A stretch of 64,000 bases of DNA from a virus: positions 1 to 64,000 of IMG/VR virus record IMGVR_UViG_3300030060_005313; one strand, given 5' to 3'. Positions 1 through 64,000 of this stretch are shown here, one piece after another. The first letter of the stretch is position 1, and each line of letters starts with the position of its first letter. The position numbers and the translations under genes were made by a program. The notes beneath the pieces are model-generated. The model searched no databases. It was given only the letters and a program-made list of their open reading frames with translations, and had not been told where the DNA came from.

Positions 1-1
1 T

Positions 2-2311
2 GGTGCGGGTGATGCTCGTATCAATGTTCGTGGATTCAACCAACGGAATGTAGCTGTCATGATTAATGGTGTTCCCCAGAATGATATGGAGAACGGATGG
101 GTATATTGGTCTAATTGGGATGGAGTAGGAGATGCTACTTCTTCAATTCAGATGCAAAGAGGCCTATCAGCCGTGAATCTTGCTACACCATCCATTGGTG
201 GAACGATGAACATAATAACAGATCCTGCCTCTCTTGAAAAGGGTGGTAAGTTCAAACAAGAAACTGGTAATAATGGTTTCTTAAAAACAACCTTAAATTA
301 CAATTCAGGTTTGATTGGTGATAAACTAGCATTAAGTGGAACGATAGTTCGTAAAACTGGTGATGGTTTAATTGATGGAACTTGGACAGATGCGTGGGCT
401 TACTATGTTGGTGGTTCATACGCTGTTAGTGATGACCAAAGGTTTGAGTTATATGCAATTGGTGCTCCACAAAGACATGGACAGAACCTATACAAACAGA
501 ATATTGCTACCTACTCACAAGAGTTGGCTACAGATATTGGGTTTGATGATGAAGGTAATGGCTACGACCCAACAGCATTTGCTGAAGGTGAGAAGTTTGA
601 AACCGAAAAAGGTAGGTTCTTTAACCAAAATTGGAACACAATTGATTCTGAATACAAAGGCCAACAGTATTGGTATATGTATGGAGAAGGTGGATTATTC
701 GGCGGTGGATTACAGGATAGATATAGTCCTAATCTACTAAACGAAAGAGAAAACTTCTTCCATAAACCATTAGTGAACCTTAACCATTTCTATGATGTCA
801 ATGACCAAGTTAGATTGAGTTCTATCTTGTATTGGAGTGGTGGTTCTGGTGGTGGTACTGGTACTTACGGAAGTGTATCAAGAGCTCCAGCAGTTGAGGG
901 TTCGCCTTGGTATGCAAGTTCACCGTGGACATGGGATTGGAATGCTGAGATTGCTCAGAACTCTGCTAATGTAGATTCTGCATGGTCAGAAACCGAAAAC
1001 CGTTCCACAGGTATACTTCGTAATTCAATCAATAGACAAAACACCTATGGTTTAATCTCAAAGTTAAACTATGATGTAAATGATGAACTTGAAGTTCAAG
1101 TTGGTATTGATTGGAGAACTGCTGGAATCGAACATGCTAGAGAAGTTCGTGATTTACTTGGTGGGGACTACTATGTAGACTACGCTGATGACAATGCAGC
1201 AGATGGTAAGAAAGTTGGTTTAGGTGATATTATTGCCTACCATAACAATACCACGGTTGATTGGTTCGGTGCTTTCGTACAAGGTAAATACGACATTGCT
1301 AAGTTCAACCTATATGGTATGGGTGGGGTATCCACAATTGGATATTCTTATCAAGACCATTTTTCTATTGAGAAGGAACTTGTAGAAGCTCCATCCATCA
1401 CAACCTTTCAAGTAAAGGGTGGTGGTGTTTATAATCTTGATGACAGATTATCAGCTTTTGCTAATCTTGGATACGTTCAGAAACCACCAATCTTAGACAA
1501 TGTTATTGACTACGATGGTAATGTTTCTTCCAATCCTGATAATGAGAAGTTCACATCAGCAGAAGTTGGTGGTTCATACAGAAGTGACAAAGTTGCCGTT
1601 AAGGGTAGTTATTACAATACTCAATGGAAGGATAGAAACCTAACTCGTAATGTAGAGACAGGTGCTGGTGATTCAGGTGATACTGATATCATTTATCTTA
1701 CTGGTGTCAACCAAAGTCATAGTGGTGTTGAGGTAGAGGCTAAAGTTGCCCTACACGAGATGGTTGATGTAGACTTTGCTTTCAGTAAAGGTAATTGGTT
1801 CTTCGATGGAGATGCCAAAGGTGATTACTTAGAACAAGAGTATAATGAAGATGGTCAGATTATCGGACAGATGACAACCGAATATGTTTATGCTCTTAAT
1901 AATCTAAAAGTTGGTGATATGCCACAAACTGCTTATGTTGGTGGTTTAACACTAAAACCAATCAAAGGAATGAACATTCAAGGATTGTTAAAAATCTATG
2001 ATGACAATTATGCTGATTGGTCACCAGCTTCTCGTGAGGTAACAGGTGAAGAGGATAGAGCTCAAGTTTGGAAAGCTCCTGGCTATAACAAACTCGACCT
2101 ACACTTATCATACAAACTACCAGAGGTCGCTGGTCTAGATATGACTTTACATGGTCATGTCTTTAATGCTCTTGACAATGTATATGTTCAAGACGCTACT
2201 GATAACAGTAAGTACAATGGGTTCGGTGATAAACTTCACTTGGCTCATAATGCTGAAGTATTTTTGGGAACACCAAGATACTACAACATAGGACTTAGTG
2301 TTAATTTCTAA
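2..2311 (+). CDS. TonB-dependent outer-membrane receptor, 5' end outside the window
   Basis: About 769 residues are visible. The reading frame is open from base 2, so the first ATG at 59 is internal and the true start lies upstream. The first visible residues (GAGDARINVRGF, then VAVMINGVPQNDME) are the plug domain of a TonB-dependent receptor. The rest alternates short beta strands with Asn/Gly/Asp-rich loops and ends in GLSVNF, with the terminal aromatic residue typical of outer-membrane barrels. Receptors of this family import siderophores, vitamins or glycans using TonB energy. It is followed by a terminator and then by the phage DNA polymerase on the same strand, and its T/A-ending codons resemble its neighbours, so it appears to belong to the phage. 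The substrate cannot be told from sequence. The family call is sure; phage ownership is likely. Confidence 0.93.
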   Translation, partial: GAGDARINVRGFNQRNVAVMINGVPQNDMENGWVYWSNWDGVGDATSSIQMQRGLSAVNLATPSIGGTMNIITDPASLEKGGKFKQETGNNGFLKTTLNYNSGLIGDKLALSGTIVRKTGDGLIDGTWTDAWAYYVGGSYAVSDDQRFELYAIGAPQRHGQNLYKQNIATYSQELATDIGFDDEGNGYDPTAFAEGEKFETEKGRFFNQNWNTIDSEYKGQQYWYMYGEGGLFGGGLQDRYSPNLLNERENFFHKPLVNLNHFYDVNDQVRLSSILYWSGGSGGGTGTYGSVSRAPAVEGSPWYASSPWTWDWNAEIAQNSANVDSAWSETENRSTGILRNSINRQNTYGLISKLNYDVNDELEVQVGIDWRTAGIEHAREVRDLLGGDYYVDYADDNAADGKKVGLGDIIAYHNNTTVDWFGAFVQGKYDIAKFNLYGMGGVSTIGYSYQDHFSIEKELVEAPSITTFQVKGGGVYNLDDRLSAFANLGYVQKPPILDNVIDYDGNVSSNPDNEKFTSAEVGGSYRSDKVAVKGSYYNTQWKDRNLTRNVETGAGDSGDTDIIYLTGVNQSHSGVEVEAKVALHEMVDVDFAFSKGNWFFDGDAKGDYLEQEYNEDGQIIGQMTTEYVYALNNLKVGDMPQTAYVGGLTLKPIKGMNIQGLLKIYDDNYADWSPASREVTGEEDRAQVWKAPGYNKLDLHLSYKLPEVAGLDMTLHGHVFNALDNVYVQDATDNSKYNGFGDKLHLAHNAEVFLGTPRYYNIGLSVNF

Positions 2312-2322
2312 AATGATGACTT

Positions 2323-2350
2323 GGGGGATTGAAATATATCCCCCTTTTTA
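2323..2350 (+). terminator. Rho-independent terminator after the TonB receptor
   Basis: GGGGGAT at 2323-2329 pairs with ATCCCCC at about 2338-2345 over an 8-base loop and is followed by a run of T. It begins 12 bases after the receptor stop codon and separates that gene from the replication genes. Confidence 0.85.
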
Positions 2351-2362
2351 TCAAAAAAGTAC

Positions 2363-2395
2363 TTGACTTATTCATATTTTATTCGTAGCTTTAAA
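2363..2395 (+). promoter_or_regulatory. TTGACT/TAGCTT phage promoter, DNA polymerase unit
   Basis: TTGACT at 2363-2368 and GTAGCTTTAA starting 22 bases after the first T. It is one of a family repeated through the window with the same two boxes and spacing. It lies 30 bp upstream of the DNA polymerase gene and just after a terminator, so it probably starts the replisome operon. Confidence 0.75.
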
Positions 2396-2423
2396 CATGG
2401 AAAATGGGGATTTTACAACCTAA

Positions 2424-4922
2424 ATGTATCAGAATATTTATTTCGACCAAAGAAAACAACAAGTCCATATATGGGATGATGAAAAAGGTTATTTTGTAAT
2501 ACCATACAGAAAATATGCTTATGTAAAAGATAGGCTTGGTACTTACATATCTTTATATGGAGATAAACTTAAAAAAATTAAAAAGTGGGATAACGAAACA
2601 CCGAATCTATTTGAATCTGATGTACCACCTGAAACCAGAATTTTAGTAGACCAATATACAGATAGTGAAGATACATCAAAAGGTCATGTAATTATGACAA
2701 TTGATATTGAGGTTGAAGTTACAGATGGTTTTCCAGACATACATAAAGCAGATAACAAAATAACTTCTATCGCTATACATTCTTCTTCAGATGATATCTA
2801 CTATACTTTGGTACTAGACCCAAAAGATAATCTAAAACTAAAGTCACATGACAACGTAGAGATAGAAACATTTGAGAATGAGTTTGAACTGTTACAAAAA
2901 TTTTATATGATTTACCTAAAGATAAAACCAACCATAATAACAGGCTGGAACATAGATGGTTTTGATATGCCTTATCTTTACAAAAGAAGTTCTAATATTG
3001 TTGGTAGTAATGTTGCTGATTTACTCTCACCAATCAGAATAGTTAATTGGAATAAACATAGGAAGAGGTATATGTTCGCTGGTGTTAGTTGTTTGGACTA
3101 TCTTGCACTGTACAAACTTTTTACCTACACACAATTATCATCTTATAGATTGGATGCTGTTGCTGAGTTTGAGTTGGGCGAGAATAAGATAGAGTATACT
3201 GGCACACTAAATGATTTGTATGAGAATGATATAGATAAGTTCGTGGAATATAATATACATGATGTTCGACTTGTAAAAAGATTGAATGATAAATTAGATT
3301 TTATCGAAATGGCTCGTGGTGTATGTCACGTAGGTCACGTTCCTTATGAAGATGTTTACTTTTCTTCTCGTTACTTAGAAGGTGCAATATTAGTTTACCT
3401 AAGAAAAATAGGTGTAGTGGCTCCCAACAAACCACCAAGACCTGAAAGGTTAGAAGGTGGAGATAAGTTCACAGGTGCTTATGTACAACCACCACAAAAA
3501 GGTAAACATGATTGGGTGTTTGATTTAGATATTACTTCTATGTATCCATCAGTTATTATGTCTCTAAATATATCACCTGAAACTAAAATTGGTAAACTTG
3601 CTGGTTGGGATGCTGAGGAGTTTATAAGGGGAACTAAGAAAACTTACACATTGTTATCTAATGGTAGAGAAAAAGGAAGATTAACAGAAACAGAGTTAAG
3701 AGATTTCTTCGATAAAAATAATGTCTCAGTATCTTCTAATGGTGTACTATACAGAAATGATAAGCAAGGACTGATACCTGCATTGTTATCAAAATGGTTC
3801 GATACTCGCGTGGAGTACAGAAAGTTGATGAAGAAGTTCGGTGATGCAGGTGATGAACAGAAGTATACTTACTTTAAAAGTCGTCAGTTAATTCAGAAGG
3901 TTGTACTTAATTCTTTATATGGTGTATTAGGACTATCGGTATTCAGATTCTATGATTTAGATAATGCAGAAGCTACTACCCTTACAGGTCAAGAACTAAT
4001 TAAATTTACCAAGAAGATTGGTAACTATTTTTACAACAACGCATTAGAAACTAATAATGAAGATTATTGTATTTACATAGATACTGATTCAGTATTCTAT
4101 TCGGCTTTACCAATTGTACAAAAAAGATTTCCTAATAAGGAATTTACAGAAACCAGAATGAGTAAGATTATTTTGGATGTTGCTGATGAGATGCAGACAT
4201 ACCTAAACAAATCTTATGATTATTTTGGTAAGAAGTTTTTGAACTTAGACAAACATAGGTTTGAGATAAAGCAGGAGTTGATTGCTAAGTCAGGTTTGTT
4301 CATTGTGAAGAAACGATATGGTATGAAGATTATCAATGACAATGGAGTAAAAGTAAACAAACTGCATGTAAAAGGTTTGGACTTGGTTCGTAGTAACTTT
4401 CCAAAGGCTATGGGGCAGTTGTTAAAAGATGTGTTAGAAGATATACTTGCAAACGTACCCAAAGATAAGATTGATGAAAGAATTATAAACTTTAAAGAGT
4501 CAATGAAATTAGTAGACTTTGATAAGATAGCGATGCCCACTGGTGTTAGAAATCTAAAAAAGTATAGTGCTGGTAAGAGTGGTAACTTCACTCAGTTTGC
4601 GAAAGGTTCGCCAGCTCATGTTAAGGCAGCCATAAACTATAATGATTTAATGAAACACTTTGGAGTATTCAAAAAATATGAACCTATATCAGAAGCAGAA
4701 AAGATAAAATGGGTTTATCTGAAACAAAATGAATTAGGTTTAGAGTCTTGTGGATATAAGGGTTACGATGATCCTCCACAAATAATAGACTTCATAAAAA
4801 CTTTTATAGACCATAAGAAAATGTATTCACAAATGCTTGAGAAAAAGATAACACTTTTTTATGAAACTTTAAAATGGAATGAACCAGTTAATAAAAAAAC
4901 ATCTATGGAAAGATTTTTTTAG
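2424..4922 (+). CDS. 43: Family B replicative DNA polymerase with 3'-5' exonuclease (T4 gp43-like)
   Basis: 832 residues, close to T4 gp43 in length. The exonuclease motifs are intact: DIE at 94-96, NIDGFD at 176-181 and YNIHD at 276-280. The polymerase motifs are also intact: DLDITSMYPS at 368-377, KVVLNSLYG at 492-500, YIDTDS at 551-556 and KKRY at 629-632. It should therefore polymerise and proofread. It leads the polymerase, clamp and clamp loader operon. An 8-codon mini-ORF (2397-2423) ends directly before this ATG; no strong ribosome site is seen, so coupling to it is possible but unproven. Confidence 0.98.
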   Translation: MYQNIYFDQRKQQVHIWDDEKGYFVIPYRKYAYVKDRLGTYISLYGDKLKKIKKWDNETPNLFESDVPPETRILVDQYTDSEDTSKGHVIMTIDIEVEVTDGFPDIHKADNKITSIAIHSSSDDIYYTLVLDPKDNLKLKSHDNVEIETFENEFELLQKFYMIYLKIKPTIITGWNIDGFDMPYLYKRSSNIVGSNVADLLSPIRIVNWNKHRKRYMFAGVSCLDYLALYKLFTYTQLSSYRLDAVAEFELGENKIEYTGTLNDLYENDIDKFVEYNIHDVRLVKRLNDKLDFIEMARGVCHVGHVPYEDVYFSSRYLEGAILVYLRKIGVVAPNKPPRPERLEGGDKFTGAYVQPPQKGKHDWVFDLDITSMYPSVIMSLNISPETKIGKLAGWDAEEFIRGTKKTYTLLSNGREKGRLTETELRDFFDKNNVSVSSNGVLYRNDKQGLIPALLSKWFDTRVEYRKLMKKFGDAGDEQKYTYFKSRQLIQKVVLNSLYGVLGLSVFRFYDLDNAEATTLTGQELIKFTKKIGNYFYNNALETNNEDYCIYIDTDSVFYSALPIVQKRFPNKEFTETRMSKIILDVADEMQTYLNKSYDYFGKKFLNLDKHRFEIKQELIAKSGLFIVKKRYGMKIINDNGVKVNKLHVKGLDLVRSNFPKAMGQLLKDVLEDILANVPKDKIDERIINFKESMKLVDFDKIAMPTGVRNLKKYSAGKSGNFTQFAKGSPAHVKAAINYNDLMKHFGVFKKYEPISEAEKIKWVYLKQNELGLESCGYKGYDDPPQIIDFIKTFIDHKKMYSQMLEKKITLFYETLKWNEPVNKKTSMERFF

Positions 4923-4971
4923 TTTTGGGGATTTCAAACAATAGTTATAATTAACATAGGAGAAATAGGTT

Positions 4972-5688
4972 ATGCAAAAAATAATGTTGAATAGGTTTAT
5001 CGACAAATACTATTTGGGCGGTAATTGTTCATCAGTTGTTATTAAGAGCACAGGAAACCAATTGTCTACAAGATTTATTACGGGAGATAAAAATCTTCTT
5101 GGTGAGTTAAAGTTGGATGGATGGTCTTTCGATGAAATAGAAATGGGTGTATATAATACAGAGCAGTTAGTTAAGTTACTATCTGTATTATCAGATAATA
5201 TAGGGATGGACTTGATGAAGGTTGGTGATAAGGCAGTTTCACTTAAACTATCTGATAGTAAATCAACTGTAAACTATATGCTCTCTGATTTGTCTGTTAT
5301 CAATACACCACCGAACTTAAAAGAGATACCTAACTTTGAGTTGAAAATCAAAGTTGATTCCTCATTTATGAATAAGTTCATAGCTGGTAAGTCTGCACTT
5401 CCTGAAACAGATAACTTTACTATTATTACCACAGATAATGATTGTAAGGTTGTAATTGGTTACGCTGAAATTAACACAAATCGTGTTACTCTTCCTGTTG
5501 AAACAGATGAAGTGAGTAAGATTGATAATGTTTCTTTCAACGCAAATCTTTTTAAAGATGTATTGGTTGCTAACAAAGAATGTGAAAGTGCAACTTTGGA
5601 AGTATCATCAGAAGGATTAGCCAGAATCAATTTTAAGATAGATGACTATGATGCAACATACTATCTTGTCGCTGAAACAGATGTGTAA
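4972..5688 (+). CDS. 45: DNA polymerase sliding clamp (T4 gp45-like)
   Basis: 238 residues, against 228 for T4 gp45. It has the alternating beta-strand pattern of the family and sits directly between the polymerase and clamp loader genes. It would form the ring that tethers the polymerase to DNA, and in T4 it also activates late transcription. A good ribosome site (AGGAG) lies upstream of the ATG. Sequence identity to known clamps is too weak for motif-level proof, so the call rests on length, fold pattern and position. Confidence 0.85.
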   Translation: MQKIMLNRFIDKYYLGGNCSSVVIKSTGNQLSTRFITGDKNLLGELKLDGWSFDEIEMGVYNTEQLVKLLSVLSDNIGMDLMKVGDKAVSLKLSDSKSTVNYMLSDLSVINTPPNLKEIPNFELKIKVDSSFMNKFIAGKSALPETDNFTIITTDNDCKVVIGYAEINTNRVTLPVETDEVSKIDNVSFNANLFKDVLVANKECESATLEVSSEGLARINFKIDDYDATYYLVAETDV

Positions 5689-6447
5689 ATGGAATCTTAT
5701 GTAGACAAAACAAAAATATCTTTAAGGCCAGTTCACAAAAAACTGGCCAAAGATATGATTGTAAAAAACCACTATAGTAAGAAATTTTCTGCTTGTAGAT
5801 ATACACTTGGTGTATTCAATAAATCTACAGAACATAAATTCTTTGGTGGTGAAACAGAGGATTTTATAGGTGTTGCATGTTATGGGTTTCCGGTTGGTAG
5901 AAGAGTTATTGGTTCAATATTCAAAGAGGAAATTATAGAGAATAAAAATATCTTAGAGTTGAAAAGATTATTTATTCACGATGGATATGGGAAGAACATA
6001 GAGTCGTATGTAATATCATCCTCATTTAAGTGGTTGAAACAATATGCTCCAGACATAAAAGTTCTGATATCATATGCTGATCCTGAACAGAGTCATGATG
6101 GTGCTATATATCAAGCCACAAATTGGATATATCAAGGTTGTGGTGATTTTCAATTAGCACCAACATACTCACTCAGACTTAAAGAGGGTGATGATTGGAT
6201 GCATAGTAGAAATGTTTATTCTAAGTTTGGTTCAGCTGCACCTGAGAAGTTGAAGAAATCAATTGGACATGATTTTTGGTTAAAGAAAGAAGCTAGTAAA
6301 CATAGATACATTTATTTTCTTGGTAATAAAAAGGAAAATAGACACTTCAAAAAAATGATGAAACATCCTATAATGGATTATCCTAAAAATTACAAACATG
6401 ATGTTGAAATAACAAAAGTTGAGGTTAATAATACAAAATGGCAATAG
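5689..6447 (+). CDS. Mom-like DNA adenine modification protein, copy 1
   Basis: 252 residues, starting on the base after the clamp stop codon. It shows the features of the phage Mu Mom family (GNAT-like fold): IVKNHYSKK near the N-terminus, a YGFPVGRR segment, ELKRLFI, then SYADPEQSHDG and IYQATNWIYQG. Mom proteins add a carbamoylmethyl-type group to adenine and protect DNA from restriction enzymes. A second, divergent copy lies at 8038-8658, on the other side of the clamp loader genes. It overlaps the next gene by 10 bases. The family call is good; the exact chemistry is unknown. Confidence 0.82.
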   Translation: MESYVDKTKISLRPVHKKLAKDMIVKNHYSKKFSACRYTLGVFNKSTEHKFFGGETEDFIGVACYGFPVGRRVIGSIFKEEIIENKNILELKRLFIHDGYGKNIESYVISSSFKWLKQYAPDIKVLISYADPEQSHDGAIYQATNWIYQGCGDFQLAPTYSLRLKEGDDWMHSRNVYSKFGSAAPEKLKKSIGHDFWLKKEASKHRYIYFLGNKKENRHFKKMMKHPIMDYPKNYKHDVEITKVEVNNTKWQ

Positions 6448-7358
6448 AACATAGCTTGTGGGTTGAAAAGTACAGACCACTAGAGTTAGAAAATTATATC
6501 GGAAACGAACATCTAAAAAGTAAAGTAAGGGTTTACTTGGAAAGTGGTGATATGCCACACTTGTTATTGTTTGGTAGAGCTGGTACTGGTAAAACGACTC
6601 TTGCAAAGATGTTGGTAAACAGTATAGATTGTGATTATCTATACATAAATGCTTCAGATGAAAATAATGTGGAGACAGTTAGAACTAAAGTTAAGAACTT
6701 TGCTTCTACTATTGGTTTCAAAGATATGAAGATTATAATCTTAGATGAGTGTGATTATATTACACCAAACGCTCAGGCTGCACTTCGTAATCTTATGGAA
6801 ACATTCTCTAAACATTGTAGGTTTATACTTACCTGTAATTTTGTAGAGAGAGTAATAGACCCAATTCAAAGTCGTTGTCAATCATTTCAAATAATACCAC
6901 CTGATAGAAAAGATGTTGCACTGCACCTAAGTCAAATACTGAAGAACGAAAATGTTACATTCAAAAATTCTGATATCGCTACAATAGTTAATGGCGGGTA
7001 TCCTGATATCAGAAGAGTTATAAATGCAACACAAAGACAGGTTGTAGATGAAAAGTTAGTAATAGATAAACAATCTATGTTTGAAAATGATTATAAGATA
7101 ACATTGATAGAGATTCTAAAGAATGAAAACAAAAGAGAATCTTTCAAAAAAATAAGAAAACTTTTAGCAGATAGTAAAGTTACAGATTTTTCTGATGGGT
7201 TCAGACTATTATATGATACATTAGATGATTGGGCCGTAGGACATACTGCGGAAGTTATACTTACTCTTGCTGAAGGGCAAAGGGATGACATAGTTGTGGT
7301 TGATAAGGAAATAAACTTTATGGCTACAATGGTAAAAATACTAACAATAATAAAGTGA
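6438..7358 (+). CDS. 44: Clamp loader ATPase large subunit (T4 gp44-like)
   Basis: 306-residue AAA+ protein of the RFC small-subunit type. Walker A GRAGTGKT is at 46-53, Walker B IIILDECD at about 99-106, and the SRC arginine-finger motif at 145-147. Together with gp62 it would open and load the sliding clamp. It overlaps the Mom-like gene upstream and is followed by a zinc-ribbon gene and gp62. Confidence 0.97.
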   Translation: MAIEHSLWVEKYRPLELENYIGNEHLKSKVRVYLESGDMPHLLLFGRAGTGKTTLAKMLVNSIDCDYLYINASDENNVETVRTKVKNFASTIGFKDMKIIILDECDYITPNAQAALRNLMETFSKHCRFILTCNFVERVIDPIQSRCQSFQIIPPDRKDVALHLSQILKNENVTFKNSDIATIVNGGYPDIRRVINATQRQVVDEKLVIDKQSMFENDYKITLIEILKNENKRESFKKIRKLLADSKVTDFSDGFRLLYDTLDDWAVGHTAEVILTLAEGQRDDIVVVDKEINFMATMVKILTIIK

Positions 7359-7365
7359 GGTTAAT

Positions 7366-7611
7366 ATGAATATGAAACCACAAAAACCAATACCACAACC
7401 AAAGGCACAAGTTGAAGTAGATTTATCAGAAGCAGAAACTTTAAAATGTGATGAGTGTGGTAATTATACTTTTATACAAAGTTTTTTCTTAAAAAGAATT
7501 TCACCAATAGTTTCTCCTACAGGAAAAGAAGCTATAGTACCAATACAGGCATTTGCATGTGGTAATTGTGGTAAAGTTCCAGACAATATGAAATCACAAT
7601 TAGATGGCTAA
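7366..7611 (+). CDS. Zinc-ribbon protein between clamp loader subunits
   Basis: 81 residues. Two cysteine pairs, CDEC at about 28-31 and CGNC near 64-67, form a likely zinc ribbon, after a Pro/Gln-rich N-terminus. GAGG sits 5 bases before the ATG. It lies between the gp44 and gp62 genes and overlaps gp62 by 8 bases, suggesting a replisome or transcription-related role. The function is not known. Confidence 0.8.
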   Translation: MNMKPQKPIPQPKAQVEVDLSEAETLKCDECGNYTFIQSFFLKRISPIVSPTGKEAIVPIQAFACGNCGKVPDNMKSQLDG

Positions 7612-8041
7612 ATCATTATTCAACCATATCAAACAAATTACTGATGTCCAGAATCCTAATTATTGGGATGATATTTCAGATGAAGATAAAAAGAGTTGGT
7701 CTAATTATATGGTAAATAGATTTTTGTCTATGAAAATGGATTGGATAGACATTGTTAATGAAGTTCAAAAGTATGATTTGGAGCCAGAAATAGTTTACAA
7801 ATTATATACTAACATATTTCCGAAAGGAAAACAATGGTTAAAGTATATTAAAGGAGATAAGAAAATGAAATATCCAAAATGGGTTTACGAAATAGTTTCC
7901 AAACACTTACAATGTAGTATGAGAGAAGCTAGTGATGCTGTAGAGATGTATGATATATCACATGGTGGACAATCAGAGTTAATAGATATACTTATGAAGT
8001 ATGGTAAGACAGAGCAGGAGTGTCGTAAGATAGGATTATGA
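7604..8041 (+). CDS. 62: Clamp loader small subunit (T4 gp62-like)
   Basis: 145 residues. The segment SLFNHIKQITDVQNP, then DEDKKSW and MVNRFLSM, matches the conserved start of marine gp62 proteins, and IFPKGKQWLKYIKG matches a later block. In T4 gp62 completes the 4:1 gp44/gp62 clamp loader. Position after gp44 supports this. It overlaps the second Mom-like gene by 4 bases (ATGA). Confidence 0.85.
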   Translation: MAKSLFNHIKQITDVQNPNYWDDISDEDKKSWSNYMVNRFLSMKMDWIDIVNEVQKYDLEPEIVYKLYTNIFPKGKQWLKYIKGDKKMKYPKWVYEIVSKHLQCSMREASDAVEMYDISHGGQSELIDILMKYGKTEQECRKIGL

Positions 8042-8658
8042 GTGTAACAGATTTTACAGTTGAGTATACTAATAGAAAGGCTGTAAAGGGTTTTATTGAA
8101 AAACACCACTATTCACAAAATATAAATGGTATACAATCATATCATCACTTTGGTTTATATACGGAAGGCAATTTCGGATTACCTAAAATGATAGGTGCAA
8201 TGTTGTACGGTATACCATCGATGCCAGCTACTGCTACTAAATATAATCCCATTAATCCTAACAGATGTATGGAGCTAAGAAGACTGGTTTGTATCGATGA
8301 TACGCCAAAGAATACGGAGAGTTATTTTGTAGGTAAAACTTTAAGATGGCTAAAGACAAATACCGATGTAGAAGTTGTAGTATCATTCGCCGACCAACAC
8401 TATGGTCATTCAGGTATAATTTACAAGGCAAGTAATTTTGAATATTTAGGTGAAACGGCTAAGGCAAGAATACTGATGGTTGATGGTAAAGAATATCATG
8501 CTAGGTCATTAAATCAAAAGGCAAGACCTTATGGTAGAGAATTAAAAAGGCGATTCGATGAGGGTGACGAAAATATATTTTATGTTTCCAGAAAACCTAA
8601 ACATATTTATGTATACTATCTCAATAAAAAAATCAAAAGAAAAATAAAAAAAGCTTGA
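8038..8658 (+). CDS. Mom-like DNA modification protein, copy 2
   Basis: 206 residues with the same block order as the gene at 5689-6447: FIEKHHYSQN, an AMLYGIP segment, ELRRLVCIDD, then VSFADQHYGHSGIIYKASN. The D-x-x-x-G-H-x-G-x-I-Y signature fits the Mom family. It is clearly diverged from copy 1, so the two may modify different sites or work as a pair. The start overlaps the gp62 stop. Its last bases overlap the next promoter. Confidence 0.78.
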   Translation: MSVTDFTVEYTNRKAVKGFIEKHHYSQNINGIQSYHHFGLYTEGNFGLPKMIGAMLYGIPSMPATATKYNPINPNRCMELRRLVCIDDTPKNTESYFVGKTLRWLKTNTDVEVVVSFADQHYGHSGIIYKASNFEYLGETAKARILMVDGKEYHARSLNQKARPYGRELKRRFDEGDENIFYVSRKPKHIYVYYLNKKIKRKIKKA

Positions 8659-8687
8659 CTTTATCGAAAATAATTCGTAGCTTTAAT
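8655..8687 (+). promoter_or_regulatory. TTGACT/TAGCTT phage promoter before 8707
   Basis: TTGACT at 8655-8660 with GTAGCTTTAA 22 bases downstream of its first base, at the 3' end of the Mom-like gene and 20 bp before the next ATG. Confidence 0.72.
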
Positions 8688-8706
8688 AGTTAAATCGAGG
8701 ATAATA

Positions 8707-9090
8707 ATGAAAAGTATAAAAGAATCGAAAAGTGTATCCTATACGGAAAGTGTTCATCCTGTTGTAGAACAGATGGAAAAGGAATGGCCAGAGATGACTG
8801 CTGAGTTCAAAAGGTTACAGAGAGAACAATATGAATTGTTCCTTAAAAAACAACATGACTATGGGCCTGGTAATATTTCTGTTGGAACTATGTTACAAAC
8901 AACGGATGAAGTTCATCTTGCATTGACAGGTTTGTGGTTTCGTATGAATGATAAGATACAAAGACTCAAAAATATGTTGATGAGTAAAAGGGAATCTGCA
9001 GTTGATGAACCTATGGAAGATGCATACTTAGATGTTAGTAATTATGGTATTATGGCTACAATAGTTAAGAATGGTAAGTGGGGTAAATGA
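8707..9090 (+). CDS. Nmad1 / DUF1599 family protein (nucleotide modification associated)
   Basis: 127 residues. KKQHDYGPGNIS, then WFRMNDKIQRLKNM and DAYLDVSNYG, reproduce the conserved blocks of the DUF1599 family, also named nucleotide modification associated domain 1. Members are all-helical and resemble MazG-type nucleotide-binding proteins. With two Mom-like genes immediately upstream, a role in modified-base metabolism is plausible but is inference. It has its own promoter and overlaps the next gene by 4 bases. Confidence 0.75.
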   Translation: MKSIKESKSVSYTESVHPVVEQMEKEWPEMTAEFKRLQREQYELFLKKQHDYGPGNISVGTMLQTTDEVHLALTGLWFRMNDKIQRLKNMLMSKRESAVDEPMEDAYLDVSNYGIMATIVKNGKWGK

Positions 9091-9713
9091 AAAATAAAGT
9101 TGTAGTATGTATACCGACACACGGAAGTGTATCAGCTTTACTATTTGGACAGTGGATAGGATTATCAGCTTGGTGTACTAAGAAGAATATACCAATCGTC
9201 ACCATAGAAAACAGAACACATAATGATGCCAGAAATTGGTTGGCAACTGCTGGTGGTGGTTTTCAAAAACCAAATCAATTAATTAATCAAGTCGATTACA
9301 TAATATGGATTGATTCAGATCAGGTGTTTAGCGTTGAAGATTTAGAGAAATTGATAGATTGTGATGAGAAGTTTTGTACTGGTTGGTATTTAAAAGGTGA
9401 TACACCGATGGTTGCAAGATGGGATGAAAAAACATTTCTTAAAACAGGTACTATGGATTTTCTCACAAAAGAAGAATTAAACAAAGCTAAGGGTGAGTTG
9501 ATAGAGGTATCTTATTGTGGATTCGGATTCACAAAAACCCACGTGGATTTGTTCAAAGAACTCACCTATCCGTTTTTTACCAATAAAATAGTTCAAATAG
9601 GAGACTACAGAGAAAATGTTTCAGAAGATGCAAGCTTCTGTTTAGATGTTAGTATTAAACCGAAAGTAATAACAGACTTAAAAGTAGGTCATTTAAAAGA
9701 GATGGTTATTTAA
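9087..9713 (+). CDS. GT-A type glycosyltransferase-like protein
   Basis: 208 residues. It opens VVVCIPTHGSVS and carries IIWIDSDQVF, a DxD-type metal and nucleotide-sugar site, at about 73-82; a late conserved histidine (VGHLKE) lies near the C-terminus. This is the GT2-like layout of phage glycosyltransferases. The acceptor is unknown: DNA base, protein or glycan are all possible, and its place beside Mom-like and Nmad1 genes makes DNA worth testing. Confidence 0.7.
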   Translation: MKNKVVVCIPTHGSVSALLFGQWIGLSAWCTKKNIPIVTIENRTHNDARNWLATAGGGFQKPNQLINQVDYIIWIDSDQVFSVEDLEKLIDCDEKFCTGWYLKGDTPMVARWDEKTFLKTGTMDFLTKEELNKAKGELIEVSYCGFGFTKTHVDLFKELTYPFFTNKIVQIGDYRENVSEDASFCLDVSIKPKVITDLKVGHLKEMVI

Positions 9714-10550
9714 TTGAAAAAAATAAGTTATAGTCAATACTCATTGTGGAAACAATGCCCTTATCAATGGAAACTACAATATGTTGATGGTATCAGAGAT
9801 TATACCGATAGTATTCACACTTTATTTGGAACTTCAATGCATGAAGTGATACAAGCATTCGTTACTGTAATGTATAATGATACTATTAAAGTTGCAGAAC
9901 AGTTACCTCTTGAGGATATGTTGAGGACAAGGATGAAACGTAACTTTGAGGAGATTGTAAAGGGTAATGGCGGTGAAATGTTTTGTACCGAAAAGGACAT
10001 GGTAGAATTTTACACACATGGAGTACAGATATTAGACTTTCTGAAAAAGAGAAGGGCTCAGTATTTTAGTAAAAAAGGTTACGAACTATTAGGAATAGAA
10101 GTTCCTTTGAACTTTGAACTTTCTGATAATTTGAAATTTGTTGGTTACATAGACTTAGTAATAAAAGATACCGTAAGAGATGTAATAAAAATTTACGATA
10201 TCAAGACTTCAACTATGGGCTGGAATAAGTATATGAAAGCAGATATTAATAAAACCGATCAGTTGCTACTTTACAAACAATTCTATTCCAAGCAGTTCAA
10301 TCATCCTATCGAAAAGATTGAGGTTGAGTACTTTATAGTAAAGAGAAAACTGTATGAAAATTTAGACTTTCCACAAAAGAGAGTACAAAAGTTCGTACCC
10401 GCAAATGGGAAACCCAGTATGAACAAAATGATTACTAGATTCAAAGAATTTTTAGATGAAACTTACGATGATAAAGGAGAATTTAAGAATGTTAATTACC
10501 AAAAGTGTATTGGGAAGTGTAAAGCTTATAACAAATGTAAAGATTTGTAA
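9714..10550 (+). CDS. PD-(D/E)XK nuclease, Cas4/RecB-like
   Basis: 278 residues from a TTG start that follows the preceding stop codon directly. The N-terminus ISYSQYSLWKQCPYQW and FGTSMHEVIQ are typical of RecB/Cas4-like nucleases. FVGYIDLVI and YDIKTS supply the catalytic D and D-x-K. Cysteines near the C-terminus (CIGKCKAYNKC) recall the Fe-S cysteines of Cas4-type enzymes. It probably acts in recombination or end processing. Confidence 0.85.
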   Translation: MKKISYSQYSLWKQCPYQWKLQYVDGIRDYTDSIHTLFGTSMHEVIQAFVTVMYNDTIKVAEQLPLEDMLRTRMKRNFEEIVKGNGGEMFCTEKDMVEFYTHGVQILDFLKKRRAQYFSKKGYELLGIEVPLNFELSDNLKFVGYIDLVIKDTVRDVIKIYDIKTSTMGWNKYMKADINKTDQLLLYKQFYSKQFNHPIEKIEVEYFIVKRKLYENLDFPQKRVQKFVPANGKPSMNKMITRFKEFLDETYDDKGEFKNVNYQKCIGKCKAYNKCKDL

Positions 10551-10576
10551 TATTTATTGATACAACGGAGATAACA

Positions 10577-10999
10577 ATGAAAGTTAATTTAAGAATGAAC
10601 TTATCTGATTTTATAGATACAACCATAGAAGCCGAAGTTATGTCTAAATTAGAAATAATACATAAGGATGCTATAAAATACTACTTAACTTTATGGTATC
10701 CTGATGGTAAAATAAAACCTACAAGATTAAAAAAGTTCATACTTGATTACGAAAAGAGTCTTCATTTAAAAACTAATATAATAGTTGGTAGTGATTTGAA
10801 GCCAAATCAATTTATTTGGTTCGATTTAACCAATGAAGGTGGTATTGCTAATAATCAATCTAGATTTGAATATGTCTATAAAAATCAAGAAAGTATGTTA
10901 GTTGGATTAGATGAGTTTCATAAGTGTGCTAAATTCTGTACATCAGAAAAACCAAGAAAACAAAAAAGGAATGACTATGAAAGTAGCGATAGTAGGTAG
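10577..10999 (+). CDS. Hypothetical protein
   Basis: 140 residues, no family recognised. It is mixed alpha/beta in appearance, with a Lys-rich tail. It has a good ribosome site (CGGAG). A TATTTATT sequence about 20 bp upstream is a weak match to the putative late-promoter motif. Its end overlaps the SLOG-family gene by 23 bases. Confidence 0.75.
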   Translation: MKVNLRMNLSDFIDTTIEAEVMSKLEIIHKDAIKYYLTLWYPDGKIKPTRLKKFILDYEKSLHLKTNIIVGSDLKPNQFIWFDLTNEGGIANNQSRFEYVYKNQESMLVGLDEFHKCAKFCTSEKPRKQKRNDYESSDSR

Positions 11000-11378
11000 T
11001 AGGTTCTACACAAACAAAAGAAAAATTCAAGAGTTTGTTTTTAAACTTAAAGAAAGATGGGGTGACGAACTCGAAGTAGTAAGTGGTGGACAAAGAGAAG
11101 GGGCTGATGGATATGCAAAAAAATATGCCTTAGAGTTTGAGGTAAAGTATTCTGAGTTTCCACCCGCGCATTATAGTCATAATATACATTGTGTTCTACC
11201 AAGATTTAGATATGGAAAAGCTTTCTATAAAAACAACTATCACAAAAGAAACGAACAGATAGCAGAATATTGTGATAAAATGGTTGCATTTCTCCCAAAA
11301 AACACCATTACGAATGGAACAAAAAGTGCTTTAAATGAAGCCAGAAAATTAGGAAAAAAATTCGTGATAATAAACTAA
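10977..11378 (+). CDS. YspA/DUF2493-like SLOG family protein
   Basis: 133 residues from the ATG at 10977, chosen because AAAGGA lies about 6 bases upstream; ATG 10971 is an alternative. KVAIVGSRFYTN at the start and VVSGGQREGADGYAKKYA are the nucleotide-binding signature of the YspA/DUF2493 branch of the SLOG (Rossmann-like) superfamily. Phage members are common; the ligand is unknown, possibly a nucleotide or ADP-ribose derivative. Confidence 0.8.
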   Translation: MKVAIVGSRFYTNKRKIQEFVFKLKERWGDELEVVSGGQREGADGYAKKYALEFEVKYSEFPPAHYSHNIHCVLPRFRYGKAFYKNNYHKRNEQIAEYCDKMVAFLPKNTITNGTKSALNEARKLGKKFVIIN

Positions 11379-11384
11379 TTCCTA

Positions 11385-11408
11385 TATATTTATATATGTA
11401 TATATGGA
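11385..11408 (+). promoter_or_regulatory. TATTTATA late-promoter-like motif
   Basis: TATTTATA at 11387-11394, followed by TATGTATATATGGAG leading into the ribosome site of the next gene. The same arrangement occurs before 29567, 43474 and 63551. Candidate only. Confidence 0.45.
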
Positions 11409-11415
11409 GTAAGAT

Positions 11416-11610
11416 ATGGAGAATGTGAAATTAACCTCTGTAAAGTTATTGAAAGATTTATATAAAAAATTCAAATTATCAACATTAGATGATAACTTTA
11501 CACTGCAAAAGTTAGTAAATAGGTCTATGGATTTATATGTTCATAATCAAGACTTTCAAAGACAAATAAATGAATGGCAAAATTTAAAACCAAGTGGGAG
11601 TAAATTATGA
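11416..11610 (+). CDS. Small ribbon-helix-helix-like protein
   Basis: 64 residues. KLTSVKLLKDLYKKFK followed by LQKLVNRSMDLYV has the strand then two-helix pattern of ribbon-helix-helix DNA-binding proteins. If so it is a candidate regulator. It is expressed from a TATTTATA-type leader with GGAG before the ATG and overlaps the next gene by 4 bases. Confidence 0.6.
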   Translation: MENVKLTSVKLLKDLYKKFKLSTLDDNFTLQKLVNRSMDLYVHNQDFQRQINEWQNLKPSGSKL

Positions 11611-11861
11611 GTTTAAACTTTAGAGATGATTTGATTAAAGCTAGTGAGAAACATTTCGAATCACACATTGAAAAGCATAGAATAAATGTTGAAATACTGT
11701 TCGAAAATCAAGTTGGTGTTGCTGAACATCCAGATATAATGGAAACGATAGAAAAAGAATTAGCTCTTATTTCAGAGTACGAAGATAAGTTAGAAGTTCT
11801 AAGAAAGTATTTTAAAAGTGGTTGGGCAGCTGGAAAAAAGAAAGAGGTTTTAAATGGCTAA
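11607..11861 (+). CDS. Conserved phage-type hypothetical protein
   Basis: 84 residues, predicted mostly helical. The block HRINVEILFENQVGVAEHPD resembles a short conserved protein of large marine phages as far as I recall. No catalytic motif is visible. It overlaps both neighbours, so it is translated with the glycosyltransferase that follows. Confidence 0.7.
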   Translation: MSLNFRDDLIKASEKHFESHIEKHRINVEILFENQVGVAEHPDIMETIEKELALISEYEDKLEVLRKYFKSGWAAGKKKEVLNG

Positions 11862-13245
11862 AAAGAAAATATTACTCTTATCAGATGATTTGAGAATGCA
11901 TAGTGGTATTGCAACTATGTCTCGTACATTTGTTTTGGGTACGTTACAACATTACGATTGGGTTCAGATTGGTGGAGCTATCAAACATCCTGAAGAGGGT
12001 AAGATTGTTGATATGAATGAATCCGTAAGAAAAGATACTGGTATAAAAGATGCAAGTTTAAGAGTCTATCCTATATCAGGTTATGGTAATCAGGAACTAT
12101 TACGAAATGTTATTGATAGAGAAAATCCAGATGCTATTTTACATTATACAGACCCAAGATTTTGGGAGTGGTTATATCAAATGGAGCATGAGATAAGACA
12201 ACACATTCCTATATTTTATTACAATATTTGGGATGACTTACCTTATCCAATGTGGAACGAGCCATTTTACGAAAGTTGTGATTTGATTATGAACATTTCT
12301 AAACAGACAGTCAATATTGTCAATAATGTTTGTAAGGATAAACCACGTACCAAAACAGATAATACTTACATACCTCATGGAATAAATTCAGAAAACTTTT
12401 ATCCCGTAGACAAAAATCATAAGGAGTGGGGTAACTTTTTAAGTTTCAAACGTAACGCTACTCATAATAAAGATTATGATTTTATAGTGTTTTGGAATAA
12501 TAGAAACATTCGTAGAAAGTTACCAGGTGATGTTATTATGGCTTACAAAACATTTTGTGATATGTTACCAAAAGAACAGGCGGAGAAATGTTTACTAATA
12601 ATGCACACCGCACCAAGAGATGAAAATGGTACAGATTTACCCGCAGTGGTTGAATCCGTTTGTGCCGATTATGATGTGATATTTTCAACAGCAAAACTGA
12701 ATGATAGAGACCTGTGTTTTCTATACAATGTTGCTGATGTCACAATTAATATGGCATCTAATGAAGGATTTGGATTGGGGACTTGTGAATCTTTGATGTG
12801 TGGTACACCAATATCAGTTAATGTTACTGGTGGGTTACAAGACCAATGTGGGTTTAAATATAAAGATAAGTTACTAACCTATGAAGATTACAGCTGGATA
12901 CATTCATTACATGATGAGAAAAAGTGGAAAGATAATTCCGACTTGACTTGGGGTGATTGGGTAAAACCAGTTTGGCCTTCCAACAGAAGTTTGCAAGGTT
13001 CGATTCCAACACCATACATCTTTGATGATAGACCACGATTTGAAGACTTTGCCGATGTTATTAAACAATGGTACGATATGGATTCAGATAAGAGAAAGGA
13101 ATGTGGTATTAAGGGTTACGAATTTGTTATGAGTGATGATGCTATGATGAGTGCAAAGGCTATGTCTAATTTATTCATTGAACATATGGATAAAGGCATG
13201 GAAGAGTGGAAACCAAGAAAACGTTTTACAATGATAGAGGCTTAA
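11854..13245 (+). CDS. GT-B glycosyltransferase (GT4-like)
   Basis: 463 residues. It opens KILLLSDDLRMHSGIATMSR, the N-terminal Rossmann fold with the Gly-rich acceptor loop. NEGFGLGTCESLMCGTPI near residue 305 is the GT4 E-x7-E donor-sugar motif. It is the first gene of a glycan island that runs to 27.6 kb. The sugar and acceptor are unknown. Confidence 0.88.
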   Translation: MAKKKILLLSDDLRMHSGIATMSRTFVLGTLQHYDWVQIGGAIKHPEEGKIVDMNESVRKDTGIKDASLRVYPISGYGNQELLRNVIDRENPDAILHYTDPRFWEWLYQMEHEIRQHIPIFYYNIWDDLPYPMWNEPFYESCDLIMNISKQTVNIVNNVCKDKPRTKTDNTYIPHGINSENFYPVDKNHKEWGNFLSFKRNATHNKDYDFIVFWNNRNIRRKLPGDVIMAYKTFCDMLPKEQAEKCLLIMHTAPRDENGTDLPAVVESVCADYDVIFSTAKLNDRDLCFLYNVADVTINMASNEGFGLGTCESLMCGTPISVNVTGGLQDQCGFKYKDKLLTYEDYSWIHSLHDEKKWKDNSDLTWGDWVKPVWPSNRSLQGSIPTPYIFDDRPRFEDFADVIKQWYDMDSDKRKECGIKGYEFVMSDDAMMSAKAMSNLFIEHMDKGMEEWKPRKRFTMIEA

Positions 13246-13246
13246 G

Positions 13247-14590
13247 ATGAAACCATTAGTACTATTTACAGGCCCGGTTGTCACAAGAAGTGGTTATGGG
13301 GCACACGCAAGAGACTTAGTTAAGTCTTTAATAAAGATGGATAAATTTGAAATACATATAAATTCTTTGAGATGGGGAAATACACCTTGGAATGCCCTTA
13401 ATTTACAGAATGAGGAAGATAAACTTATTTTGGATAGAATATTAAAAGAGCCAAATCTACCAAGAGAACCAGATATTCATATACAAGTTAGTATACCATC
13501 AGAGTTTACACCACTAGCAAAGTATAATATTGGTGTTACTGCTGGTATGGAAAATACTGCACCAGTACCCTCTTGGGTAGATGGGATGAATAAGATGGAT
13601 ATGGTAATTTGTACTTCTAACTTTACCAGAGATACATTCAAAAAAGTTGTATATGAACAAATAGATAAAAATACAAATCAGAAAACAGGTGAATTGAGAG
13701 TAGTTAAACCTATGGAAGTTTTGTTTGAGGGTGTTGATACTAACATATATAAACAAACAAAGGAGTTCTCAAAAGATTTAGTAGATGAAATGAATATGAT
13801 TAAAGAGAAGTTTTGTTTTCTATATGTTGGACATTGGCTGCAGGGTGATTTAGGACAAGATAGAAAAGATACAGGTATGTTAGTCAAAACATTCTTAGAA
13901 AAATTCAAAAATGTAAAGCGACCACCGGCTCTAATTATGAAAACAAGCTCAGCAACATTTTCTGTAATTGACAGAAGAGATATTTTGAAAAGAATAGACA
14001 TGATTAAGAAAACTGTAAAAGGTGATTTACCACCGGTTTATTTATTACATGGGGATTTAGAAGATGATGAGATGAATCAACTGTACAATCATCCGAAAGT
14101 TAAAGCTATGGTTACATTTACAAAGGGTGAAGGATTTGGTCGTCCATTACTAGAAGCTTCTATTGCAGCAAAACCTATAATCGCTTCCAATTGGAGTGGT
14201 CATTTAGATTTCCTAAATAAAAAACATAGTGTATTATTACCAGGTAATCTAACAAAAGTTCATAAATCAGCTTTACCGAAAGATTATTTAGTTGAAAATG
14301 CACAATGGTTTACAGTAAATTATCAATATGCTGCACAGATTATGATGGATATGTTTAAAAACTATAGAAAGTATACATTTAATGCTAAGAAACAATCGAT
14401 GGTAAATAAAGGTAAATTTAGTTTAGATAGTATGTCTAAAGTATTAAAAAATATATTAGATAAGCACTTACCTGAATATGTACCACAGCCACAAGCTGTT
14501 GATTTAAAATTACCTGATTTAAAGTTGGTTTCGGATAGTAAACCACTTACACCTGTAGAGACAAAACTTCCAAAACTAAAGAGGTCATAA
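13247..14590 (+). CDS. GT-B glycosyltransferase (GT4-like)
   Basis: 447 residues. LFTGPVVTRSGYGAHARDL is the N-terminal Gly-rich loop. FTKGEGFGRPLLEASIAAK is the E-x7-E donor motif. The Pro/Leu/Lys-rich last 35 residues look disordered. It starts one base after the upstream stop and is probably co-translated with the gene at 11854. The two are different enough to act on different sugars. Confidence 0.88.
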   Translation: MKPLVLFTGPVVTRSGYGAHARDLVKSLIKMDKFEIHINSLRWGNTPWNALNLQNEEDKLILDRILKEPNLPREPDIHIQVSIPSEFTPLAKYNIGVTAGMENTAPVPSWVDGMNKMDMVICTSNFTRDTFKKVVYEQIDKNTNQKTGELRVVKPMEVLFEGVDTNIYKQTKEFSKDLVDEMNMIKEKFCFLYVGHWLQGDLGQDRKDTGMLVKTFLEKFKNVKRPPALIMKTSSATFSVIDRRDILKRIDMIKKTVKGDLPPVYLLHGDLEDDEMNQLYNHPKVKAMVTFTKGEGFGRPLLEASIAAKPIIASNWSGHLDFLNKKHSVLLPGNLTKVHKSALPKDYLVENAQWFTVNYQYAAQIMMDMFKNYRKYTFNAKKQSMVNKGKFSLDSMSKVLKNILDKHLPEYVPQPQAVDLKLPDLKLVSDSKPLTPVETKLPKLKRS

Positions 14591-15054
14591 TGGAACAAAA
14601 AACTAATTGTCCACTTTGTGAGGACTTACATAACAATTGTTTTGTAGAACAAACAGAGGTAAAGGGAGAACCATTCGAATCATATCTTTGTTTTGGTTGT
14701 GGTATGACTACAAATTCTTATATGGCTATAGATAGTGAAAAACTTGAAACTATGGTAAGTGGTAATACTCAATTAATGAATGACTTGAAAATTATAGATG
14801 ATGAAAGAGGATTAGTTTGGTTTCCGTCAGTAATCAATATGGGAGAAAAGGGTATAATTTATCCAGACGGAAAGCAGAGTGATTGGTATTGGCATTATGC
14901 TAAGGTTATCGACATACCTGAAGAAGAGAGAGAACAGTATGAAGGACACAGTAAAAGATTAGATATAGAAAATCCTCAGATATTTGGACAGTTTGAATTT
15001 ATGAAAGCATGTACTGCTATGGGTATAGTTAAAGATATGGGTCCTGAAGAATGA
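14590..15054 (+). CDS. Zinc-ribbon hypothetical protein
   Basis: 154 residues. NCPLCED at the N-terminus and CFGCGM about 25 residues later form a likely zinc ribbon; the rest is acidic with a WYWHYAKVIDIP block. I recall similar proteins near glycosyltransferases in large marine phages, with no assigned function. It overlaps both neighbours. Confidence 0.75.
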   Translation: MEQKTNCPLCEDLHNNCFVEQTEVKGEPFESYLCFGCGMTTNSYMAIDSEKLETMVSGNTQLMNDLKIIDDERGLVWFPSVINMGEKGIIYPDGKQSDWYWHYAKVIDIPEEEREQYEGHSKRLDIENPQIFGQFEFMKACTAMGIVKDMGPEE

Positions 15055-15512
15055 GAGATTTAACAACTTGGAATAAAGTTAGACCGGGTGATATCATATC
15101 ATTTAGATATCCGACTAGAGGTCAGTTAAAACTAAATACTCTTTTAATTTTTTCTATCAATGTTCCTGTAAATACAAAAGCTGGTTCAAAAAGACATCTG
15201 AGAGGTATGAAATTAGAGGAAAGGAACAGACCTTTTATAGATCTAAGATGGGTTAATCAGGTATCCAAAGTAGGACAACTTCAATTGGTTAAAAAAACAA
15301 CAAATACAGAAGCAATACTTAAATTAGCAGTCTCAAACTATCAGATTGGTGAGAGAACAGATGATACTGAATTTAATGCTTTGAGAAACTTTTTATCCGA
15401 AACAAATTCTTATCGTACTTATGACTATGATATCGCTAAAAAGTATCAAGTCTATTTTGAGCCGGTAATAGTTCCACCCTCTTTAATAAAGGAATTAGCT
15501 GGTGAAGATTAG
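15051..15512 (+). CDS. Hypothetical protein, possible SH3-like beta barrel
   Basis: 153 residues. The N-terminal WNKVRPGDIISFRY resembles an SH3/KOW-like opening strand, followed by several basic strands. No family is recognised. It overlaps the next glycosyltransferase by 11 bases. Confidence 0.7.
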   Translation: MRDLTTWNKVRPGDIISFRYPTRGQLKLNTLLIFSINVPVNTKAGSKRHLRGMKLEERNRPFIDLRWVNQVSKVGQLQLVKKTTNTEAILKLAVSNYQIGERTDDTEFNALRNFLSETNSYRTYDYDIAKKYQVYFEPVIVPPSLIKELAGED

Positions 15513-17094
15513 TTATGGTATTACAGTCCACAATGAGGCTGATGAGTTAAATAAGTTATTAGATGTTTTACTTGATAAGATTGATGATGAAGATGAGGTT
15601 GTAGTATGTGTTGATGGTGAAGATGATGCCGTAAGATTTGAACTAGATATTTATTCTAAAGTTTTCAATGATTCTAATAAGTTTATGAAAATTTATCAAA
15701 GAAAACTAGATGGGGATTTTGCAGCTCATAAGAATTCAGTTATAGAAAATTCGACAGGCGATTATATTTTTCATATTGATGCTGATGAATATCCAAATGA
15801 AATATTACTACAACAATTAAAAAAAATATTGGAAATGAATGATGTTGATTTAATTTGGATACCTCGCGTGAATACTGTTGAAGGTATGACACAACAAGAT
15901 ATACAAAAGTGGGGATGGAGAATATCGGAAAACAATTGGGTAAACTATCCTGATTATCAAAGTAGGGTGTTTCGTAATCATAAAGATATTAGATGGACTA
16001 GACCATTACATGAACATATAGTTGGAGCAAAAACATATGCTCATTTACCACCTCATGAACAGTTAAGTTTATACCATCCAAAAACCATACAGAAACAAAC
16101 TGAACAAAATATTTTTTACAATAAGAACTTCAGTGCGGACATGAATGTTAGGGGTGGTGTAAAAAAAAACTTTGAACCGATTTCATTAGAATATTTTCTA
16201 AGTATGGAGGTCGCAAGTGGTGGCCCTTCCAAAGTAATACTAAACCGATACGACAAGCTCAAAACTGTAAAAGATGTTGTTGAGTTTTATTCAATTAAGG
16301 ATAATATAAAATTAGTAGAAAAAGAGTTGAAACCAAATAACTGGCAATATTTCAATTGTATGTTAGCGGAGTTCAGACATAACGTTGCTGACCACCATCA
16401 GTTAGGTTGGGAAAATATGACTAAAGAATATTATGAATCGCTTGACTTAATGACAGATGAAGAGATAGAGTTATTCAACAAAACTAATCCGGTAGAGTTT
16501 GACAATGGTTTAATGAAGCATGGTTATCATAGAGGTTATGCTATGATTGGTAGGTTAGTTGCAGGTAAACCTTACATACCATTGTATATGGAAAAAGAGA
16601 AGATATATAATATACCTTGGAAAAACGATAATAAAATTAGAATCAATAATCCTATGTATAATATCAGATGTCTGAACGAACTTAATGATTTAGATAAGAA
16701 CGAATATTGCTTAACTCAATCTAGTATATTAGCACTGATGGGATTAAGACAGAATAATGATGTTGATATAATTATCAGTTCTAAGTTGAGAAGTCAGTTG
16801 GGAATTGGTAATCAATATATGAAGAAGGGTAACATAGAAATATTCTCACCTAACTACGATAAGTTTATGATTAATGGTGTTAACAATGATGATGACTTAA
16901 TTGAAAATTTTACATTCAAATTTGAGGGATATAAATTTTTAGAGCCAAGATTTTATTTCAGTAGGAAACATAGAAACGATGAAAAGAATAGAAATGATTG
17001 GGAAGGTATAAAAAGGTTTTACAAGATGGAGACTTACAGAGGCTATCCATTTTCTAACTGTAACATAGATAAATGGGGGTTTGAATATTTATGA
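15502..17094 (+). CDS. GT2 glycosyltransferase fused to an unknown C-terminal domain
   Basis: 530 residues. Residues 1 to about 230 are a GT2 domain: ISYGITVHNEADELNKLL, VVVCVDGEDD and FHIDADEYP (DxD). From about 365 a separate domain begins. Its LTQSSILALMGLRQNNDVDIII block resembles nucleotidyltransferase-fold proteins with a DxD, of the kind seen in LPS decoration loci. That second assignment is tentative. It starts inside the upstream gene and ends overlapping the sulfotransferase fusion. Confidence 0.8.
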   Translation: MKISYGITVHNEADELNKLLDVLLDKIDDEDEVVVCVDGEDDAVRFELDIYSKVFNDSNKFMKIYQRKLDGDFAAHKNSVIENSTGDYIFHIDADEYPNEILLQQLKKILEMNDVDLIWIPRVNTVEGMTQQDIQKWGWRISENNWVNYPDYQSRVFRNHKDIRWTRPLHEHIVGAKTYAHLPPHEQLSLYHPKTIQKQTEQNIFYNKNFSADMNVRGGVKKNFEPISLEYFLSMEVASGGPSKVILNRYDKLKTVKDVVEFYSIKDNIKLVEKELKPNNWQYFNCMLAEFRHNVADHHQLGWENMTKEYYESLDLMTDEEIELFNKTNPVEFDNGLMKHGYHRGYAMIGRLVAGKPYIPLYMEKEKIYNIPWKNDNKIRINNPMYNIRCLNELNDLDKNEYCLTQSSILALMGLRQNNDVDIIISSKLRSQLGIGNQYMKKGNIEIFSPNYDKFMINGVNNDDDLIENFTFKFEGYKFLEPRFYFSRKHRNDEKNRNDWEGIKRFYKMETYRGYPFSNCNIDKWGFEYL

Positions 17095-18659
17095 TAATAT
17101 CACATAAACATAAGTTTATCTTTATGAAAACCAGAAAGACAGCTGGTACAAGTATTCAGACTGCATTAACAGATATTTGTGGGCCTGATGACATTATATC
17201 CTCTGATATAGATACTGTTGGTAGAAATGAAGATAAATCTTGTTGGGATGGTCATCCACATCCACACCTTTGGGATGTTAAGAATTTAGTTGGTGAAGAG
17301 ATTTTTAATAGTTACTTCAAATTTGCATTTATAAGAAACCCCTTTGATGTAACAGTTTCAAGATTCTTTTGGAATGTTAAAGGTAAAGGACAGAAAGGTT
17401 ATGAACTAACAAAAGATGGATTCACCAAATGGATTGATGAATATACATCTCAATTTATTTTCCATAAAGCTGAGTACTTTCCTATTAACTTAGCATATCC
17501 CTTTTTGTATAGTCACAATTTTGTCAATCCAAACACATTCGAAAGATTAGGTCCTGACATCAGGCAACTAGCATTTGATGTTGATTTTGTTGGTAGGTTT
17601 GAAAACTTAGTTGATGATTTTGATTATGTATGTAATAAGTTAGGTTTAGGAAAGATAAGTTTACCACAAAAGAAAACAGGTATGAGAGACAAAAGAGATT
17701 TCAGAGAAATGTATACTGATGAGTCTATGAAAAAAGTTGAGAATGTATTCGCAGAAGACTTACTAACTTTAGGATATTCATTTCAACAAGACCTAACTCT
17801 AAGTAAAAGAAGTGTTTTGATTGACAGAAATATATTCAAAGATTCAGACATAAATATTAATGGTGCAAGTATAATCAAAGTTCCAGATTGGTTAGAAAAT
17901 TCATTAGGTAAATACTATCTCTACTTCGCAAGTCATACAGGAAAGTACATTAGACTAGCATATTCGGATAACCTGATGGGTCCTTATTCTATCTATAGAG
18001 ATGGTAGCCTAAATATTAGTCAGACAAATTGTAAAAGTCACATCGCTAGTCCTGATGTACATATAGATGGCGAAAAAATATTAATGTATTATCACGGAGA
18101 TTTGGAGGATGGACAAAAGTCATTTCTATCTACATCTACAGATGGTATAAATTTTGAAACCGATAATAAGGTTTTAGGAGAGTTTTACTTTAGAGTATTT
18201 AAGTATAAAGATAAAGTATATTCTATTGCAAAAAATAAAAATGAGGATTCGGTAATATATCAATCGGATTCTTACAATGGGGAGTTCAAAAGAATATTTA
18301 ATATACTACCTAACTCAAGACATACTGCAGTTTATATAAAAGATGATTACCTCTACATATTTTATACAGTTGTAAAAGACGCACCTGAATCAATATACTA
18401 TTGTAAACTAAAGCTCTCGGAAAGTATAGAAGATTGGGAAGTAATTTCTAATAATCGTTTAACAATACCTCAATACAGATATGAAGGTGGTGGTTCTCAG
18501 ATAATGCCAAGTAATTTTGGTTCAGCCACATTAAGATATGGTAACATACCACTAAATGAACTAAGAGACCCATGCATTTTTGAGGATGATGATTTATATT
18601 TGTTGTATACCTTTAGTGGAGAAGCAGGTATAGCTATAGGAAAATTAAATTATGAATAA
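17091..18659 (+). CDS. Sulfotransferase fused to a glycosidase-like beta-propeller
   Basis: 522 residues. The N-terminal half is a sulfotransferase: the 5'-phosphosulfate loop KTRKTAGTSIQ at 13-23 and the 3'-phosphate motif FAFIRNPFDVTVSR at 78-91 (R82, S90) bind PAPS. From about residue 240 repeated WxxS/YLYF-type blades, ASPDVHIDGEKILMYY and RDPCIFEDDDLYLLYT resemble the five-bladed propeller of GH43/GH32-like enzymes. The fusion could sulfate and trim or bind one glycan. It needs host PAPS. Sulfotransferase call firm, propeller good, activity unknown. Confidence 0.82.
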   Translation: MIISHKHKFIFMKTRKTAGTSIQTALTDICGPDDIISSDIDTVGRNEDKSCWDGHPHPHLWDVKNLVGEEIFNSYFKFAFIRNPFDVTVSRFFWNVKGKGQKGYELTKDGFTKWIDEYTSQFIFHKAEYFPINLAYPFLYSHNFVNPNTFERLGPDIRQLAFDVDFVGRFENLVDDFDYVCNKLGLGKISLPQKKTGMRDKRDFREMYTDESMKKVENVFAEDLLTLGYSFQQDLTLSKRSVLIDRNIFKDSDININGASIIKVPDWLENSLGKYYLYFASHTGKYIRLAYSDNLMGPYSIYRDGSLNISQTNCKSHIASPDVHIDGEKILMYYHGDLEDGQKSFLSTSTDGINFETDNKVLGEFYFRVFKYKDKVYSIAKNKNEDSVIYQSDSYNGEFKRIFNILPNSRHTAVYIKDDYLYIFYTVVKDAPESIYYCKLKLSESIEDWEVISNNRLTIPQYRYEGGGSQIMPSNFGSATLRYGNIPLNELRDPCIFEDDDLYLLYTFSGEAGIAIGKLNYE

Positions 18660-19419
18660 TGTAGTATTTCAAGTAAATATTAAAGGACATAGAGTTAAAG
18701 AAGAGTTTGAGTACTCTACTAAATCTTGGGCAAATTGGTGTAAGAAGAATGATTACTCTCACTTTGTCTTAGAAGAACCAATACAAAACTTAGAATATAT
18801 GAATGCAAACTGGCATAAGTTCTATGTTTTAAGTATGTTAGAAAATGAAGGTATAGACTACGAAAGTGTTTGTATTGTTGATGCAGATACAATAGTTCAT
18901 CCAGATTGTCCTGATTTTTTCGAAATGGTTGGTGATAAATTTGGAGTCGTACAAAGTGATGGTTGTTATGAATGGGTAAATCGTAGTATAGAGAAATATA
19001 GAGAACATTTATTTCCATCAATAGAGCTTAAAACTTGGGAGTATTTTAATAGTGGTTTTATGGTACTGAATAAAAAACACTCAAAGTTTTGTCAAGATGT
19101 CTACAGATTTTATCATAAGAAAAGAGATGAGTTAGTTTACGCACAAAAGACTTTTATGGTAGGCACAGACCAAACACCTATAAATTATTTAACAAGACAG
19201 TTTAATTTGGAGTTAAAATGGTTACCTAATGCCTATAATTTACACGACCCATACAGAAAAAGTTTACTACACATAGACTCTTCGAATTGGTGGCCAGACA
19301 CATTAGACAATTTATTTAACTCTGGTTGGGTTTACCACTTTAATGCGATACCACAGAATCCTATGGGTAGAGATGCTGGTTATTGGATGAAGAGAACATA
19401 TGGGGAGTTATACAAATGA
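18652..19419 (+). CDS. Glycosyltransferase, GT8/GT34-like
   Basis: 255 residues. CIVDADTIVHP (DxD) near residue 80, FNSGFMVLNKKHSKF, and GTDQTPINYL followed by a late HFNA histidine give the layout of retaining GT-A enzymes of the galactosyl/mannosyl transferase type. It overlaps both neighbours by a few bases in the glycan operon. Confidence 0.8.
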   Translation: MNNVVFQVNIKGHRVKEEFEYSTKSWANWCKKNDYSHFVLEEPIQNLEYMNANWHKFYVLSMLENEGIDYESVCIVDADTIVHPDCPDFFEMVGDKFGVVQSDGCYEWVNRSIEKYREHLFPSIELKTWEYFNSGFMVLNKKHSKFCQDVYRFYHKKRDELVYAQKTFMVGTDQTPINYLTRQFNLELKWLPNAYNLHDPYRKSLLHIDSSNWWPDTLDNLFNSGWVYHFNAIPQNPMGRDAGYWMKRTYGELYK

Positions 19420-20327
19420 AAGTAGTATTTTTTTCAGAGAGTCAAATTAATGGTAAGGTGCCACGAGATTTTCCTAATGCAAGAACAGAGTATGCTTGGA
19501 TGATGGCTTTAGATGCTCCACATTACAACATAAACAACATACCAAATAAAAAGTTTGATTTGGGTATTGTTATAATACCAAAGAATAATCCAAACATAGA
19601 TTTAGATTCATTCAGAGAGTGTTGTGATAAGGTCGCAGTAATGCAGGAAGGGCCACATTGGTTCTTCCAAGACTATTCTGTATCGCAACAATTTCATTAT
19701 TTTAATTTACTAATGAGTGCAGATTGGGTTTATTGTCACAACGAAAGCGATGTTCAGTATTTTTTAGGACTTGGTTGTAAAGACATTAGAGTAATGAGAA
19801 GTCTTATGATACCTGAAGGATTAGCACCAAGAAGTGAGTGGGGAAATGACACAATAATTGGTGGTAACTTTGTTAGTTGGTATGGTGGTTTTGATTCATA
19901 TATAGTGGCTAGAGGAATAGGTAATTCTATTTGGGCACCATCTATGGGTAGGAAACAAGAACAAGAAGACATGATAGAAGATATTAGCTATATGTCATAT
20001 ATGAATTGGAGAAATTGGATTACAGCACTTGGTCAGTTTAATATTGGAATTCATTTGATGAGAACACACGCCGCAGGAACATTCGCAATGAATTGTGCAT
20101 TTCATGAGATACCTTGTATTGGTTACAAAGGATTGGACACACAAGAAATACTACATCCATTAACTACAGTAGATGTTGGAGACTTAAAAACTGCAAATGG
20201 AATTGCTAAAAAACTTAGAGATGATGAAAAATTCTATAAATTATGTAGTCACACAATTAGAAAAAGATTTAAAGGGTATTATACAGAAGACGCTTGGAAA
20301 GAAAATTGGAGAGTTACAAATAAATGA
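19416..20327 (+). CDS. Glycosyltransferase-like protein, GT-B type
   Basis: 303 residues from the ATG at 19416, which overlaps the upstream TGA (ATGA); a further upstream ATG at 19383 lies inside the previous gene. It starts with a Rossmann strand (KVVFFSESQ) and carries ADWVYCHNESDVQYF and HLMRTHAAGTFAMN blocks like those of GT-B transferases acting late in glycan assembly. The family assignment is weaker than for its neighbours. Confidence 0.65.
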   Translation: MKVVFFSESQINGKVPRDFPNARTEYAWMMALDAPHYNINNIPNKKFDLGIVIIPKNNPNIDLDSFRECCDKVAVMQEGPHWFFQDYSVSQQFHYFNLLMSADWVYCHNESDVQYFLGLGCKDIRVMRSLMIPEGLAPRSEWGNDTIIGGNFVSWYGGFDSYIVARGIGNSIWAPSMGRKQEQEDMIEDISYMSYMNWRNWITALGQFNIGIHLMRTHAAGTFAMNCAFHEIPCIGYKGLDTQEILHPLTTVDVGDLKTANGIAKKLRDDEKFYKLCSHTIRKRFKGYYTEDAWKENWRVTNK

Positions 20328-21256
20328 AAACATTCTTCAGAATAACCAATAACAAAGTTTATGGTATTCAAAGAGAACACTTAGGATTTCCATCTGATAA
20401 TCCAGCTTACATACCCGATGATTACTTAAATAATAGAGAATTTGTAATTATGAGAACCTGTCATGGTATTGGTGATTGGTGTATAATATCAGCGATACCA
20501 AGACTACTTAAGCAAAAGTATTCTGATTGTAAGGTTTATATACCATCTAGTAAAATGTTAAAAACTCTTTTTGGAGATATGTTAAATAATTGGGGATATG
20601 GTACATTTGATGCTAGTACAATTTCAAAGGTTGTATTTGAAAACAATCCATATGTCGATGATTTTATAGATGAGTATCGTGGTGAGGTTTTTCACGACCA
20701 CTATAAGATATTTGATGTTACTAAAGATGAAGTGCCTCTAACTGAACAAATGATGAGATTCTGGCAATTAAAAGATGAGGAGATGGTTGATACCACACCG
20801 GATTTCTATCCCACAAAAAAAGAGGAAGAATTCAAAATAAAATTTAATTTGGAACATAAGTTAGATAATTATTCTTATATATCAGTTTCATCTACATTTG
20901 AAACCACATCTAACGCTAAGTTATTAATCGACAAAATAAAAGAAAAAGATACAGATAATATGAAATGGTTATACTACGGTGAAGTTCCCCTCAAAGAATC
21001 TAAGTTGAATTTTTTGAATGGGATTGAAATTAAACCTATGAATCTAACCATAAGAGAGCAACAGACTTTGAAGATAAATGCAAACTACAATTTCGGTAAC
21101 GAAACAGGTATGAATCTTTGGACTCCTAAGTACTCAAAAACCTATATCATAGGAAATAAATCATATGGTCCAGTTCATGGTGGTAAGAATGAAGGTAAAC
21201 TAAGAAAGAGACCATTTAAGAGTGGTAATTTCATTAACAAAGTGGAGTATTTATGA
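20324..21256 (+). CDS. GT9-like (heptosyltransferase-fold) protein
   Basis: 310 residues. RTCHGIGDWCIISAIPRLLK matches the Gly-rich first loop of GT9 heptosyltransferase-like enzymes, with NFGNETGMNL near the C-terminus matching their donor site. It may add a sugar in the phage-encoded glycan. It overlaps both neighbours by 4 bases. Confidence 0.7.
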   Translation: MKTFFRITNNKVYGIQREHLGFPSDNPAYIPDDYLNNREFVIMRTCHGIGDWCIISAIPRLLKQKYSDCKVYIPSSKMLKTLFGDMLNNWGYGTFDASTISKVVFENNPYVDDFIDEYRGEVFHDHYKIFDVTKDEVPLTEQMMRFWQLKDEEMVDTTPDFYPTKKEEEFKIKFNLEHKLDNYSYISVSSTFETTSNAKLLIDKIKEKDTDNMKWLYYGEVPLKESKLNFLNGIEIKPMNLTIREQQTLKINANYNFGNETGMNLWTPKYSKTYIIGNKSYGPVHGGKNEGKLRKRPFKSGNFINKVEYL

Positions 21257-21561
21257 GATATTGTTTTGATATTGATGGGACTATATGTACAACAGATTGC
21301 GAGTATGATGATGCTGTACCATATACAGAAGTTATTGAATGGATAAATAAAAAGTATGACGAGGGACATCACATACAACTTTACACATCTCGTGGAACTT
21401 CTTCAGGTATAGATTGGTTTGATTTTACATTAAAACAGATTGAAGGTTGGGGTGTAAAATATAATGGTTTGAAATTAGGTAAACCTGCTTATGACTTATT
21501 TGTAGATGATAGAGCGATGAACAATAAAGATTGGTATAAAAAAGAAGGAATCAAAATTTGA
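21253..21561 (+). CDS. Small HAD-like phosphatase
   Basis: 102 residues. CFDIDGT at 4-10 gives the DxD nucleophile pair, YTSRGT the second motif and DLFVDDRA the third. Short HAD enzymes of this type occur in capsule and LPS loci as sugar-phosphate phosphatases. It overlaps both neighbours by 4 bases. Confidence 0.82.
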   Translation: MRYCFDIDGTICTTDCEYDDAVPYTEVIEWINKKYDEGHHIQLYTSRGTSSGIDWFDFTLKQIEGWGVKYNGLKLGKPAYDLFVDDRAMNNKDWYKKEGIKI

Positions 21562-22508
21562 ACATATTGATTTCTTGTGCAGGTGGCCCAGCAGCCGTTG
21601 GTATAATAAAATCTGTAGCTGAGTTTAATGATAGTACACACAAAGTTGTTGCAATAGATTGTGACGAACTTTCAGTTGGTTTTCATTTGGCAGACAAAAG
21701 TTATGTAGTTCCGTTTTCAGTTGAAGATAATTTTTGGAAGGAAGTTCTCAAAGTTATTAGATATGAGAAAATAGATTTGGTGATACCTACAGGTGATGCA
21801 GACATTGTTCACTTTTCAAAAAACAAAAATGTTTTAAAGAAAATGGGCGTTACTGTTTTTATGTCAGATTATAAGACTATTAAGATTTGTCAAGACAAAC
21901 TTCTCTTTTACAAATATCTTGTTAAGAATGGGTTAGAAAATCTTCTACCTAAAACAACAACAGATTGTAGGAAAATTGATTTACCAATACTTTGTAAGCC
22001 AAAAAGAGGTAGTGGTAGTAGAGGTATAGAATTGTGGGAAACAGAGTCTCAAATAAAGGAGTTGGATAAAATAGAAAATCTACATTACAGTAGTGATTAT
22101 ATATTTCAAGAGTATCTGCCAGGTAATGAATATACAATAGATGTTCTATGTGATTTGAAAGGTGAGATACTATCAATTGTACCAAGACAAAGACTACAGA
22201 TAAAAGCTGGTATATCCTCTAAAGGTAAAATAATCAGAGACAAAATAATAGAAGATAGTTGTAGAATACTCTGTAAAAAACTAGGAGTGAAAGGGCCTGT
22301 TTGTATTCAGATGAAAGAAGATATAAATGGTGTACCAAAGTTTGTGGAAATAAATCCACGTGTAGGTGGTGGTACTTATTTTGCTACTCTTGCAGGTGTT
22401 AACTTTATGAAAATAATTTTGGATATGATGAATAACGATGATATTTATATAGAGGAGCCTGAAGAAATAACGGTTTTAAGATATTACGAAGAGGTTGTAG
22501 TCAAGTGA
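21558..22508 (+). CDS. ATP-grasp ligase
   Basis: 316 residues from a TTG that overlaps the upstream TGA. The N-terminal ILISCAGGPAAVGII is a Rossmann-like pre-ATP-grasp domain. PILCKPKRGSGSRGI and FVEINPRVGGGTYFA are the ATP-binding and metal-binding blocks of carbamoyl-phosphate-synthase-type ATP-grasp enzymes. In glycan loci these attach amino acids or other acids to sugars. The substrate is unknown. Confidence 0.85.
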   Translation: MNILISCAGGPAAVGIIKSVAEFNDSTHKVVAIDCDELSVGFHLADKSYVVPFSVEDNFWKEVLKVIRYEKIDLVIPTGDADIVHFSKNKNVLKKMGVTVFMSDYKTIKICQDKLLFYKYLVKNGLENLLPKTTTDCRKIDLPILCKPKRGSGSRGIELWETESQIKELDKIENLHYSSDYIFQEYLPGNEYTIDVLCDLKGEILSIVPRQRLQIKAGISSKGKIIRDKIIEDSCRILCKKLGVKGPVCIQMKEDINGVPKFVEINPRVGGGTYFATLAGVNFMKIILDMMNNDDIYIEEPEEITVLRYYEEVVVK

Positions 22509-23131
22509 ATAAATTTTTGAATTTAGATAATGTCTTATGTTTATCGCCACATCCTGATGATGTAGAGTATGGTATGTTAGGTAGCATAATTAAACATAAG
22601 GATACTAATTTTCACATAATGGTATTCTCAATTGGTGGTGATTTTGATGTTTCGTCTAATAAGAGTAGACAAACTGAGTGTCAGGTTATTTGGGATAAAT
22701 TGCAGAATGTTACTGGTACTTTTCTATATGATACACATTTATCAGTATTAACAGAGGATGAGCTAGTAAACAAAATAGATAATTTTAATCAGAACACTCA
22801 AATTAAATGGGATGCAATATTCTGTCCACCTAAAGAAGACTCTCACTTTGAACATAAAATGATTAATTCAATAGTACCAGCTTGTGTAAGAAGATTAGAT
22901 TGTGGTATTATAGATTATAGAACACCAAGTACCTTAGAAAATTGGATACCTAATTTATATGTTGAAGTAGACATAGAAGAAAAGTCAGAGTTGTTAAAAT
23001 CATTTGAATCACAATCAAACAAATCATTTTTTAATAAAGGCCCTTTAGAAGTATTCCATACAAATTACAATTGTAAAAAAAGAGGGATAGATTTCGTAGA
23101 AACTTACAGAATAGAGAGACTATATGATTAA
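22505..23131 (+). CDS. PIG-L family N-acetyl-sugar deacetylase
   Basis: 208 residues from a GTG overlapping the upstream TGA. LSPHPDDVEYG is the zinc-binding HPDD motif; HFEHKM supplies the third histidine. PIG-L enzymes remove acetyl groups from GlcNAc-type sugars. It lies next to the CapE/CapF-like genes, so deacetylation of an amino sugar in the same glycan is likely. Confidence 0.88.
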   Translation: MNKFLNLDNVLCLSPHPDDVEYGMLGSIIKHKDTNFHIMVFSIGGDFDVSSNKSRQTECQVIWDKLQNVTGTFLYDTHLSVLTEDELVNKIDNFNQNTQIKWDAIFCPPKEDSHFEHKMINSIVPACVRRLDCGIIDYRTPSTLENWIPNLYVEVDIEEKSELLKSFESQSNKSFFNKGPLEVFHTNYNCKKRGIDFVETYRIERLYD

Positions 23132-24083
23132 CAAAAGAATTATGATTATTGGTGGTACAGGAGCTTTGGGGAAACAACTAACCAAAAGGTGGGAAGTCGG
23201 TAATGAAATACTAATATTTTCTAGAAATGAACACAAGCAAGAGGAAATGAAAAGAACATATCCTAATGCATTATATCGTATCGGAGATGTAAAAGATAAA
23301 GAATCAATACTAAGAAGTATGTATGAGTTTGAACCTAGTGTTATTGTTAATACCGCCGCACTTAAAACAGTTTGGGTTGCACAAGATAATCCATACGAAT
23401 CAATACAGACTAATATCATAGGACATCAGTATCTAATTGATTGTGTTAGGGAATGTAGACATCAAATAGAGTCTCTAATGTTTATATCAACAGACAAAGC
23501 CTGTAGTCCTGTGAATGTGTATGGTATGAGTAAGAGTATAGCAGAACAAATGTATGTGAACTTTGCAAAACAACAATCAGATATTAAGGTTGCACTTTGT
23601 CGTTATGGTAATGTTTTGGATTCAACCGGTTCACTAATACCTGTTTTCAAAGATATGATTGAGAGAGGTGTTCAGAGTTTACCAATTACAAACTATGATA
23701 TGACGAGGTTTTTGATAACTCTGAATGAAGCAATTGATTTGATTGAATGGTCGTATCAATCACCAGATTCACACGGAAAGATAATTGTTCCTAAATTACC
23801 ATCTATGAAAATTGTGGATTTTGCTAGTGCTATTGCAACATCAATGAGTGAATCCGGAATGAAATTCCATAAGATACCAATTAGAGATGGTGAAAAGCTC
23901 CACGAGGAGATGATAAGTTCTATAGAGATGCAGAGAGTAGAGGATACAGAATCAGATAAGTATTTATCAATAGGTTACAGAAGAATCAATGAGGATTACA
24001 ATCACAAACCTTTGAATTCTCAGTATCACCTTATAGATAGTGATGAAGCATTTATGTTTTTAGTTAATAAAGGAGTATTATGA
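23124..24083 (+). CDS. CapE/FnlA-like UDP-GlcNAc 4,6-dehydratase (5-epimerase)
   Basis: 319 residues, extended SDR fold. IGGTGALGKQL is the NAD-binding loop. FISTDKACSPVNVYGMSK holds the active-site STDK and YxxxK. MTRFLITLNEA is the substrate-binding block of the CapD/CapE/PseB group. Followed by a CapF-like gene, it fits the first step from UDP-GlcNAc toward UDP-L-FucNAc or a related 6-deoxy amino sugar. It overlaps both neighbours. Confidence 0.85.
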   Translation: MINKRIMIIGGTGALGKQLTKRWEVGNEILIFSRNEHKQEEMKRTYPNALYRIGDVKDKESILRSMYEFEPSVIVNTAALKTVWVAQDNPYESIQTNIIGHQYLIDCVRECRHQIESLMFISTDKACSPVNVYGMSKSIAEQMYVNFAKQQSDIKVALCRYGNVLDSTGSLIPVFKDMIERGVQSLPITNYDMTRFLITLNEAIDLIEWSYQSPDSHGKIIVPKLPSMKIVDFASAIATSMSESGMKFHKIPIRDGEKLHEEMISSIEMQRVEDTESDKYLSIGYRRINEDYNHKPLNSQYHLIDSDEAFMFLVNKGVL

Positions 24084-25174
24084 AAGTAGGTATTACAGGC
24101 TCTAATGGTTTCATAGGATATCACTTATGGGTTCATCTAAAATATTTAACTAAACCAATCGATGATTTAGAAGTAATCAAATTAAGTAGAGATTTAAAAG
24201 AAGTCGGCAAGTGTGATGTAGTGGTTCATTTAGCAGAAAAGAATAGGGGGGATGAGGATGAGATATACCATAATAACATATCATCTGCAAGTACATTAGC
24301 ATCCACAATGAATGGTAATCAACGAATATTATATGCCTCTTCAATACATGAAGATGATGATTCAGTATTTGGAAGATATAGAAAACAAAATAAAAAGATG
24401 TTTAAGAGTTGGGCAAAATCTACTGGTGGTTCATTTTCGTCATTGAGAATACCTAATGTTTTTGGCCCATTCTGTAAACCAAATTACAACTCTTTCATTG
24501 CAACCTTTTGCCACAAACTAATAAATGATGAGGAGATACAGGCTAACTCTAATGAGGTTGATTTAGTGTACGTTCAAAATCTGTGTAGACAAATTATGGA
24601 AATAATATTGGAGAGAGGTTGTGCAGGATATGAGGAAAGTTACACTATACAATCAGATGTTAGATATAGTGTTCAGTATGTTTACACTAAACTAGCTATG
24701 TTCAAAAAGAGATATGTCGATAATAATATAATACCAGATGTACACAAACCATATAATACATTCGAATTAGATTTATTCAACACATTTAGGTCACACCTAA
24801 CCAACAGACTAATCACTATGAATAGTAATTCAGATGATAGAGGATACTTATCTGAAACTATTAAAACTGATACGGGTGGGCAATCATTCTTTTCAACCAC
24901 CAAACCAGGTTACATCAGAGGACAACATTTTCATATGAGAAAATTAGAAAGATTTTGTGTCTTAAAGGGTAACGCTGATATTAATCTAAGGAAGATTGGA
25001 ACAGATGAAGTAATCACTTACAAAGTTTCAGGTAGTAAAACACAATATATAGATATGCCGTTATTTTACACCCACAATATCACACCATCAGATAACAAAG
25101 AAATAATAACATTATTTTGGACTAATGAATTGTTAGACAAAAATGATACAGATACCTATTGGGAGGATGTTTAA
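24080..25174 (+). CDS. CapF/WbjC/FnlB-like SDR reductase with cupin epimerase domain
   Basis: 364 residues. The N-terminal half is a Rossmann reductase (VGITGSNGFIGYHL). From about 255 a cupin begins: FFSTTKPGYIRGQHFHMRK with the metal-binding histidines, then CVLKGNADI. This two-domain layout is that of CapF, the bifunctional enzyme after CapE in UDP-L-FucNAc synthesis. The third enzyme (CapG, 2-epimerase) is not visible here and might be supplied by the host. Confidence 0.88.
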   Translation: MKVGITGSNGFIGYHLWVHLKYLTKPIDDLEVIKLSRDLKEVGKCDVVVHLAEKNRGDEDEIYHNNISSASTLASTMNGNQRILYASSIHEDDDSVFGRYRKQNKKMFKSWAKSTGGSFSSLRIPNVFGPFCKPNYNSFIATFCHKLINDEEIQANSNEVDLVYVQNLCRQIMEIILERGCAGYEESYTIQSDVRYSVQYVYTKLAMFKKRYVDNNIIPDVHKPYNTFELDLFNTFRSHLTNRLITMNSNSDDRGYLSETIKTDTGGQSFFSTTKPGYIRGQHFHMRKLERFCVLKGNADINLRKIGTDEVITYKVSGSKTQYIDMPLFYTHNITPSDNKEIITLFWTNELLDKNDTDTYWEDV

Positions 25175-25848
25175 TGGGATATTCAATGAGAGAACTCACA
25201 AAAATAGTTCCTTTACTATCAGAACATTCGGATAAAACCGTAATGTGTGAGCTTGGTAACAGTTATATAAAAGGAAAGGAAGTTGTAAATTGGTTATATT
25301 CTCAAGACTTCGAACTTGCACGTGATATACCTATAGGTGGTGAACAACATAATAAAGGTATAGTTTCTAAACATCTTTGGGAAGGAATCGGTTATGAATA
25401 TCTGTCAATAGATATGAATAAATTAGATGGTGCACATTATTTTGATTTAAGAAAGAAACTACCTACCTATCTGAAGAATGATTTTGATATAGTTTTAGAT
25501 ATAGGCACTATAGAACATGTAGACAATCAGTATATGGCTTTTTTTAATGTTGATTATATGACTAAAGTTGGTGGTATAAACATACACTTTTTACCAAAGG
25601 TTGGTACCTGGCCTCAACATTGTAGGTATTATTTTGATACTGATAATTTTGAAAAATTGGCAGACATTTGTGGTTACGATATTTTGAACATATCGGAGGA
25701 ATATCATGATGCAGGTACGTGGATTTTTGCTGCTTTGGTTAAAGGAGATAAAGAATTTCCAACCGAAGAAGAATTTAAAACTGTTGGTATACATTATACA
25801 GATCAGATGTCATTTGATAGAAAAATATATCCGTACGCATATGAATAG
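25174..25848 (+). CDS. Methyltransferase-like protein
   Basis: 224 residues from ATG 25174, in a TAATG overlap with CapF. FDIVLDIGTIEHVDNQY and MTKVGGINIHFLPK resemble the SAM-binding and post-motif region of class I methyltransferases, but the usual first Gly-rich motif is weak (CELGNSYIKG). It may methylate a sugar or may be an inactive relative. Confidence 0.6.
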   Translation: MGYSMRELTKIVPLLSEHSDKTVMCELGNSYIKGKEVVNWLYSQDFELARDIPIGGEQHNKGIVSKHLWEGIGYEYLSIDMNKLDGAHYFDLRKKLPTYLKNDFDIVLDIGTIEHVDNQYMAFFNVDYMTKVGGINIHFLPKVGTWPQHCRYYFDTDNFEKLADICGYDILNISEEYHDAGTWIFAALVKGDKEFPTEEEFKTVGIHYTDQMSFDRKIYPYAYE

Positions 25849-27592
25849 AATAGATTTAAAAAATATAGAAAATGAGTTACTAAAGTGTGAAATTGTTTTA
25901 GATAAATGGGGTAGAATTGCATATGGTGTTAATCAATCTCGAAAGGTACTCTATGATAGAAAGAGAAATCTGTACTACAAAATATTTGATAAAGAATATT
26001 GTCGTAGAGAAAATTTTATAAGAGCTGTTAAAGCTGGTTACTTCGAAGAGGTGGCTCCTGCTCTTCTGTCACTAATAGTAGATGGTGATGATATAGTCGG
26101 TTATATTTGTGAAGGTGGAGAGACATTAACTACACCTAATTCTATTCACATATTACAAGAAAAACTATTAAAGTTGGTAGATAATACTAAACTATTCTAT
26201 TATGATTTAGTGCCACAAAACATAGTCGTAATGAGAAATACTGGAAAACTAAGTCTTATAGATTTAGAGAGTGTATATCATATAGATGAGCTATACAGAA
26301 TAGATAAACACAAAGCTGTGGTAAAACCAGTCGAATATTTTAAAGAATTAGAAAATAAATGGAGAGAAAACATGGATAAGGTTATCAGTTTTATACAACC
26401 TAGTAGAAATAACTTAAAGTATCTAAAGTGGAGTTATGACTCTATCAGAAAGAATTTAGGATACCGACATGAGATATGTTGGGCAGATGATTTCTCTGAT
26501 GATGGAACTTGGGAGTGGATGCAAGAGATTGCAGAAAAGGATAAGAACGTAAAGATACATAGAAACGATGGGCCAACCAGACTAGGACACACAATACTAT
26601 ATGATACGTTAATAAATAATTATGCAACTAATGATATCGTTATGATATATCATGCCGATATGTATGCCTGTCCAAAATTAGATGAAGAGGTTCTCAAACA
26701 TTTGGAACCAGGTAAGGTGGTAAGTGCAACTCGTATAGAACCACCACTACATCCTGATGGGCCAGAAAAGATACTCAAAGACTTTGGTATAGAACCTGAA
26801 GAATTTGATGAGTTTGGTTTGATGAGATTTTTAGACGAGGGAGTGGATTATAGTAAAAAACCCACCAATGGTATATTTGCACCTTGGGCTATATATAAAG
26901 AGGACTTCCAATCAATAGGTGGTCACGACCCATTATATGCACCACAATCAAAAGAAGATTCCGATATATTTAATCGATTCAAATTGAACGGGTATGAGTT
27001 AATTCAGACTTGGAAAGGGTTTGTATATCATATGACTTGTAGAGGTAGTAGATTCAAAGATGGTGCTATGAGAAATCCAGCTGGACAGGTCTTTATGAAA
27101 GGCAGGGAATCATCAGAGTGGTTAGCTCAAAATCTAAGAAGTACTCGTAACTTTATTCGTAAATGGGGCCATATGGTACAACATGACCACCTATTACATC
27201 CTGTTATACCACCAAAATATGATATAGCATTTGTTGCGTATCGTTGTAGTAAAAAGATACTCTATGAATTAGAACCTTGGTGTAATGTTGTATATTTAGA
27301 TTTGAGTGATTCGGATGGTATGGCTGAGTACAAACGAGAAGAACAGCCAAACACATCATTCGAATTAGACGAAAGAATAAAATTGTATGGTAATAGTAAG
27401 ATATCAGAGCTACATGATATTTGTGTCGAATTTGATGCAGATAAACTTACACCAGAAAATTTTCAAACTATTGTAAACCTATCAGCTATAATTCAGAATA
27501 GTGGACAGGTAGGAGTCATGCAGTATGATATATTCAAATTTTTTATAAATTCTTTAGATACATACGAAAAAGATTTAATTTTAGTCAAATAA
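25841..27592 (+). CDS. Protein-kinase-like domain fused to a GT2 glycosyltransferase
   Basis: 583 residues from the ATG at 25841, overlapping the upstream stop; an earlier in-frame ATG lies deep in the previous gene. Residues 1 to about 175 look like a small kinase-like fold: FYYDLVPQNIVV at 119-130 (catalytic-loop D122 and N127) and LIDLES at 139-144 (metal D141). From about 180 a GT2 domain follows, with DDFSDDGTWEWM and IYHADMYA. The kinase-like part may phosphorylate a sugar or lipid. It ends the glycan island. Confidence 0.75.
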   Translation: MNRIDLKNIENELLKCEIVLDKWGRIAYGVNQSRKVLYDRKRNLYYKIFDKEYCRRENFIRAVKAGYFEEVAPALLSLIVDGDDIVGYICEGGETLTTPNSIHILQEKLLKLVDNTKLFYYDLVPQNIVVMRNTGKLSLIDLESVYHIDELYRIDKHKAVVKPVEYFKELENKWRENMDKVISFIQPSRNNLKYLKWSYDSIRKNLGYRHEICWADDFSDDGTWEWMQEIAEKDKNVKIHRNDGPTRLGHTILYDTLINNYATNDIVMIYHADMYACPKLDEEVLKHLEPGKVVSATRIEPPLHPDGPEKILKDFGIEPEEFDEFGLMRFLDEGVDYSKKPTNGIFAPWAIYKEDFQSIGGHDPLYAPQSKEDSDIFNRFKLNGYELIQTWKGFVYHMTCRGSRFKDGAMRNPAGQVFMKGRESSEWLAQNLRSTRNFIRKWGHMVQHDHLLHPVIPPKYDIAFVAYRCSKKILYELEPWCNVVYLDLSDSDGMAEYKREEQPNTSFELDERIKLYGNSKISELHDICVEFDADKLTPENFQTIVNLSAIIQNSGQVGVMQYDIFKFFINSLDTYEKDLILVK

Positions 27593-27608
27593 ATATATAT
27601 ATATTATT

Positions 27609-27842
27609 ATGATGTATTACATATTATTCAACGAAAAGTCTGAAGACTTATGGGATGAAAACACATTAGGTGAGGAGTCTTTCGGTACTTTTTACACAGG
27701 ATTAGGTTATATTGCGTTAAATAAAATCGTACAAACAGAACCAGAGTTATTAGCCAGAATTAAGATTAAGGACGAGAAGGGAAGGGATTATTCGGTAACA
27801 GAATTCCTAGATAGTTTACAAAAATGGAAAATAATCACTTGA
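27609..27842 (+). CDS. Small hypothetical protein
   Basis: 77 residues, acidic and helical, no family recognised. The ATG at 27609 or 27612 follows an AT-only stretch with no clear ribosome site; GLGYIALNKIV is its most hydrophobic segment. The next promoter overlaps its end. Confidence 0.65.
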   Translation: MMYYILFNEKSEDLWDENTLGEESFGTFYTGLGYIALNKIVQTEPELLARIKIKDEKGRDYSVTEFLDSLQKWKIIT

Positions 27843-27871
27843 CTTTATCAAATATTATGTGTAGCTTAAGG
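27839..27871 (+). promoter_or_regulatory. TTGACT/TAGCTT phage promoter before 27881
   Basis: TTGACT at 27839-27844 and GTAGCTTAAGGAG starting 22 bases later; the end of the promoter merges into the AAGGAG ribosome site of the next gene. Confidence 0.72.
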
Positions 27872-27880
27872 AGTTATTAA

Positions 27881-28054
27881 ATGGCTAAATATGACTATTA
27901 TGAAGACCTAGAAGAACAGGCGTATCAAGACAGTATAACACCCAAGAAAAAACCAAAAAAACAAAAAAAGAATTGGAGTGAAGATGTATCCAAAAAAAAG
28001 TTTGATTATCGTAAAAAAGATAATAAGTACAGTAATAATCCTAAACGTATTTAA
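27881..28054 (+). CDS. Small basic Lys-rich protein
   Basis: 57 residues: an acidic, Tyr-rich first 20 residues, then a run of Lys (TPKKKPKKQKKNW) and a basic tail. It has its own promoter and an AAGGAG site. Its last 71 bases also encode the start of the following lipoprotein in another frame. The function is unknown; nucleic acid or membrane binding is possible. Confidence 0.7.
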   Translation: MAKYDYYEDLEEQAYQDSITPKKKPKKQKKNWSEDVSKKKFDYRKKDNKYSNNPKRI

Positions 28055-28625
28055 TGCTTGTGAATCAAAGTTAGAACCATATTCTCACGACGAATATACT
28101 TATAATGGAGAAGAGGTTGCTTATGAGATAACTCATAATGATACGATCGAAGACGATGTTGTGGAAGACACTCTTTCAAGATTGCAGTTTGAAGTGTTAA
28201 CAGATTTGGAAATGGACTCTAATGGTTACTACAGATTACAAATAGATACGACAAACTGGCAAACTCTATACAGATTTAGTGGTAGAGTAACTAGAGATAG
28301 TCTACCATGTAGGGTTATAGAGTTTGGATGGTACTCAGCTCATCATTGGATAATAGGTGATACTTTAGGATATGTTATCGCTAACAATGGTTTATCTGAT
28401 GACATGGTTTACGTTGGATATGATACAACATACTTGACTTGGTTTAACGGATTCGAAGTACCAATAGTAAATGGTAGTTCCTATTCAAATGATGATGGAG
28501 AAGTAAATACTATGATTGCACCAGTTCAAACTATGATTGGAGATACTATAAACATATCTTACGGATTTTGGGATAATTGGAGATTGGAAGAAACACGAGG
28601 TTTTTTTGAAATTATTTTAGATTAA
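27984..28625 (+). CDS. Predicted lipoprotein
   Basis: 213 residues from ATG 27984, with GGAG 5 bases before; a GTG at 27978 is in frame. A hydrophobic signal (SLIIVKKIISTVIILNVFNA) ends at a lipobox-like cysteine (NACES), so the mature protein would be lipid-anchored. The mature part is acidic and beta-rich with no recognised domain. The first 71 bases overlap the Lys-rich gene in a different frame. Confidence 0.75.
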   Translation: MYPKKSLIIVKKIISTVIILNVFNACESKLEPYSHDEYTYNGEEVAYEITHNDTIEDDVVEDTLSRLQFEVLTDLEMDSNGYYRLQIDTTNWQTLYRFSGRVTRDSLPCRVIEFGWYSAHHWIIGDTLGYVIANNGLSDDMVYVGYDTTYLTWFNGFEVPIVNGSSYSNDDGEVNTMIAPVQTMIGDTINISYGFWDNWRLEETRGFFEIILD

Positions 28626-28635
28626 GGAGTTTACT

Positions 28636-28833
28636 ATGGAAAAACTTATTAAAGAGGTTTTGGATAAATATAATAGTGGTAGGAAGAAACTACCTAATCA
28701 AGATTTGGCTAGACTAATAGTTGCACATATCAGAGTTGGTATAGATGGTAAAAAAGGCTGGTTCTTAGATTTAAGTGATCACCAAGGACAATATGATAGG
28801 GAACGTGAACTAATAGCTGAGTATGAAAGATGA
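28636..28833 (+). CDS. Small hypothetical protein
   Basis: 65 residues, helical and charged, no recognised domain. AAGGAG precedes the ATG. It overlaps the next gene by 4 bases. Confidence 0.7.
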   Translation: MEKLIKEVLDKYNSGRKKLPNQDLARLIVAHIRVGIDGKKGWFLDLSDHQGQYDRERELIAEYER

Positions 28834-29135
28834 AATGGGTATTAGTTAATAGATTTGATGAGATAGTCGATACCTGTGAAATAGCTAGTGGAGTAGGTGT
28901 ATCAGGTGCAAAAACTTACTTCAGAAAAAGAAAACAAATGGATGTCGAATCCTTTGATAAGCTATGGAAAGTGATGAGTAAAACAGAGTACGATAGAGTA
29001 TTTAAGAACAACCTATATGATAGACAGATGGGTAAGATGAAATACGAATGGTGGAAGGATGAAGAGACTTATTTAGACATAGAAGCACCAATTACCAAAA
29101 GTGGAGAAAGTAATGGCGGGAAAACAAAAGGGTAG
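28830..29135 (+). CDS. Conserved phage-like hypothetical protein
   Basis: 101 residues. It begins MKWVLVNRFDEIVDTCEIA, then SGAKTYFRKRKQM; I recall similar small proteins in large phages but no function. It overlaps both neighbours. Confidence 0.7.
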   Translation: MKWVLVNRFDEIVDTCEIASGVGVSGAKTYFRKRKQMDVESFDKLWKVMSKTEYDRVFKNNLYDRQMGKMKYEWWKDEETYLDIEAPITKSGESNGGKTKG

Positions 29136-29304
29136 GAGAAGATACCTATCCCCATCACAAGAAAAAGAATTAGAAATATTAGCTACAGAGATAGAGGCTG
29201 AAGCTATTCAAATGAAAATAGACTATGAGGAAAACCCTTCAGAAGATAGTGGTAGTGTCGTAGTAATACATCAAGAATCAGAACTTTTAGATGAGGAAGA
29301 ATAA
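29113..29304 (+). CDS. Small hypothetical protein, basic head and acidic tail
   Basis: 63 residues from ATG 29113, chosen because GGAG lies 6 bases upstream; GTG 29101 is in frame. A basic start (GKQKGRRRY) is followed by a Glu-rich helix and tail. No family recognised. Confidence 0.65.
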   Translation: MAGKQKGRRRYLSPSQEKELEILATEIEAEAIQMKIDYEENPSEDSGSVVVIHQESELLDEEE

Positions 29305-29526
29305 ATGATAATTACAACATTAGGATGGTTATGGATAGGTATATTAGTTGGTTCTACAGCTGGTTTAGTTTGGTCTACTATATACTATACGAGAAAGATA
29401 GGTACTTTAGAGGATGAAATAAAAACTCTTAGAGGGACTAGAAATGTACTGAAGGATGAGCTAATTAAATTAAACAATTCACCTAAACCCAAACCAAGAA
29501 GTAGACGTAAGGGATATAAAAAATAA
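29305..29526 (+). CDS. Small membrane-anchored coiled-coil protein
   Basis: 73 residues: one transmembrane helix (residues about 5-27), a short coiled coil, and a basic Pro/Arg/Lys tail. This shape is common among phage lysis or inner-membrane proteins, but no family is recognised. Confidence 0.7.
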   Translation: MIITTLGWLWIGILVGSTAGLVWSTIYYTRKIGTLEDEIKTLRGTRNVLKDELIKLNNSPKPKPRSRRKGYKK

Positions 29527-29532
29527 TATATA

Positions 29533-29558
29533 ATATATTTATATGTAAATATAATGGA
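29533..29558 (+). promoter_or_regulatory. TATTTATA late-promoter-like motif
   Basis: TATTTATA at 29536-29543 followed by TGTAAATATAATGGAG, in which the GGAG serves the GTG start at 29567. Same layout as at 11385, 43439 and 63519. Confidence 0.45.
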
Positions 29559-29566
29559 GATTCCAA

Positions 29567-29848
29567 GTGAATGCAAATGATAGAAAAGAGTTTGAGATAG
29601 TACACCTAAAGATAGACGAACTCAAAAAAGACATTACTGAACTAAAGAATGAGATGAGTAAGGCACATTCAAAGACAGATGAATCTCTAAGTTTTATAAA
29701 AGAAAACCTATTCAATCCAAATCAGGGATTATGGGCTGAAACCAAATTAAATAGTCAATTCAGAGAGAACTCACAGAAGTGGAGAGGGATAGTCGGTACG
29801 GGGTTTGTCGGATTGTTCCTCAAACAATTGTGGGATATGATGAATTGA
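29567..29848 (+). CDS. Coiled-coil protein with C-terminal membrane segment
   Basis: 93 residues from GTG 29567 (GGAG 8 bases upstream). A long heptad region (about 10-45) is followed by a hydrophobic C-terminal stretch (GIVGTGFVGLFLKQLW). The layout resembles XhlA-type holin accessory proteins, so a lysis role is possible; the evidence is shape only. Confidence 0.65.
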   Translation: MNANDRKEFEIVHLKIDELKKDITELKNEMSKAHSKTDESLSFIKENLFNPNQGLWAETKLNSQFRENSQKWRGIVGTGFVGLFLKQLWDMMN

Positions 29849-30113
29849 AGACGTGTGAATACGTGTATCGCTTGACATTGTTGACACATGGTAAAATCTT
29901 CTAACGAAGATTTCACAGAATAGGGTTATATCAGCCTCCCCCATCCTCATTAACTTTTCCAAAAAAATCATACCCTTTTCTTAAAATTTTTAATCGATTA
30001 ATCGGAAGATACCTAAGAGATTTAGGTGATTGAAAAAAATATCTAATCTAATCAAATTCTAACACAATTTATCCTAATATTTTGAAATGAGCCCACTATT
30101 TATCTAAAAGGGA
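29849..30113 (+). other. Gene-free stretch with stem-loops and TGACA repeats
   Basis: It holds two nearby TTGACA copies (29872 and 29881), a perfect 8 bp hairpin AAATCTTC/GAAGATTT at 29894-29913, a 12 bp palindrome TTAATCGATTAA at 29990-30001, and ACCTAA/TTAGGT at 30011-30027. No gene and no clear terminator are visible. It marks the start of a region with different base composition. Confidence 0.5.
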
Positions 30114-30452
30114 ATGAGCCCTTTGTTAATCCGAAACCCGTTAGTTGTGAGAAATAGAATGTTATTGAATATACTGCTTAGTTCGTTATTATTCATCACC
30201 AAAGAACCCGAGGTCATCAAACCCATTGAGATTAAACCGGATGATGTAAGTCCATCCCAAATCGGTTTAGCCATAGTAGAATTTGTAATAGATAGACGGG
30301 GTGAGGTAGGTGAGGTTAACGTTATAGATACATTTGATTTGAAGATAATCCCCCTATTGGAAGAAGCCGTAAGAAGAATGGAATTTAAACCAGGTATGCA
30401 GAATGGTGTACCGGTAGAGGTGAGGTATAGGTTACCAATAGAATTCAAATGA
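30114..30452 (+). CDS. TonB C-terminal domain protein
   Basis: 112 residues. After an N-terminal hydrophobic anchor (MLLNILLSSLLFI, about 16-28) the rest matches a TonB C-terminal domain: IGLAIVEFVIDRRGEVGEV, then a helix EEAVRRMEF and the FKPGMQNGVPVEVRYRLP block ending in IEF. TonB domains contact the Ton box of outer-membrane receptors. The usual long Pro-rich spacer is absent and the anchor is short, so it may be a mini-TonB or a competitor of host TonB. It overlaps the next gene (ATGA). Confidence 0.8.
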   Translation: MSPLLIRNPLVVRNRMLLNILLSSLLFITKEPEVIKPIEIKPDDVSPSQIGLAIVEFVIDRRGEVGEVNVIDTFDLKIIPLLEEAVRRMEFKPGMQNGVPVEVRYRLPIEFK

Positions 30453-30769
30453 GGTGGTTGGTCTTCTCAGTCTTACTGCTCTTCGGTTGTCAAGACACTA
30501 GAGTTGGTGAGGCTGAGGAGATTGATATATTCTATAGTAGTCAAAGCATATGTGACTGCCATAGAAGTGGTGTAGAGGTTTTAGAAAGCCTGATAGATAA
30601 GGGTGATGAGGTATATAGAACAATGTTTCAGGAATTAAGAGCAAATTGTTTGAGTAAGTACGGTACTGGTTTGTTTACTCCTAGCTGGTGTAATAATCCT
30701 GATTATATTGGAGAACTGATAGACAGCCTGTATACCATAGGGATAGATATAAACGGTCCCTATCCATAA
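30449..30769 (+). CDS. Predicted Cys-containing lipoprotein
   Basis: 106 residues. A signal (MRWLVFSVLLLFGC) ends in a lipobox LLFGC, so Cys14 would be lipidated. Four further cysteines (ICDC, CLS, WCNN) could form disulfides in the periplasm. Translationally coupled to the TonB-like gene by an ATGA overlap, so the two probably work together. Confidence 0.75.
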   Translation: MRWLVFSVLLLFGCQDTRVGEAEEIDIFYSSQSICDCHRSGVEVLESLIDKGDEVYRTMFQELRANCLSKYGTGLFTPSWCNNPDYIGELIDSLYTIGIDINGPYP

Positions 30770-30811
30770 ATAATTTCATATGCTATAAGATTCTGTAAGT
30801 AGGTTAACCCT

Positions 30812-30845
30812 ATTGGGGGGAGACATAAACCGAGCTCCCCCCAAT
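30812..30845 (+). other. Strong GC stem-loop
   Basis: ATTGGGGGGAG at 30812-30822 pairs perfectly with CTCCCCCCAAT at 30835-30845 over a 12-base loop. There is no T-run on either side, so it is not a classic terminator. The rest of the gene-free 30770-31157 interval holds a TATTTATA at 30862-30869, T/A-rich sequence and the palindromes listed below. Confidence 0.6.
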
Positions 30846-31082
30846 TATCACCACTCCATACTATTTATATATACCATTGTTATAGTACTTCAGGGGAGAA
30901 GGGCTATCGATTATATAGGATTTTATTTAGTATTAATTTTTATTGTATTGCCCATATTTTATGCATGGTGGAGAGATTCCTAAACCCAAATCCCCTTTGA
31001 CACACCTTAACCCATTCTTACCCACTTTTTGACACTATCACCTATTTATTATTAGAAGATATTGGTTATTATATACTACGTG

Positions 31083-31145
31083 TATGTCAGTATGACATAT
31101 TTTTTTAGCCAAGCATTTTAATAAACTGTGTGTGTCATATTGTCA
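31083..31145 (+). promoter_or_regulatory. Operator-like palindromes before the HNH-like gene
   Basis: TATGTCAGTATGACATA at 31083-31099 is a 17-base near-perfect palindrome (7 bp arms around GTA reading as 3 bases). TGTCATATTGTCA follows at 31133-31145, directly before the ribosome site. Related to the palindrome at 32579-32593. They may bind a regulator, possibly the HTH-containing product of the next gene. Confidence 0.5.
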
Positions 31146-31157
31146 GGAGGTGACGAA

Positions 31158-31673
31158 ATGCCAAAGAATTTAAGCAAGGATAGGATGGTTTGGGCCATTA
31201 ATGAGACTACTTCTATGAGACAGGCGGCTGTGTTATTAGGAGTAGCCTATAATACTTTTAAAAAGTATGCTAAGATGTATGAGCTGTGGAAACCTAATAT
31301 GGATGGGCCTAGAGCTAAAAGTGGTCTTCCACGTGGCTTTAAGCCGGTAGAAATAGCCGATATACTCTCCGGTAAGAACCCCGATTACTCTACAGCTAAG
31401 TTACAGTATCGGTTGGTTCGGGAAGGTTATCTGGAGGAGTGTTGTAGCAACTGTGGATATGATGAATATAGGCCGGCTGATATGACCAAGCCACTCCAAT
31501 TAGACTATCTGGATGATGATTCTACCAATAAAGAATTTAGCAACCTCCGCTTATTGTGTTATAACTGTTATTATCTACTGAAATTGAACCGAAATGAGCC
31601 CTCTGTACCCTCAAATGTGAAGACTTTTACCGAAGCAATCAACAAAGCCTTCTCCACCGACCCAACTGAGTAG
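31158..31673 (+). CDS. HTH protein with an HNH-like zinc domain lacking the catalytic histidines
   Basis: 171 residues from ATG 31158, preceded by AGGAGGTGA, by far the best ribosome site in the window. Residues about 16-40 look like a helix-turn-helix (SMRQAAVLLGVAYNTFKKY). From about 95 there is an HNH-type zinc scaffold: CCSNCG, PLQLDYLDDDSTN, NLRLLCYNCYYLL. Tyr stands where HNH nucleases have the catalytic His (LDH, NCH), so it is probably a DNA-binding protein and not a nuclease. Codons are more GC-rich than in the flanking genes. Confidence 0.78.
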   Translation: MPKNLSKDRMVWAINETTSMRQAAVLLGVAYNTFKKYAKMYELWKPNMDGPRAKSGLPRGFKPVEIADILSGKNPDYSTAKLQYRLVREGYLEECCSNCGYDEYRPADMTKPLQLDYLDDDSTNKEFSNLRLLCYNCYYLLKLNRNEPSVPSNVKTFTEAINKAFSTDPTE

Positions 31674-31692
31674 CGAATCCTAATCTCAATAC

Positions 31693-31729
31693 CCCTAAGC
31701 TTAACGCATTTTTGCCATATGAGTCAAGT
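31693..31729 (-). promoter_or_regulatory. Possible - strand copy of the phage promoter
   Basis: Read on the - strand, GACTTGACTCATATGGC (from 31730) matches the promoter at 33800 at 16 of 17 bases, and TTAAGCTTAGGGG follows about 22 bases after TTGACT. It would drive an antisense RNA into the 3' end of the HNH-like gene; no - strand gene is seen there. The -10 spacing is 1-2 bases longer than in the other copies. Confidence 0.4.
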
Positions 31730-31800
31730 CTTTTCTTATATTTTTATGCGGCTTATCGACTGCACGCGGCTAATTAATTGAAAAAAAGTTAAAAAACCCC

Positions 31801-31833
31801 TTGACTTTTAGCTTATTTCTTCGTAGCTTAAAG
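31801..31833 (+). promoter_or_regulatory. TTGACT/TAGCTT phage promoter before 31853
   Basis: TTGACT at 31801-31806 and GTAGCTTAAAGGG starting 22 bases later, 20 bp upstream of a small gene. Confidence 0.72.
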
Positions 31834-31852
31834 GGTAATAATTAAGGAATAT

Positions 31853-32008
31853 ATGATGTATAAGAATTTAGTAGAAAACCCATTCGGAGATATAGTCGAG
31901 AGAACTGATTACGGTACTCATAAGAATCAGTTAAATCTGTTCGATAATCTTAATGAGATAGTCGAGGAGAATAGAACGGCCAACGATATACTAAATTTCT
32001 TATTTTAA
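31853..32008 (+). CDS. Small acidic hypothetical protein
   Basis: 51 residues (ATG 31853 or 31856), with AAGGA upstream and its own promoter. Rich in Asn, Glu and Leu, with NLVENPFGDIVE and QLNLFDNLNEIVEEN repeating an N-x-x-x-F/I-V-E theme. Short acidic products expressed from their own promoter are often phage inhibitors of host proteins; that is only a possibility here. Confidence 0.6.
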   Translation: MMYKNLVENPFGDIVERTDYGTHKNQLNLFDNLNEIVEENRTANDILNFLF

Positions 32009-32026
32009 AATAATTGAAAAAAACCC

Positions 32027-32059
32027 TTGACTTTTAGCAAAATTCTTCGTAGCTTAAGG
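32027..32059 (+). promoter_or_regulatory. TTGACT/TAGCTT promoter of the structured RNA
   Basis: TTGACT at 32027-32032 and GTAGCTTAAGGGG starting 22 bases later. No gene of any length follows before the terminator at 32236; only a 2-codon ATG-AAT-TAG is found, so the product is probably an RNA. Confidence 0.72.
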
Positions 32060-32280
32060 GGTAATGATTAAGGAAATAACAATGAATTAGTGAGAAAAGA
32101 TTTAAAGAGAACATGACTTGGCTAAGACTTAATCTCTTCGCGGTGTTCTCTGAGTGGGGCTAGGGTTAAGAGCCACCGTCTGTCACTTTGTCTGACATCT
32201 GGAGCCCCAAAGATTTACTTTGTTATTGGTTAGGTGTGGCTGAGAGGTTTCCTCCTTATTCCCTCTCAGCCACTTTTTTT
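32060..32280 (+). ncRNA. Candidate structured non-coding RNA
   Basis: About 220 nt between a phage promoter and a strong terminator, without a plausible reading frame. Paired elements in order: AGAGAACA (32106-32113) with TGTTCTCT (32144-32151); GGGGCT (32156-32161) with AGCCCC (32203-32208), which encloses TGTCA (32181-32185) with TGACA (32193-32197); then the terminator hairpin. GC content is higher than around it. It does not match tRNA, tmRNA, 6S or SRP RNA as I know them. It could be a regulatory RNA, a decoy or an antitoxin-like RNA. Confidence 0.65.
32236..32280 (+). terminator. Strong Rho-independent terminator of the ncRNA unit
   Basis: GTGGCTGAGAGG at 32236-32247 pairs perfectly over 12 bp with CCTCTCAGCCAC at 32262-32273, followed at once by seven T. 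Confidence 0.95.
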
Positions 32281-32334
32281 ATTAACTCGGTTAGCTAAAA
32301 TATATTTTGCTACGCAAGGATGATATTTATATAT

Positions 32335-32523
32335 ATGAAAGACTTTAAACGATTACAGACACTTATTAACCAGATGGAGACAGACCTCATCATGCTCTAT
32401 CAGAGCGGGGAGGTCATAGAGTTCATGAAGGAAGACCCCGAGTACATAGCGGTATCGATGGTTAGTCTAATACTGGATAGGGAGCACTTCCTACAGCTAG
32501 GTATGGTGGTGGGGGAGGCATGA
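32335..32523 (+). CDS. Small helical hypothetical protein
   Basis: 62 residues from ATG 32335 (ATG 32320 is in frame). Helical, with RLQTLINQMETDLIM and a C-terminal hydrophobic part. TATTTATA at 32324-32331 sits just before the start and no ribosome site is evident, so the mRNA might be nearly leaderless if that motif is a promoter. Unknown function. Confidence 0.55.
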   Translation: MKDFKRLQTLINQMETDLIMLYQSGEVIEFMKEDPEYIAVSMVSLILDREHFLQLGMVVGEA

Positions 32524-32572
32524 CAGAGTGACAGAGCTGGGGGCCATGCCGTAGCATTAAGTCGTTAATCGC

Positions 32573-32599
32573 GAGCAGGTGACATATTGTCACACGCTC
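32573..32599 (+). promoter_or_regulatory. Nested palindrome / hairpin in gene-free 32524-32702
   Basis: GTGACATATTGTCAC at 32579-32593 is a 6 bp inverted repeat around TAT, enclosed by GAGC (32573-32576) and GCTC (32596-32599). The core shares CATATTGTCA with 31136-31145. Could be an operator or an RNA hairpin. The rest of the interval shows two TGACAGAG copies at 32521 and 32529 and nothing else I can name. Confidence 0.5.
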
Positions 32600-32702
32600 A
32601 TGCTGAAGCGTATATAGAGGCAAAATTTTTTTCCCTATAGTAATTGATAAAACTTTCGTATCATAATGATAAAAAATAATTAGCGTAGGGTATAGGGTAC
32701 TT

Positions 32703-32948
32703 ATGAAAATAGATTGGAAAAACTTATCGGGTGTAGTTGGGTTTATTGTGGCACTTTCAGGAGGTTACTATAAGCTCTCCTCTGACAGCCAACAGTTAGT
32801 AAAGGAGCAGATAGTTATTCAGAAGGCTGAGAAGGCTCGTTGGCAGATAGACTCTCTTCGTATAGAACGTAAGTTTAAGGAGTTGAGATGGGAGATGCAA
32901 GACTCACTCAGAATGGAGATAGCTAAGTTAGAGGATAAGTTGAGATGA
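32703..32948 (+). CDS. Membrane-anchored coiled-coil protein, lysis-type shape
   Basis: 81 residues: one N-terminal membrane helix (about 10-24, GVVGFIVALSGGYY) and then a long charged coiled coil to the end. This is the layout of inner-membrane spanins and of some holin accessories. A tiny membrane protein overlaps its stop. No family is recognised. Confidence 0.65.
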   Translation: MKIDWKNLSGVVGFIVALSGGYYKLSSDSQQLVKEQIVIQKAEKARWQIDSLRIERKFKELRWEMQDSLRMEIAKLEDKLR

Positions 32949-33019
32949 TATATTTTTTATTTGGTTGTATATTATTCTGTATAACACTATGTATATATCT
33001 TATGATTAGTATGGATTAA
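32945..33019 (+). CDS. 24-residue membrane peptide
   Basis: Starts in an ATGA overlap with the coiled-coil gene. Nearly all residues are hydrophobic (YFLFGCILFCITLCIYLM), one membrane helix with three cysteines. Could assist lysis or be an inner-membrane modulator. Reality rests on coupling and composition. Confidence 0.5.
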   Translation: MIYFLFGCILFCITLCIYLMISMD

Positions 33020-33022
33020 CCG

Positions 33023-33199
33023 ATGTGGTTTAGGATTAAGGCAAAAGATTTATCTATTGATAAACAGAATGGTGGTAGGTGGATAACGTTTTGGCTTTGG
33101 GGAGATAGTGAAGACCATATTAGAGATATATTAGATAGTAAAGGCCACCATGACCCTATTGAATACATTATCCAAGATAAACCAAGTTTTGTTGACTAA
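33023..33199 (+). CDS. Small hypothetical protein
   Basis: 58 residues, Trp-rich start (MWFRIKAKDLS, WITFWLWGD) and acidic middle. It begins 3 bases after the upstream stop and shares a TAATG with the next gene. No family recognised. Confidence 0.6.
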   Translation: MWFRIKAKDLSIDKQNGGRWITFWLWGDSEDHIRDILDSKGHHDPIEYIIQDKPSFVD

Positions 33200-33345
33200 T
33201 GATAAATTTTTTATTACATATCTACCTCAAATTTCGCCAATGGCTACTCCCAACTAAATACAAGACAATACACGTTTATAGCGATGACAATTGTCGAACC
33301 GACACCGAAGGTGGACCATATAAGGTACTAATCAAAAAAAAATAA
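33199..33345 (+). CDS. Small basic hypothetical protein
   Basis: 48 residues in TAATG overlap with the gene before. N-terminal hydrophobic and basic (FLLHIYLKFRQWLLP), Lys-rich end. Unknown function. Confidence 0.5.
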   Translation: MINFLLHIYLKFRQWLLPTKYKTIHVYSDDNCRTDTEGGPYKVLIKKK

Positions 33346-33364
33346 AAAAAGTTTCCCAAAAGAC

Positions 33365-33398
33365 TTGACTTGAATGCGGCTTAAGCGTTAACTTAGGG
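33365..33398 (+). promoter_or_regulatory. Variant TTGACT promoter before 33445
   Basis: GACTTGACTTG at 33362-33372, with GTTAACTTAGGGG starting 22 bases after the -35 start: a diverged -10 (TAACTT for TAGCTT) at the family spacing. It lies 47 bp before the next ATG. Confidence 0.55.
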
Positions 33399-33444
33399 GG
33401 CCACTAAAAGGCTGTTTTTTTAACACTTAATAAAAGGAGTTCAA

Positions 33445-33723
33445 ATGAACTATTCAATAACACTCAACACTTGGAAGCTACCAAACATCAAGCTAGGAGA
33501 TTCTTACCAGTACGGTGAGAAGAAACATAAGATTGGTGAGATTCGAAAGAATGATTTGGTCTTGGTTAAGAGATTCAAAAACTACTATCAGATGACGAAA
33601 GGAAATCACTACGAGACATATGTCTTGAAAGCGACTTCTAACTCTTTCAAACCGGTTCAGACGAATAGTGTTCGAATCCAAAACTCTTGGAGTCGGTACT
33701 TCGATTGTGTGAGGGTTTCATAA
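33445..33723 (+). CDS. Hypothetical protein
   Basis: 92 residues, basic and beta-rich, no recognised domain. AAAGGAG lies upstream of the ATG. It forms a single-gene unit bounded by a promoter and a terminator, with more GC-rich codons than the genes after it. Confidence 0.7.
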   Translation: MNYSITLNTWKLPNIKLGDSYQYGEKKHKIGEIRKNDLVLVKRFKNYYQMTKGNHYETYVLKATSNSFKPVQTNSVRIQNSWSRYFDCVRVS

Positions 33724-33733
33724 CTCTCAAAGA

Positions 33734-33764
33734 TAGGATGGGTTTCGGCCCATCCTATTTTTTT
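33734..33764 (+). terminator. Rho-independent terminator after 33445-33723
   Basis: TAGGATGGG (33734-33742) pairs perfectly with CCCATCCTA (33749-33757) around a 6-base TTTCGG loop, followed by seven T. Confidence 0.95.
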
Positions 33765-33799
33765 GCCCAAAATTATTTTAACTTTTTTTAAAAAAAGAC

Positions 33800-33832
33800 T
33801 TGACTCGTATGGCGTTTTATATATAGCTTAAG
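33800..33832 (+). promoter_or_regulatory. TTGACT/TAGCTT phage promoter before 33856
   Basis: TTGACT at 33800-33805 and TAGCTTAAGG starting 24 bases later (18 bp spacer). It shares GACTTGACTCGTAT with the promoter at 34388. Confidence 0.75.
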
Positions 33833-33855
33833 GCATGATAAAAAGGGAAAAAATA

Positions 33856-34035
33856 ATGAAAACAAATCAAATCGAAAGAGGTGAGTGGCTTGACAAAACT
33901 GTCTTCTTTAATGGAGTTATGGGTTCTGTTGTAGACCATTGTAATGGACGGTTTCTCGTCTGTTTTCACGATGCTGTAAATACTCACTTGTGGGAACACA
34001 AGTGGATTGATAATCAACTTTTAGTGTGGGGTTAA
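33856..34035 (+). CDS. Small hypothetical protein
   Basis: 59 residues from ATG 33856 (AGGGA 8 bases upstream); ATG 33835 falls at the expected transcription start and is less likely. RGEWLDKTVFFNGVMGSVVDH suggests a small beta barrel. Unknown. Confidence 0.65.
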   Translation: MKTNQIERGEWLDKTVFFNGVMGSVVDHCNGRFLVCFHDAVNTHLWEHKWIDNQLLVWG

Positions 34036-34036
34036 A

Positions 34037-34369
34037 ATGAACGAAACAATTTATAATAAAAATCATATGATTGGTGTTGAAGAATTAGAACCACCATTCA
34101 GAGAAGTTACATTTGATAACCTAATGTTAGAGTTCTGTAACGACTACGATAGAAGTGAGTGTGATGATTTTGCAGTAGTTTGGGATATGGTTGATGAAGA
34201 ACTTCACATTAAACAGATATACAACCATGATACTGGTGAGATTTATTGGGAAGATAATTTTCCTGAACTTGTAGGTTGTGGAGTCCTCGGTAGGGATTGG
34301 ACTATAGGTGATGAGATACTCTATTGTAGTCTTCTAATGTGGGGCGAAATGGAACAAACAATTGCGTAA
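34037..34369 (+). CDS. Acidic hypothetical protein
   Basis: 110 residues, strongly acidic, with VEELEPPFREVTFDNLMLEF and a Trp/Asp-rich middle. No family recognised. One base separates it from the gene before. Confidence 0.65.
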   Translation: MNETIYNKNHMIGVEELEPPFREVTFDNLMLEFCNDYDRSECDDFAVVWDMVDEELHIKQIYNHDTGEIYWEDNFPELVGCGVLGRDWTIGDEILYCSLLMWGEMEQTIA

Positions 34370-34387
34370 AAAAAATTAAAAAAAGAC

Positions 34388-34421
34388 TTGACTCGTATTG
34401 CATTTTTGTATTAGCTTAAGG
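34388..34421 (+). promoter_or_regulatory. TTGACT/TAGCTT phage promoter before 34441
   Basis: TTGACT at 34388-34393 and TAGCTTAAGG starting 24 bases later; followed by GCATGATAAA exactly as after the promoter at 33800. Confidence 0.75.
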
Positions 34422-34440
34422 CATGATAAATGAGGAAAAT

Positions 34441-34677
34441 ATGAAAAACATAATCAAATTAGAAAGTATCGGAACTGCATTAAATATGAAAACCGGCATG
34501 ACTCATCCGATAAATGCCGATGGTACTATTGACTTTTATGAAGGAGTAGCATGTCACATTCTCTATGATGAGCCTGGTGTTCCAGGTGGTTTCAATGAGG
34601 ATGGTTTTGAGTTGTATGACTTGGCTGATTTAAAAGATAGGGAAGTCATCGAAGAATATTTAGAAACAACAAAGTAA
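34441..34677 (+). CDS. Small acidic hypothetical protein
   Basis: 78 residues from ATG 34441, with GAGGA 5 bases before. Residues 8-30 (SIGTALNMKTGMTHPINADG) resemble a short beta hairpin found in other tiny phage proteins; ends in an acidic helix. Unknown function. Confidence 0.65.
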   Translation: MKNIIKLESIGTALNMKTGMTHPINADGTIDFYEGVACHILYDEPGVPGGFNEDGFELYDLADLKDREVIEEYLETTK

Positions 34678-34689
34678 AAGGAAAAAATA

Positions 34690-35061
34690 ATGGCTTATAT
34701 GAATCAAGAAAAGAAAAAAGAGTTAGCTCCAAAAATTAAACAGGCTTTGAAAAAGCATAATATGAAGGGAACTCTTTCTGTTGATAATTACTCTACTTTA
34801 AGGTTGACTCTTCAATCTGGTCCTATCGACTTTAAGTATGTTGGTCAGGATGGTAGGACTATTAGAAATATAAATGAGTATTGGTATCAAGACCACTTCA
34901 AAGATAATCCTGAAGCACTTGCTTTCTTATCAGAAGTTATTCCAGCGATGAATAATGGAAACCACGATAACTCTGATATAATGACAGATTACTTTGATGT
35001 CGGTTGGTATATCTCTGTTAACCTTGGTAAGTGGGATAAACCTTATATAGTTAATGCGTAA
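34690..35061 (+). CDS. Conserved phage/plasmid-type hypothetical protein
   Basis: 123 residues. MAYMNQEKKKELAPKIKQ at the start, then a GTLSVDNYSTLRLTLQSG strand pair, and HDNSDIMTDYFDVGWYISV near the end, match a short protein family I recall from phages and plasmids, without known function. Confidence 0.75.
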   Translation: MAYMNQEKKKELAPKIKQALKKHNMKGTLSVDNYSTLRLTLQSGPIDFKYVGQDGRTIRNINEYWYQDHFKDNPEALAFLSEVIPAMNNGNHDNSDIMTDYFDVGWYISVNLGKWDKPYIVNA

Positions 35062-35479
35062 TAAAGAAAGATTTAAAAAAGAGATTAGGGCTCTTAGAAC
35101 TGTACTTATGGATGAGCCCTACTGTAAATCGTTAGGTAGCTTTCATACCTTTGTAGCTGATATGCATGTAGCATTAGTATCTGATAGAAGGATTACAGAT
35201 AAGATGCAAAGCAGTATTCAAAAGATTATTGATAACTATCATAGGTTAAATCAGCCTGATATTAGAACAAAGAGATTACAAATTATGGATAAGATGGATA
35301 TGTTGTCCAAAAAATTAGAGCAGTGTGATTACCACAAGTTATATAGGATGGAAAAGCAGGAAGTTATAGATAGTATGAAGAGGTGGGTATCAAGAACCGG
35401 TAAGTTGACTAAGGGGCAAATGGTATATTGTAATAAACTTTTTAAACAATTTAATAAAAAAATTCAAAAAAGAGCTTGA
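35054..35479 (+). CDS. Helical basic hypothetical protein
   Basis: 141 residues, almost all helical and rich in Lys, Arg and Met. It overlaps the gene before by 8 bases; its end overlaps the next promoter. No domain recognised. Confidence 0.65.
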   Translation: MRNKERFKKEIRALRTVLMDEPYCKSLGSFHTFVADMHVALVSDRRITDKMQSSIQKIIDNYHRLNQPDIRTKRLQIMDKMDMLSKKLEQCDYHKLYRMEKQEVIDSMKRWVSRTGKLTKGQMVYCNKLFKQFNKKIQKRA

Positions 35480-35507
35480 CTTTTAGCAAAAGTTTTTGTA
35501 GCTTTAG
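35476..35507 (+). promoter_or_regulatory. TTGACT/TAGCTT promoter before 35531, duplicated copy A
   Basis: TTGACT at 35476-35481 with GTAGCTTTAG starting 22 bases later. About 55 bases from here to the next ATG are nearly identical to 35743-35800, a direct repeat. Confidence 0.78.
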
Positions 35508-35530
35508 CCGTTAAATAAAGGAAATAAATA

Positions 35531-35734
35531 ATGGAAACATATCAAATCAATGGAATAACAGTTTGTGGAGAAATCAAGTGGACTAGAATTGGAGAGCCAG
35601 TTGATATGGATAATGACTACGAGATGGCTAGGGTTTACGGAATGGATATTACTGGTAGAGGGTATTGTGCCGTAGGATATATTGAAGATGGTCTCATAGA
35701 TGACATCGTTGATGAAACTTTTGAAATACTTTAA
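35531..35734 (+). CDS. Small hypothetical protein, paralog of 36565-36807
   Basis: 67 residues. VCGEIKWTRIGEP, then YGMDITGRGYCAVGYIEDGLIDDIVD, align in order with GSIDWTIGDET, YINGYDKAGTSVSCIGEVVNG in the gene at 36565. The fold is likely a small beta barrel. Function unknown. AAAGGA precedes the ATG. Confidence 0.65.
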   Translation: METYQINGITVCGEIKWTRIGEPVDMDNDYEMARVYGMDITGRGYCAVGYIEDGLIDDIVDETFEIL

Positions 35735-35742
35735 AAAAGTAC

Positions 35743-35774
35743 TTGACTTTTAGCAAAAGTTTTTGTAGCTTTAG
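35743..35774 (+). promoter_or_regulatory. TTGACT/TAGCTT promoter before 35798, duplicated copy B
   Basis: TTGACT at 35743-35748 with GTAGCTTTAG starting 22 bases later; near-identical in sequence to the promoter and leader at 35476. Confidence 0.78.
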
Positions 35775-35797
35775 CCGTTAAATAAAGGGAAAAAATA

Positions 35798-35941
35798 ATG
35801 AAAACAATTTTTGAAGAAATACAAAATGATATGGATGAGTTCTTCGCAGAGATAGATGCTATCATCGGTAGGGAACCTGAGATGACAGATGAAGAAGCTG
35901 AACACTTGGAAATGAAAGCGGAGTTGGCTCATGGAATTTAA
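35798..35941 (+). CDS. Small acidic protein
   Basis: 47 residues, rich in Glu and Asp, amphipathic helix (TIFEEIQNDMDEFFAEIDAI). It follows the duplicated promoter and overlaps the next gene by 11 bases. DNA-mimic or inhibitor roles are possible for such products but unproven. Confidence 0.6.
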   Translation: MKTIFEEIQNDMDEFFAEIDAIIGREPEMTDEEAEHLEMKAELAHGI

Positions 35942-36287
35942 TCAGGCTGTAGATAATTTACTTATAGGGATTGGAGATGACTATACCAGATGGTCTTCAC
36001 CATTAAAAACTGATGAGCAGAATATGGTTGATATTAAGACTAGGATGATTGGTGAATTCAAAGATGGTATCAAAATTAGGAGTGGTAAGAAGTATGTAAA
36101 AGTTATCACCGGTTCTTCTGTTTGGGGTTTCATCGCTAAAGAAGATGGAGTTCACAAAGGAATACCACATAAGAAAGGTGATGTCTTCAAAGCCGCTGGT
36201 TGGGCAGCTCCGGCTAAATGGGCTAGAGGAAGTATTTTTGACAATAACACAAATTGGTTCAGATGGACTGGACCTAATTACTTGTAA
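35931..36287 (+). CDS. Conserved phage hypothetical protein
   Basis: 118 residues. KYVKVITGSSVWGFIAK, then KKGDVFKAAGWAAPAKWARG and a C-terminal FRWTGPNYL, match a small protein I recall as recurrent in phages. It looks like an all-beta fold. Unknown function. Confidence 0.75.
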   Translation: MEFNQAVDNLLIGIGDDYTRWSSPLKTDEQNMVDIKTRMIGEFKDGIKIRSGKKYVKVITGSSVWGFIAKEDGVHKGIPHKKGDVFKAAGWAAPAKWARGSIFDNNTNWFRWTGPNYL

Positions 36288-36297
36288 GGAGTAAAGT

Positions 36298-36492
36298 ATG
36301 ATAAATCCAAAAGATGAAGCCATCTTAGATATGATGGCTGATGAAATCGAAGTCAGTAACGAACTAATCGCTGATAACAGCGACTATGTTGATTACCTTC
36401 TCAATGAGAGGAAGGATGGTTACTCAGGTGATTATGAGTCATCTGATGTACTAGAGTTTGATGAAACAGATGACGAGTGGTATCTTGACTAA
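36298..36492 (+). CDS. Very acidic small protein
   Basis: 64 residues, with well over a third Asp or Glu and almost no basic residues. AAGGAG precedes the ATG. Possible DNA mimic; no family recognised. Confidence 0.6.
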   Translation: MINPKDEAILDMMADEIEVSNELIADNSDYVDYLLNERKDGYSGDYESSDVLEFDETDDEWYLD

Positions 36493-36511
36493 AAAAATAT
36501 TAAAAAAAGAC

Positions 36512-36545
36512 TTGACTTATATTGCAATTCTTTTGTAGCTTTAAA
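36512..36545 (+). promoter_or_regulatory. TTGACT/TAGCTT phage promoter before 36565
   Basis: TTGACT at 36512-36517 with GTAGCTTTAAACG starting 23 bases later. Confidence 0.75.
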
Positions 36546-36564
36546 CGTAATGAAAAGGAAAAAT

Positions 36565-36807
36565 ATGATACACAAATTAGTTCATGAAACAGTAAACATT
36601 AAAGGATGGGACATAGTTGGTTCTATCGATTGGACAATTGGTGATGAAACCGAATTACCATTTGAAGATCATCAACCTGATAAGACATTACATTACATCA
36701 ATGGATATGATAAGGCTGGAACATCAGTTAGTTGTATCGGTGAAGTAGTTAATGGTACAGTTGTAGATGTATTTTTTGATTATTTAATTGCTAAATATAA
36801 TAACTAA
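36565..36807 (+). CDS. Small hypothetical protein, paralog of 35531-35734
   Basis: 80 residues from ATG 36565 (AAAAGGA upstream); ATG 36550 is too near the promoter. See the gene at 35531 for the shared blocks. Likely a tandem-duplication product with its own promoter. Confidence 0.65.
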   Translation: MIHKLVHETVNIKGWDIVGSIDWTIGDETELPFEDHQPDKTLHYINGYDKAGTSVSCIGEVVNGTVVDVFFDYLIAKYNN

Positions 36808-36825
36808 AACAAAGGAGTATGTTAA

Positions 36826-37095
36826 ATGACATATGTATATGAGTACACCGTAAATGAAGACAATGTTAAAGTGGAGTATTGCTTTAGTTCTGTCTCAGAC
36901 GAAATCAAAGTGGTTGATATGTGGGTTAATGGAAAGTTCCATAGGACTAATTGGATGAGCCACGAAGGTAGAGCCCTATTGATGGCGAGGTTAGAACTTG
37001 ATATGGAGAATAGGATGTGTGGTACTTTGGATGACGTAACTGTTGGAACTGAAATTGATTTAGATAGAGATATACCGGAGATTGGAATTGCTTAA
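36826..37095 (+). CDS. Hypothetical protein
   Basis: 89 residues, beta-rich start (YVYEYTVNEDNVKVEYCF) and an acidic end. AAAGGAG precedes the ATG. It overlaps the next gene. No family recognised. Confidence 0.65.
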   Translation: MTYVYEYTVNEDNVKVEYCFSSVSDEIKVVDMWVNGKFHRTNWMSHEGRALLMARLELDMENRMCGTLDDVTVGTEIDLDRDIPEIGIA

Positions 37096-37351
37096 AGAAA
37101 TATTAGATAGACTCGTAGATATAGAAGTTCAGTTAGATGACGCTTACTACAACCTACCTGAGTATGATGCTAACTCAGAAGGTAAGGGTTATATAGATGG
37201 TGCAAGGTGTGACTTGTACCATCTAAAAGATGAAATCGAAAAACGTATTTTAACCGAAAAAAGTTTAGACCCAATGAACAGGTTTGATGGTGAGGATGTC
37301 ACGCTTGATGAGGTTATGAATACATCACCAACATTAGCTAAAGGATTATAA
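37082..37351 (+). CDS. Small acidic helical protein
   Basis: Up to 89 residues. TTG 37082 is the first start; TTG 37088 has better spacing from GGAG and may be the real one. An N-terminal helix (LLKEILDRLVDIEVQLDDAY) suggests a coiled coil. Unknown. Confidence 0.55.
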   Translation: MELLKEILDRLVDIEVQLDDAYYNLPEYDANSEGKGYIDGARCDLYHLKDEIEKRILTEKSLDPMNRFDGEDVTLDEVMNTSPTLAKGL

Positions 37352-37353
37352 CA

Positions 37354-37476
37354 ATGTGGAATGATATAGCGACACTAATAGTTTTCAATTGGATACCAGT
37401 ATCTATGATTGTAATTGCATCTTGGTTATTCGTAGAGTTGGTTAAATACGAACATAGGAGAAAAGATAATCAATGA
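37354..37476 (+). CDS. 40-residue single-pass membrane protein
   Basis: ATG 37354, one central membrane helix (LIVFNWIPVSMIVIASWLFV) and a basic C-terminus (HRRKDNQ). It overlaps the next start (ATGA). Unknown. Confidence 0.55.
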   Translation: MWNDIATLIVFNWIPVSMIVIASWLFVELVKYEHRRKDNQ

Positions 37477-37691
37477 ACCTATTAGAAGCAATTATAGAAA
37501 AGTTTGATGGTGTTATCATAGAAGATAACCAATGGACTGTTGAAGGTTCTAATGGCAAACGGTACATTGTGGAATGGGATAAGTATAATAAAAAATACAG
37601 TTGTCAATGTAAAGGTTATATTTATAGAAAGAAGTGCAGACACATAACAGAACTATCAGAATCTTTTAGGAGACATTATGCAGTTAGATAA
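37473..37691 (+). CDS. SWIM zinc-finger protein
   Basis: 72 residues. KKYSCQCKGYIYRKKCRHI gives the CxC-xn-CxH pattern of SWIM fingers, which bind DNA or proteins. It overlaps the VOC gene downstream by 14 bases. Role unknown. Confidence 0.78.
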   Translation: MNLLEAIIEKFDGVIIEDNQWTVEGSNGKRYIVEWDKYNKKYSCQCKGYIYRKKCRHITELSESFRRHYAVR

Positions 37692-37977
37692 TATAGACCA
37701 CGTTGCTATACAAGTTACACACATAGCTAGGGGTGTAGCTTTTTATAAAAAGAATTTTAATTGTGAAGTAGAATATGAAGACCAATCTTGGGCATTACTG
37801 AAATTCGAAAACACAAAACTAGCTTTAGTATTACCCGCAGAACACCCGCCACATATTGCAATTATAGATGATGAATTAGAAGGTGGAGATGTACATAGGG
37901 ATGGTAGCCGTTCTAAGTACGAACATGATGGCTATGGGAATATGGTAGAAATAATTACTTATAAGGATGTAAAATGA
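37678..37977 (+). CDS. VOC-fold (glyoxalase/bleomycin-resistance-like) protein
   Basis: 99 residues. IDHVAIQVTHIARGVAFYKKNF is the start of a VOC module, and HDGYGNMVEII its closing metal-ligand strand. Length fits one VOC half, which would dimerise. Could be a lyase, dioxygenase or resistance protein; the substrate is not deducible. Confidence 0.82.
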   Translation: MQLDNIDHVAIQVTHIARGVAFYKKNFNCEVEYEDQSWALLKFENTKLALVLPAEHPPHIAIIDDELEGGDVHRDGSRSKYEHDGYGNMVEIITYKDVK

Positions 37978-38153
37978 AAGACAAAATAAAAATAAATGAT
38001 GTTGTTGAATTTAAGGCATCTTCACTTGGAAAAGGGACTATAGTTTCCGTACCTAATGAAGATACTCATATGTATACGGTTAGGCTAGGTATACAGGATA
38101 TAAATGGTAAACATATTAGTTGTACCGAACATTACTTTAAGGTAGTTGAATGA
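37974..38153 (+). CDS. Small beta-barrel-like hypothetical protein
   Basis: 59 residues from ATG 37974. KINDVVEFKASSLGKGTIVS and YTVRLGIQDING resemble a KOW/SH3-like barrel. It overlaps both neighbours by 4 bases. Confidence 0.6.
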   Translation: MKDKIKINDVVEFKASSLGKGTIVSVPNEDTHMYTVRLGIQDINGKHISCTEHYFKVVE

Positions 38154-38362
38154 TTGAAATTCAAAAGAACCGAAGAGAGACAATCAGAATCTCTGAGTCG
38201 GAATACGAAGGTCACAAGTTCATTGATTTGCGAATTTGGTATGATGATAACGGAGAAATGAAACCGACAAAAAAAGGTATATCATTCAATCCTAATATTG
38301 CAAAAGAAGTCATCGAAGGAATACTGAAAACAGTAGAGGAGTCAGATTGGAAAAACTTCTAA
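38150..38362 (+). CDS. PC4/p15-like single-stranded DNA-binding coactivator
   Basis: 70 residues. RRETIRISESEYEGHKFIDL, then RIWYDDNGEMKPTKKGISF, is the PC4 (p15) fold: four strands and a helix that bind single-stranded DNA. Related proteins in phages act in transcription or recombination. It overlaps both neighbours. Confidence 0.8.
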   Translation: MIEIQKNRRETIRISESEYEGHKFIDLRIWYDDNGEMKPTKKGISFNPNIAKEVIEGILKTVEESDWKNF

Positions 38363-38706
38363 CTAATAAATTGTATTGGGCTATTGTGGCACAGATTATC
38401 GGTGGCGTAACCGCTTTCTTTCAGTTGCAAGGTTGGGTTGTTTGGCCTGATAAACCGTTTCTGAAATCTATATGGTGGTTATACTTAACAAGCATTGTTA
38501 TAGCACCACTATTCTTTTGGAGTACAAAATGGTCTTACGAACACTTTGGTGCTTTTTGGAATATGAGGTTAGCGGGATTTGGTATTAGTACAATAATATT
38601 TGGTTTGTTGGCTTGGAGTCTAATAGGTGAAATACCAACACTAAAAACTATGATTAGTCTTTTATTAGCATTAGCTATAATCTTAATACAAATTAGTAAT
38701 CTTTGA
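38347..38706 (+). CDS. Four-helix membrane protein
   Basis: 119 residues from TTG 38347, with GAGGAG 5 bases upstream. Four hydrophobic segments (about 9-28, 42-60, 75-92, 99-117) give a small multidrug-transporter-like shape, but no family signature is certain. Inner membrane. Confidence 0.65.
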   Translation: MEKLLTNKLYWAIVAQIIGGVTAFFQLQGWVVWPDKPFLKSIWWLYLTSIVIAPLFFWSTKWSYEHFGAFWNMRLAGFGISTIIFGLLAWSLIGEIPTLKTMISLLLALAIILIQISNL

Positions 38707-38717
38707 GGAGAATTGAA

Positions 38718-39113
38718 ATGAAAAATTTATCTAAAATACACATTATAATTGCAATACTTGCTTTTATATTTGGGACTCAACTTAGAGGACAGACATTTAG
38801 TTATGATAAAGTTTCAGACTTTGAACTGAAACCTATGCCACCTGAATTAGTTCCATATCAGATTGTACCATTAGATCCTGTACCTGATTGTAGATTGGAA
38901 ATGGGTATTGAATTAATATATCCTCAAAGTATTATGAATCTACCAGAACCACAACGTGAAGAAACATTAGAGATTATTTACAAAAGAGTAGCATTCGAGA
39001 TATCGAATCCTGAGAAATCTGCTGGTTTATTTCAAATTGATGGACAGATGTATCATTTAATCAGAATACCTTACACAGGTGCTTCTAACTTTTGGGGTTG
39101 GGAATATGATTGA
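38718..39113 (+). CDS. Secreted hypothetical protein
   Basis: 131 residues from ATG 38718 (GAGGAG upstream). A signal peptide (IHIIIAILAFIFGTQLRGQ) precedes a Pro-rich mature part (ELKPMPPELVPYQIVPLDP). Periplasmic or surface location is likely. Unknown function. Confidence 0.65.
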   Translation: MKNLSKIHIIIAILAFIFGTQLRGQTFSYDKVSDFELKPMPPELVPYQIVPLDPVPDCRLEMGIELIYPQSIMNLPEPQREETLEIIYKRVAFEISNPEKSAGLFQIDGQMYHLIRIPYTGASNFWGWEYD

Positions 39114-39420
39114 GTATATCTTATTAGGGGTATTTGCTCCAATAATTTTAAACCTAATGCATCTATTAGTTGGATTGTATGTGGTTACACAACGAGGTAA
39201 CATGATGTCATTAGGATTTACTGGTATTAGTTTTCTCACCAAAACCGTTGCCATGTTATTTTTGACTTGGTTGGGTGTTGGGTTCTTAGGATTGGTTATG
39301 GCTATCTTTATACCATTACTCACATTCTTTTGGTTTTTTACACATATAGTCGAGGCATTTGTAATACAACACTATATGAAAGAAAATGTTCCAAAAGAAT
39401 TACAAAGGATGCAAATATGA
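39106..39420 (+). CDS. Membrane protein
   Basis: 104 residues from ATG 39106, overlapping the upstream TGA. Three or four hydrophobic segments; the pattern resembles small AtpI-like membrane proteins, without firm identity. It overlaps the next mini-gene (ATGA). Confidence 0.6.
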   Translation: MIEYILLGVFAPIILNLMHLLVGLYVVTQRGNMMSLGFTGISFLTKTVAMLFLTWLGVGFLGLVMAIFIPLLTFFWFFTHIVEAFVIQHYMKENVPKELQRMQI

Positions 39421-39488
39421 TTTATTTATTTATCGGAGTCATAATACTTATATTAACAATGCAAATTAGAAATGGATGGAAGTGGTAA
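39417..39488 (+). CDS. 23-residue membrane peptide
   Basis: ATGA overlap with the gene before and TAATG overlap with the gene after. Sequence YLFIGVIILILTM is one membrane helix with a basic end. Its reality rests on tight coupling. Confidence 0.45.
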   Translation: MIYLFIGVIILILTMQIRNGWKW

Positions 39489-39637
39489 TGGGTTGGTGGA
39501 TGAGATTACAGTTTACTTCTTGGTGGAGTAAATTTATGGAATGGAGATTAGACAGGCAATCAAAGAAGTTTGCTAAAGAGTTAAAAAGAAAAAATTATCA
39601 ACCACGACAGCCGTGGGATAATGGAATATGGAGATAG
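39488..39637 (+). CDS. Small Trp-rich basic protein
   Basis: 49 residues, eight Trp and many Lys/Arg; the start GWWMRLQFTSWWSKFMEWRL is an amphipathic membrane-active type helix. It lies between a membrane peptide and ferredoxin. Unknown. Confidence 0.5.
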   Translation: MGWWMRLQFTSWWSKFMEWRLDRQSKKFAKELKRKNYQPRQPWDNGIWR

Positions 39638-39640
39638 AAT

Positions 39641-39964
39641 GTGGCATATAATTACTTTAAAGGTATACCAGAATTACCTGAGTATGCTAGAGAAAAAAGA
39701 AAAAGACCACCGATGGTGGCAGTTGTTGATGAGGATAATTGTACGGGATGTCAAGCATGCGTTCCTTTCTGTCCTGTGGATTGTATTGAGCCAGTAGCTA
39801 GTGATAAGTATGAATGGCCGGTTATTCCTCCTGTACAGGTTAGGTTTAATGAGTGTACTGGATGTCAGGTATGTGCAAGGGTTTGTACAAAGTTTACTTG
39901 GGATGCGATAAGAATGTTGAAAACAGATACATTTGAAGAATTATATCAATTTGAGGTAGATTAA
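39641..39964 (+). CDS. Ferredoxin with two [4Fe-4S] clusters
   Basis: 107 residues from GTG 39641, with GGAG 7 bases upstream. CTGCQACVPFCPVDC near 32-46 and CTGCQVCARVC near 73-83 are two CxxCxxCxxxC clusters. It would carry electrons in the cytoplasm; the insert between clusters is longer than in bacterial 2[4Fe-4S] ferredoxins. Partner enzyme unknown. Phage ferredoxins are usually 2Fe-2S plant-type, so this is unusual. Confidence 0.92.
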   Translation: MAYNYFKGIPELPEYAREKRKRPPMVAVVDEDNCTGCQACVPFCPVDCIEPVASDKYEWPVIPPVQVRFNECTGCQVCARVCTKFTWDAIRMLKTDTFEELYQFEVD

Positions 39965-40260
39965 TGAAAACAAAGGTTATATTATTATTTTTATTTTTAA
40001 TTGGTTGTAATGAGAAATCGTTAGAACCTGAAACTTTTGAAATAAAAGATAAGATTACAAAAAATATACATATATTTAGGAAAGAACCTAAATTAAAAAA
40101 GAGCATCTTATATTGTATAAAAGATAAAGAGCGTAAGGTGGTTTGGGTAGATTGGCATCCCGACCAAACACCAGAATTTACATATAGAGTTGATTCCTAT
40201 GCAAATTATATAGAGAGAACTTGGGTAGAGCAACATTACGGATATAGGATAGCACCTTGA
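39964..40260 (+). CDS. Predicted lipoprotein
   Basis: 98 residues. KTKVILLFLFLIGCNEKS is a signal with lipobox LIGC. The mature part is basic and acidic mixed, no domain. It shares one base with the ferredoxin stop and overlaps the next lipoprotein-like gene. Confidence 0.75.
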   Translation: MKTKVILLFLFLIGCNEKSLEPETFEIKDKITKNIHIFRKEPKLKKSILYCIKDKERKVVWVDWHPDQTPEFTYRVDSYANYIERTWVEQHYGYRIAP

Positions 40261-40742
40261 AAAAATTAAGTTGGTTATTGGTACTATTTTGTTGTGATGA
40301 TAGAATAGAAAAACCTGATAAGGCTAATGTAATTGTGACGGTGTTAAGAATAGATAGGATTGAGATACAAGATAATATATGGATTACACCAGCACCGATG
40401 TGGGGGCACTTAGAATCGATGGATACGCCTGTTGATAGGTTAGTGGTTCATTGGTGGAGTAACATGTATTGGGATGAGGATGATTCAAGTGGTCATTATA
40501 GATTACTACCAAACAGAAGAAACAAAGCAATACGGTATGATAACTTTGGTAACAGAGATACGATGGATGTAAATGTAGATACTCTGAGATGGATTACAGA
40601 TGAATATTCTACTGTAGATAGTCTAGGATATTTTTACAATACACTAACACCTACAAAGATGATGCAAGATAGATTTATGAAATTATATTGGAGTATCGAA
40701 AATACATTGATAGATTCACAAACAATATTTTTAATGGATTAG
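40257..40742 (+). CDS. Predicted lipoprotein
   Basis: 161 residues from a TTG overlapping the upstream TGA. KKLSWLLVLFCCDDR is a short signal with a lipobox-like cysteine. The mature part is acidic with TVLRIDRIEIQDNIWITPAP and DSLGYFYNTLTP, beta-rich. Unknown. Confidence 0.65.
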   Translation: MKKLSWLLVLFCCDDRIEKPDKANVIVTVLRIDRIEIQDNIWITPAPMWGHLESMDTPVDRLVVHWWSNMYWDEDDSSGHYRLLPNRRNKAIRYDNFGNRDTMDVNVDTLRWITDEYSTVDSLGYFYNTLTPTKMMQDRFMKLYWSIENTLIDSQTIFLMD

Positions 40743-40770
40743 AAATGAATAAACAACATAGGAGTAAAAA

Positions 40771-40851
40771 ATGACATTAGGATTAGGAATAACAGTAGCA
40801 ATATTATTATTAACATTTTGGTTGTATAGAGATGATTTGAGGAACTGGTAG
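40771..40851 (+). CDS. 26-residue membrane peptide
   Basis: ATG 40771 with AGGAG upstream. LGITVAILLLTFWLY is one membrane helix, then RDDLRNW. It shares a base with the next start. Confidence 0.5.
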   Translation: MTLGLGITVAILLLTFWLYRDDLRNW

Positions 40852-41084
40852 TGAAAGAGTTTCCTCAAAAAGAAGCTTACATATTATTTGGCGACCAACT
40901 AAATAAGATTATGAAATGTCTCTATATACTGAAAAGTAGAAATGACGATGTTGATGGTTTATCACGTTTTATCGAACAATTAGAAACCATGCCATCATAT
41001 GATGATATGCTTAGTAAGTTTGAAGATTCGGATGATGATTTAGAAGACCTTTTGAATGGTTTTGGATTAACATTACCAGATTGA
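40851..41084 (+). CDS. Small acidic hypothetical protein
   Basis: 77 residues from GTG 40851. Helical with an acidic tail (FEDSDDDLEDLLNGFG). No family recognised. Confidence 0.6.
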   Translation: MKEFPQKEAYILFGDQLNKIMKCLYILKSRNDDVDGLSRFIEQLETMPSYDDMLSKFEDSDDDLEDLLNGFGLTLPD

Positions 41085-41086
41085 TT

Positions 41087-41281
41087 ATGAAGAAAAAATT
41101 AAAACACGATGTGGATTCTACAATAGTTGATTTGATAATGGAACATTATAATATACAATCTTTTAGTGGTATGAAAGAAAACTTGACTGGTGAAGAGTTT
41201 GACAGAATACTAGAGGTTGCAAAAGAAATGTATTATATGGATATGTTGAAAAGTGTTAAGCACAACATGCCACGAAGCTGA
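41087..41281 (+). CDS. Small helical hypothetical protein
   Basis: 64 residues from ATG 41087; TTG 41081 is in frame. Basic start, helical body. Shares a base with the next gene. Unknown. Confidence 0.55.
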   Translation: MKKKLKHDVDSTIVDLIMEHYNIQSFSGMKENLTGEEFDRILEVAKEMYYMDMLKSVKHNMPRS

Positions 41282-41421
41282 TGTATTATTTACTAAAGAT
41301 AAAATGGCTTGTTGAAGATATAATTAATTTTGTATATCAGGCTTTACAACTATACTTATATAGTAGACATTTAAAAATGAGAATTGAAAAAAATAACTTT
41401 GGGAGAAGAGAAGAATGGTAA
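41281..41421 (+). CDS. Small basic helical protein
   Basis: 46 residues. YYLLKIKWLVEDIINFVYQA is an amphipathic helix; the rest is basic. It overlaps the dUTPase gene by 7 bases. Confidence 0.5.
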   Translation: MYYLLKIKWLVEDIINFVYQALQLYLYSRHLKMRIEKNNFGRREEW

Positions 41422-41894
41422 ATCTAAATATAAAAATATTAGAAGAGTCAGTAAGAAGATACTATGACACAAGTAAAGGCTGGTCACATGTACGGAAAAG
41501 AAAACCTGATGGGTATAAAGGTGATGCCGGTTTTGATTTGTACTTTCCAGATCAACATTTAGTCTGTGCACATGAAACCGCGTTGATACCATTAGGTATT
41601 GCTGGAGAAATGACAGATGAATATGTACCGATTAGTTACTATGTCACACCAAGAAGTAGTATTTACAAAACACCACTTAGAATGGCTAACTCAATCGGCG
41701 TAATGGATAGTGGGTATCGTGGTGAGTATATGGTACCTGTTGATAATAATTCTGATGAAGACTATATGATTAAACCTGGTGAAAGATTGTTTCAAGTAAT
41801 CCATCCTTTGCTAATACCATTCACTACAAAGATAGTCGATAGATTATCAAAATCAGAAAGAGGTGAAGGTGGATTTGGGAGTACTGGTAAATGA
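41415..41894 (+). CDS. dut: Trimeric-type dUTP diphosphatase
   Basis: 159 residues. The five motifs are visible: DAGFDLYFP (1), PRSSI (2), GVMDSGYRGEYMVPVDN (3), GERLFQ (4) and RGEGGFGSTG (5). It hydrolyses dUTP to dUMP, keeping uracil out of phage DNA and feeding dTMP synthesis. Confidence 0.96.
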   Translation: MVNLNIKILEESVRRYYDTSKGWSHVRKRKPDGYKGDAGFDLYFPDQHLVCAHETALIPLGIAGEMTDEYVPISYYVTPRSSIYKTPLRMANSIGVMDSGYRGEYMVPVDNNSDEDYMIKPGERLFQVIHPLLIPFTTKIVDRLSKSERGEGGFGSTGK

Positions 41895-42076
41895 GTAACG
41901 AAGTATTAGCAATAATCATAGCAATAATAATTATGGTGCCTGCAATATTGTTTTATGAGTTTATAGTTATCAGAAATTATGCTGATAAGTTTTTACCACC
42001 AACAGTATTGAGTTTATTCTCAAATGGAAACCCAAGAAACTTAGATAAGAAAAATGAAAAAAATAAGACATCATAA
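41891..42076 (+). CDS. Small membrane protein
   Basis: 61 residues, one N-terminal membrane helix (VLAIIIAIIIMVPAILFY) and a Lys-rich tail. ATGA overlap with dUTPase. Unknown. Confidence 0.55.
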   Translation: MSNEVLAIIIAIIIMVPAILFYEFIVIRNYADKFLPPTVLSLFSNGNPRNLDKKNEKNKTS

Positions 42077-42245
42077 ATTACCAATAACCTTAGAATCAGC
42101 AGACCACCTAACACCTGATATGTTGAAGGCCATACAAATACAGATGGCAGAATACAGTTGGGATGATTGGATTGATGAGGATGGTAACTGGTTCAAATAT
42201 TGGAACAAACCAAACCCTAAACAAATGGAGTTATTCAATGGATAA
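42054..42245 (+). CDS. Small hypothetical protein
   Basis: 63 residues, Trp/Asp-rich C-terminal half (YSWDDWIDEDGNWFKYWNKP). It overlaps both neighbours. Unknown. Confidence 0.55.
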   Translation: MKKIRHHKLPITLESADHLTPDMLKAIQIQMAEYSWDDWIDEDGNWFKYWNKPNPKQMELFNG

Positions 42246-42483
42246 CCAATTACAAGAATTATTAACAATCACTATGGAAGAGTGTGGTGAATTAATTCAG
42301 GCTTGTAGTAAAGCCATACGATGCGATGATTATCATATGAATAAAAAGCTGATTGAAGAGGTTGGTGATGTCATGTGTATGATTGAATTGTTACAACAAT
42401 ATGATTTGGTCTCTTATCAGGAAATAGATGAGAGAGTAATAGAGAAAAGAAAGAAACTAGAGAAATGGAGTAATTTAATATGA
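42238..42483 (+). CDS. MazG-like nucleotide pyrophosphohydrolase
   Basis: 81 residues from ATG 42238, overlapping the upstream stop. MEECGELIQACSKAI and LIEEVGDVMCMIE carry the E-x2-E and E-x2-D metal-binding pairs of the MazG fold. Phage MazG proteins hydrolyse NTPs or dNTPs; here it lies beside dUTPase, supporting nucleotide sanitation. Confidence 0.85.
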   Translation: MDNQLQELLTITMEECGELIQACSKAIRCDDYHMNKKLIEEVGDVMCMIELLQQYDLVSYQEIDERVIEKRKKLEKWSNLI

Positions 42484-43421
42484 ACATAGGTTATGCCTGT
42501 ATTAATATGCAATTGTCATACCCACAAAAGTATGGTGGTAAAGAGAAAGGTGTAAAACCAATCACCACAGGTCGTAGTATGATTAAAAGAACTTTTGAGT
42601 CTAAAGGTTTAGATTATGCTAGTGAACTTGCATTAGCTAATGCTATGGATTTGGACAGAATCATTGATTGGAATATACTTAACGGTTACAATTTTTTCCG
42701 TATCACATCAGGTCTTGCACCTTGGAAATCGGAATACGAATGGGACGACTTAAAAGATATATCTACAATCAGAACTTACCTACGTTCTGCGGGTATTAAA
42801 TGCGATACTCATAATGTTAGGATTACATCTCATCCTGGTCCTTTCAATGTATTGACATCCCCACACGAACACGTTGTAGAAAATTGTGTTGGTGATTTAA
42901 CTGATCATGGAGATACTTTTGATATGATGAATTTAAGTCGCACACCCTACAACAAAATTAATATTCACATTGGTGGTGCATATGGAGACAAACCAAAATC
43001 AATGGAAAGATTCTGTAAGAACTTTGAAAGGTTACCAGAATCAGTTCAGAGTAGATTGACAGTTGAGAATGATGACAAAGCATCAATGTATTCAGTAAAG
43101 GAGTTATATGATGGAGTATATAAACGTATCGGTATTCCTATTGTTTTCGATTATCATCACCACAAGTTTTGCACAGGTGGATTATCAGAAAGAGAAGCTT
43201 TGGAATTGGCTTGTTCTACTTGGCCCAAAGGTATTACACCAGTTGTCCACTATAGCGAAAGTCGCAGTAAGGAACGACTTGACGAATCAATTAGACCCCA
43301 AGCACATTCTGATTATGTTTACGAGTATATTGATACTTATGATAATGATGTTGATATTATGATTGAAGCAAAACACAAAGAGCTAGCTGTACAGAGATAC
43401 AAAGAGTTACATATAAACTAA
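42480..43421 (+). CDS. uvdE: UV-damage endonuclease, UvdE family
   Basis: 313 residues, TIM-barrel layout. IGYACINMQL at the start, NILNGYNFFRITSG, and VENDDKASMYSVKELY, VFDYHHHKF carry the metal ligands of UvdE. It would nick DNA 5' of UV photoproducts, useful in sunlit water. It overlaps MazG by 4 bases. Confidence 0.92.
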   Translation: MNIGYACINMQLSYPQKYGGKEKGVKPITTGRSMIKRTFESKGLDYASELALANAMDLDRIIDWNILNGYNFFRITSGLAPWKSEYEWDDLKDISTIRTYLRSAGIKCDTHNVRITSHPGPFNVLTSPHEHVVENCVGDLTDHGDTFDMMNLSRTPYNKINIHIGGAYGDKPKSMERFCKNFERLPESVQSRLTVENDDKASMYSVKELYDGVYKRIGIPIVFDYHHHKFCTGGLSEREALELACSTWPKGITPVVHYSESRSKERLDESIRPQAHSDYVYEYIDTYDNDVDIMIEAKHKELAVQRYKELHIN

Positions 43422-43438
43422 TAATTTTTTAGTTTCTT

Positions 43439-43456
43439 CATATTTATAATTGTATA
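43439..43456 (+). promoter_or_regulatory. TATTTATA late-promoter-like motif
   Basis: CATATTTATAATTGTATAG with TATTTATA at 43441-43448. If it is a promoter, an ATG at 43450 cannot be the start and the GTG at 43474 is used. It stands before the putative internal head protein genes. Confidence 0.5.
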
Positions 43457-43473
43457 GATTTATGGAGATTACT

Positions 43474-44712
43474 GTGACCAAAAATGAATTTAGAAATTTA
43501 GTTGTATCTGAACTTAAAGATTATTTAGAAGCTAAAATGAGTTCAGAAGAAGCTAAAGTCCTACAGTTTCTAATCAAACACGGTGCCAACCCAAAAGAAG
43601 CAGAAAAAGATGTTAAGAAACATTTTAAAAATGCTAAAAGAATTTGGAGAGGTTCTACTCCTGCAAAACTTGCAAATAAAATTTCCTTTCTAGCAGCAAA
43701 CGAATCCATTACAGAATCCCATCACGATAAAAAAGAAGGTAAGATGGCTAAGTACGATGCAAAAGAAATAGCCGAAGATTCTATTGCTGTTTTTAAAATG
43801 ATAGATAAAGATATGGATTTACCTGAATGGTTAGAAGCTAAGATTACAAAGTCAGCAGACTATATGAATTCAGTAAAAGATTATCTAACTCACCATATGA
43901 AAAGTGATGATAGTGATAATGAGAATCAGTCTCAAAACGAAGATATGAAAAATACTTCTAATATGATGAAGTCTGTTCGTAAAGGACCCAAAGTCGGACC
44001 TTGGGATATCATTGTAAGTAAAAATAATAAGATAGTAAAAAGAGTACTTGTAAAAAATCTAAAAGAGATACCAGCAGAAATGTCTGATTTGAGAGACAAG
44101 TATCCAAACCATGTTATCGGTATAGAATCTAAAGCAGGTAAGATAGTTTACAGAGAAGGAACTTGTGGTTATGGAGTAGATGGTAAGTTAGGAGAAGAAC
44201 CAGCAGGTCCTCATCTACTTAATAAAAGAAGATTACTAAAGTCTAAGAAGAAAAAATTTGATTTAGATGAAGCTTGTCAAAAAGGATATATGACACATCC
44301 TACTCGTAAAACTAAAATTATGTTTGGTAAACGATATAGGAATTGTGTTAAGAAAGAAGGGGCTGATACCACAGTTACTTTAGAACAAGCAGAACAAATT
44401 GCAGATAATATTTGTGTAAATTGTGGTGACTTTACAAATGAAAATTTAAGGAAGTGGTTCAAACAGAAATGGGTGAACATCGGAAAGAAAAAGAAGGGTG
44501 GTGGACATCCTCCTTGTGGTACAAGTGGTAAGAAGAGAGGGTATGCTAAATGTGTTCCAGCTTCTAAAGCTGCTAGTATGACAAAGAAACAAAAGGCAAG
44601 TGCTACTCGTAGAAAGAGAGCAGCTCAAAATAAGAAAGGTAGAGGTGGTACATCATCACTCAAAGGTGGTGGTAAGAAACCAATATACGTTTCTACTAAG
44701 CCTAAGAAATGA
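43474..44712 (+). CDS. Modular internal-head-like protein
   Basis: 412 residues from GTG 43474 (GGAG 6 bases upstream). Separate blocks are visible: residues 114-138 (LPEWLEAKITKSADYMNSV), 168-229, a Cys block at 267-295 (DEACQKGYMTHPTRKT, then FGKRYRNCVKK), and a strongly basic C-terminus (312-412) with CVNCGDF, HPPCGTSGKKRGYAKCVP and RRKRAAQNKKGR. I recall several of these as recurring modules in virion proteins of large marine phages. Possible prohead-protease sites: SITE/S (78-81), DLDE/A (263-266). Probably packaged with DNA. Confidence 0.7.
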   Translation: MTKNEFRNLVVSELKDYLEAKMSSEEAKVLQFLIKHGANPKEAEKDVKKHFKNAKRIWRGSTPAKLANKISFLAANESITESHHDKKEGKMAKYDAKEIAEDSIAVFKMIDKDMDLPEWLEAKITKSADYMNSVKDYLTHHMKSDDSDNENQSQNEDMKNTSNMMKSVRKGPKVGPWDIIVSKNNKIVKRVLVKNLKEIPAEMSDLRDKYPNHVIGIESKAGKIVYREGTCGYGVDGKLGEEPAGPHLLNKRRLLKSKKKKFDLDEACQKGYMTHPTRKTKIMFGKRYRNCVKKEGADTTVTLEQAEQIADNICVNCGDFTNENLRKWFKQKWVNIGKKKKGGGHPPCGTSGKKRGYAKCVPASKAASMTKKQKASATRRKRAAQNKKGRGGTSSLKGGGKKPIYVSTKPKK

Positions 44713-44713
44713 T

Positions 44714-45148
44714 ATGATTAAACTACAAGACTTATTAGAACAAAAATACAAAGAGTGTCCACCAGCAACACAAGATGTAAAGTTGAATACTCAGAATAGA
44801 GATATCACAACTAGAGACTTTAACTATGGTCCTCAAGATGTAGATAATCCAGGTGACTATTGGGAGAAAGTTGCTAAGAGGTGGAATACTGAAGTAGAGA
44901 ACGTTAACAAATCTTTATGTGGTAATTGTGTTGCATTTGATATTTCACCAAGAATGTTAGAGTGTATGCCAGGTGAAGTGTCAGATGATTCAGGTCATTT
45001 AGGATACTGTTGGATGCATCATTTCAAATGTCACTCTAAACGTAGTTGTCATACTTGGGCTAAAGGTGGTCCTATAAAAGATGATAGGGTTTCTTACATT
45101 TGGGGTAAGAAGGCCTTTGGTGGAAAAGATGCCAAAGAAGTGGAGTAA
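44714..45148 (+). CDS. Cys-rich protein with capsid-targeting-like N-terminus
   Basis: 144 residues from ATG 44714, one base after the upstream stop. It begins MIKLQDLLEQKYKE, one of four similar N-termini in this cluster. The body has seven cysteines (SLCGNCVAFDISPRMLECMP, GYCWMHHFKCHSKRSC), a block I recall from T4-like marine phages. Likely a metal-binding virion or core protein. Confidence 0.7.
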   Translation: MIKLQDLLEQKYKECPPATQDVKLNTQNRDITTRDFNYGPQDVDNPGDYWEKVAKRWNTEVENVNKSLCGNCVAFDISPRMLECMPGEVSDDSGHLGYCWMHHFKCHSKRSCHTWAKGGPIKDDRVSYIWGKKAFGGKDAKEVE

Positions 45149-46745
45149 AAAATACAAACGAAGTATTGATTGTAATAACCCAAAAGGATTTAGTCAAAAG
45201 GCACATTGTGCTGGAAGAAAGAAGAAGGAGAACGTAATGAGTTCAAAGTTAGAAGAGCTAGTAGGTAAACCAATTACAGAAGAACAATTTGATGAAGCCG
45301 CAGGTAAGAAAGATGCGTGCTACCACAAAGTCAAAGCTCGTTACGATGTATGGCCATCAGCTTACGCGAGTGGAGCACTTGTCAAGTGTCGTAAGGTAGG
45401 TGCTAAGAATTGGGGTAATAAATCCAAAAAAGAAGGTGTCAATGAACAGAGTTGGCATAAAGATTTCAAAGGATATAGTGATAAAGAACTAAAAGTTATT
45501 TCTAAATTTATTATGTTGAGTGATAAAGGTATTGATGGTGTTATCAAAATGTCTAAGAAAAAAGCTTTTAAACCTATGATAAAAAAAATGGCACAAAAAG
45601 GATTACATGAAAATGTGAATGAAGTTGATGCCGCTACTCAAAAGAAGATAGATAAACTTAGAGCAGATAAGAAAAGGCAAATTGATCTTCAAAAGAGAGT
45701 AAAAGATTTTCAAATGAGGGCTACAGTAGGTAAAAAAATTGACAGTCTTAATAGACAAATTCGTAAACTTCGTGGAGAAGGCTTAGATGATTTAAAAGCA
45801 TTACCAAAAGACCTAAAGAAAAGTATTAAAAAAAGTAGGGAAGAAAATGTAAATGAAGCCAGAGATCCTATTATAGATAAAATGGACAGAAAAACAAAAA
45901 TTACTTTTTCTAAAAGTTTGAGTCCAAGACTAAATCACTTAAAAGGTAAGACTCTTACAGTTGTCAAAAAAGGTATTAATCTTTTTAACGTATTGCCTGA
46001 TGGTGCTAAGTATAATCCAGCAAATGTCAGAACGATAGAAGCACCAGTGCTTTTGAGAATGATGAAGAATAGAGCTATAACAAAAATTATCGATGGTAAA
46101 GGTAAGGTTCTTCACAACGTAAGAGAGGGAGTATTAAAAGAGAATCCAGCTGCAATAGCCGCTGCTCAGAGAATGGTTGTACAGAATAAATCAGGTAATA
46201 AGATATCTGTAAATACTGCACGTCAATCTTCATATGCACAAAAAGATCCTTCGACACATAAGAAAGCTAAAAGTTTGTTTCAGAGAATTAAAGATAAATT
46301 TAAAAAGAAAGAATCCGTAGATGAAGCCAGAGGAACTTGTTGGGTAGGATACCAACAAAAAGGTATGAAGGAAAAGAATGGTAGAATGGTGCCTAATTGT
46401 GTAAAAGAAATAATCGAAATATTCTATGAAGAAAATGGAGAGGGACACGGATACACATTTGAACATATAAAAGAAAATAATTTAAATGAAGCCGAATACC
46501 AAGGTAGAAAAGTGAAGTTAGGGAAGATAATGCAAGGTGATGTAAAGAAGTTCAAAGTATATGTTAAGAATCCAAAAGGTAATGTAGTTAAGGTTAACTT
46601 TGGACAAGGTGGTGATGCTAAAGGTGGAACAATGAGAATCAGAAAATCCAATCCTAAGGCAAGAGCTAATTTTAGAGCGAGACATAATTGTGATAACCCA
46701 GGGCCAAGACATAAGGCCAGATATTGGAGTTGCAGAAAATGGTAA
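45129..46745 (+). CDS. Modular polyprotein-like internal head protein with repeated VNE/A sites
   Basis: 538 basic residues from ATG 45129. Successive modules are separated by short linkers ending in a V/L-N/D-E motif: E106, E165, E243, E399 and E454. Modules include SIDCNNPKGFSQKAHCAGR (12-30), DACYHKVKARYDVWPSAYA (62-80), a coiled coil (168-235), GTCWVGYQQKGMKEKNGRM (402-420) and a C-terminal HNCDNPGPRHKARYWSC. The L/I/V-x-E/A pattern resembles T4 gp21 prohead-protease sites, so it may be cut into several small basic DNA-associated proteins. The cleavage is inference. Confidence 0.7.
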   Translation: MPKKWSKKYKRSIDCNNPKGFSQKAHCAGRKKKENVMSSKLEELVGKPITEEQFDEAAGKKDACYHKVKARYDVWPSAYASGALVKCRKVGAKNWGNKSKKEGVNEQSWHKDFKGYSDKELKVISKFIMLSDKGIDGVIKMSKKKAFKPMIKKMAQKGLHENVNEVDAATQKKIDKLRADKKRQIDLQKRVKDFQMRATVGKKIDSLNRQIRKLRGEGLDDLKALPKDLKKSIKKSREENVNEARDPIIDKMDRKTKITFSKSLSPRLNHLKGKTLTVVKKGINLFNVLPDGAKYNPANVRTIEAPVLLRMMKNRAITKIIDGKGKVLHNVREGVLKENPAAIAAAQRMVVQNKSGNKISVNTARQSSYAQKDPSTHKKAKSLFQRIKDKFKKKESVDEARGTCWVGYQQKGMKEKNGRMVPNCVKEIIEIFYEENGEGHGYTFEHIKENNLNEAEYQGRKVKLGKIMQGDVKKFKVYVKNPKGNVVKVNFGQGGDAKGGTMRIRKSNPKARANFRARHNCDNPGPRHKARYWSCRKW

Positions 46746-46969
46746 ATGAAAAAGATAATGCGTATCCAAATATAAGTAGACATTCTAGTTTTTTAATAGA
46801 TGATATGTTAGATGATTCTGCTCAACTCTATGATAAGTATGAAGTAGCAAAGTTAATAAAATCGTTAGTAAGAGATGGAATGGATAAGAATTATTTAATT
46901 AAACTGTACAGAAAAAATCCTATGAAATTTTCAGATGAATTAGAAGATATAAAGAAGTCCTCACGATGA
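46739..46969 (+). CDS. Small helical protein of the head-protein cluster
   Basis: 76 residues from ATG 46739, overlapping the upstream stop; GGAG lies 9 bases before. Helical with LIDDMLDDSAQLYDKYEVAK. It overlaps the next MIKL gene by 4 bases. Unknown. Confidence 0.6.
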   Translation: MVNEKDNAYPNISRHSSFLIDDMLDDSAQLYDKYEVAKLIKSLVRDGMDKNYLIKLYRKNPMKFSDELEDIKKSSR

Positions 46970-47439
46970 TTAAACTAAAAAAACTACTAACAGAAGCACC
47001 TCAAATTAAGAAGGTAAAGAATGTTTCCGTACAATACTTTGGTGCAGAATATGCTGGTGAGATGGCTTTCTCAGGATACTTTAGAAAAGCATGGTTGTAT
47101 GAAAAAGATAATGGTGAATGGTTTGCTATAGTGATTACCAAAAATAAGAATAGGTATCAGATTGAATTAGGTAAACACAAAAATAAATTAAGTGCAGATA
47201 AGGCAGCAGAAAAAATCATTAAAAGAAATCTTAATAAATTTGAATCTGTAAATGAAAAGATGAATCCACGAAGATACTCTGAGATAAAAGGTCAGGCTAG
47301 GTATCTTGCTATGGAAATGAAATCTTTAAACAAAGCTATCAGAACTCAAGATGAAGATTTAATTGTAGATAGTATAGATTACATATTAGGTAAAGCAAAA
47401 ATGATGAAAGAAATCTTAGGGGATAAGAGATATGATTAA
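46966..47439 (+). CDS. Protein with capsid-targeting-like N-terminus (MIKLKKLLTE)
   Basis: 157 residues. MIKLKKLLTEA at the start fits a T4-type capsid-targeting peptide, with a possible cut after LTE. The middle is a beta-rich Lys module, then ESVNEK at about 93-98 as a second candidate site, then a helical C-terminal domain. It overlaps both neighbours. Confidence 0.7.
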   Translation: MIKLKKLLTEAPQIKKVKNVSVQYFGAEYAGEMAFSGYFRKAWLYEKDNGEWFAIVITKNKNRYQIELGKHKNKLSADKAAEKIIKRNLNKFESVNEKMNPRRYSEIKGQARYLAMEMKSLNKAIRTQDEDLIVDSIDYILGKAKMMKEILGDKRYD

Positions 47440-47866
47440 ACTAAAAGAATTACTAAAAGAAAGTTTCTATGTTGCATTAGTATCAAAACCACGTACAGGA
47501 AACTTTAACAAACCGGTTGGAAATTTTAAACTAATGTCTAAGGGTAGAGCTGCTGGTTTAGCTGCTCAGTCTGCTGAGAAAATATTAAAATCTGAAATAG
47601 GTAGAAACTTATCTAGAGAAGCTGCGGAGAATGCAAAGGTAGTTGCAACATATGATGAGAAAGGTGTTCATCACGGAAGAATCAATATGGGCCCAAGAAG
47701 ATTTGTGAGTGCAATTGCAGCCGAAGTAGATATAGAAGAAAGAAAATTCGGTATGAACATATCCAATAAATCTATACAGGTTACTAAAAATATGGATATG
47801 GTAATTGGAAAGACACAAAAAGATGTTGAGAAAATGTTAAAAAACAAATATAAAGTTAAAGTATGA
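47432..47866 (+). CDS. Protein with capsid-targeting-like N-terminus (MIKLKELLKE)
   Basis: 144 residues, basic. After MIKLKELLKES the body contains AAGLAAQSAEKILKSE and RINMGPRRFVSAIAAE. No family recognised beyond the shared leader. It overlaps both neighbours by 4-8 bases. Confidence 0.7.
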   Translation: MIKLKELLKESFYVALVSKPRTGNFNKPVGNFKLMSKGRAAGLAAQSAEKILKSEIGRNLSREAAENAKVVATYDEKGVHHGRINMGPRRFVSAIAAEVDIEERKFGMNISNKSIQVTKNMDMVIGKTQKDVEKMLKNKYKVKV

Positions 47867-48237
47867 TTAAACTAAAAGATTTACTATTAGAAAAGAAATT
47901 AACTGATAAGGATATCAATGTTGGTGACGCATATCATAGAAAGACGCATGTTGGTTATGTGGTTAGTTTTGTATATGGTAAAAATAGTTATGGTAGTTGG
48001 ACAACAATAGAATATCAATTTAAACCACAATACGGAAAACCAGGATTTATGGGAGTAGGATTTGGATCTGCTACAGGAGTTAATGGTTATGGTAAATGGC
48101 CAAAGGTTAAAGTTACTTCTAAAATGAAAAAGGAAATGATTAAGACTTTACAAGATAAGAATTCAGAAGAAGTGGATGTATTAATACGAAATGATTTACG
48201 ATTATCCAATGTATTGAGTTGGGTTAAGAGATTATGA
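47863..48237 (+). CDS. Protein with capsid-targeting-like N-terminus (MIKLKDLLLE)
   Basis: 124 residues. After MIKLKDLLLEK there is a beta-rich domain (VGDAYHRKTHVGYVVSF, YQFKPQYGKPGFMGVG). Basic. ATGA overlap with the gene before. Role unknown apart from the leader. Confidence 0.7.
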   Translation: MIKLKDLLLEKKLTDKDINVGDAYHRKTHVGYVVSFVYGKNSYGSWTTIEYQFKPQYGKPGFMGVGFGSATGVNGYGKWPKVKVTSKMKKEMIKTLQDKNSEEVDVLIRNDLRLSNVLSWVKRL

Positions 48238-48256
48238 TAAAAACACAACATAGATA

Positions 48257-48496
48257 GTGGACACAAAAATAAAGGATAAGTTAATATCCCTCAAAAGTAA
48301 AGGACCTGTAAAAGGTTTACCGGAAGATGTAGCTAAAGCCGTAGATACATTTATAAAACAAGCAATCATAGTTGGAGAGTATGAATTAGATTACCTACCA
48401 CATCAGTATGTAGAAAATCTTTTAAAAACATTATCGAAATATCCTGAGTATAATGTTTTGACGCTTCAACTAATAAACATATTAAATAGAGATTAA
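48257..48496 (+). CDS. Small helical hypothetical protein
   Basis: 79 residues from GTG 48257; no clear ribosome site. All helical (KGLPEDVAKAVDTFIKQAII, then YVENLLKTLSKYP). Six codons of an MIK start (48234) stop before it, so it may be a former member of the MIKL series. Confidence 0.55.
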   Translation: MDTKIKDKLISLKSKGPVKGLPEDVAKAVDTFIKQAIIVGEYELDYLPHQYVENLLKTLSKYPEYNVLTLQLINILNRD

Positions 48497-48500
48497 ACCA

Positions 48501-48553
48501 TAGTATATATTATATTTATAGTTAAAGGTAGAACCTCAGTTTTTAACTATAAA
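48501..48553 (+). promoter_or_regulatory. TATTTATA motif inside a 12 bp inverted repeat, PhoH leader
   Basis: TATTTATA at 48513-48520. TTTATAGTTAAA (48515-48526) is a perfect inverted repeat of TTTAACTATAAA (48542-48553). The repeat spans the presumed start of transcription and could act as an operator or as a 5' mRNA hairpin of phoH. Confidence 0.5.
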
Positions 48554-48570
48554 CATAAGGAGATATCACT

Positions 48571-49401
48571 ATGGATAAATCCAAGGTAAAGACGGTTACA
48601 CAAATCAAGTCTAATCAACCCTGTGAAAACAAACGACAAGCTCTGTCACAAATTAAAAGAATAGATTGGAGGTCATTAGAGTTTAGAACACCTAATCAGA
48701 AAGGTTTCTATCATACTATTAGTAGAAATGATGTTACTTTTTCAGTAGGCCCAGCGGGTTGTGGTAAGACATTTTTAGCTACACATTATGCGTTGAAAAA
48801 TCTTGCAAAAGGTAAGTATGATAAGATGGTAATTACTAAACCGCTTGTAGAAGTGGATGGTGAAAAGATGGGATATTTACCTGGTGATATAGATGAAAAA
48901 ACCGCACCATACATGATGTCATTATATTATAATATGGAACAGATTATTGGAAAGCAAAGATTGGAAGTTCTGAAGAAAGCTGGTGTAGTACAGGTTATAC
49001 CACTAGCTTATATGAGAGGTTTAACATTGACTGATAGTATAGTAGTCTTAGATGAGGCACAGAATGCAACACCTGCACAAATAAAAACTTTCATAACCCG
49101 TATAGGTAGTGGGAGTAAATATATAGTTTGTGGGGATTTAATGCAATCGGATATTAGAAAAGAAAATGGTTTAGAAGATTCAATTAAGAGATTTACGGGA
49201 ATTAGAAGAGTTGGATTCAGTCAGTTTGATTTAGAAGATGTTGTTAGGCATCCTATAGTTGCAGAGCTATTGGAAAGATATCAAGATGATTATGAGTTAG
49301 GTTCATTATCTGCAGAAGAAACTCTTTCTATGTGGATACAGAAACAAACATTTGATGAACCACAGATTAATAATAGATACTTTTACAAAATAAGGAATTA
49401 A
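48571..49401 (+). CDS. phoH: PhoH-like ATPase
   Basis: 276 residues. Walker A GPAGCGKT at 60-67, a YMRGLTL block, and Walker B IVVLDEAQNATPAQIKTF, then GDLMQSD. PhoH is one of the commonest genes of marine phages; it is an ATPase linked to RNA metabolism, with an unclear role in infection. AAGGAG precedes the ATG. Confidence 0.95.
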   Translation: MDKSKVKTVTQIKSNQPCENKRQALSQIKRIDWRSLEFRTPNQKGFYHTISRNDVTFSVGPAGCGKTFLATHYALKNLAKGKYDKMVITKPLVEVDGEKMGYLPGDIDEKTAPYMMSLYYNMEQIIGKQRLEVLKKAGVVQVIPLAYMRGLTLTDSIVVLDEAQNATPAQIKTFITRIGSGSKYIVCGDLMQSDIRKENGLEDSIKRFTGIRRVGFSQFDLEDVVRHPIVAELLERYQDDYELGSLSAEETLSMWIQKQTFDEPQINNRYFYKIRN

Positions 49402-49402
49402 T

Positions 49403-49624
49403 ATGAAAGTTATGTACGCAAAAAGAGTTCCACCTGGTGATAGGTGGAAGATAGAAAATGACGTATACGATTCACTAACAGAATGTTTGAATCAAATATT
49501 CTTAACTGAAGGTGTTACAACGTTTGAAGTTGATGCTGGTAAGGGAGAGATATTTATTGATGATGGTAAAGAAGCTCCTAAGCCACCACCTAAGACTTGG
49601 GATCTATACGGAGAAAAAGAATGA
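49403..49624 (+). CDS. Small acidic hypothetical protein
   Basis: 73 residues with a Pro-rich end (GKEAPKPPPKTWDLYGEKE). Directly after phoH and coupled by ATGA to the next gene. Unknown. Confidence 0.6.
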   Translation: MKVMYAKRVPPGDRWKIENDVYDSLTECLNQIFLTEGVTTFEVDAGKGEIFIDDGKEAPKPPPKTWDLYGEKE

Positions 49625-49860
49625 AAGATAACGTAGTATACAATAATGCAGATAATATGGTAATGGTTAAAACAAATGGTGACGAGATTAATGTAATATG
49701 TAATACTGAGAAACAGATAGATCAAGTAGTAAAAAAATTATCTACTGATACCTGTTTATTATCTGGCTATGAAGAATGGGATAAAGGAAAGGATAAAAAA
49801 TGGATTTTAAAATTTTTGGTATGTGATCCAGAGTATGAATTGATACCTGAACTAAATTAA
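49621..49860 (+). CDS. Small hypothetical protein
   Basis: 79 residues from ATG 49621 (ATGA overlap). Strand-rich start NVVYNNADNMVMVKTNGDEI, acidic. Unknown. Confidence 0.6.
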   Translation: MKDNVVYNNADNMVMVKTNGDEINVICNTEKQIDQVVKKLSTDTCLLSGYEEWDKGKDKKWILKFLVCDPEYELIPELN

Positions 49861-49873
49861 TTTTTTATCGAAC

Positions 49874-49893
49874 TGATATTTATAATTGTAATA
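49874..49893 (+). promoter_or_regulatory. TATTTATA late-promoter-like motif
   Basis: GATATTTATAATTGTAATAATG with TATTTATA at 49877-49884; ATAATTGTA is shared with 43439. The next gene then starts at 49918 and not at 49894. Confidence 0.48.
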
Positions 49894-49917
49894 ATGTTTC
49901 AAACAAGGAGACTAAAA

Positions 49918-50133
49918 ATGAAAAACGTACTTAAATTAATATTGTCATTAGTAATTATGTTTGGTGCTGTTCCAACAGTTCAAGCTGTTCCAGCTCAAGC
50001 ATGTGAGATGACTTGTGAAATGGCATGTGCTGATGAAGATATTAAAAAGAAGAAAAAGAAAAAGAAGAAAATCGGTGGTAAAGGAAAGAAGAAGAAGAAA
50101 GGATTCTTTTCAAAAGTATTCGGGAGTAAATAA
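49918..50133 (+). CDS. Secreted protein with Cys cluster and poly-Lys tail
   Basis: 71 residues from ATG 49918 (AAGGAG 7 bases upstream). A signal peptide (LILSLVIMFGAVPTVQA) precedes CEMTCEMAC, then a tail of which about 25 of 30 residues are Lys or Gly, and an end GFFSKVFGSK. The mature peptide would be small, cationic and Cys-linked, in the periplasm or outside. A membrane-active or DNA-binding role is possible. Confidence 0.6.
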   Translation: MKNVLKLILSLVIMFGAVPTVQAVPAQACEMTCEMACADEDIKKKKKKKKKIGGKGKKKKKGFFSKVFGSK

Positions 50134-50426
50134 TGAATAATCCATTAACTAAACTATACAGTTGGCAAGTAAATAGTGGACAGTTAGATGGATGGACATC
50201 TTATCATTTGGCGGCTGGATTATTTATAGCCAAAGTCGCCCAATGGTTAGGTGCTTCTGATTTATGGGCAGTTCTTTGGGTTCTAATAATAGGTGTTGCT
50301 TGGGAAATATTTGAGGTATACATCGAAGGTATGGAAGAAACATATGGTACACGAAAGAAGTGGGCTTGGAATACAGCGGCCGATATTATCGTAGAAGTTG
50401 GTGCAGCTTGGTGGATGGTACTATAA
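50133..50426 (+). CDS. Membrane protein with a GVAWEIFE motif
   Basis: 97 residues, three hydrophobic segments with many Trp. IIGVAWEIFEVYIEGMEE resembles the helix motif of VanZ/DUF2238-like small membrane proteins. One base shared with the gene before and TAATG with the Cys peptide after. Unknown role. Confidence 0.6.
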   Translation: MNNPLTKLYSWQVNSGQLDGWTSYHLAAGLFIAKVAQWLGASDLWAVLWVLIIGVAWEIFEVYIEGMEETYGTRKKWAWNTAADIIVEVGAAWWMVL

Positions 50427-50479
50427 TGTGTGATTGTTGTAATTGTTGTGATTGTGGATGTGATTGTGATTCTTGTTAA
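50426..50479 (+). CDS. 17-residue Cys-rich micropeptide
   Basis: MCDCCNCCDCGCDCDSC: nine cysteines and four Asp in 17 residues, starting in a TAATG overlap with the upstream stop and followed by an AGGAG site for the next gene. The composition is metallothionein-like. It may bind metal or be a protein-level decoy; it could also be a chance frame in a GATTGT repeat. Confidence 0.5.
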   Translation: MCDCCNCCDCGCDCDSC

Positions 50480-50494
50480 CTTTAGGAGAAAATA

Positions 50495-51781
50495 ATGTTG
50501 AAGAAACTTATGATGGGTTTACTATTAACTACATCATTACTTAGTCAAAATATAGTTGGGGACTTTTTTAAGTATTCTACTGCATATGCTAGTTTTAGTC
50601 TGAATGCTCCACGCTATCAGGACGATAGATTTGCTATTATAGGGGGATTGAGTACAGGCCAGTTAGAAATCAGTAGGGACAAGAGAGAATTAAAACCTGA
50701 TTTCCAAACATCATTCGGTTTAAGAAAGATTGGTAGATTTCAATACGAACCAAAAAGAGGTGTAAAGTCTGCTGGTAAAGGTGGTACTTGGTATGATGGT
50801 TCAGAACAGAATGCTAATGAAAGTGCCACATTTGGTCCTGTTAAAGGCTGGGAGTACTTAATTAAATTGTCAGAAGGTAGACAATGGGGCAATGATTATG
50901 TTAATAGAGAATTTTGGCTAAGATATATTGGTGATTATTTGATGGCTAAAGTTGGTGTTACTGAATTAGGATTAGAGGATATCAAATATACACAAGGTGA
51001 TATTAGACTTCATCTAACACCTGAAGCATTAAATGATAAATTTCATTTATCTATTGGTGTGAAACATAGACAACATCCTGTATATGGATTTGATGCGATG
51101 GTATTGGATACAACTTGGTACAGAGGTGAATGGTGGAAGTTTGCTGAGAAAGCATTTGGTATAGACGATAATGCTTGGTTTACACAAGAGTACTATGAGA
51201 ACGGAGATTTGGATGTTCAGTTGTATGAGTTAGATCCTGAGACTGGTGAACTAAGACCAATTGAAGGTGGTGGTCCTTTTTGGAATGACGATGGTAGATT
51301 TGTTGGAGTTGACTGGTTGTGGAGAGACCAAGATGGTAGAATCTTTGCTTATACGGACAGAGAGTATTTCTTATATCACTTTCCTGGTATGTTAGAAGAA
51401 TATATCGGTGGAGTCAAGAAAAGTTTGGGTAGTCAAAACGAAACCTCATTAGTGTTGGGTATTGATTTTTATCACTATGGAGAAAATTGGTGGTTACATA
51501 CTTGGGGAAATTGGTTACCTTATCACTACGGACATACAACACATGCATATCACAATGCAGCCCATTACAGAAAACACAAAGATGATGGTGGCAAACCACA
51601 TGAGTTTATGTTTATGGACAAAATGTGGCATAGTTGGAATGACTATGATATGGGTGCAATATTCGGAGTAAAGGTTCAGGATAATCTTGGAGTCTTTGCT
51701 GAAGGAAGATATTTGTATTATTGGGAGAGACCAGCATACGATATCAAATTAGGAATTAATTATCAATTTATGGGATTTTAA
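50495..51781 (+). CDS. Outer-membrane beta-barrel-like protein
   Basis: 428 residues. A signal peptide (KLMMGLLLTTSLLSQ) is followed by alternating strands and Trp/Tyr-rich loops; it ends LGINYQFMGF, with a terminal aromatic. His/Trp-rich WGNWLPYHYGHTTHAYHNA may lie in a loop. No sequence family is recognised. It would sit in the host outer membrane, a surprising product for a phage. Confidence 0.7.
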   Translation: MLKKLMMGLLLTTSLLSQNIVGDFFKYSTAYASFSLNAPRYQDDRFAIIGGLSTGQLEISRDKRELKPDFQTSFGLRKIGRFQYEPKRGVKSAGKGGTWYDGSEQNANESATFGPVKGWEYLIKLSEGRQWGNDYVNREFWLRYIGDYLMAKVGVTELGLEDIKYTQGDIRLHLTPEALNDKFHLSIGVKHRQHPVYGFDAMVLDTTWYRGEWWKFAEKAFGIDDNAWFTQEYYENGDLDVQLYELDPETGELRPIEGGGPFWNDDGRFVGVDWLWRDQDGRIFAYTDREYFLYHFPGMLEEYIGGVKKSLGSQNETSLVLGIDFYHYGENWWLHTWGNWLPYHYGHTTHAYHNAAHYRKHKDDGGKPHEFMFMDKMWHSWNDYDMGAIFGVKVQDNLGVFAEGRYLYYWERPAYDIKLGINYQFMGF

Positions 51782-51782
51782 A

Positions 51783-52391
51783 ATGACACACGAGGAAATA
51801 TACAATACAGTAAGAATGATTTGCGGTTCACTACTAATGGTAGGAATGTTAATAATACCAAGTTGTGAAGATGAAATAGTAGAAGAGGAAATTGTTTTAG
51901 AACCATCTATGCAACTTTGGGTAAATGGTGATTACATAGACCCATATACTTACTATGCACAAATAAATACTTATGGTGAAAAAGTTTTAGGTGATGATGG
52001 TAAGATTAAAAAATTATTCGTTCTACACCTACAAAGAGAAGTAGGTAGAGTTTTACCAGAGTTAGAACACTATGCTGGTATATGGTATGATGAAGATGGA
52101 GAAGACAATGCTATGTTAATTGATCCTGGTTTGTATTTGAACTACGGTCCGACAGATACATTGTCTCATACAAGAGAACAAACAATGAACATGGAGATTA
52201 TTGGTAGTTTTGATTACACAGAATTTGCACAATCAGAAATATACATAAATAATGACAATAAAATTTCTGGTATGGCAAATGGTAAATTTTACAATCCATA
52301 TAGAGATGAAATGCAGATTGGCTTATTAATTTTTGAGAATATAGAAATAGGAACAGATCCAGACGCAACGTTTTACACTGGTGGAAATTAA
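51783..52391 (+). CDS. Predicted lipoprotein
   Basis: 202 residues. The hydrophobic segment SLLMVGMLIIPSC ends at a possible lipobox cysteine. The mature part is acidic and beta-rich, with LHLQREVGRVLPEL. It follows the outer-membrane protein after one base and may be its partner. Confidence 0.65.
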   Translation: MTHEEIYNTVRMICGSLLMVGMLIIPSCEDEIVEEEIVLEPSMQLWVNGDYIDPYTYYAQINTYGEKVLGDDGKIKKLFVLHLQREVGRVLPELEHYAGIWYDEDGEDNAMLIDPGLYLNYGPTDTLSHTREQTMNMEIIGSFDYTEFAQSEIYINNDNKISGMANGKFYNPYRDEMQIGLLIFENIEIGTDPDATFYTGGN

Positions 52392-52395
52392 ATAA

Positions 52396-53031
52396 ATGAA
52401 TGGTGATATAAAAATAGGTAAGTTACTATGTGATGAAGATATAATCACTAAAAGACAACTGAACAAAGCACTACAGTCTCAGGTAAAAGGTGATAAACGC
52501 ACAATTGGTGAAATTTTAGTTGATTTAGGTTTTTGTGATTTCGATGATATTACTAATGCATTACTAAACCACGATTCTGATACTACACATCATGAAGAAA
52601 AAACTGAAGAAATACATCCTGAGTCAGAGACAGTCATAGAAGAACCTAAAGAAGAACCAAAGAAAAAAGAACCAATAGAACTAAGTGAAGATAAAGTATT
52701 AGATACTAAATTCACATTATCTGTACAAACAATGATAGCAGCTGGTACAGGTTTGGCATCATTGATTGGTATGTGGTATGCTTTACAAGCAGAAATAGAA
52801 GAGGCAAAGGAATTACCAGCCATTGATATAGAAAAGATTTTTTCGGATGAATATCCATCGAAACCTGAAGGTCATAATTGGCCTCGATCTTATGAACAAT
52901 ATAAAACACAAGTAGGCCAACTTCAAGAAGATATGGATGAAGTATTTGAACAGTTAGAGGAATATGAAGAAACCATAGATGAGTTGGAAAAACAAGTAAC
53001 TAATTTAAGGGTAAAAGTAGGGAGTAAATAA
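52396..53031 (+). CDS. MshEN (GspE/PilB N-terminal) domain protein with coiled coil
   Basis: 211 residues. IKIGKLLCDEDIITKRQLNKAL and IGEILVDLGFCDFDDITNALL (about 5-62) are the two-helix repeat of the MshEN domain found at the N-terminus of type II secretion and type IV pilus ATPases, where it can bind c-di-GMP. No ATPase domain follows: instead a Glu/Lys/Pro linker, one membrane helix (about 113-132) and a coiled coil. It could dock with or replace the N-terminal domain of the host motor. Confidence 0.72.
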   Translation: MNGDIKIGKLLCDEDIITKRQLNKALQSQVKGDKRTIGEILVDLGFCDFDDITNALLNHDSDTTHHEEKTEEIHPESETVIEEPKEEPKKKEPIELSEDKVLDTKFTLSVQTMIAAGTGLASLIGMWYALQAEIEEAKELPAIDIEKIFSDEYPSKPEGHNWPRSYEQYKTQVGQLQEDMDEVFEQLEEYEETIDELEKQVTNLRVKVGSK

Positions 53032-53405
53032 TGAAGTATTTAATAGGGCTATTAATATTCCTGTCTACTACACTAGCACAAGTAAATGACAAGAACTTTA
53101 AAGAAAAGATAAATGGTGGTATAGTCGTCGCCATTTTTACATCTGAATGGCAGGAACAAGAGTTAGATAAAAAAGTACTGAAAGGAGTAAAGGGGTATCA
53201 AGATTGTGAGATTATCTACGTTGCCAGTGAGCAAGCAAAAAAGGTTACTAAGAAACTAAGATTTAGAAACTTCCCATCGATTGCCCTATTCTTTGACGGA
53301 AGTAAAAAAGAAACTTGGAAGGCAGATATGGATGGCGAAGTTGATTGTTCTTCTAAAGATATAAAGGATGCAATAGACGATATGTTGGCAGAAGATGTAT
53401 TTTAA
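53031..53405 (+). CDS. Periplasmic thioredoxin-fold protein without CxxC
   Basis: 124 residues. Signal peptide KYLIGLLIFLSTTLAQ, then VVAIFTSEWQEQELDKK where the CxxC motif of thioredoxin would be, and RFRNFPSIALFFDG with the cis-Pro. Fold match good; without active-site cysteines it is more likely a binding or chaperone protein. It ends just before a terminator. Confidence 0.68.
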   Translation: MKYLIGLLIFLSTTLAQVNDKNFKEKINGGIVVAIFTSEWQEQELDKKVLKGVKGYQDCEIIYVASEQAKKVTKKLRFRNFPSIALFFDGSKKETWKADMDGEVDCSSKDIKDAIDDMLAEDVF

Positions 53406-53440
53406 TGATACAATAATAGTGTAACAGGTGTAACATTTTG

Positions 53441-53468
53441 AAAACCTCACTTTTTAGTGGGGTTTTTT
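53441..53468 (+). terminator. Rho-independent terminator
   Basis: AACCTCAC (53443-53450) pairs with GTGGGGTT (53457-53464, one G-U) around TTTTTA, then a run of T. It ends the unit containing the MshEN-domain gene and separates it from the pilins. Confidence 0.85.
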
Positions 53469-53553
53469 GTTGCGTACTCTAAGTTATTAGTATATAGTAA
53501 TTTAAAAAACTAATAAGAAAAAAGTAAAAAAGTTTTCTATATTGCAAAGTTTG

Positions 53554-53575
53554 GTACAGTTATTGTACATATATA
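53554..53575 (+). promoter_or_regulatory. Palindrome upstream of the first pilin
   Basis: GTACA-GTTAT-TGTAC at 53554-53568 is a 5 bp inverted repeat, followed by ATATATAGG. It lies in the 197-base gap after the terminator and about 30 bases before the pilin gene, so it may be an operator or promoter of the pilin operon. Confidence 0.4.
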
Positions 53576-53602
53576 GGTAAATAACTAAATAGGAGAACTG
53601 AA

Positions 53603-54229
53603 ATGTTCAAAACAATCAAACGATATCTAAAGAGCACAAATGGTAACTCATTAGCTGAGTTCGCAGTAACAACTGCAATGATGGCTACATTGGCTACCAC
53701 TGCCGCACCTAAATTTTCTGGTGTTGGTGAAGGTGCTAAAGAGAAAAAGACAATGGCCGATATTGACAAAATTGTCAAGTCCGCTAATAACTTTTATAAC
53801 CAAAAAGTAACCGAAGAAGGTCGTGGGAGATTTCCTGGCCAAGTCAAGTATGATGAGGTTGTTGGTGGATATGCTTCCGATACACTTATTGTACAAGGTT
53901 TGGGTGGATTCACTTCTTACGAATCATCAGAGGGTTCTAATTGGGTTTCTGTATTTGGTACAACAACTGCAGGTGCTCAAGCTCCAAGTGGTCATAACAT
54001 TGATGTGTCAGAAGATGATAACAAAGATGGTTCATTTGATCCTTCCGTTGGTGCTGAAGAATTCTTAGACCAATTTGGTGGCAACCCAATCAAGACACCA
54101 TTTCAGGATGGTCATTACATCTATGCAGTAATCGCTGGTGGTGGAAGTGGTTCATCTTCTTATGCTCCAATCTTGTATGTCGCTGATTTAGAAAACCCAT
54201 CAAACTTCTTTAAGAAGTTACAGCCGTAG
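53603..54229 (+). CDS. Prepilin-like protein with non-canonical leader
   Basis: 208 residues. The leader (MFKTIKRYLKSTNGNS) is basic, followed by LAEFAVTTAMMATLATTAAP, a hydrophobic N-terminal helix with Glu at about position 3-5 after the cut, as in pilins. There is no GFTLIE. The mature part is Gly/Ser-rich, with a globular domain. Length suggests a major-pilin-type or TadE/Flp-like subunit. I recall similar proteins from Marinimicrobia-like bacteria but cannot verify it. Confidence 0.7.
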   Translation: MFKTIKRYLKSTNGNSLAEFAVTTAMMATLATTAAPKFSGVGEGAKEKKTMADIDKIVKSANNFYNQKVTEEGRGRFPGQVKYDEVVGGYASDTLIVQGLGGFTSYESSEGSNWVSVFGTTTAGAQAPSGHNIDVSEDDNKDGSFDPSVGAEEFLDQFGGNPIKTPFQDGHYIYAVIAGGGSGSSSYAPILYVADLENPSNFFKKLQP

Positions 54230-54239
54230 GAGATAGAAA

Positions 54240-54665
54240 ATGAAAAATCAGAAAGGATTCACATTAATAGAACTTATTATGGTTACAATCATTTTAGGTA
54301 TTTTGGCTGCTGTTGCTATTCCTCGATATATGACATCGGTTACGAAAGCAGAAGAAGCGGCTGAGGATGCGGTTATTAGTGCAATCAAAGCTGGTTTAGA
54401 AACTTATGCTGTAGAACAACTTATGGAAAATGGCCGTAGAAGTTGGCCTGATAATCCATGGGATGCTTTAGAAACTAAACCTGCTGGATACACTACGGAC
54501 GCTACTGATGCAGATGTTGATGGTGAGTGGACATACAATACCACTTCGAAAAAAATCACACATCAGCGTGGTGATAACTCTCGTGTAGGTTGGCAATATG
54601 ATGAAGGGGTACAAACAGGAGATGATGCTGCTGTTGGTACACTTGGTGTAAGAGCTGATTTGTAG
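54240..54665 (+). CDS. Type IV prepilin / pseudopilin
   Basis: 141 residues. KNQKGFTLIELIMVTIILGI is a textbook prepilin peptidase site (G/F, Glu5) and helix. The mature part is acidic with DNPWDALE and GEWTYNTT blocks. It needs a host prepilin peptidase and assembly motor, which are absent in this window. Confidence 0.93.
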   Translation: MKNQKGFTLIELIMVTIILGILAAVAIPRYMTSVTKAEEAAEDAVISAIKAGLETYAVEQLMENGRRSWPDNPWDALETKPAGYTTDATDADVDGEWTYNTTSKKITHQRGDNSRVGWQYDEGVQTGDDAAVGTLGVRADL

Positions 54666-54674
54666 GAGTTAACT

Positions 54675-55115
54675 ATGAGAAACTCTAAAGGGTTTACTCT
54701 GATAGAGTTGGTAGTAACTATTGCTTTAGTGGGGATACTCGTTGGTTCGGCTATCCCCACTTTTCATAGAGCGGTAAGTGAAACTCAGATATCAGTAAAT
54801 GTCTCTAATATGACAATCATAAAACAAACATTTATGCAATATTACTACGACAATCATATGAGCGGTAATCCACACTTTCCACAATTACCACAAGATAGCC
54901 TGATGGATGCTACATACCGACAAACTGTACTAGGGGATGGTAGAACACCTGATATGCTGTTTAGTGGAGATTTGCCTTACAATACAAATCAAAAGCCTTA
55001 TATTTATTATTGGGAAAACGATACGTTAAATGGATATGTGACTAAACGTATTATAATAAAAGATACAGACCCTGATAGTCCATCTTTTGAAAAAGAAGTA
55101 GTTGGAGAAATTTAG
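54675..55115 (+). CDS. Type IV prepilin / pseudopilin
   Basis: 146 residues. MRNSKGFTLIELVVTIALVG is the cleavage and helix region. The mature part has PHFPQLPQDSLMDATYRQ, and a strand-rich end. It shares its last base with the next pilin gene start (GTG). Confidence 0.93.
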   Translation: MRNSKGFTLIELVVTIALVGILVGSAIPTFHRAVSETQISVNVSNMTIIKQTFMQYYYDNHMSGNPHFPQLPQDSLMDATYRQTVLGDGRTPDMLFSGDLPYNTNQKPYIYYWENDTLNGYVTKRIIIKDTDPDSPSFEKEVVGEI

Positions 55116-55510
55116 TGAGTAAAGGCTTTACACTAATAGAAATATTAGTTGTGATTCTTTTGATTGGTATAATGAGTGCAATAGCAGTACCACGATTTGA
55201 GAAAAGAATCGAGCTAGAAGAATTAAAACACGAAAAGAAATTCACATATACATTATGGGAAGAGTTGGAAGTATATGCAAAGAAACAATATGAATTGACA
55301 GGTGAACAAAGTTGGCCTGAACATCCATTATCTGTTTTAGGTAGAACAAGAAATATAGTAGTCACTTATGATTTAGGAATACCTGATGATGATAATGAGT
55401 GGCAGTTTGATGGAACTAATTTATACCATAGGAGAATGAATAATGAAATCTGGTATTACCAATATAATCCCAATACTTTTTTTCTTTCTGAACATCCAAT
55501 TAGGCTATAG
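55115..55510 (+). CDS. Type IV prepilin / pseudopilin
   Basis: 131 residues from GTG 55115. SKGFTLIEILVVILLIGI is the prepilin region. Mature part contains LWEELEVYAKKQYELTG and DDNEWQFDGTNLYH, similar in order to the 54240 gene (GEWTYN). It overlaps the next gene by 68 bases. Confidence 0.92.
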   Translation: MSKGFTLIEILVVILLIGIMSAIAVPRFEKRIELEELKHEKKFTYTLWEELEVYAKKQYELTGEQSWPEHPLSVLGRTRNIVVTYDLGIPDDDNEWQFDGTNLYHRRMNNEIWYYQYNPNTFFLSEHPIRL

Positions 55511-55832
55511 CGATACTACTGATATAGAATTAGATTTAGATGCCATGTGGGAGAATACTGTATGGGAAGAAATACAAGATGTAGTTGATGTAGGCTACGA
55601 AGTTGAGAAAGTAACAGATGTTGCTGGTGTTCGTGGAGCAGAGGCAGAAGACGAAGCATTAGCACTTTTATATTACAGAAAAAGTATGAAAGGATTATCC
55701 CTTTTAGATTTACAAAAGGCTTATGGTAAGTTAGTCAATAAAAGAGAAATTATGATAAAGGATGGGTTGAATACTAAAAAAATAGATGGTTTTATTATTA
55801 CATTAAAAGGAAAAATACAAAAAAAGTCTTGA
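55443..55832 (+). CDS. Secreted acidic protein of the pilin cluster
   Basis: 129 residues. A signal-like start (GITNIIPILFFFLNIQLGYS) is followed by an acidic, helical mature part (ELDLDAMWENTVWEEIQD) and a Lys-rich tail. It overlaps the last pilin by 68 bases in another frame. Possibly a periplasmic accessory of the pilins. Confidence 0.65.
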   Translation: MKSGITNIIPILFFFLNIQLGYSDTTDIELDLDAMWENTVWEEIQDVVDVGYEVEKVTDVAGVRGAEAEDEALALLYYRKSMKGLSLLDLQKAYGKLVNKREIMIKDGLNTKKIDGFIITLKGKIQKKS

Positions 55833-55861
55833 CTTGTACTGCATTTATTTTGTAGCTTTAC
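55829..55861 (+). promoter_or_regulatory. TTGACT/TAGCTT phage promoter before 55865
   Basis: TTGACT at 55829-55834 and GTAGCTTTAC starting 23 bases later. The next ATG (55865) is only 6-7 bases after TAGCTT, so the mRNA may be leaderless. Confidence 0.75.
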
Positions 55862-55864
55862 TAT

Positions 55865-56389
55865 ATGAATGAATGTAAAAAATGTCAAGCTGAAATGGAT
55901 AAACATCGTCTTCACTTGGGTTACTCAGAATGTGTTGAGTGTTCAAGTGTAAAGAAGTATGTGTCTCATACCATATACCCACACAAAACAGGTGCTTGGG
56001 TACAACCAGTTTCAGAAGAACAATCAGAAAATTTAAGTAGGTTAGATAGAAGGGGCGTTGGTGGTTCTAAGAAAGCAAAAGGTGTTTTTGCAGATAAGAG
56101 TTGGGATAGATTTTTGGAGAACTATCTTAATCCTAAACCACCTAAAAAGAAACATAAGTCAAAGCCAGTAGTAAATATCTTTATTCCAATAAAAGAAGCT
56201 ATGAAAAAAGTTATTGATGAGTTTGATAGCTATGGATATGAATCTGCTTGTCAACTTACACAATCACTATATTCTGAAGATAAAATTAGTCTTGTAAGTA
56301 AATCAAAAATCATAAATGAATTGTCAAGTCTACAAATGATGACAACTAAACAAAGAAAGTTTATGAAAAAACTTCAAAATAATCCTTGA
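55865..56389 (+). CDS. Zinc-ribbon protein, conserved near CobT/CobS in large phages
   Basis: 174 residues. MNECKKCQAEM and SECVECSS form an N-terminal zinc ribbon; YVSHTIYPHKTGAWVQP is a conserved block I recall from marine phages. C-terminal helical. No ribosome site; see the promoter. Probably part of the AAA+/VWA unit downstream. Confidence 0.72.
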   Translation: MNECKKCQAEMDKHRLHLGYSECVECSSVKKYVSHTIYPHKTGAWVQPVSEEQSENLSRLDRRGVGGSKKAKGVFADKSWDRFLENYLNPKPPKKKHKSKPVVNIFIPIKEAMKKVIDEFDSYGYESACQLTQSLYSEDKISLVSKSKIINELSSLQMMTTKQRKFMKKLQNNP

Positions 56390-56417
56390 CTCGCATTGCA
56401 TTTTATTCGTAGCTTAA
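56386..56417 (+). promoter_or_regulatory. TTGACT/TAGCTT phage promoter before the CobT-like gene
   Basis: TTGACT at 56386-56391 and GTAGCTTAAC starting 23 bases later, overlapping the end of the zinc-ribbon gene. Confidence 0.75.
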
Positions 56418-56438
56418 CATATCAATTAAAGGAAAAAT

Positions 56439-58478
56439 ATGACAAAGATAAAACACAATTTTAATCCGATGGCTTTACGAGAGAGACACTCTGCAAGTTC
56501 TCGGACTAACAACTATTCATCTTTTTGGTTAGATGAGGGTTGGGATACCACCGGTTCTATCTTCGATGATGAAGAGAAGAAAAAAGGTGTAGACTTAGTT
56601 GCATTGGCCTCTTATCGTAGAGCCATTAGTAATTTTGTTTCTATTGTAACCGGTGAGTCTGATATCAAAGTTACTTTCAATTCACATGGAGATAGTTATA
56701 CTGATGGTAAGTCAGTTGTTATCTCTTCTAAATTAGATGATAAACTATTTGACTCAACTGTTGGTTTGGCTCTTCACGAAGGTTCTCACATCAAACTATC
56801 AGATTTCGATTTTCTAAAAAATCTTACTGGTCACATACCAACCACACTACTCGATCAAGCTACTAAAATTGGTACTGACTATTTTACAGATGTTAAAAAT
56901 CTACTTAACTATGTAGAAGATAGGAGAATTGATTACTTTGTATTCTCAAACTCACCTGGTTATAAAGGTTACTATCATTCAATGTATGATAAGTATTTTC
57001 ATTCAAAAGTAATCGATAAGGCTCTCTTAACTACTGAATACACTTCATTAGATTTAGATTCATATATGTTCAGAATTATCAATCTTACTAATAAGAATTC
57101 AGACTTAGATGCTCTACCAGGTTTGAGAAAAATATACAATACTATCTTTAGCAAAGTAAAAACATTATCTTCAACCAGTGAGTCTTTCTACATCGCTTGT
57201 AAAGTTTATCAAATCATTTTAGATAACATTACTCCAAAGTCAAAAATTGATGGTAATCAGGTTCCACAACCATCTGATGATGGTAACGGTAATGAGTCTT
57301 TAGATTCCTCTGGTGATAGTAATGATACTAAAGATTCTTCCGAAGAATCTGTTTCTCAATCTCAACAACCTTCCGATAAACCAGAATTATCAGATAATCA
57401 GAAAAAGCAACTTGAAAATGCAATTAGAAAGCAAAAGAAATTTATGGATGGTGATATTCAAAAGAAAAAGTTGACTAAGAAAGATAAGGCGGCTATGGAT
57501 ACTGTTGAATCATCCGGTATGAGTTACGTTGATGTCGCTGGTGTTACTGATAGATGGACAGGTAAAAAGACTCCCACTAAGGTTTTGATGGTTAAAAAGT
57601 TCAACAAAGCTTTGGCTGAGTCTGATACAATCGGTATGATTTCTAATCCATCATATTCTTGGTATCGTGATGAAAACAAAGAAGCTATCGATAAGGGTTT
57701 GGTTATGGGTACTATCTTAGGTAGAAAGCTTCAGGTTCGTGGTGAGTCTCGTGAGACTAAGTGGTCTAGAAAAGATAGTGGTAGAATTGATAAGAGATTG
57801 ATTGCTGAGTTGGGTTTTGGTAATGATAGAATCTTCCACACTTCTTTTGTAGAACAATACTCAGATGCTTTCTTACATATCTCAGTTGACGCTAGTGGTT
57901 CGATGGGCGGAGATAAGTGGACAAATACTCAAACTTCAGTAGTCGCAATTGCTAAGGCTTGTTCAATGATAAACAATGTTGATTTAGTTATTTCATACAG
58001 AAGTACTCAAACTTCCGGTGGTAGATACAATAGAGGTGGTAAGACTTATCCACTAATGTTGATTGCTTATGATTCTAGAGTTGACAAAATTAACAAAATC
58101 AAAAATCTATTTCCTCTATTACATCCTGCAGGTACTACACCAGAGGGTTTATGTTTTGAGGCTGTGATGAAAGAAATTGAAGTTGGTTCAAATGATAAGG
58201 ATTCTTACTTTCTTAATTTTTCAGATGGGATGCCGATGTTTTCTAATGATGATATTGATTACAATTGGGATACGGCAATTAATCATACTTCTAAAATGGT
58301 TAAAGAAATCAAAGGTCGCGGTGTAAAAGTTCTTAGTTACTTTATCGGTGGTAGATATGATTCACATGACGAAAAAGGTACATTCACAAAAATGTACGGT
58401 TCTGATGCTGAGTACATCGATGTAACTTCTGTTCTTCCAGTTGCAAAAACAATGAATAAGAAATTCTTACAGAAGTAA
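56439..58478 (+). CDS. CobT-like VWA-domain metallopeptidase-like protein
   Basis: 679 residues. VGLALHEGSHI at about 108-118 contains HEGSH, an HExxH zinc site. A low-complexity Ser/Asp/Asn stretch (about 275-325) links to a VWA domain with the MIDAS motif SVDASGSMGG near 483-492. Such proteins pair with MoxR/CobS ATPases, as found here downstream. Phage copies have been annotated as CobT but probably act in a chaperone or protease system and not in cobalamin synthesis. Confidence 0.88.
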   Translation: MTKIKHNFNPMALRERHSASSRTNNYSSFWLDEGWDTTGSIFDDEEKKKGVDLVALASYRRAISNFVSIVTGESDIKVTFNSHGDSYTDGKSVVISSKLDDKLFDSTVGLALHEGSHIKLSDFDFLKNLTGHIPTTLLDQATKIGTDYFTDVKNLLNYVEDRRIDYFVFSNSPGYKGYYHSMYDKYFHSKVIDKALLTTEYTSLDLDSYMFRIINLTNKNSDLDALPGLRKIYNTIFSKVKTLSSTSESFYIACKVYQIILDNITPKSKIDGNQVPQPSDDGNGNESLDSSGDSNDTKDSSEESVSQSQQPSDKPELSDNQKKQLENAIRKQKKFMDGDIQKKKLTKKDKAAMDTVESSGMSYVDVAGVTDRWTGKKTPTKVLMVKKFNKALAESDTIGMISNPSYSWYRDENKEAIDKGLVMGTILGRKLQVRGESRETKWSRKDSGRIDKRLIAELGFGNDRIFHTSFVEQYSDAFLHISVDASGSMGGDKWTNTQTSVVAIAKACSMINNVDLVISYRSTQTSGGRYNRGGKTYPLMLIAYDSRVDKINKIKNLFPLLHPAGTTPEGLCFEAVMKEIEVGSNDKDSYFLNFSDGMPMFSNDDIDYNWDTAINHTSKMVKEIKGRGVKVLSYFIGGRYDSHDEKGTFTKMYGSDAEYIDVTSVLPVAKTMNKKFLQK

Positions 58479-58663
58479 TGATTACTAAGGTTTTAAAATG
58501 GTTACACAACAGAAAACTAAACACGCCAATGTGTCCTTGTGGGTGGAAAATGATTCCATCCACTCGGAAACATTTTGAACAATATTGGACATGCAAATGG
58601 AAAGAATGCACTTGGGAAGCATTTGCGACAACAAGCTATAGAATTAGATTTTGGAAATCGTAA
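58478..58663 (+). CDS. Small zinc-ribbon protein
   Basis: 61 residues. MCPCGWKM and WTCKWKECTW make a topoisomerase-type zinc finger; many Trp and Lys. It shares one base with the VWA gene stop. Unknown. Confidence 0.65.
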   Translation: MITKVLKWLHNRKLNTPMCPCGWKMIPSTRKHFEQYWTCKWKECTWEAFATTSYRIRFWKS

Positions 58664-58846
58664 ATGGGATTTTTACTACATTCAAAAATGGTTAGGGATA
58701 TGGTTCAAATTTTTCTAACAAAGTATATAGAAGAGTGTCGAGAAAATGATTCAACAGACCATACACAATTTGTAAAGGACTTATTCAAGTATTTGCGATA
58801 TGGAGAATTATCAAAAAACTTTAAAAAAAATGAAAAAAGTACTTGA
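58664..58846 (+). CDS. Small helical hypothetical protein
   Basis: 60 residues, helical and charged, ending inside the next promoter. Unknown. Confidence 0.55.
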   Translation: MGFLLHSKMVRDMVQIFLTKYIEECRENDSTDHTQFVKDLFKYLRYGELSKNFKKNEKST

Positions 58847-58875
58847 CTCATGTGCAATTTTATTCGTAGCTTAAG
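58843..58875 (+). promoter_or_regulatory. TTGACT/TAGCTT phage promoter before the CobS-like gene
   Basis: TTGACT at 58843-58848 with GTAGCTTAAGG starting 23 bases later. Confidence 0.75.
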
Positions 58876-58925
58876 GTATGATTTTGAGAGATAAAACAAA
58901 CAACTTAACAAAAGGAAAAAACAAT

Positions 58926-60074
58926 ATGTCAAACGTTGTTGTAAAAATAGAAATGTCGGGTAACCGATATAATGCATGGGATGCTGATGGTAATAAATTC
59001 ACATCTCAAATTGGTAATGGTACTAGGAAAAGTGCCTTCCAAAAAGGTATGGCTCTTGAACAAAGAGTCAATAAAAATGGTAAAACTTTTTGGTGGAAAG
59101 TTCCGATGTCAGTTTTTGAGGCTTCCACCGCACCAGTAATCAATACCACTGGTATTGACATCCCTACCGATCATGAGGAAGTTTTGAACTTCATTCACAC
59201 TTCATATAACATCAAGCCACAAGGTTTAGTTATGAAAGAACTAAAGTGGAAGTACTTAGTTCGTTCTGCTGTTCGTGGTAAGAATATTCTGATGACAGGT
59301 CCTGCGGGTTGTGGTAAGACAATGGCAGCTAAGTCATTGGTTAACTCACTTGACAGACCAGACTTCTACTTCAACTTGGGTGCAACTCAAGACCCCAGAG
59401 CCACCTTGATTGGTAATGTACACTTCGATAAAAAGAAAGGTACTTACTTTTCAGAATCTCTGTTTGTCAAAGCGATTCAAACTCCAAATGCAGTTATCCT
59501 ATTGGACGAGTTGAGTCGAGCCCATCCTGATGCTTGGAATATTCTAATGACAGTTTTAGATAGTGGTCAGAGATATCTCAGACTTGATGAGTCTGATGGT
59601 CAAGACACTATCAATGTGGCTGAAGGTGTTACTTTTGTCGCTACTGCTAATATTGGAAATGAGTATACATCTACCAGAGTTATGGATAAGGCTCTAATGG
59701 ATAGATTCATTATTGTTGAGATGGATGTGTTGAACTCTGAAGAAGAACATGGATTACTTAACTATATGTTCCCTCATGTTGATTCAGACTTACTAAAGTC
59801 TGTCGCCGAGATTTCAACTTTGACTCGTAATGAGGCTAAGTCTGAGTCAGGTAGGTTGTCAACTGGTATTTCAACCAGAACTTCGGTTGAGATTGCTGGA
59901 CTACTCTTCGATGGTTTCAGATTAGATGAGGCGGCAGAAGTTACTGTCTATCCTCAGTTTTCTGATGATGGTGGACTTGAGTCTGAGAGAACTTATGTGA
60001 AGCAGTTGGTTCAAAAGTATGTTTCTGATGGTTCTTCCGATGACTTATTTAATGAAGAAGAGTTAGATTCTTAA
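58926..60074 (+). CDS. MoxR/CobS-like AAA+ ATPase
   Basis: 382 residues from ATG 58926 (AAAAGGA upstream). An N-terminal 80-residue region precedes Walker A GPAGCGKT at 125-132, Walker B VILLDELSRAH, a sensor (FVATAN) and the arginine finger DKALMDRF. Partner of the VWA protein, as in MoxR-VWA systems; phage members are often called CobS. It would unfold or remodel proteins. Confidence 0.93.
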   Translation: MSNVVVKIEMSGNRYNAWDADGNKFTSQIGNGTRKSAFQKGMALEQRVNKNGKTFWWKVPMSVFEASTAPVINTTGIDIPTDHEEVLNFIHTSYNIKPQGLVMKELKWKYLVRSAVRGKNILMTGPAGCGKTMAAKSLVNSLDRPDFYFNLGATQDPRATLIGNVHFDKKKGTYFSESLFVKAIQTPNAVILLDELSRAHPDAWNILMTVLDSGQRYLRLDESDGQDTINVAEGVTFVATANIGNEYTSTRVMDKALMDRFIIVEMDVLNSEEEHGLLNYMFPHVDSDLLKSVAEISTLTRNEAKSESGRLSTGISTRTSVEIAGLLFDGFRLDEAAEVTVYPQFSDDGGLESERTYVKQLVQKYVSDGSSDDLFNEEELDS

Positions 60075-60083
60075 TTCTCTCTG

Positions 60084-60137
60084 AGACACCATACTGGTGT
60101 CTATGGGGGTCGGGTTTTTTCCTTTTTCCTGGCCCCC
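60084..60137 (+). terminator. Stem-loops after the CobS-like gene, probable terminator
   Basis: AGACACCA/TGGTGTCT (60084-60102, loop of 3) then GGGGGTC (60105-60111) with GGCCCCC (60131-60137) enclosing two T-runs. The first hairpin with the T-run at 60115 may terminate, the second is a further fold. Confidence 0.6.
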
Positions 60138-60166
60138 TAAAAAAATTAAAAAGGATGGAGTAAACG

Positions 60167-60454
60167 ATGAAGAAAAAAACGTGGAGTGATTACGAAACAT
60201 TTCTGGTAATTGCACATAAGACAAAAAATTTACCACCTAACTATACAGCATATTTACAGTATAAAGCCGTATTAGAATTTGTAACAGGTATAGCCAATAG
60301 TAATGGCGATGTATTTTCTTATAAAGGTAATATTTATAATAAGAAGATAACATCTGGTCAAGCTATGCATATTTTAAATGCACACAATAGTTGTAAGTTT
60401 GATTCTAATTTAATAATTTGTGCAAACCAGATTGGTGTACAATTCGGGAGATAA
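60167..60454 (+). CDS. Hypothetical protein
   Basis: 95 residues, mixed, with LQYKAVLEFVTGIAN and ITSGQAMHILNAHNS. AAGGATGGAG precedes. No family recognised. Confidence 0.65.
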   Translation: MKKKTWSDYETFLVIAHKTKNLPPNYTAYLQYKAVLEFVTGIANSNGDVFSYKGNIYNKKITSGQAMHILNAHNSCKFDSNLIICANQIGVQFGR

Positions 60455-60457
60455 GTT

Positions 60458-60844
60458 ATGGGTAAACAAGTAAAGAAACATGGATATAGTTGTAAGTTGG
60501 TTAGAGTGGTCGATGGTGACACTTGTGATGCTATGATAGATTTAGGATTTGATGTTTGGGTAAAAAACAGAATCAGATTTTATGGTGTTGATACTTGGGA
60601 AAGTAGAACCAGAGATTTAGAAGAAAAAGAAAAAGGTCTTGCTGCAAAAGCCTTCACTAAGGACCTTTTAGAAAATTCAGATGAAGGCAAGTTTTCAATC
60701 ATATCACATGGTAAAGGTAAATATGGTCGTGTACTTGGAGAGTTATTCGTTAAGGGACATGAAAAGTCAGTAAACGAATTACTCAAAGAACATGGACATG
60801 CCTATGAGTATCATGGGGAGAAGAAAAAAATATTTGGGAGTTAA
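60458..60844 (+). CDS. Staphylococcal-nuclease-like (SNase) protein
   Basis: 128 residues. KLVRVVDGDTCDAMIDLGF, then RIRFYGVDTWESR and GKYGRVLGELFV, give the SNase catalytic layout (D, R, E, R). No signal peptide, so it acts in the cytoplasm or virion. It may degrade host DNA or RNA. Confidence 0.88.
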   Translation: MGKQVKKHGYSCKLVRVVDGDTCDAMIDLGFDVWVKNRIRFYGVDTWESRTRDLEEKEKGLAAKAFTKDLLENSDEGKFSIISHGKGKYGRVLGELFVKGHEKSVNELLKEHGHAYEYHGEKKKIFGS

Positions 60845-60847
60845 AAA

Positions 60848-60976
60848 ATGAGTGAAAGAGAAGAATCTGTCGTGCGGAGTCAGGCTATTCTCTTAATGAT
60901 GAGGAATTATTCAAAACCACGTATCATTAATAGAGTTGTGAAAAGATTTATAAGGTGTCTCAGGAATGGCCTGTGA
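60848..60976 (+). CDS. Small basic hypothetical protein
   Basis: 42 residues, Arg-rich helix (SKPRIINRVVKRFIRCLRNG). It overlaps the next gene by 4 bases. Unknown. Confidence 0.5.
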   Translation: MSEREESVVRSQAILLMMRNYSKPRIINRVVKRFIRCLRNGL

Positions 60977-61074
60977 AACAGATTAAATTAGAAGCAAAGG
61001 GAAAAAAAATATCTTTACTGGAGTTAAAACGAAAAGTTGGTCCTCCGGTAATAAATTTTAGAAAAAAAAGATAA
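60973..61074 (+). CDS. 33-residue basic protein
   Basis: GTG 60973 in a GTGA overlap. Lys-rich: KQIKLEAKGKKISLLELKRK, ending FRKKR. Nucleic-acid binding is possible. Confidence 0.45.
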   Translation: MKQIKLEAKGKKISLLELKRKVGPPVINFRKKR

Positions 61075-61083
61075 GAGGTTATA

Positions 61084-61245
61084 ATGCCAAAGAAAACAAA
61101 AGGTCAATTCGACCACTATAAAAAATGGACAACCGATGAAGGTTACACATTTGTAGCAGAAACTAAAAAAGATGCAATTGAGTATCTTAAACATATGGAA
61201 CATGCTGATTTAGGTAAACTCCGAGAAGTGACTAATGAAAGATAA
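61084..61245 (+). CDS. Small hypothetical protein
   Basis: 53 residues with a good ribosome site (AGAGG). GYTFVAETKKDAIEYLKHM is a strand-helix. It overlaps the Zn-binding gene by 11 bases. Confidence 0.6.
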   Translation: MPKKTKGQFDHYKKWTTDEGYTFVAETKKDAIEYLKHMEHADLGKLREVTNER

Positions 61246-61420
61246 TTGTGTTTCCTGTAATGAAGAGACTATTTATAATAGAACGGACCATATTCATTTT
61301 AGAATAGGATATATTGAAGGTGCTGGTCAGTTATGTTTAGATTGTTATGACGAAATTTATGTAGGAGTTAAAAATGTCGATAAACCCAATGCAAAGGGAA
61401 ATCAAAAAAATAAAAAGTGA
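61235..61420 (+). CDS. Small zinc-binding protein
   Basis: 61 residues. CVSC near 5-8 and CLDC near 35-38 suggest a zinc ribbon. Lys-rich end overlaps the next gene by 47 bases. Confidence 0.6.
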   Translation: MKDNCVSCNEETIYNRTDHIHFRIGYIEGAGQLCLDCYDEIYVGVKNVDKPNAKGNQKNKK

Positions 61421-61565
61421 ACTCTTTGAAATATCAAAGGGAATACATCAAATATTAGAATTGTTAAAAAAAGATGAAAAGTTTTCTGTACTAATAAAAG
61501 AAAGTGATACTACATCATTTTCTGATATGAGACACTTGATGGATTCTATGGAGGAAGAAGGATAA
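61374..61565 (+). CDS. Small coiled-coil protein
   Basis: 63 residues from ATG 61374 (AGGAG upstream). Heptad helix KKIKSELFEISKGIHQILEL. One base shared with the next gene. Unknown. Confidence 0.6.
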   Translation: MSINPMQREIKKIKSELFEISKGIHQILELLKKDEKFSVLIKESDTTSFSDMRHLMDSMEEEG

Positions 61566-61711
61566 TGGCAAAGGCAAAAAGTTTTAACAATGAATCTAAA
61601 GAACAAAAGCGTAGAAAAAAGACTAGGCAAGGTTATGGACGTGGAACAAAATTTTCTACTAGAGTGGGTAGTAAAAGATTCAAGAAGAAACGACGAGGAC
61701 AGGGAAAATGA
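61565..61711 (+). CDS. Small, extremely basic protein
   Basis: 48 residues, about half Lys or Arg, with KEQKRRKKTRQGYG and KRFKKKRRGQGK. Short proteins with this ending recur in large phages as I recall. Likely nucleic-acid associated, perhaps packaged. Confidence 0.6.
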   Translation: MAKAKSFNNESKEQKRRKKTRQGYGRGTKFSTRVGSKRFKKKRRGQGK

Positions 61712-61914
61712 ATAGAAAAAGCTATAGAGTTTCAGAAACAATATCAACTGTCAATGGAACTCTTTATAAAGATGATTTAGTAGATTTTGAAAATATAGAG
61801 AGTAATGGTGATTGGAGAGTCAAAGATAAGATGGGTAAGATATGGTACATCAAAGAACAGCAACTTTCGTCTTCACCTGTAAGATTATCAAGAGAGGAGT
61901 CTAAAGATGAATAA
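61708..61914 (+). CDS. Small beta-rich hypothetical protein
   Basis: 68 residues. DLVDFENIESNGDWRVKDKMG and IWYIKEQQL resemble a small SH3-like barrel. Overlaps both neighbours. Confidence 0.6.
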   Translation: MNRKSYRVSETISTVNGTLYKDDLVDFENIESNGDWRVKDKMGKIWYIKEQQLSSSPVRLSREESKDE

Positions 61915-62041
61915 ATTAGAAAAAGTTATGGATGATTTCATCAGAATTATTTTAGGTGATAGAAGGGATGGTATCGATCGTAGAGTGAAAAAATCAAAAC
62001 GTAAACGCACTAGAAGAAAAGTGAGTAGACGAGATGGATAG
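61907..62041 (+). CDS. Small basic protein
   Basis: 44 residues: helix start, then RRDGIDRRVKKSKRKRTRRK. It overlaps both neighbours by 8 bases. Nucleic-acid binding likely. Confidence 0.55.
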   Translation: MNKLEKVMDDFIRIILGDRRDGIDRRVKKSKRKRTRRKVSRRDG

Positions 62042-62510
62042 TAATTCCTTAGAAAAACGTATTTCTGATTTAGAGAAATTATCACATGAGCCACAAAACT
62101 ATCGTGAAAAATGCGAGGAGATGGAAAAAAGGATTGATAAGTTAGAAAGTAGAATAGACGAGTTTATGGATAATTGGGGACCTGATGTTCAGAGAAGGCG
62201 TGATGAAAGAGATGCAAGATGGGATGAGATGATTAGAGTTCTAACTGTTCAGGAAAGAAAAAGGGAAAAAGGGGAATTTGCAAAATATGATGGAGATGGT
62301 AAACCCCTCGACACAGCAGGATTTCCAATCAAGAAAATAAATTCATATTTGACTACTGATATAAAAGAAGTTGTAATGATTGGTGAGGAGGATGAAGATA
62401 AACAACATGACTTCGCTGAAGATTTAAAAGGTGATAGGTTGGTTAGCGAGTATAATAGAAATAGACCTTCTGAACAATGGGTAAAAAACGTAAATGAAAT
62501 TCCTAAGTAG
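62034..62510 (+). CDS. Coiled-coil protein
   Basis: 158 residues. A long coiled coil (about 5-75) is followed by a Lys/Asp-rich region with DTAGFPIKKINSYLTTDIKE. Cytoplasmic or virion. Unknown. Confidence 0.65.
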   Translation: MDSNSLEKRISDLEKLSHEPQNYREKCEEMEKRIDKLESRIDEFMDNWGPDVQRRRDERDARWDEMIRVLTVQERKREKGEFAKYDGDGKPLDTAGFPIKKINSYLTTDIKEVVMIGEEDEDKQHDFAEDLKGDRLVSEYNRNRPSEQWVKNVNEIPK

Positions 62511-62817
62511 TTTTTTACTACTAACTTTTATATCCTGTACAAATTCACCAAATGGTGCTATTAATTTTAATACTACAGTATATTACATAGATGGTAAGTT
62601 CCATGAGGAAATACCTGAAGAATATATAATTAAGGCTTGGGGATATAGAATAACAGATGGTGTCGGTAAGGAACATACATACAGAGAAGAAGTTAACATA
62701 TCCCATCAGAGAAAAAGAACCATGTTTTGTACAATACATAGAAAATGGGAAGTAATAAAAGCTATGTATAATGGTAAAAAGTATCTTTACTGGGTATCAA
62801 ATCATAAACACAATTAG
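62494..62817 (+). CDS. Predicted lipoprotein
   Basis: 107 residues. KFLSSFLLLTFISCTNSPNG is a signal with a lipobox-like FISC. Mature part beta-rich (TVYYIDGKFHEEIPEEY). It overlaps the coiled-coil gene by 17 bases. Confidence 0.72.
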   Translation: MKFLSSFLLLTFISCTNSPNGAINFNTTVYYIDGKFHEEIPEEYIIKAWGYRITDGVGKEHTYREEVNISHQRKRTMFCTIHRKWEVIKAMYNGKKYLYWVSNHKHN

Positions 62818-62826
62818 GAGAAAATA

Positions 62827-62949
62827 ATGGATATAGAGGCTTTAAATTATCTTGGATATGGAGAGGTATTCGAAATATCGTTATGGTTAGCGATTATGTA
62901 CGCAGGTAAATGTTATATAGATGATTTTTTCAATAGGAGATTAAAGTAA
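62827..62949 (+). CDS. 40-residue membrane-associated peptide
   Basis: ATG 62827, AGGAG upstream. Hydrophobic middle (VFEISLWLAIMYAGKCYI) with a basic end. TAATG overlap with the next gene. Unknown. Confidence 0.5.
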   Translation: MDIEALNYLGYGEVFEISLWLAIMYAGKCYIDDFFNRRLK

Positions 62950-63515
62950 TGTTGGATAGTTTATTAGCTGGTGTGATGTTATTCAGTTCGTTTGCAGTTA
63001 GGACACCAAATGTGCAACCTAACCCTGATGACTACGAAGTCAGTATTGGTGCTAGTCACCCAACTTATTATTTCAATCGTCAATGGGAAAGAGAGTTGGG
63101 GACTAAGTATATTGATGATTTAGTTTGGGTTAAAATAGAAAATCATGTTTACTTTAAACCAGAATATATGAATAAAGAAAGCAAGAATGTTAAATATGCA
63201 AAGTTGGATTGGAGAAAAGAATGGCGAGGAACAACTTGGGGATTCACAACTCGTTCCATTGACGAAACTTTGAAACTATATGAAACATTTGCATCAGTAG
63301 GGTACACCAATAAAAAAACTTATTGGAAAAAGGTAGATGTTGAATTTTCTTTTGATGGGTATGCTCCACCTGAACAAAGTTTTGAGTATGAAAATAAATT
63401 CAAAGTTAGTTGGAAGCTGACAGATAAAGTTAGATTGTATAACTTAGGAGAAGTATCGAAATTAAAAGGTACTGAATTCTATAAAGCTAAGATAGGAATA
63501 GAGTATTCTTTATAA
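62949..63515 (+). CDS. Secreted, probably beta-rich envelope protein
   Basis: 188 residues. LLAGVMLFSSFAVRTPNVQP is a signal-like start. The body is strand-rich with many aromatic residues and ends IGIEYSL, recalling the outer-membrane protein at 50495. A small barrel is possible. Unknown. Confidence 0.6.
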   Translation: MLDSLLAGVMLFSSFAVRTPNVQPNPDDYEVSIGASHPTYYFNRQWERELGTKYIDDLVWVKIENHVYFKPEYMNKESKNVKYAKLDWRKEWRGTTWGFTTRSIDETLKLYETFASVGYTNKKTYWKKVDVEFSFDGYAPPEQSFEYENKFKVSWKLTDKVRLYNLGEVSKLKGTEFYKAKIGIEYSL

Positions 63516-63518
63516 TCC

Positions 63519-63538
63519 GTTATATTTATATTTGTATA
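63519..63538 (+). promoter_or_regulatory. TATTTATA late-promoter-like motif
   Basis: TATTTATA at 63523-63530 followed by TTTGTATAATGGAG, in which GGAG serves ATG 63551. Confidence 0.48.
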
Positions 63539-63550
63539 ATGGAGAAGTTT

Positions 63551-63871
63551 ATGCCAGGTAAAAAATTGTATAGAGGAAATGAGGATAAAGTTATAGACCA
63601 AAAACATTTTATCAATACTAAGTTAGTAGAAATTATGGAGTACAGACAATCACGAAAGTGGTTTGTCAGTATTGCTGTAGTTGGTTTATTTTCTTTTATA
63701 CTTGCATTAATGATATACTTTATGGCTATGGGTAAGGATGTTACAGATGGGTGGAAAGAAATTTTACTGTTAATGTTGGGTGGCTTTGTAGGTTCATTTG
63801 CAAAAGTAATTGATTTCTGGTTTAACAATCAAGAAAATGACAATAAACTTTTAGAACATGCGGATGATTAA
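63551..63871 (+). CDS. Two-helix membrane protein, holin-like
   Basis: 106 residues from ATG 63551 (GGAG 6 bases upstream; ATG 63539 is in the promoter). Two membrane helices (about 36-58 and 66-88) and a KVIDFWFNNQENDN block after the second helix, followed by an acidic end. I recall this ending in holin-like proteins of marine phages. Candidate holin. Confidence 0.6.
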   Translation: MPGKKLYRGNEDKVIDQKHFINTKLVEIMEYRQSRKWFVSIAVVGLFSFILALMIYFMAMGKDVTDGWKEILLLMLGGFVGSFAKVIDFWFNNQENDNKLLEHADD

Positions 63872-63873
63872 TT

Positions 63874-64000
63874 ATGAATATAGCAAGTATAGCTGGTCAC
63901 TTAGCATTTGGGCTAATAGCCTTTTCTTTTCTGGTCAAGGACATCTTATGGTTACGAGTTGTATCTATACTGGCGAGTCTCTTCTCAGTATTATATAATT
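63874..64000 (+). CDS. Membrane protein, 3' end outside the window
   Basis: 42 residues visible from ATG 63874, then the window ends. IAGHLAFGLIAFSFLVKDIL, then LRVVSILASLFSVLYN, resembles the membrane part of bacterial Popeye-type proteins. The call is tentative. Confidence 0.5.
   Translation, partial: MNIASIAGHLAFGLIAFSFLVKDILWLRVVSILASLFSVLYN

What the first reader, a model, noticed from the sequence alone, without database searches (positions are those of the whole stretch)
44714..48237. Repeated MIKL leader on four proteins: probable capsid-targeting sequence
MIKLQDLLEQ, MIKLKKLLTE, MIKLKELLKE and MIKLKDLLLE begin four otherwise unrelated genes, with matching DNA (ATGATTAAACTA). T4 internal proteins carry an N-terminal capsid-targeting peptide cut by gp21 after L/I-x-E. 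The pattern fits, so this cluster probably encodes proteins packaged inside the head and injected with DNA.
Basis: partly seen in the sequence, partly recalled or inferred. Interest (0 to 1): 0.8.

Follow-up and report, generated by a model that had tools for sequence, protein, structure and literature searches.

The report
Phage protein address tags and polyproteins
Several unrelated proteins of this T4-like phage start with the same ten-residue tag, which comparative evidence indicates is a cut-off label that sends proteins into the phage head before DNA packaging, and the same cut signal appears to divide neighbouring multi-domain proteins into separate parts, so the hidden cargo of many environmental phages could be read from sequence.

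Summary
In detail: four genes start with the 12-mer ATGATTAAACTA (0.07 expected), encoding MIKLxxLLxE on three and MIKLQDLLE|Q on the first. (1) In a scan of 2.9 million viral contigs for M-I-K-L-K-[DE]-L-L starts, with residue 10 unconstrained, residue 10 is E in 83/103 ORFs and 46/56 unrelated families, against 6% for a relaxed form of the pattern inside proteins. (2) The leader has the residues that matter in T4's capsid-targeting sequence: hydrophobic 4, 7 and 8, and E10. (3) In relatives, leader genes lie among portal, S77 prohead protease, scaffold and capsid genes; our record stops just before the protease. (4) In cyanophage S-CREM2, with published virion proteomics, all five proteins that fit the T4-type rule at the annotated start were detected in virions. 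(5) Domains that carry the leader in one phage occur inside larger proteins in another, joined at [LIVMFT]xE in 7/16 families against 0.23 expected. So the window's large neighbours (43462, 45129, 46966) and a 1392-aa multi-enzyme protein are probably prohead-cleaved polyproteins. Cleavage, packaging and injection in this phage are inferred, not shown.

The parts
43462..44712 (+). Modular basic protein (ORF also open from TTG 43450); predicted prohead-protease sites ITE|SHHD (after nt 43716) and TNE|NLRKWF (after nt 44442)
   Evidence: The SHHDKKEGKMAKYD module is a stand-alone leader gene in relative G021 (MIKLKDLYE|SHHDRKEGKMAKYD); the [D/N]LRKWF module occurs in six other contexts, all with E before it, and a leader-fronted family exists
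44714..44740 (+). Leader MIKLQDLLE, predicted cut L-L-E|Q
   Evidence: LLE at 7-9 conserved in same-lineage orthologues; orthologues in another lineage carry MKSFTEYLTE|KEHPCPP instead
44714..45148 (+). Leader-bearing Cys-rich protein (CPPATQ...CxNCxAF...YCWMHHFKCHSxRSC); distant relatives annotated as high-potential iron-sulfur protein
   Evidence: At least 598 homologous stretches in viral contigs; invariant Cys residues; annotation of relatives
45129..46745 (+). Predicted polyprotein of 538 aa; sites supported by context switches: VLKE|NPAAIA (after nt 46142), VDE|ARGTCWVGYQ (after nt 46325), LNE|AEYQGRKVK (after nt 46490); further ESVNE-like sites by motif only
   Evidence: Modules occur behind different partners or leaders with xxE at the same point (caveat); CWxGYxxxGMK module directly leader-fronted in L120 and L173
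46966..46995 (+). Leader MIKLKKLLTE, predicted cut L-T-E|A
46966..47439 (+). Two-module precursor; internal site SVNE|KMNPRRY after nt 47256
   Evidence: Second module is a stand-alone gene in relative G021 with its own leader: MVKLQELLNE|SLNPRRYSELKS
47432..47461 (+). Leader MIKLKELLKE, predicted cut L-K-E|S
47432..47866 (+). Leader-bearing protein, no known family
   Evidence: distant fused homologue TIAE|DIYVALVSK in L241
47863..47892 (+). Leader MIKLKDLLLE, predicted cut L-L-E|K
   Evidence: E at the junction nearly invariant in 17 orthologues; L022 has the domain fused behind ...ESINE|
47863..48237 (+). Leader-bearing protein with a compact alpha/beta domain; the leader lies outside the folded part
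   Evidence: AlphaFold2 model pLDDT 86 overall, about 49 for residues 1-10; no confident structural match
48571..49401 (+). PhoH-like gene downstream of the cluster; phoH also lies downstream of the capsid gene in cultured relatives

Best explanation
The MIKLKxLLxE leader is a capsid-targeting sequence of the T4 kind. During prohead assembly the amphipathic N-terminal peptide binds the scaffold core and carries its protein into the prohead; the S77 (gp21-type) prohead protease then cuts after [L/I/V]-x-E, freeing the mature protein inside the head, from which it is presumably delivered to the host with the DNA. The same cut signal is used inside longer precursors, so one targeted polypeptide yields several mature proteins. 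Shown by comparison: the leader is selected as a peptide, its E is conserved across unrelated proteins, modules are joined at the same motif, and relatives keep these genes beside the prohead protease. Inferred: packaging, cleavage and injection in this phage.
For: E10 in 83/103 leader ORFs and 46/56 families, against 18/296 for internal copies of a relaxed form of the same pattern; Fisher p 6e-48. Synonymous codon variation through the leader, GAA/GAG at E10. Scrambled control pattern starts an ORF of at least 50 aa in 1 of 14 matches. T4 CTS needs only 10 residues: 4 and 7 for targeting, 8 and 10 for processing (PMC9026906). S77 protease in 13/23 long contigs with a genuine leader against 1/8 control contigs, p 0.04. 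Leader genes between the protease and scaffold/capsid genes in L264 and L266, and in the portal-protease region of L250 and L253. Capsid proteins of relatives carry LIKE|AS at residue 62/63, close to T4 gp23's known cut (T4 position from own knowledge). S-CREM2: leaders MKDFDSFLEE (SAM hydrolase), MKRFDAFLTE (kinase), MKNFSSFLTE (cytidylyltransferase), MKDLHSFLTE and MQTFSMFFSE, all on proteins detected in virions by mass spectrometry (PMC10665884 Table 3); 5/5 gives hypergeometric p 6e-4. Junction test: motif in the majority of cases for 7/16 families, null 0.23, p <= 5e-5. Leader families include ART-PolyVal, MPTase-PolyVal, NUDIX, HD, zeta-toxin-type kinase, NT5C and lysozyme domains, in line with packaged-effector predictions (PMC5512222, PMC9503650).
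Against: No protease or capsid gene in this record, which ends inside the gene upstream of the protease. Leader 44714 has E at 9, not 10. 17 of 38 long leader-related contigs lack an S77 hit, though all are possible fragments. Nine of 16 junction families lack the motif exactly at the junction; within two residues 10/16 have it. Published virion data identify proteins, not their N-termini, and the S-CREM2 authors allow that abundant infection proteins may be carried over. Cytidylyltransferases of HTVC008M, Bellamy and C48C1 lack the leader at their annotated starts.
Confidence: 0.86

Rival explanations
1. The shared start is a translation-coupling element: ATGATTAA overlaps the stop codon of the preceding gene, and the similarity of the peptides follows from the DNA.
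For: The overlap is seen at three of the four starts, and the first twelve bases are identical.
Against: Residues 4-10 are kept with varied codons; E10 is kept across 46 families; the same xxE boundary appears inside fused proteins where no start codon exists; other lineages use different DNA for an analogous peptide, e.g. MKSFTEYLTE.
Confidence: 0.05
2. Recent duplication of the 5' end of one gene onto neighbours, without a function of its own.
For: The four copies are close together and share 12 exact bases.
Against: The leader occurs on 56-81 families in many unrelated contigs with E10 selectively kept; a neutral remnant would decay.
Confidence: 0.03
3. The leader targets proteins elsewhere (membrane, tail, or a replication compartment) by an amphipathic helix, and the glutamate only caps the helix.
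For: The leader is amphipathic; the destination is not shown directly in this phage.
Against: Internal copies of the helix pattern have no E preference (6%); cut-type junctions inside proteins; synteny with the head genes; agreement with virion-detected proteins in S-CREM2.
Confidence: 0.06
4. Leaders are real capsid-targeting sequences, but the internal xxE motifs of the large proteins are only linkers that favour recombination, and the proteins stay whole (polyvalent proteins).
For: P1=E at context switches is also common at E positions outside the motif, so part of the junction signal may be inherited homology; polyvalent proteins such as N4 virion RNA polymerase are packaged whole (PMC5512222).
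Against: Exact exchange of a leader's xxE with an internal xxE before the same module, e.g. MIKLKDLLKE|RIDYQDT and IMENSFIVSE|RIDYLEI, in 7/16 families.
Confidence: 0.25

Closest known systems
T4 internal proteins IPI-III and Alt with N-terminal capsid-targeting sequences, processed by gp21 (PMC9026906)
   Same: About ten-residue N-terminal peptide, hydrophobic at 4, 7 and 8, E at 10, shared by otherwise unrelated proteins; T4-type portal and terminase; S77 protease next to these genes in relatives.
   Different: Different leader sequence (MIKLKxLLxE), at least 56 protein families rather than a handful, and internal copies of the cut site that appear to split multi-domain precursors.
Ejection proteins of giant phages phiKZ, 201phi2-1 and SPN3US, cleaved by a prohead protease (PMC10052503, PMC5694885)
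   Same: Many packaged proteins matured by cleavage C-terminal to glutamate.
   Different: Motif S/A-x-E in phiKZ; long propeptides with several cuts that are discarded; no short shared leader, and no release of several mature proteins from one chain was described in what was read.
Polyvalent proteins of phages and conjugative elements (Iyer et al. 2017, PMC5512222)
   Same: Multi-domain effector proteins predicted to be packaged; leader families here include ART-PolyVal and MPTase-PolyVal.
   Different: Those are described as single large effectors, in some cases processed by an internal metallopeptidase; here the joints match the phage's own prohead-protease signal, and domains move between stand-alone leader genes and fusions.
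Virion-associated enzymes of cyanomyoviruses (cytidylyltransferase/NMNAT, kinase, SAM hydrolase; PMC10665884, PMC9602691, PMC9146016)
   Same: Enzymes detected in virions; the S-CREM2 set shares a T4-type leader, which the passages read do not mention.
   Different: Different leader sequence and host; no N-terminal data.

Membership tests
T4-type capsid-targeting sequence | N-terminal peptide of about 10-19 residues on several otherwise unrelated proteins | tested here: met
T4-type capsid-targeting sequence | Hydrophobic residues at 4 and 7 (targeting) and 8, E at 10 (processing) | tested here: met
   Three window leaders fit exactly; 44714 has E at 9; T4 residues from PMC9026906
T4-type capsid-targeting sequence | Phage encodes an S77 prohead protease | tested here: inconclusive
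   Not in this truncated record; directly downstream of the homologue of the record's last gene in relatives; 21/38 leader-related contigs
T4-type capsid-targeting sequence | Major capsid protein cut at the same [L/I]-x-E motif | tested here: inconclusive
   Motif LIKE|AS at residue 62/63 in relatives; cleavage itself not testable
T4-type capsid-targeting sequence | Protein in virion and leader removed | not testable with these tools
   Only analogous evidence: virion-detected leader proteins in S-CREM2
Polyvalent proteins | Multi-domain effector with conserved polyvalent signature domains | tested here: inconclusive
   Two leader families match ART-PolyVal and one MPTase-PolyVal; the window proteins themselves match none
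Giant-phage ejection proteins | S/A-x-E cleavage with long discarded propeptides | tested here: not met
   Short leader and hydrophobic P3 here

The most novel reading that the evidence does not exclude
Marine T4-like phages make head-targeted polyproteins, comparable in logic to retroviral Gag-Pol: one leader brings a chain of enzymes and DNA-associated modules into the prohead, and the maturation protease separates them there. Each phage lineage uses its own leader sequence as a private address, and evolution moves modules freely between stand-alone tagged genes and chains.
Probability: 0.6. Interest if true: 0.85.

Novelty: new variant of a known kind. Interest (0 to 1): 0.74.

Why it matters
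A ten-residue rule would let one read the internal virion cargo of uncultured T4-like phages from sequence and give a location, and a likely early-infection role, to dozens of 'hypothetical' families (ADP-ribosyltransferases, NUDIX, kinases, nucleotidases, Cys-rich proteins). It predicts exact N-termini, so existing mass-spectrometry data could test it. If the polyprotein part is right, it would be a new way of loading and maturing phage effectors; no description of it was found in the literature searched.

Tried and rejected
AlphaFold2 of the 44714 protein gave a poor model (pLDDT 48), and a PDB profile search gave nothing significant, so the iron-sulfur annotation of relatives is only a lead. 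The 47863 model is good but has no confident structural match in PDB or BFVD. Counting P1=E at all context switches looked very strong, but the all-position control shows that any conserved E gives similar rates, so only the leader-defined junction test is relied on. The scrambled pattern is one codon longer than the leader pattern, so no claim of over-representation is made from it. Alignment A3 shows M1 and E10 invariant, but its members were selected for E10, so this is not evidence. One DOI guessed for the immuto phage paper was a different paper; no proteomics for immuto was found.
Full report
WHAT IS THERE. The window is the first 64 kb of a 125.6-kb viral record. The record is a T4-like phage: its terminase is closest to those of Microcystis phage Mel-JY01 and Flavobacterium phages of the immuto group (57-61% identity). 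The motif ATGATTAAACTA occurs four times, each at a gene start (44714, 46966, 47432, 47863), with 0.07 expected. Three leaders follow M-I-K-L-K-x-L-L-x-E exactly; the fourth is MIKLQDLLE|Q, with the glutamate one residue earlier, conserved in its same-lineage orthologues. The bodies behind the leaders share no common Pfam or PHROG family. At three of the four genes the start overlaps the preceding stop codon within ATGATTAA, which may fix the first bases but not the rest.

IS THE LEADER SELECTED AS A PEPTIDE? A scan of 2.9 million viral contigs for starts coding M-I-K-L-K-[DE]-L-L, with residues 9 and 10 left open, gave 103 distinct ORFs of at least 50 aa. Residue 10 is E in 83; after clustering the bodies, in 46 of 56 families. 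A relaxed form of the pattern inside proteins is followed by E in 18 of 296 cases (Fisher p 6e-48). Several exceptions have the site shifted, e.g. MIKLKDLLNPPVLNE|G and MIKLKELLPISE|G. Codons vary at most leader positions, E10 being GAA or GAG. A scrambled version of the pattern starts an ORF of at least 50 aa in one of 14 matches.

WHICH PROTEINS CARRY IT. In all loci held, a looser leader definition gives 81 families. Pfam recognises few: ADP-ribosyltransferase (ART-PolyVal), zincin peptidase (MPTase-PolyVal), NUDIX, HD, zeta-toxin-type kinase, 5'-nucleotidase, lysozyme and DUFs. This resembles the list of domains that Aravind and colleagues predicted to be packaged and injected (PMC5512222, PMC9503650).

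GENOMIC SETTING. In the relative with homologues of both the 44714 and 46966 genes (G021, locus L250), reading along the coding strand: terminase, portal, S77 prohead protease, a 696-aa modular protein, the 44714 homologue, the 45129 homologue, then MVKLQELLNE, MIKFRELLNE, MIKLKELLKE and MIKLKDLYE genes. In relatives of the record's right end (L264, L266, L276) the order is portal region, core-like genes, the homologue of our last (truncated) gene, S77 protease, modular protein, a MIKL-type or similar leader gene, scaffold, capsid protein. Our record stops inside the gene just before the protease, which explains why no S77 gene is found in it. S77 was found in 21 of 38 long contigs examined; for contigs with a genuine leader from the unbiased scan it is 13 of 23, against 1 of 8 controls (p 0.04). 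The capsid proteins of the relatives have LIKE|AS at residue 62/63, close to the position of the known gp23 cut in T4 (own knowledge).

COMPARISON WITH T4. T4's capsid-targeting sequence needs only the first ten residues of IPIII; residues 4 and 7 matter for targeting and 8 and 10 for processing (PMC9026906 section 2.6). MIKLKDLLxE has L4, L7, L8 and E10. Other lineages use other peptides with the same layout: MKSFTEYLTE, MLSFKEYLSE, MTTFLDFISE and MKTFIEYISE in one group of contigs, MKKFSAFLxE or MKSFLNFLFE on cyanophage cytidylyltransferases, and a longer shared leader in immuto (FDLKKFLVENKLTxNSxLLKE and close variants). The lineage-specific leaders suggest that each matches its own scaffold (inference).

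LINK TO EXPERIMENT. For cyanophage S-CREM2 a virion proteome is published (PMC10665884 Table 3). The rule taken from T4 and the MIKL leaders (M, hydrophobic 4, 7 and 8, E10) picks five proteins at their annotated starts: SAM hydrolase, APH-like kinase, cytidylyltransferase, gp13 and gp136 (the automatic scan missed the kinase because its ORF is open further upstream). All five were detected in virions (52 of 219 proteins were; p 6e-4). A Cas9-like nuclease in the same list has RFASFMAE near its annotated start. These data show presence in virions, not cleavage, and the authors note possible carry-over.

POLYPROTEINS. Bodies of leader genes were searched inside other proteins, without the leader in the query. 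For 16 module families found internally, the residues just before the module are [LIVMFT]-x-E in the majority of cases for 7 families; random nearby offsets give 0.23 on average, maximum 3 in 20,000 draws. Within two residues it is 10 families against 1.2. Clear cases: MVKLQELLNE|SLNPRRY stand-alone in G021 and KFESVNE|KMNPRRY in the window's 46966 protein; MIKLKDLYE|SHHDRKEGK and ESITE|SHHDKKEGK in the window's 43462 protein; MIKLKDLLKE|RIDYQDT and IMENSFIVSE|RIDYLEI in a metallopeptidase-like gene of the same genome (94748); MIKLMDLLNE|GVQDKG and VQNDGTVISE|GVNDPG for the zeta-kinase module that opens the genome's 1392-aa protein behind MDKLTEFLIKPFLTE|. The 1392-aa protein holds a zeta/AAA_33 kinase and a cytidylyltransferase-like domain by Pfam, and a ligase-like C-terminal region recognised by eye only. 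Counts at further sites are suggestive, but the control shows they overstate independence. That these chains are really cut in the head is therefore inferred.

MECHANISM AND CONFIDENCE. Best supported: leader binds the prohead core; protein enters the prohead; S77 protease cuts after [L/I/V]-x-E; mature protein stays in the head with the DNA (0.86 for leader as capsid-targeting sequence; about 0.6 for polyprotein cleavage; injection into the host about 0.6, by analogy with T4 IPs and Alt). Function of the window's four mature proteins is not established. The 44714 protein is Cys-rich with distant relatives annotated as high-potential iron-sulfur protein, but no structure search confirms it. 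The 47863 protein has a compact predicted fold with the leader outside it.

NOVELTY. Capsid-targeting leaders are known from T4. New here, as far as the literature searched shows: a different, widespread leader, its breadth over dozens of families, lineage-specific versions, and head-targeted multi-protein precursors joined by the maturation signal.

Noticed in passing
54240-55510 (three genes, + strand): Three consecutive genes with type IV pilin-type N-terminal methylation motifs (PF07963): unusual in a T4-like phage.
   Followed up: partly
42480-43421: UV-damage endonuclease UvdE (PF03851, E 3e-54) just upstream of the cluster.
   Followed up: no
39641-39964: Phage-encoded 4Fe-4S ferredoxin-type protein.
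   Followed up: no
44714-45148 and L031-L110: Very widespread Cys-rich domain (at least 598 viral stretches) with several invariant Cys and His residues; found both as a leader gene and inside large proteins; relatives annotated as high-potential iron-sulfur protein. Role in a phage head unknown.
   Followed up: partly
G000 114560-118738 (L005:11961-16139), outside the window: 1392-aa protein with leader-like start MDKLTEFLIKPFLTE, zeta-type kinase and cytidylyltransferase-like domains and a ligase-like C-terminal region; probable head polyprotein.
   Followed up: partly
L007 (Flavobacterium phage immuto) 13763, 27588, 28589: Three unrelated proteins share a longer leader (FDLKKFLVENKLTxNSxLLKE and close variants): a cultured phage in which the idea can be tested.
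   Followed up: partly
L258 (S-CREM2) 7704-10313: A virion-detected Cas9-like nuclease with a T4-type capsid-targeting-like peptide (RFASFMAE) near its annotated start.
   Followed up: no
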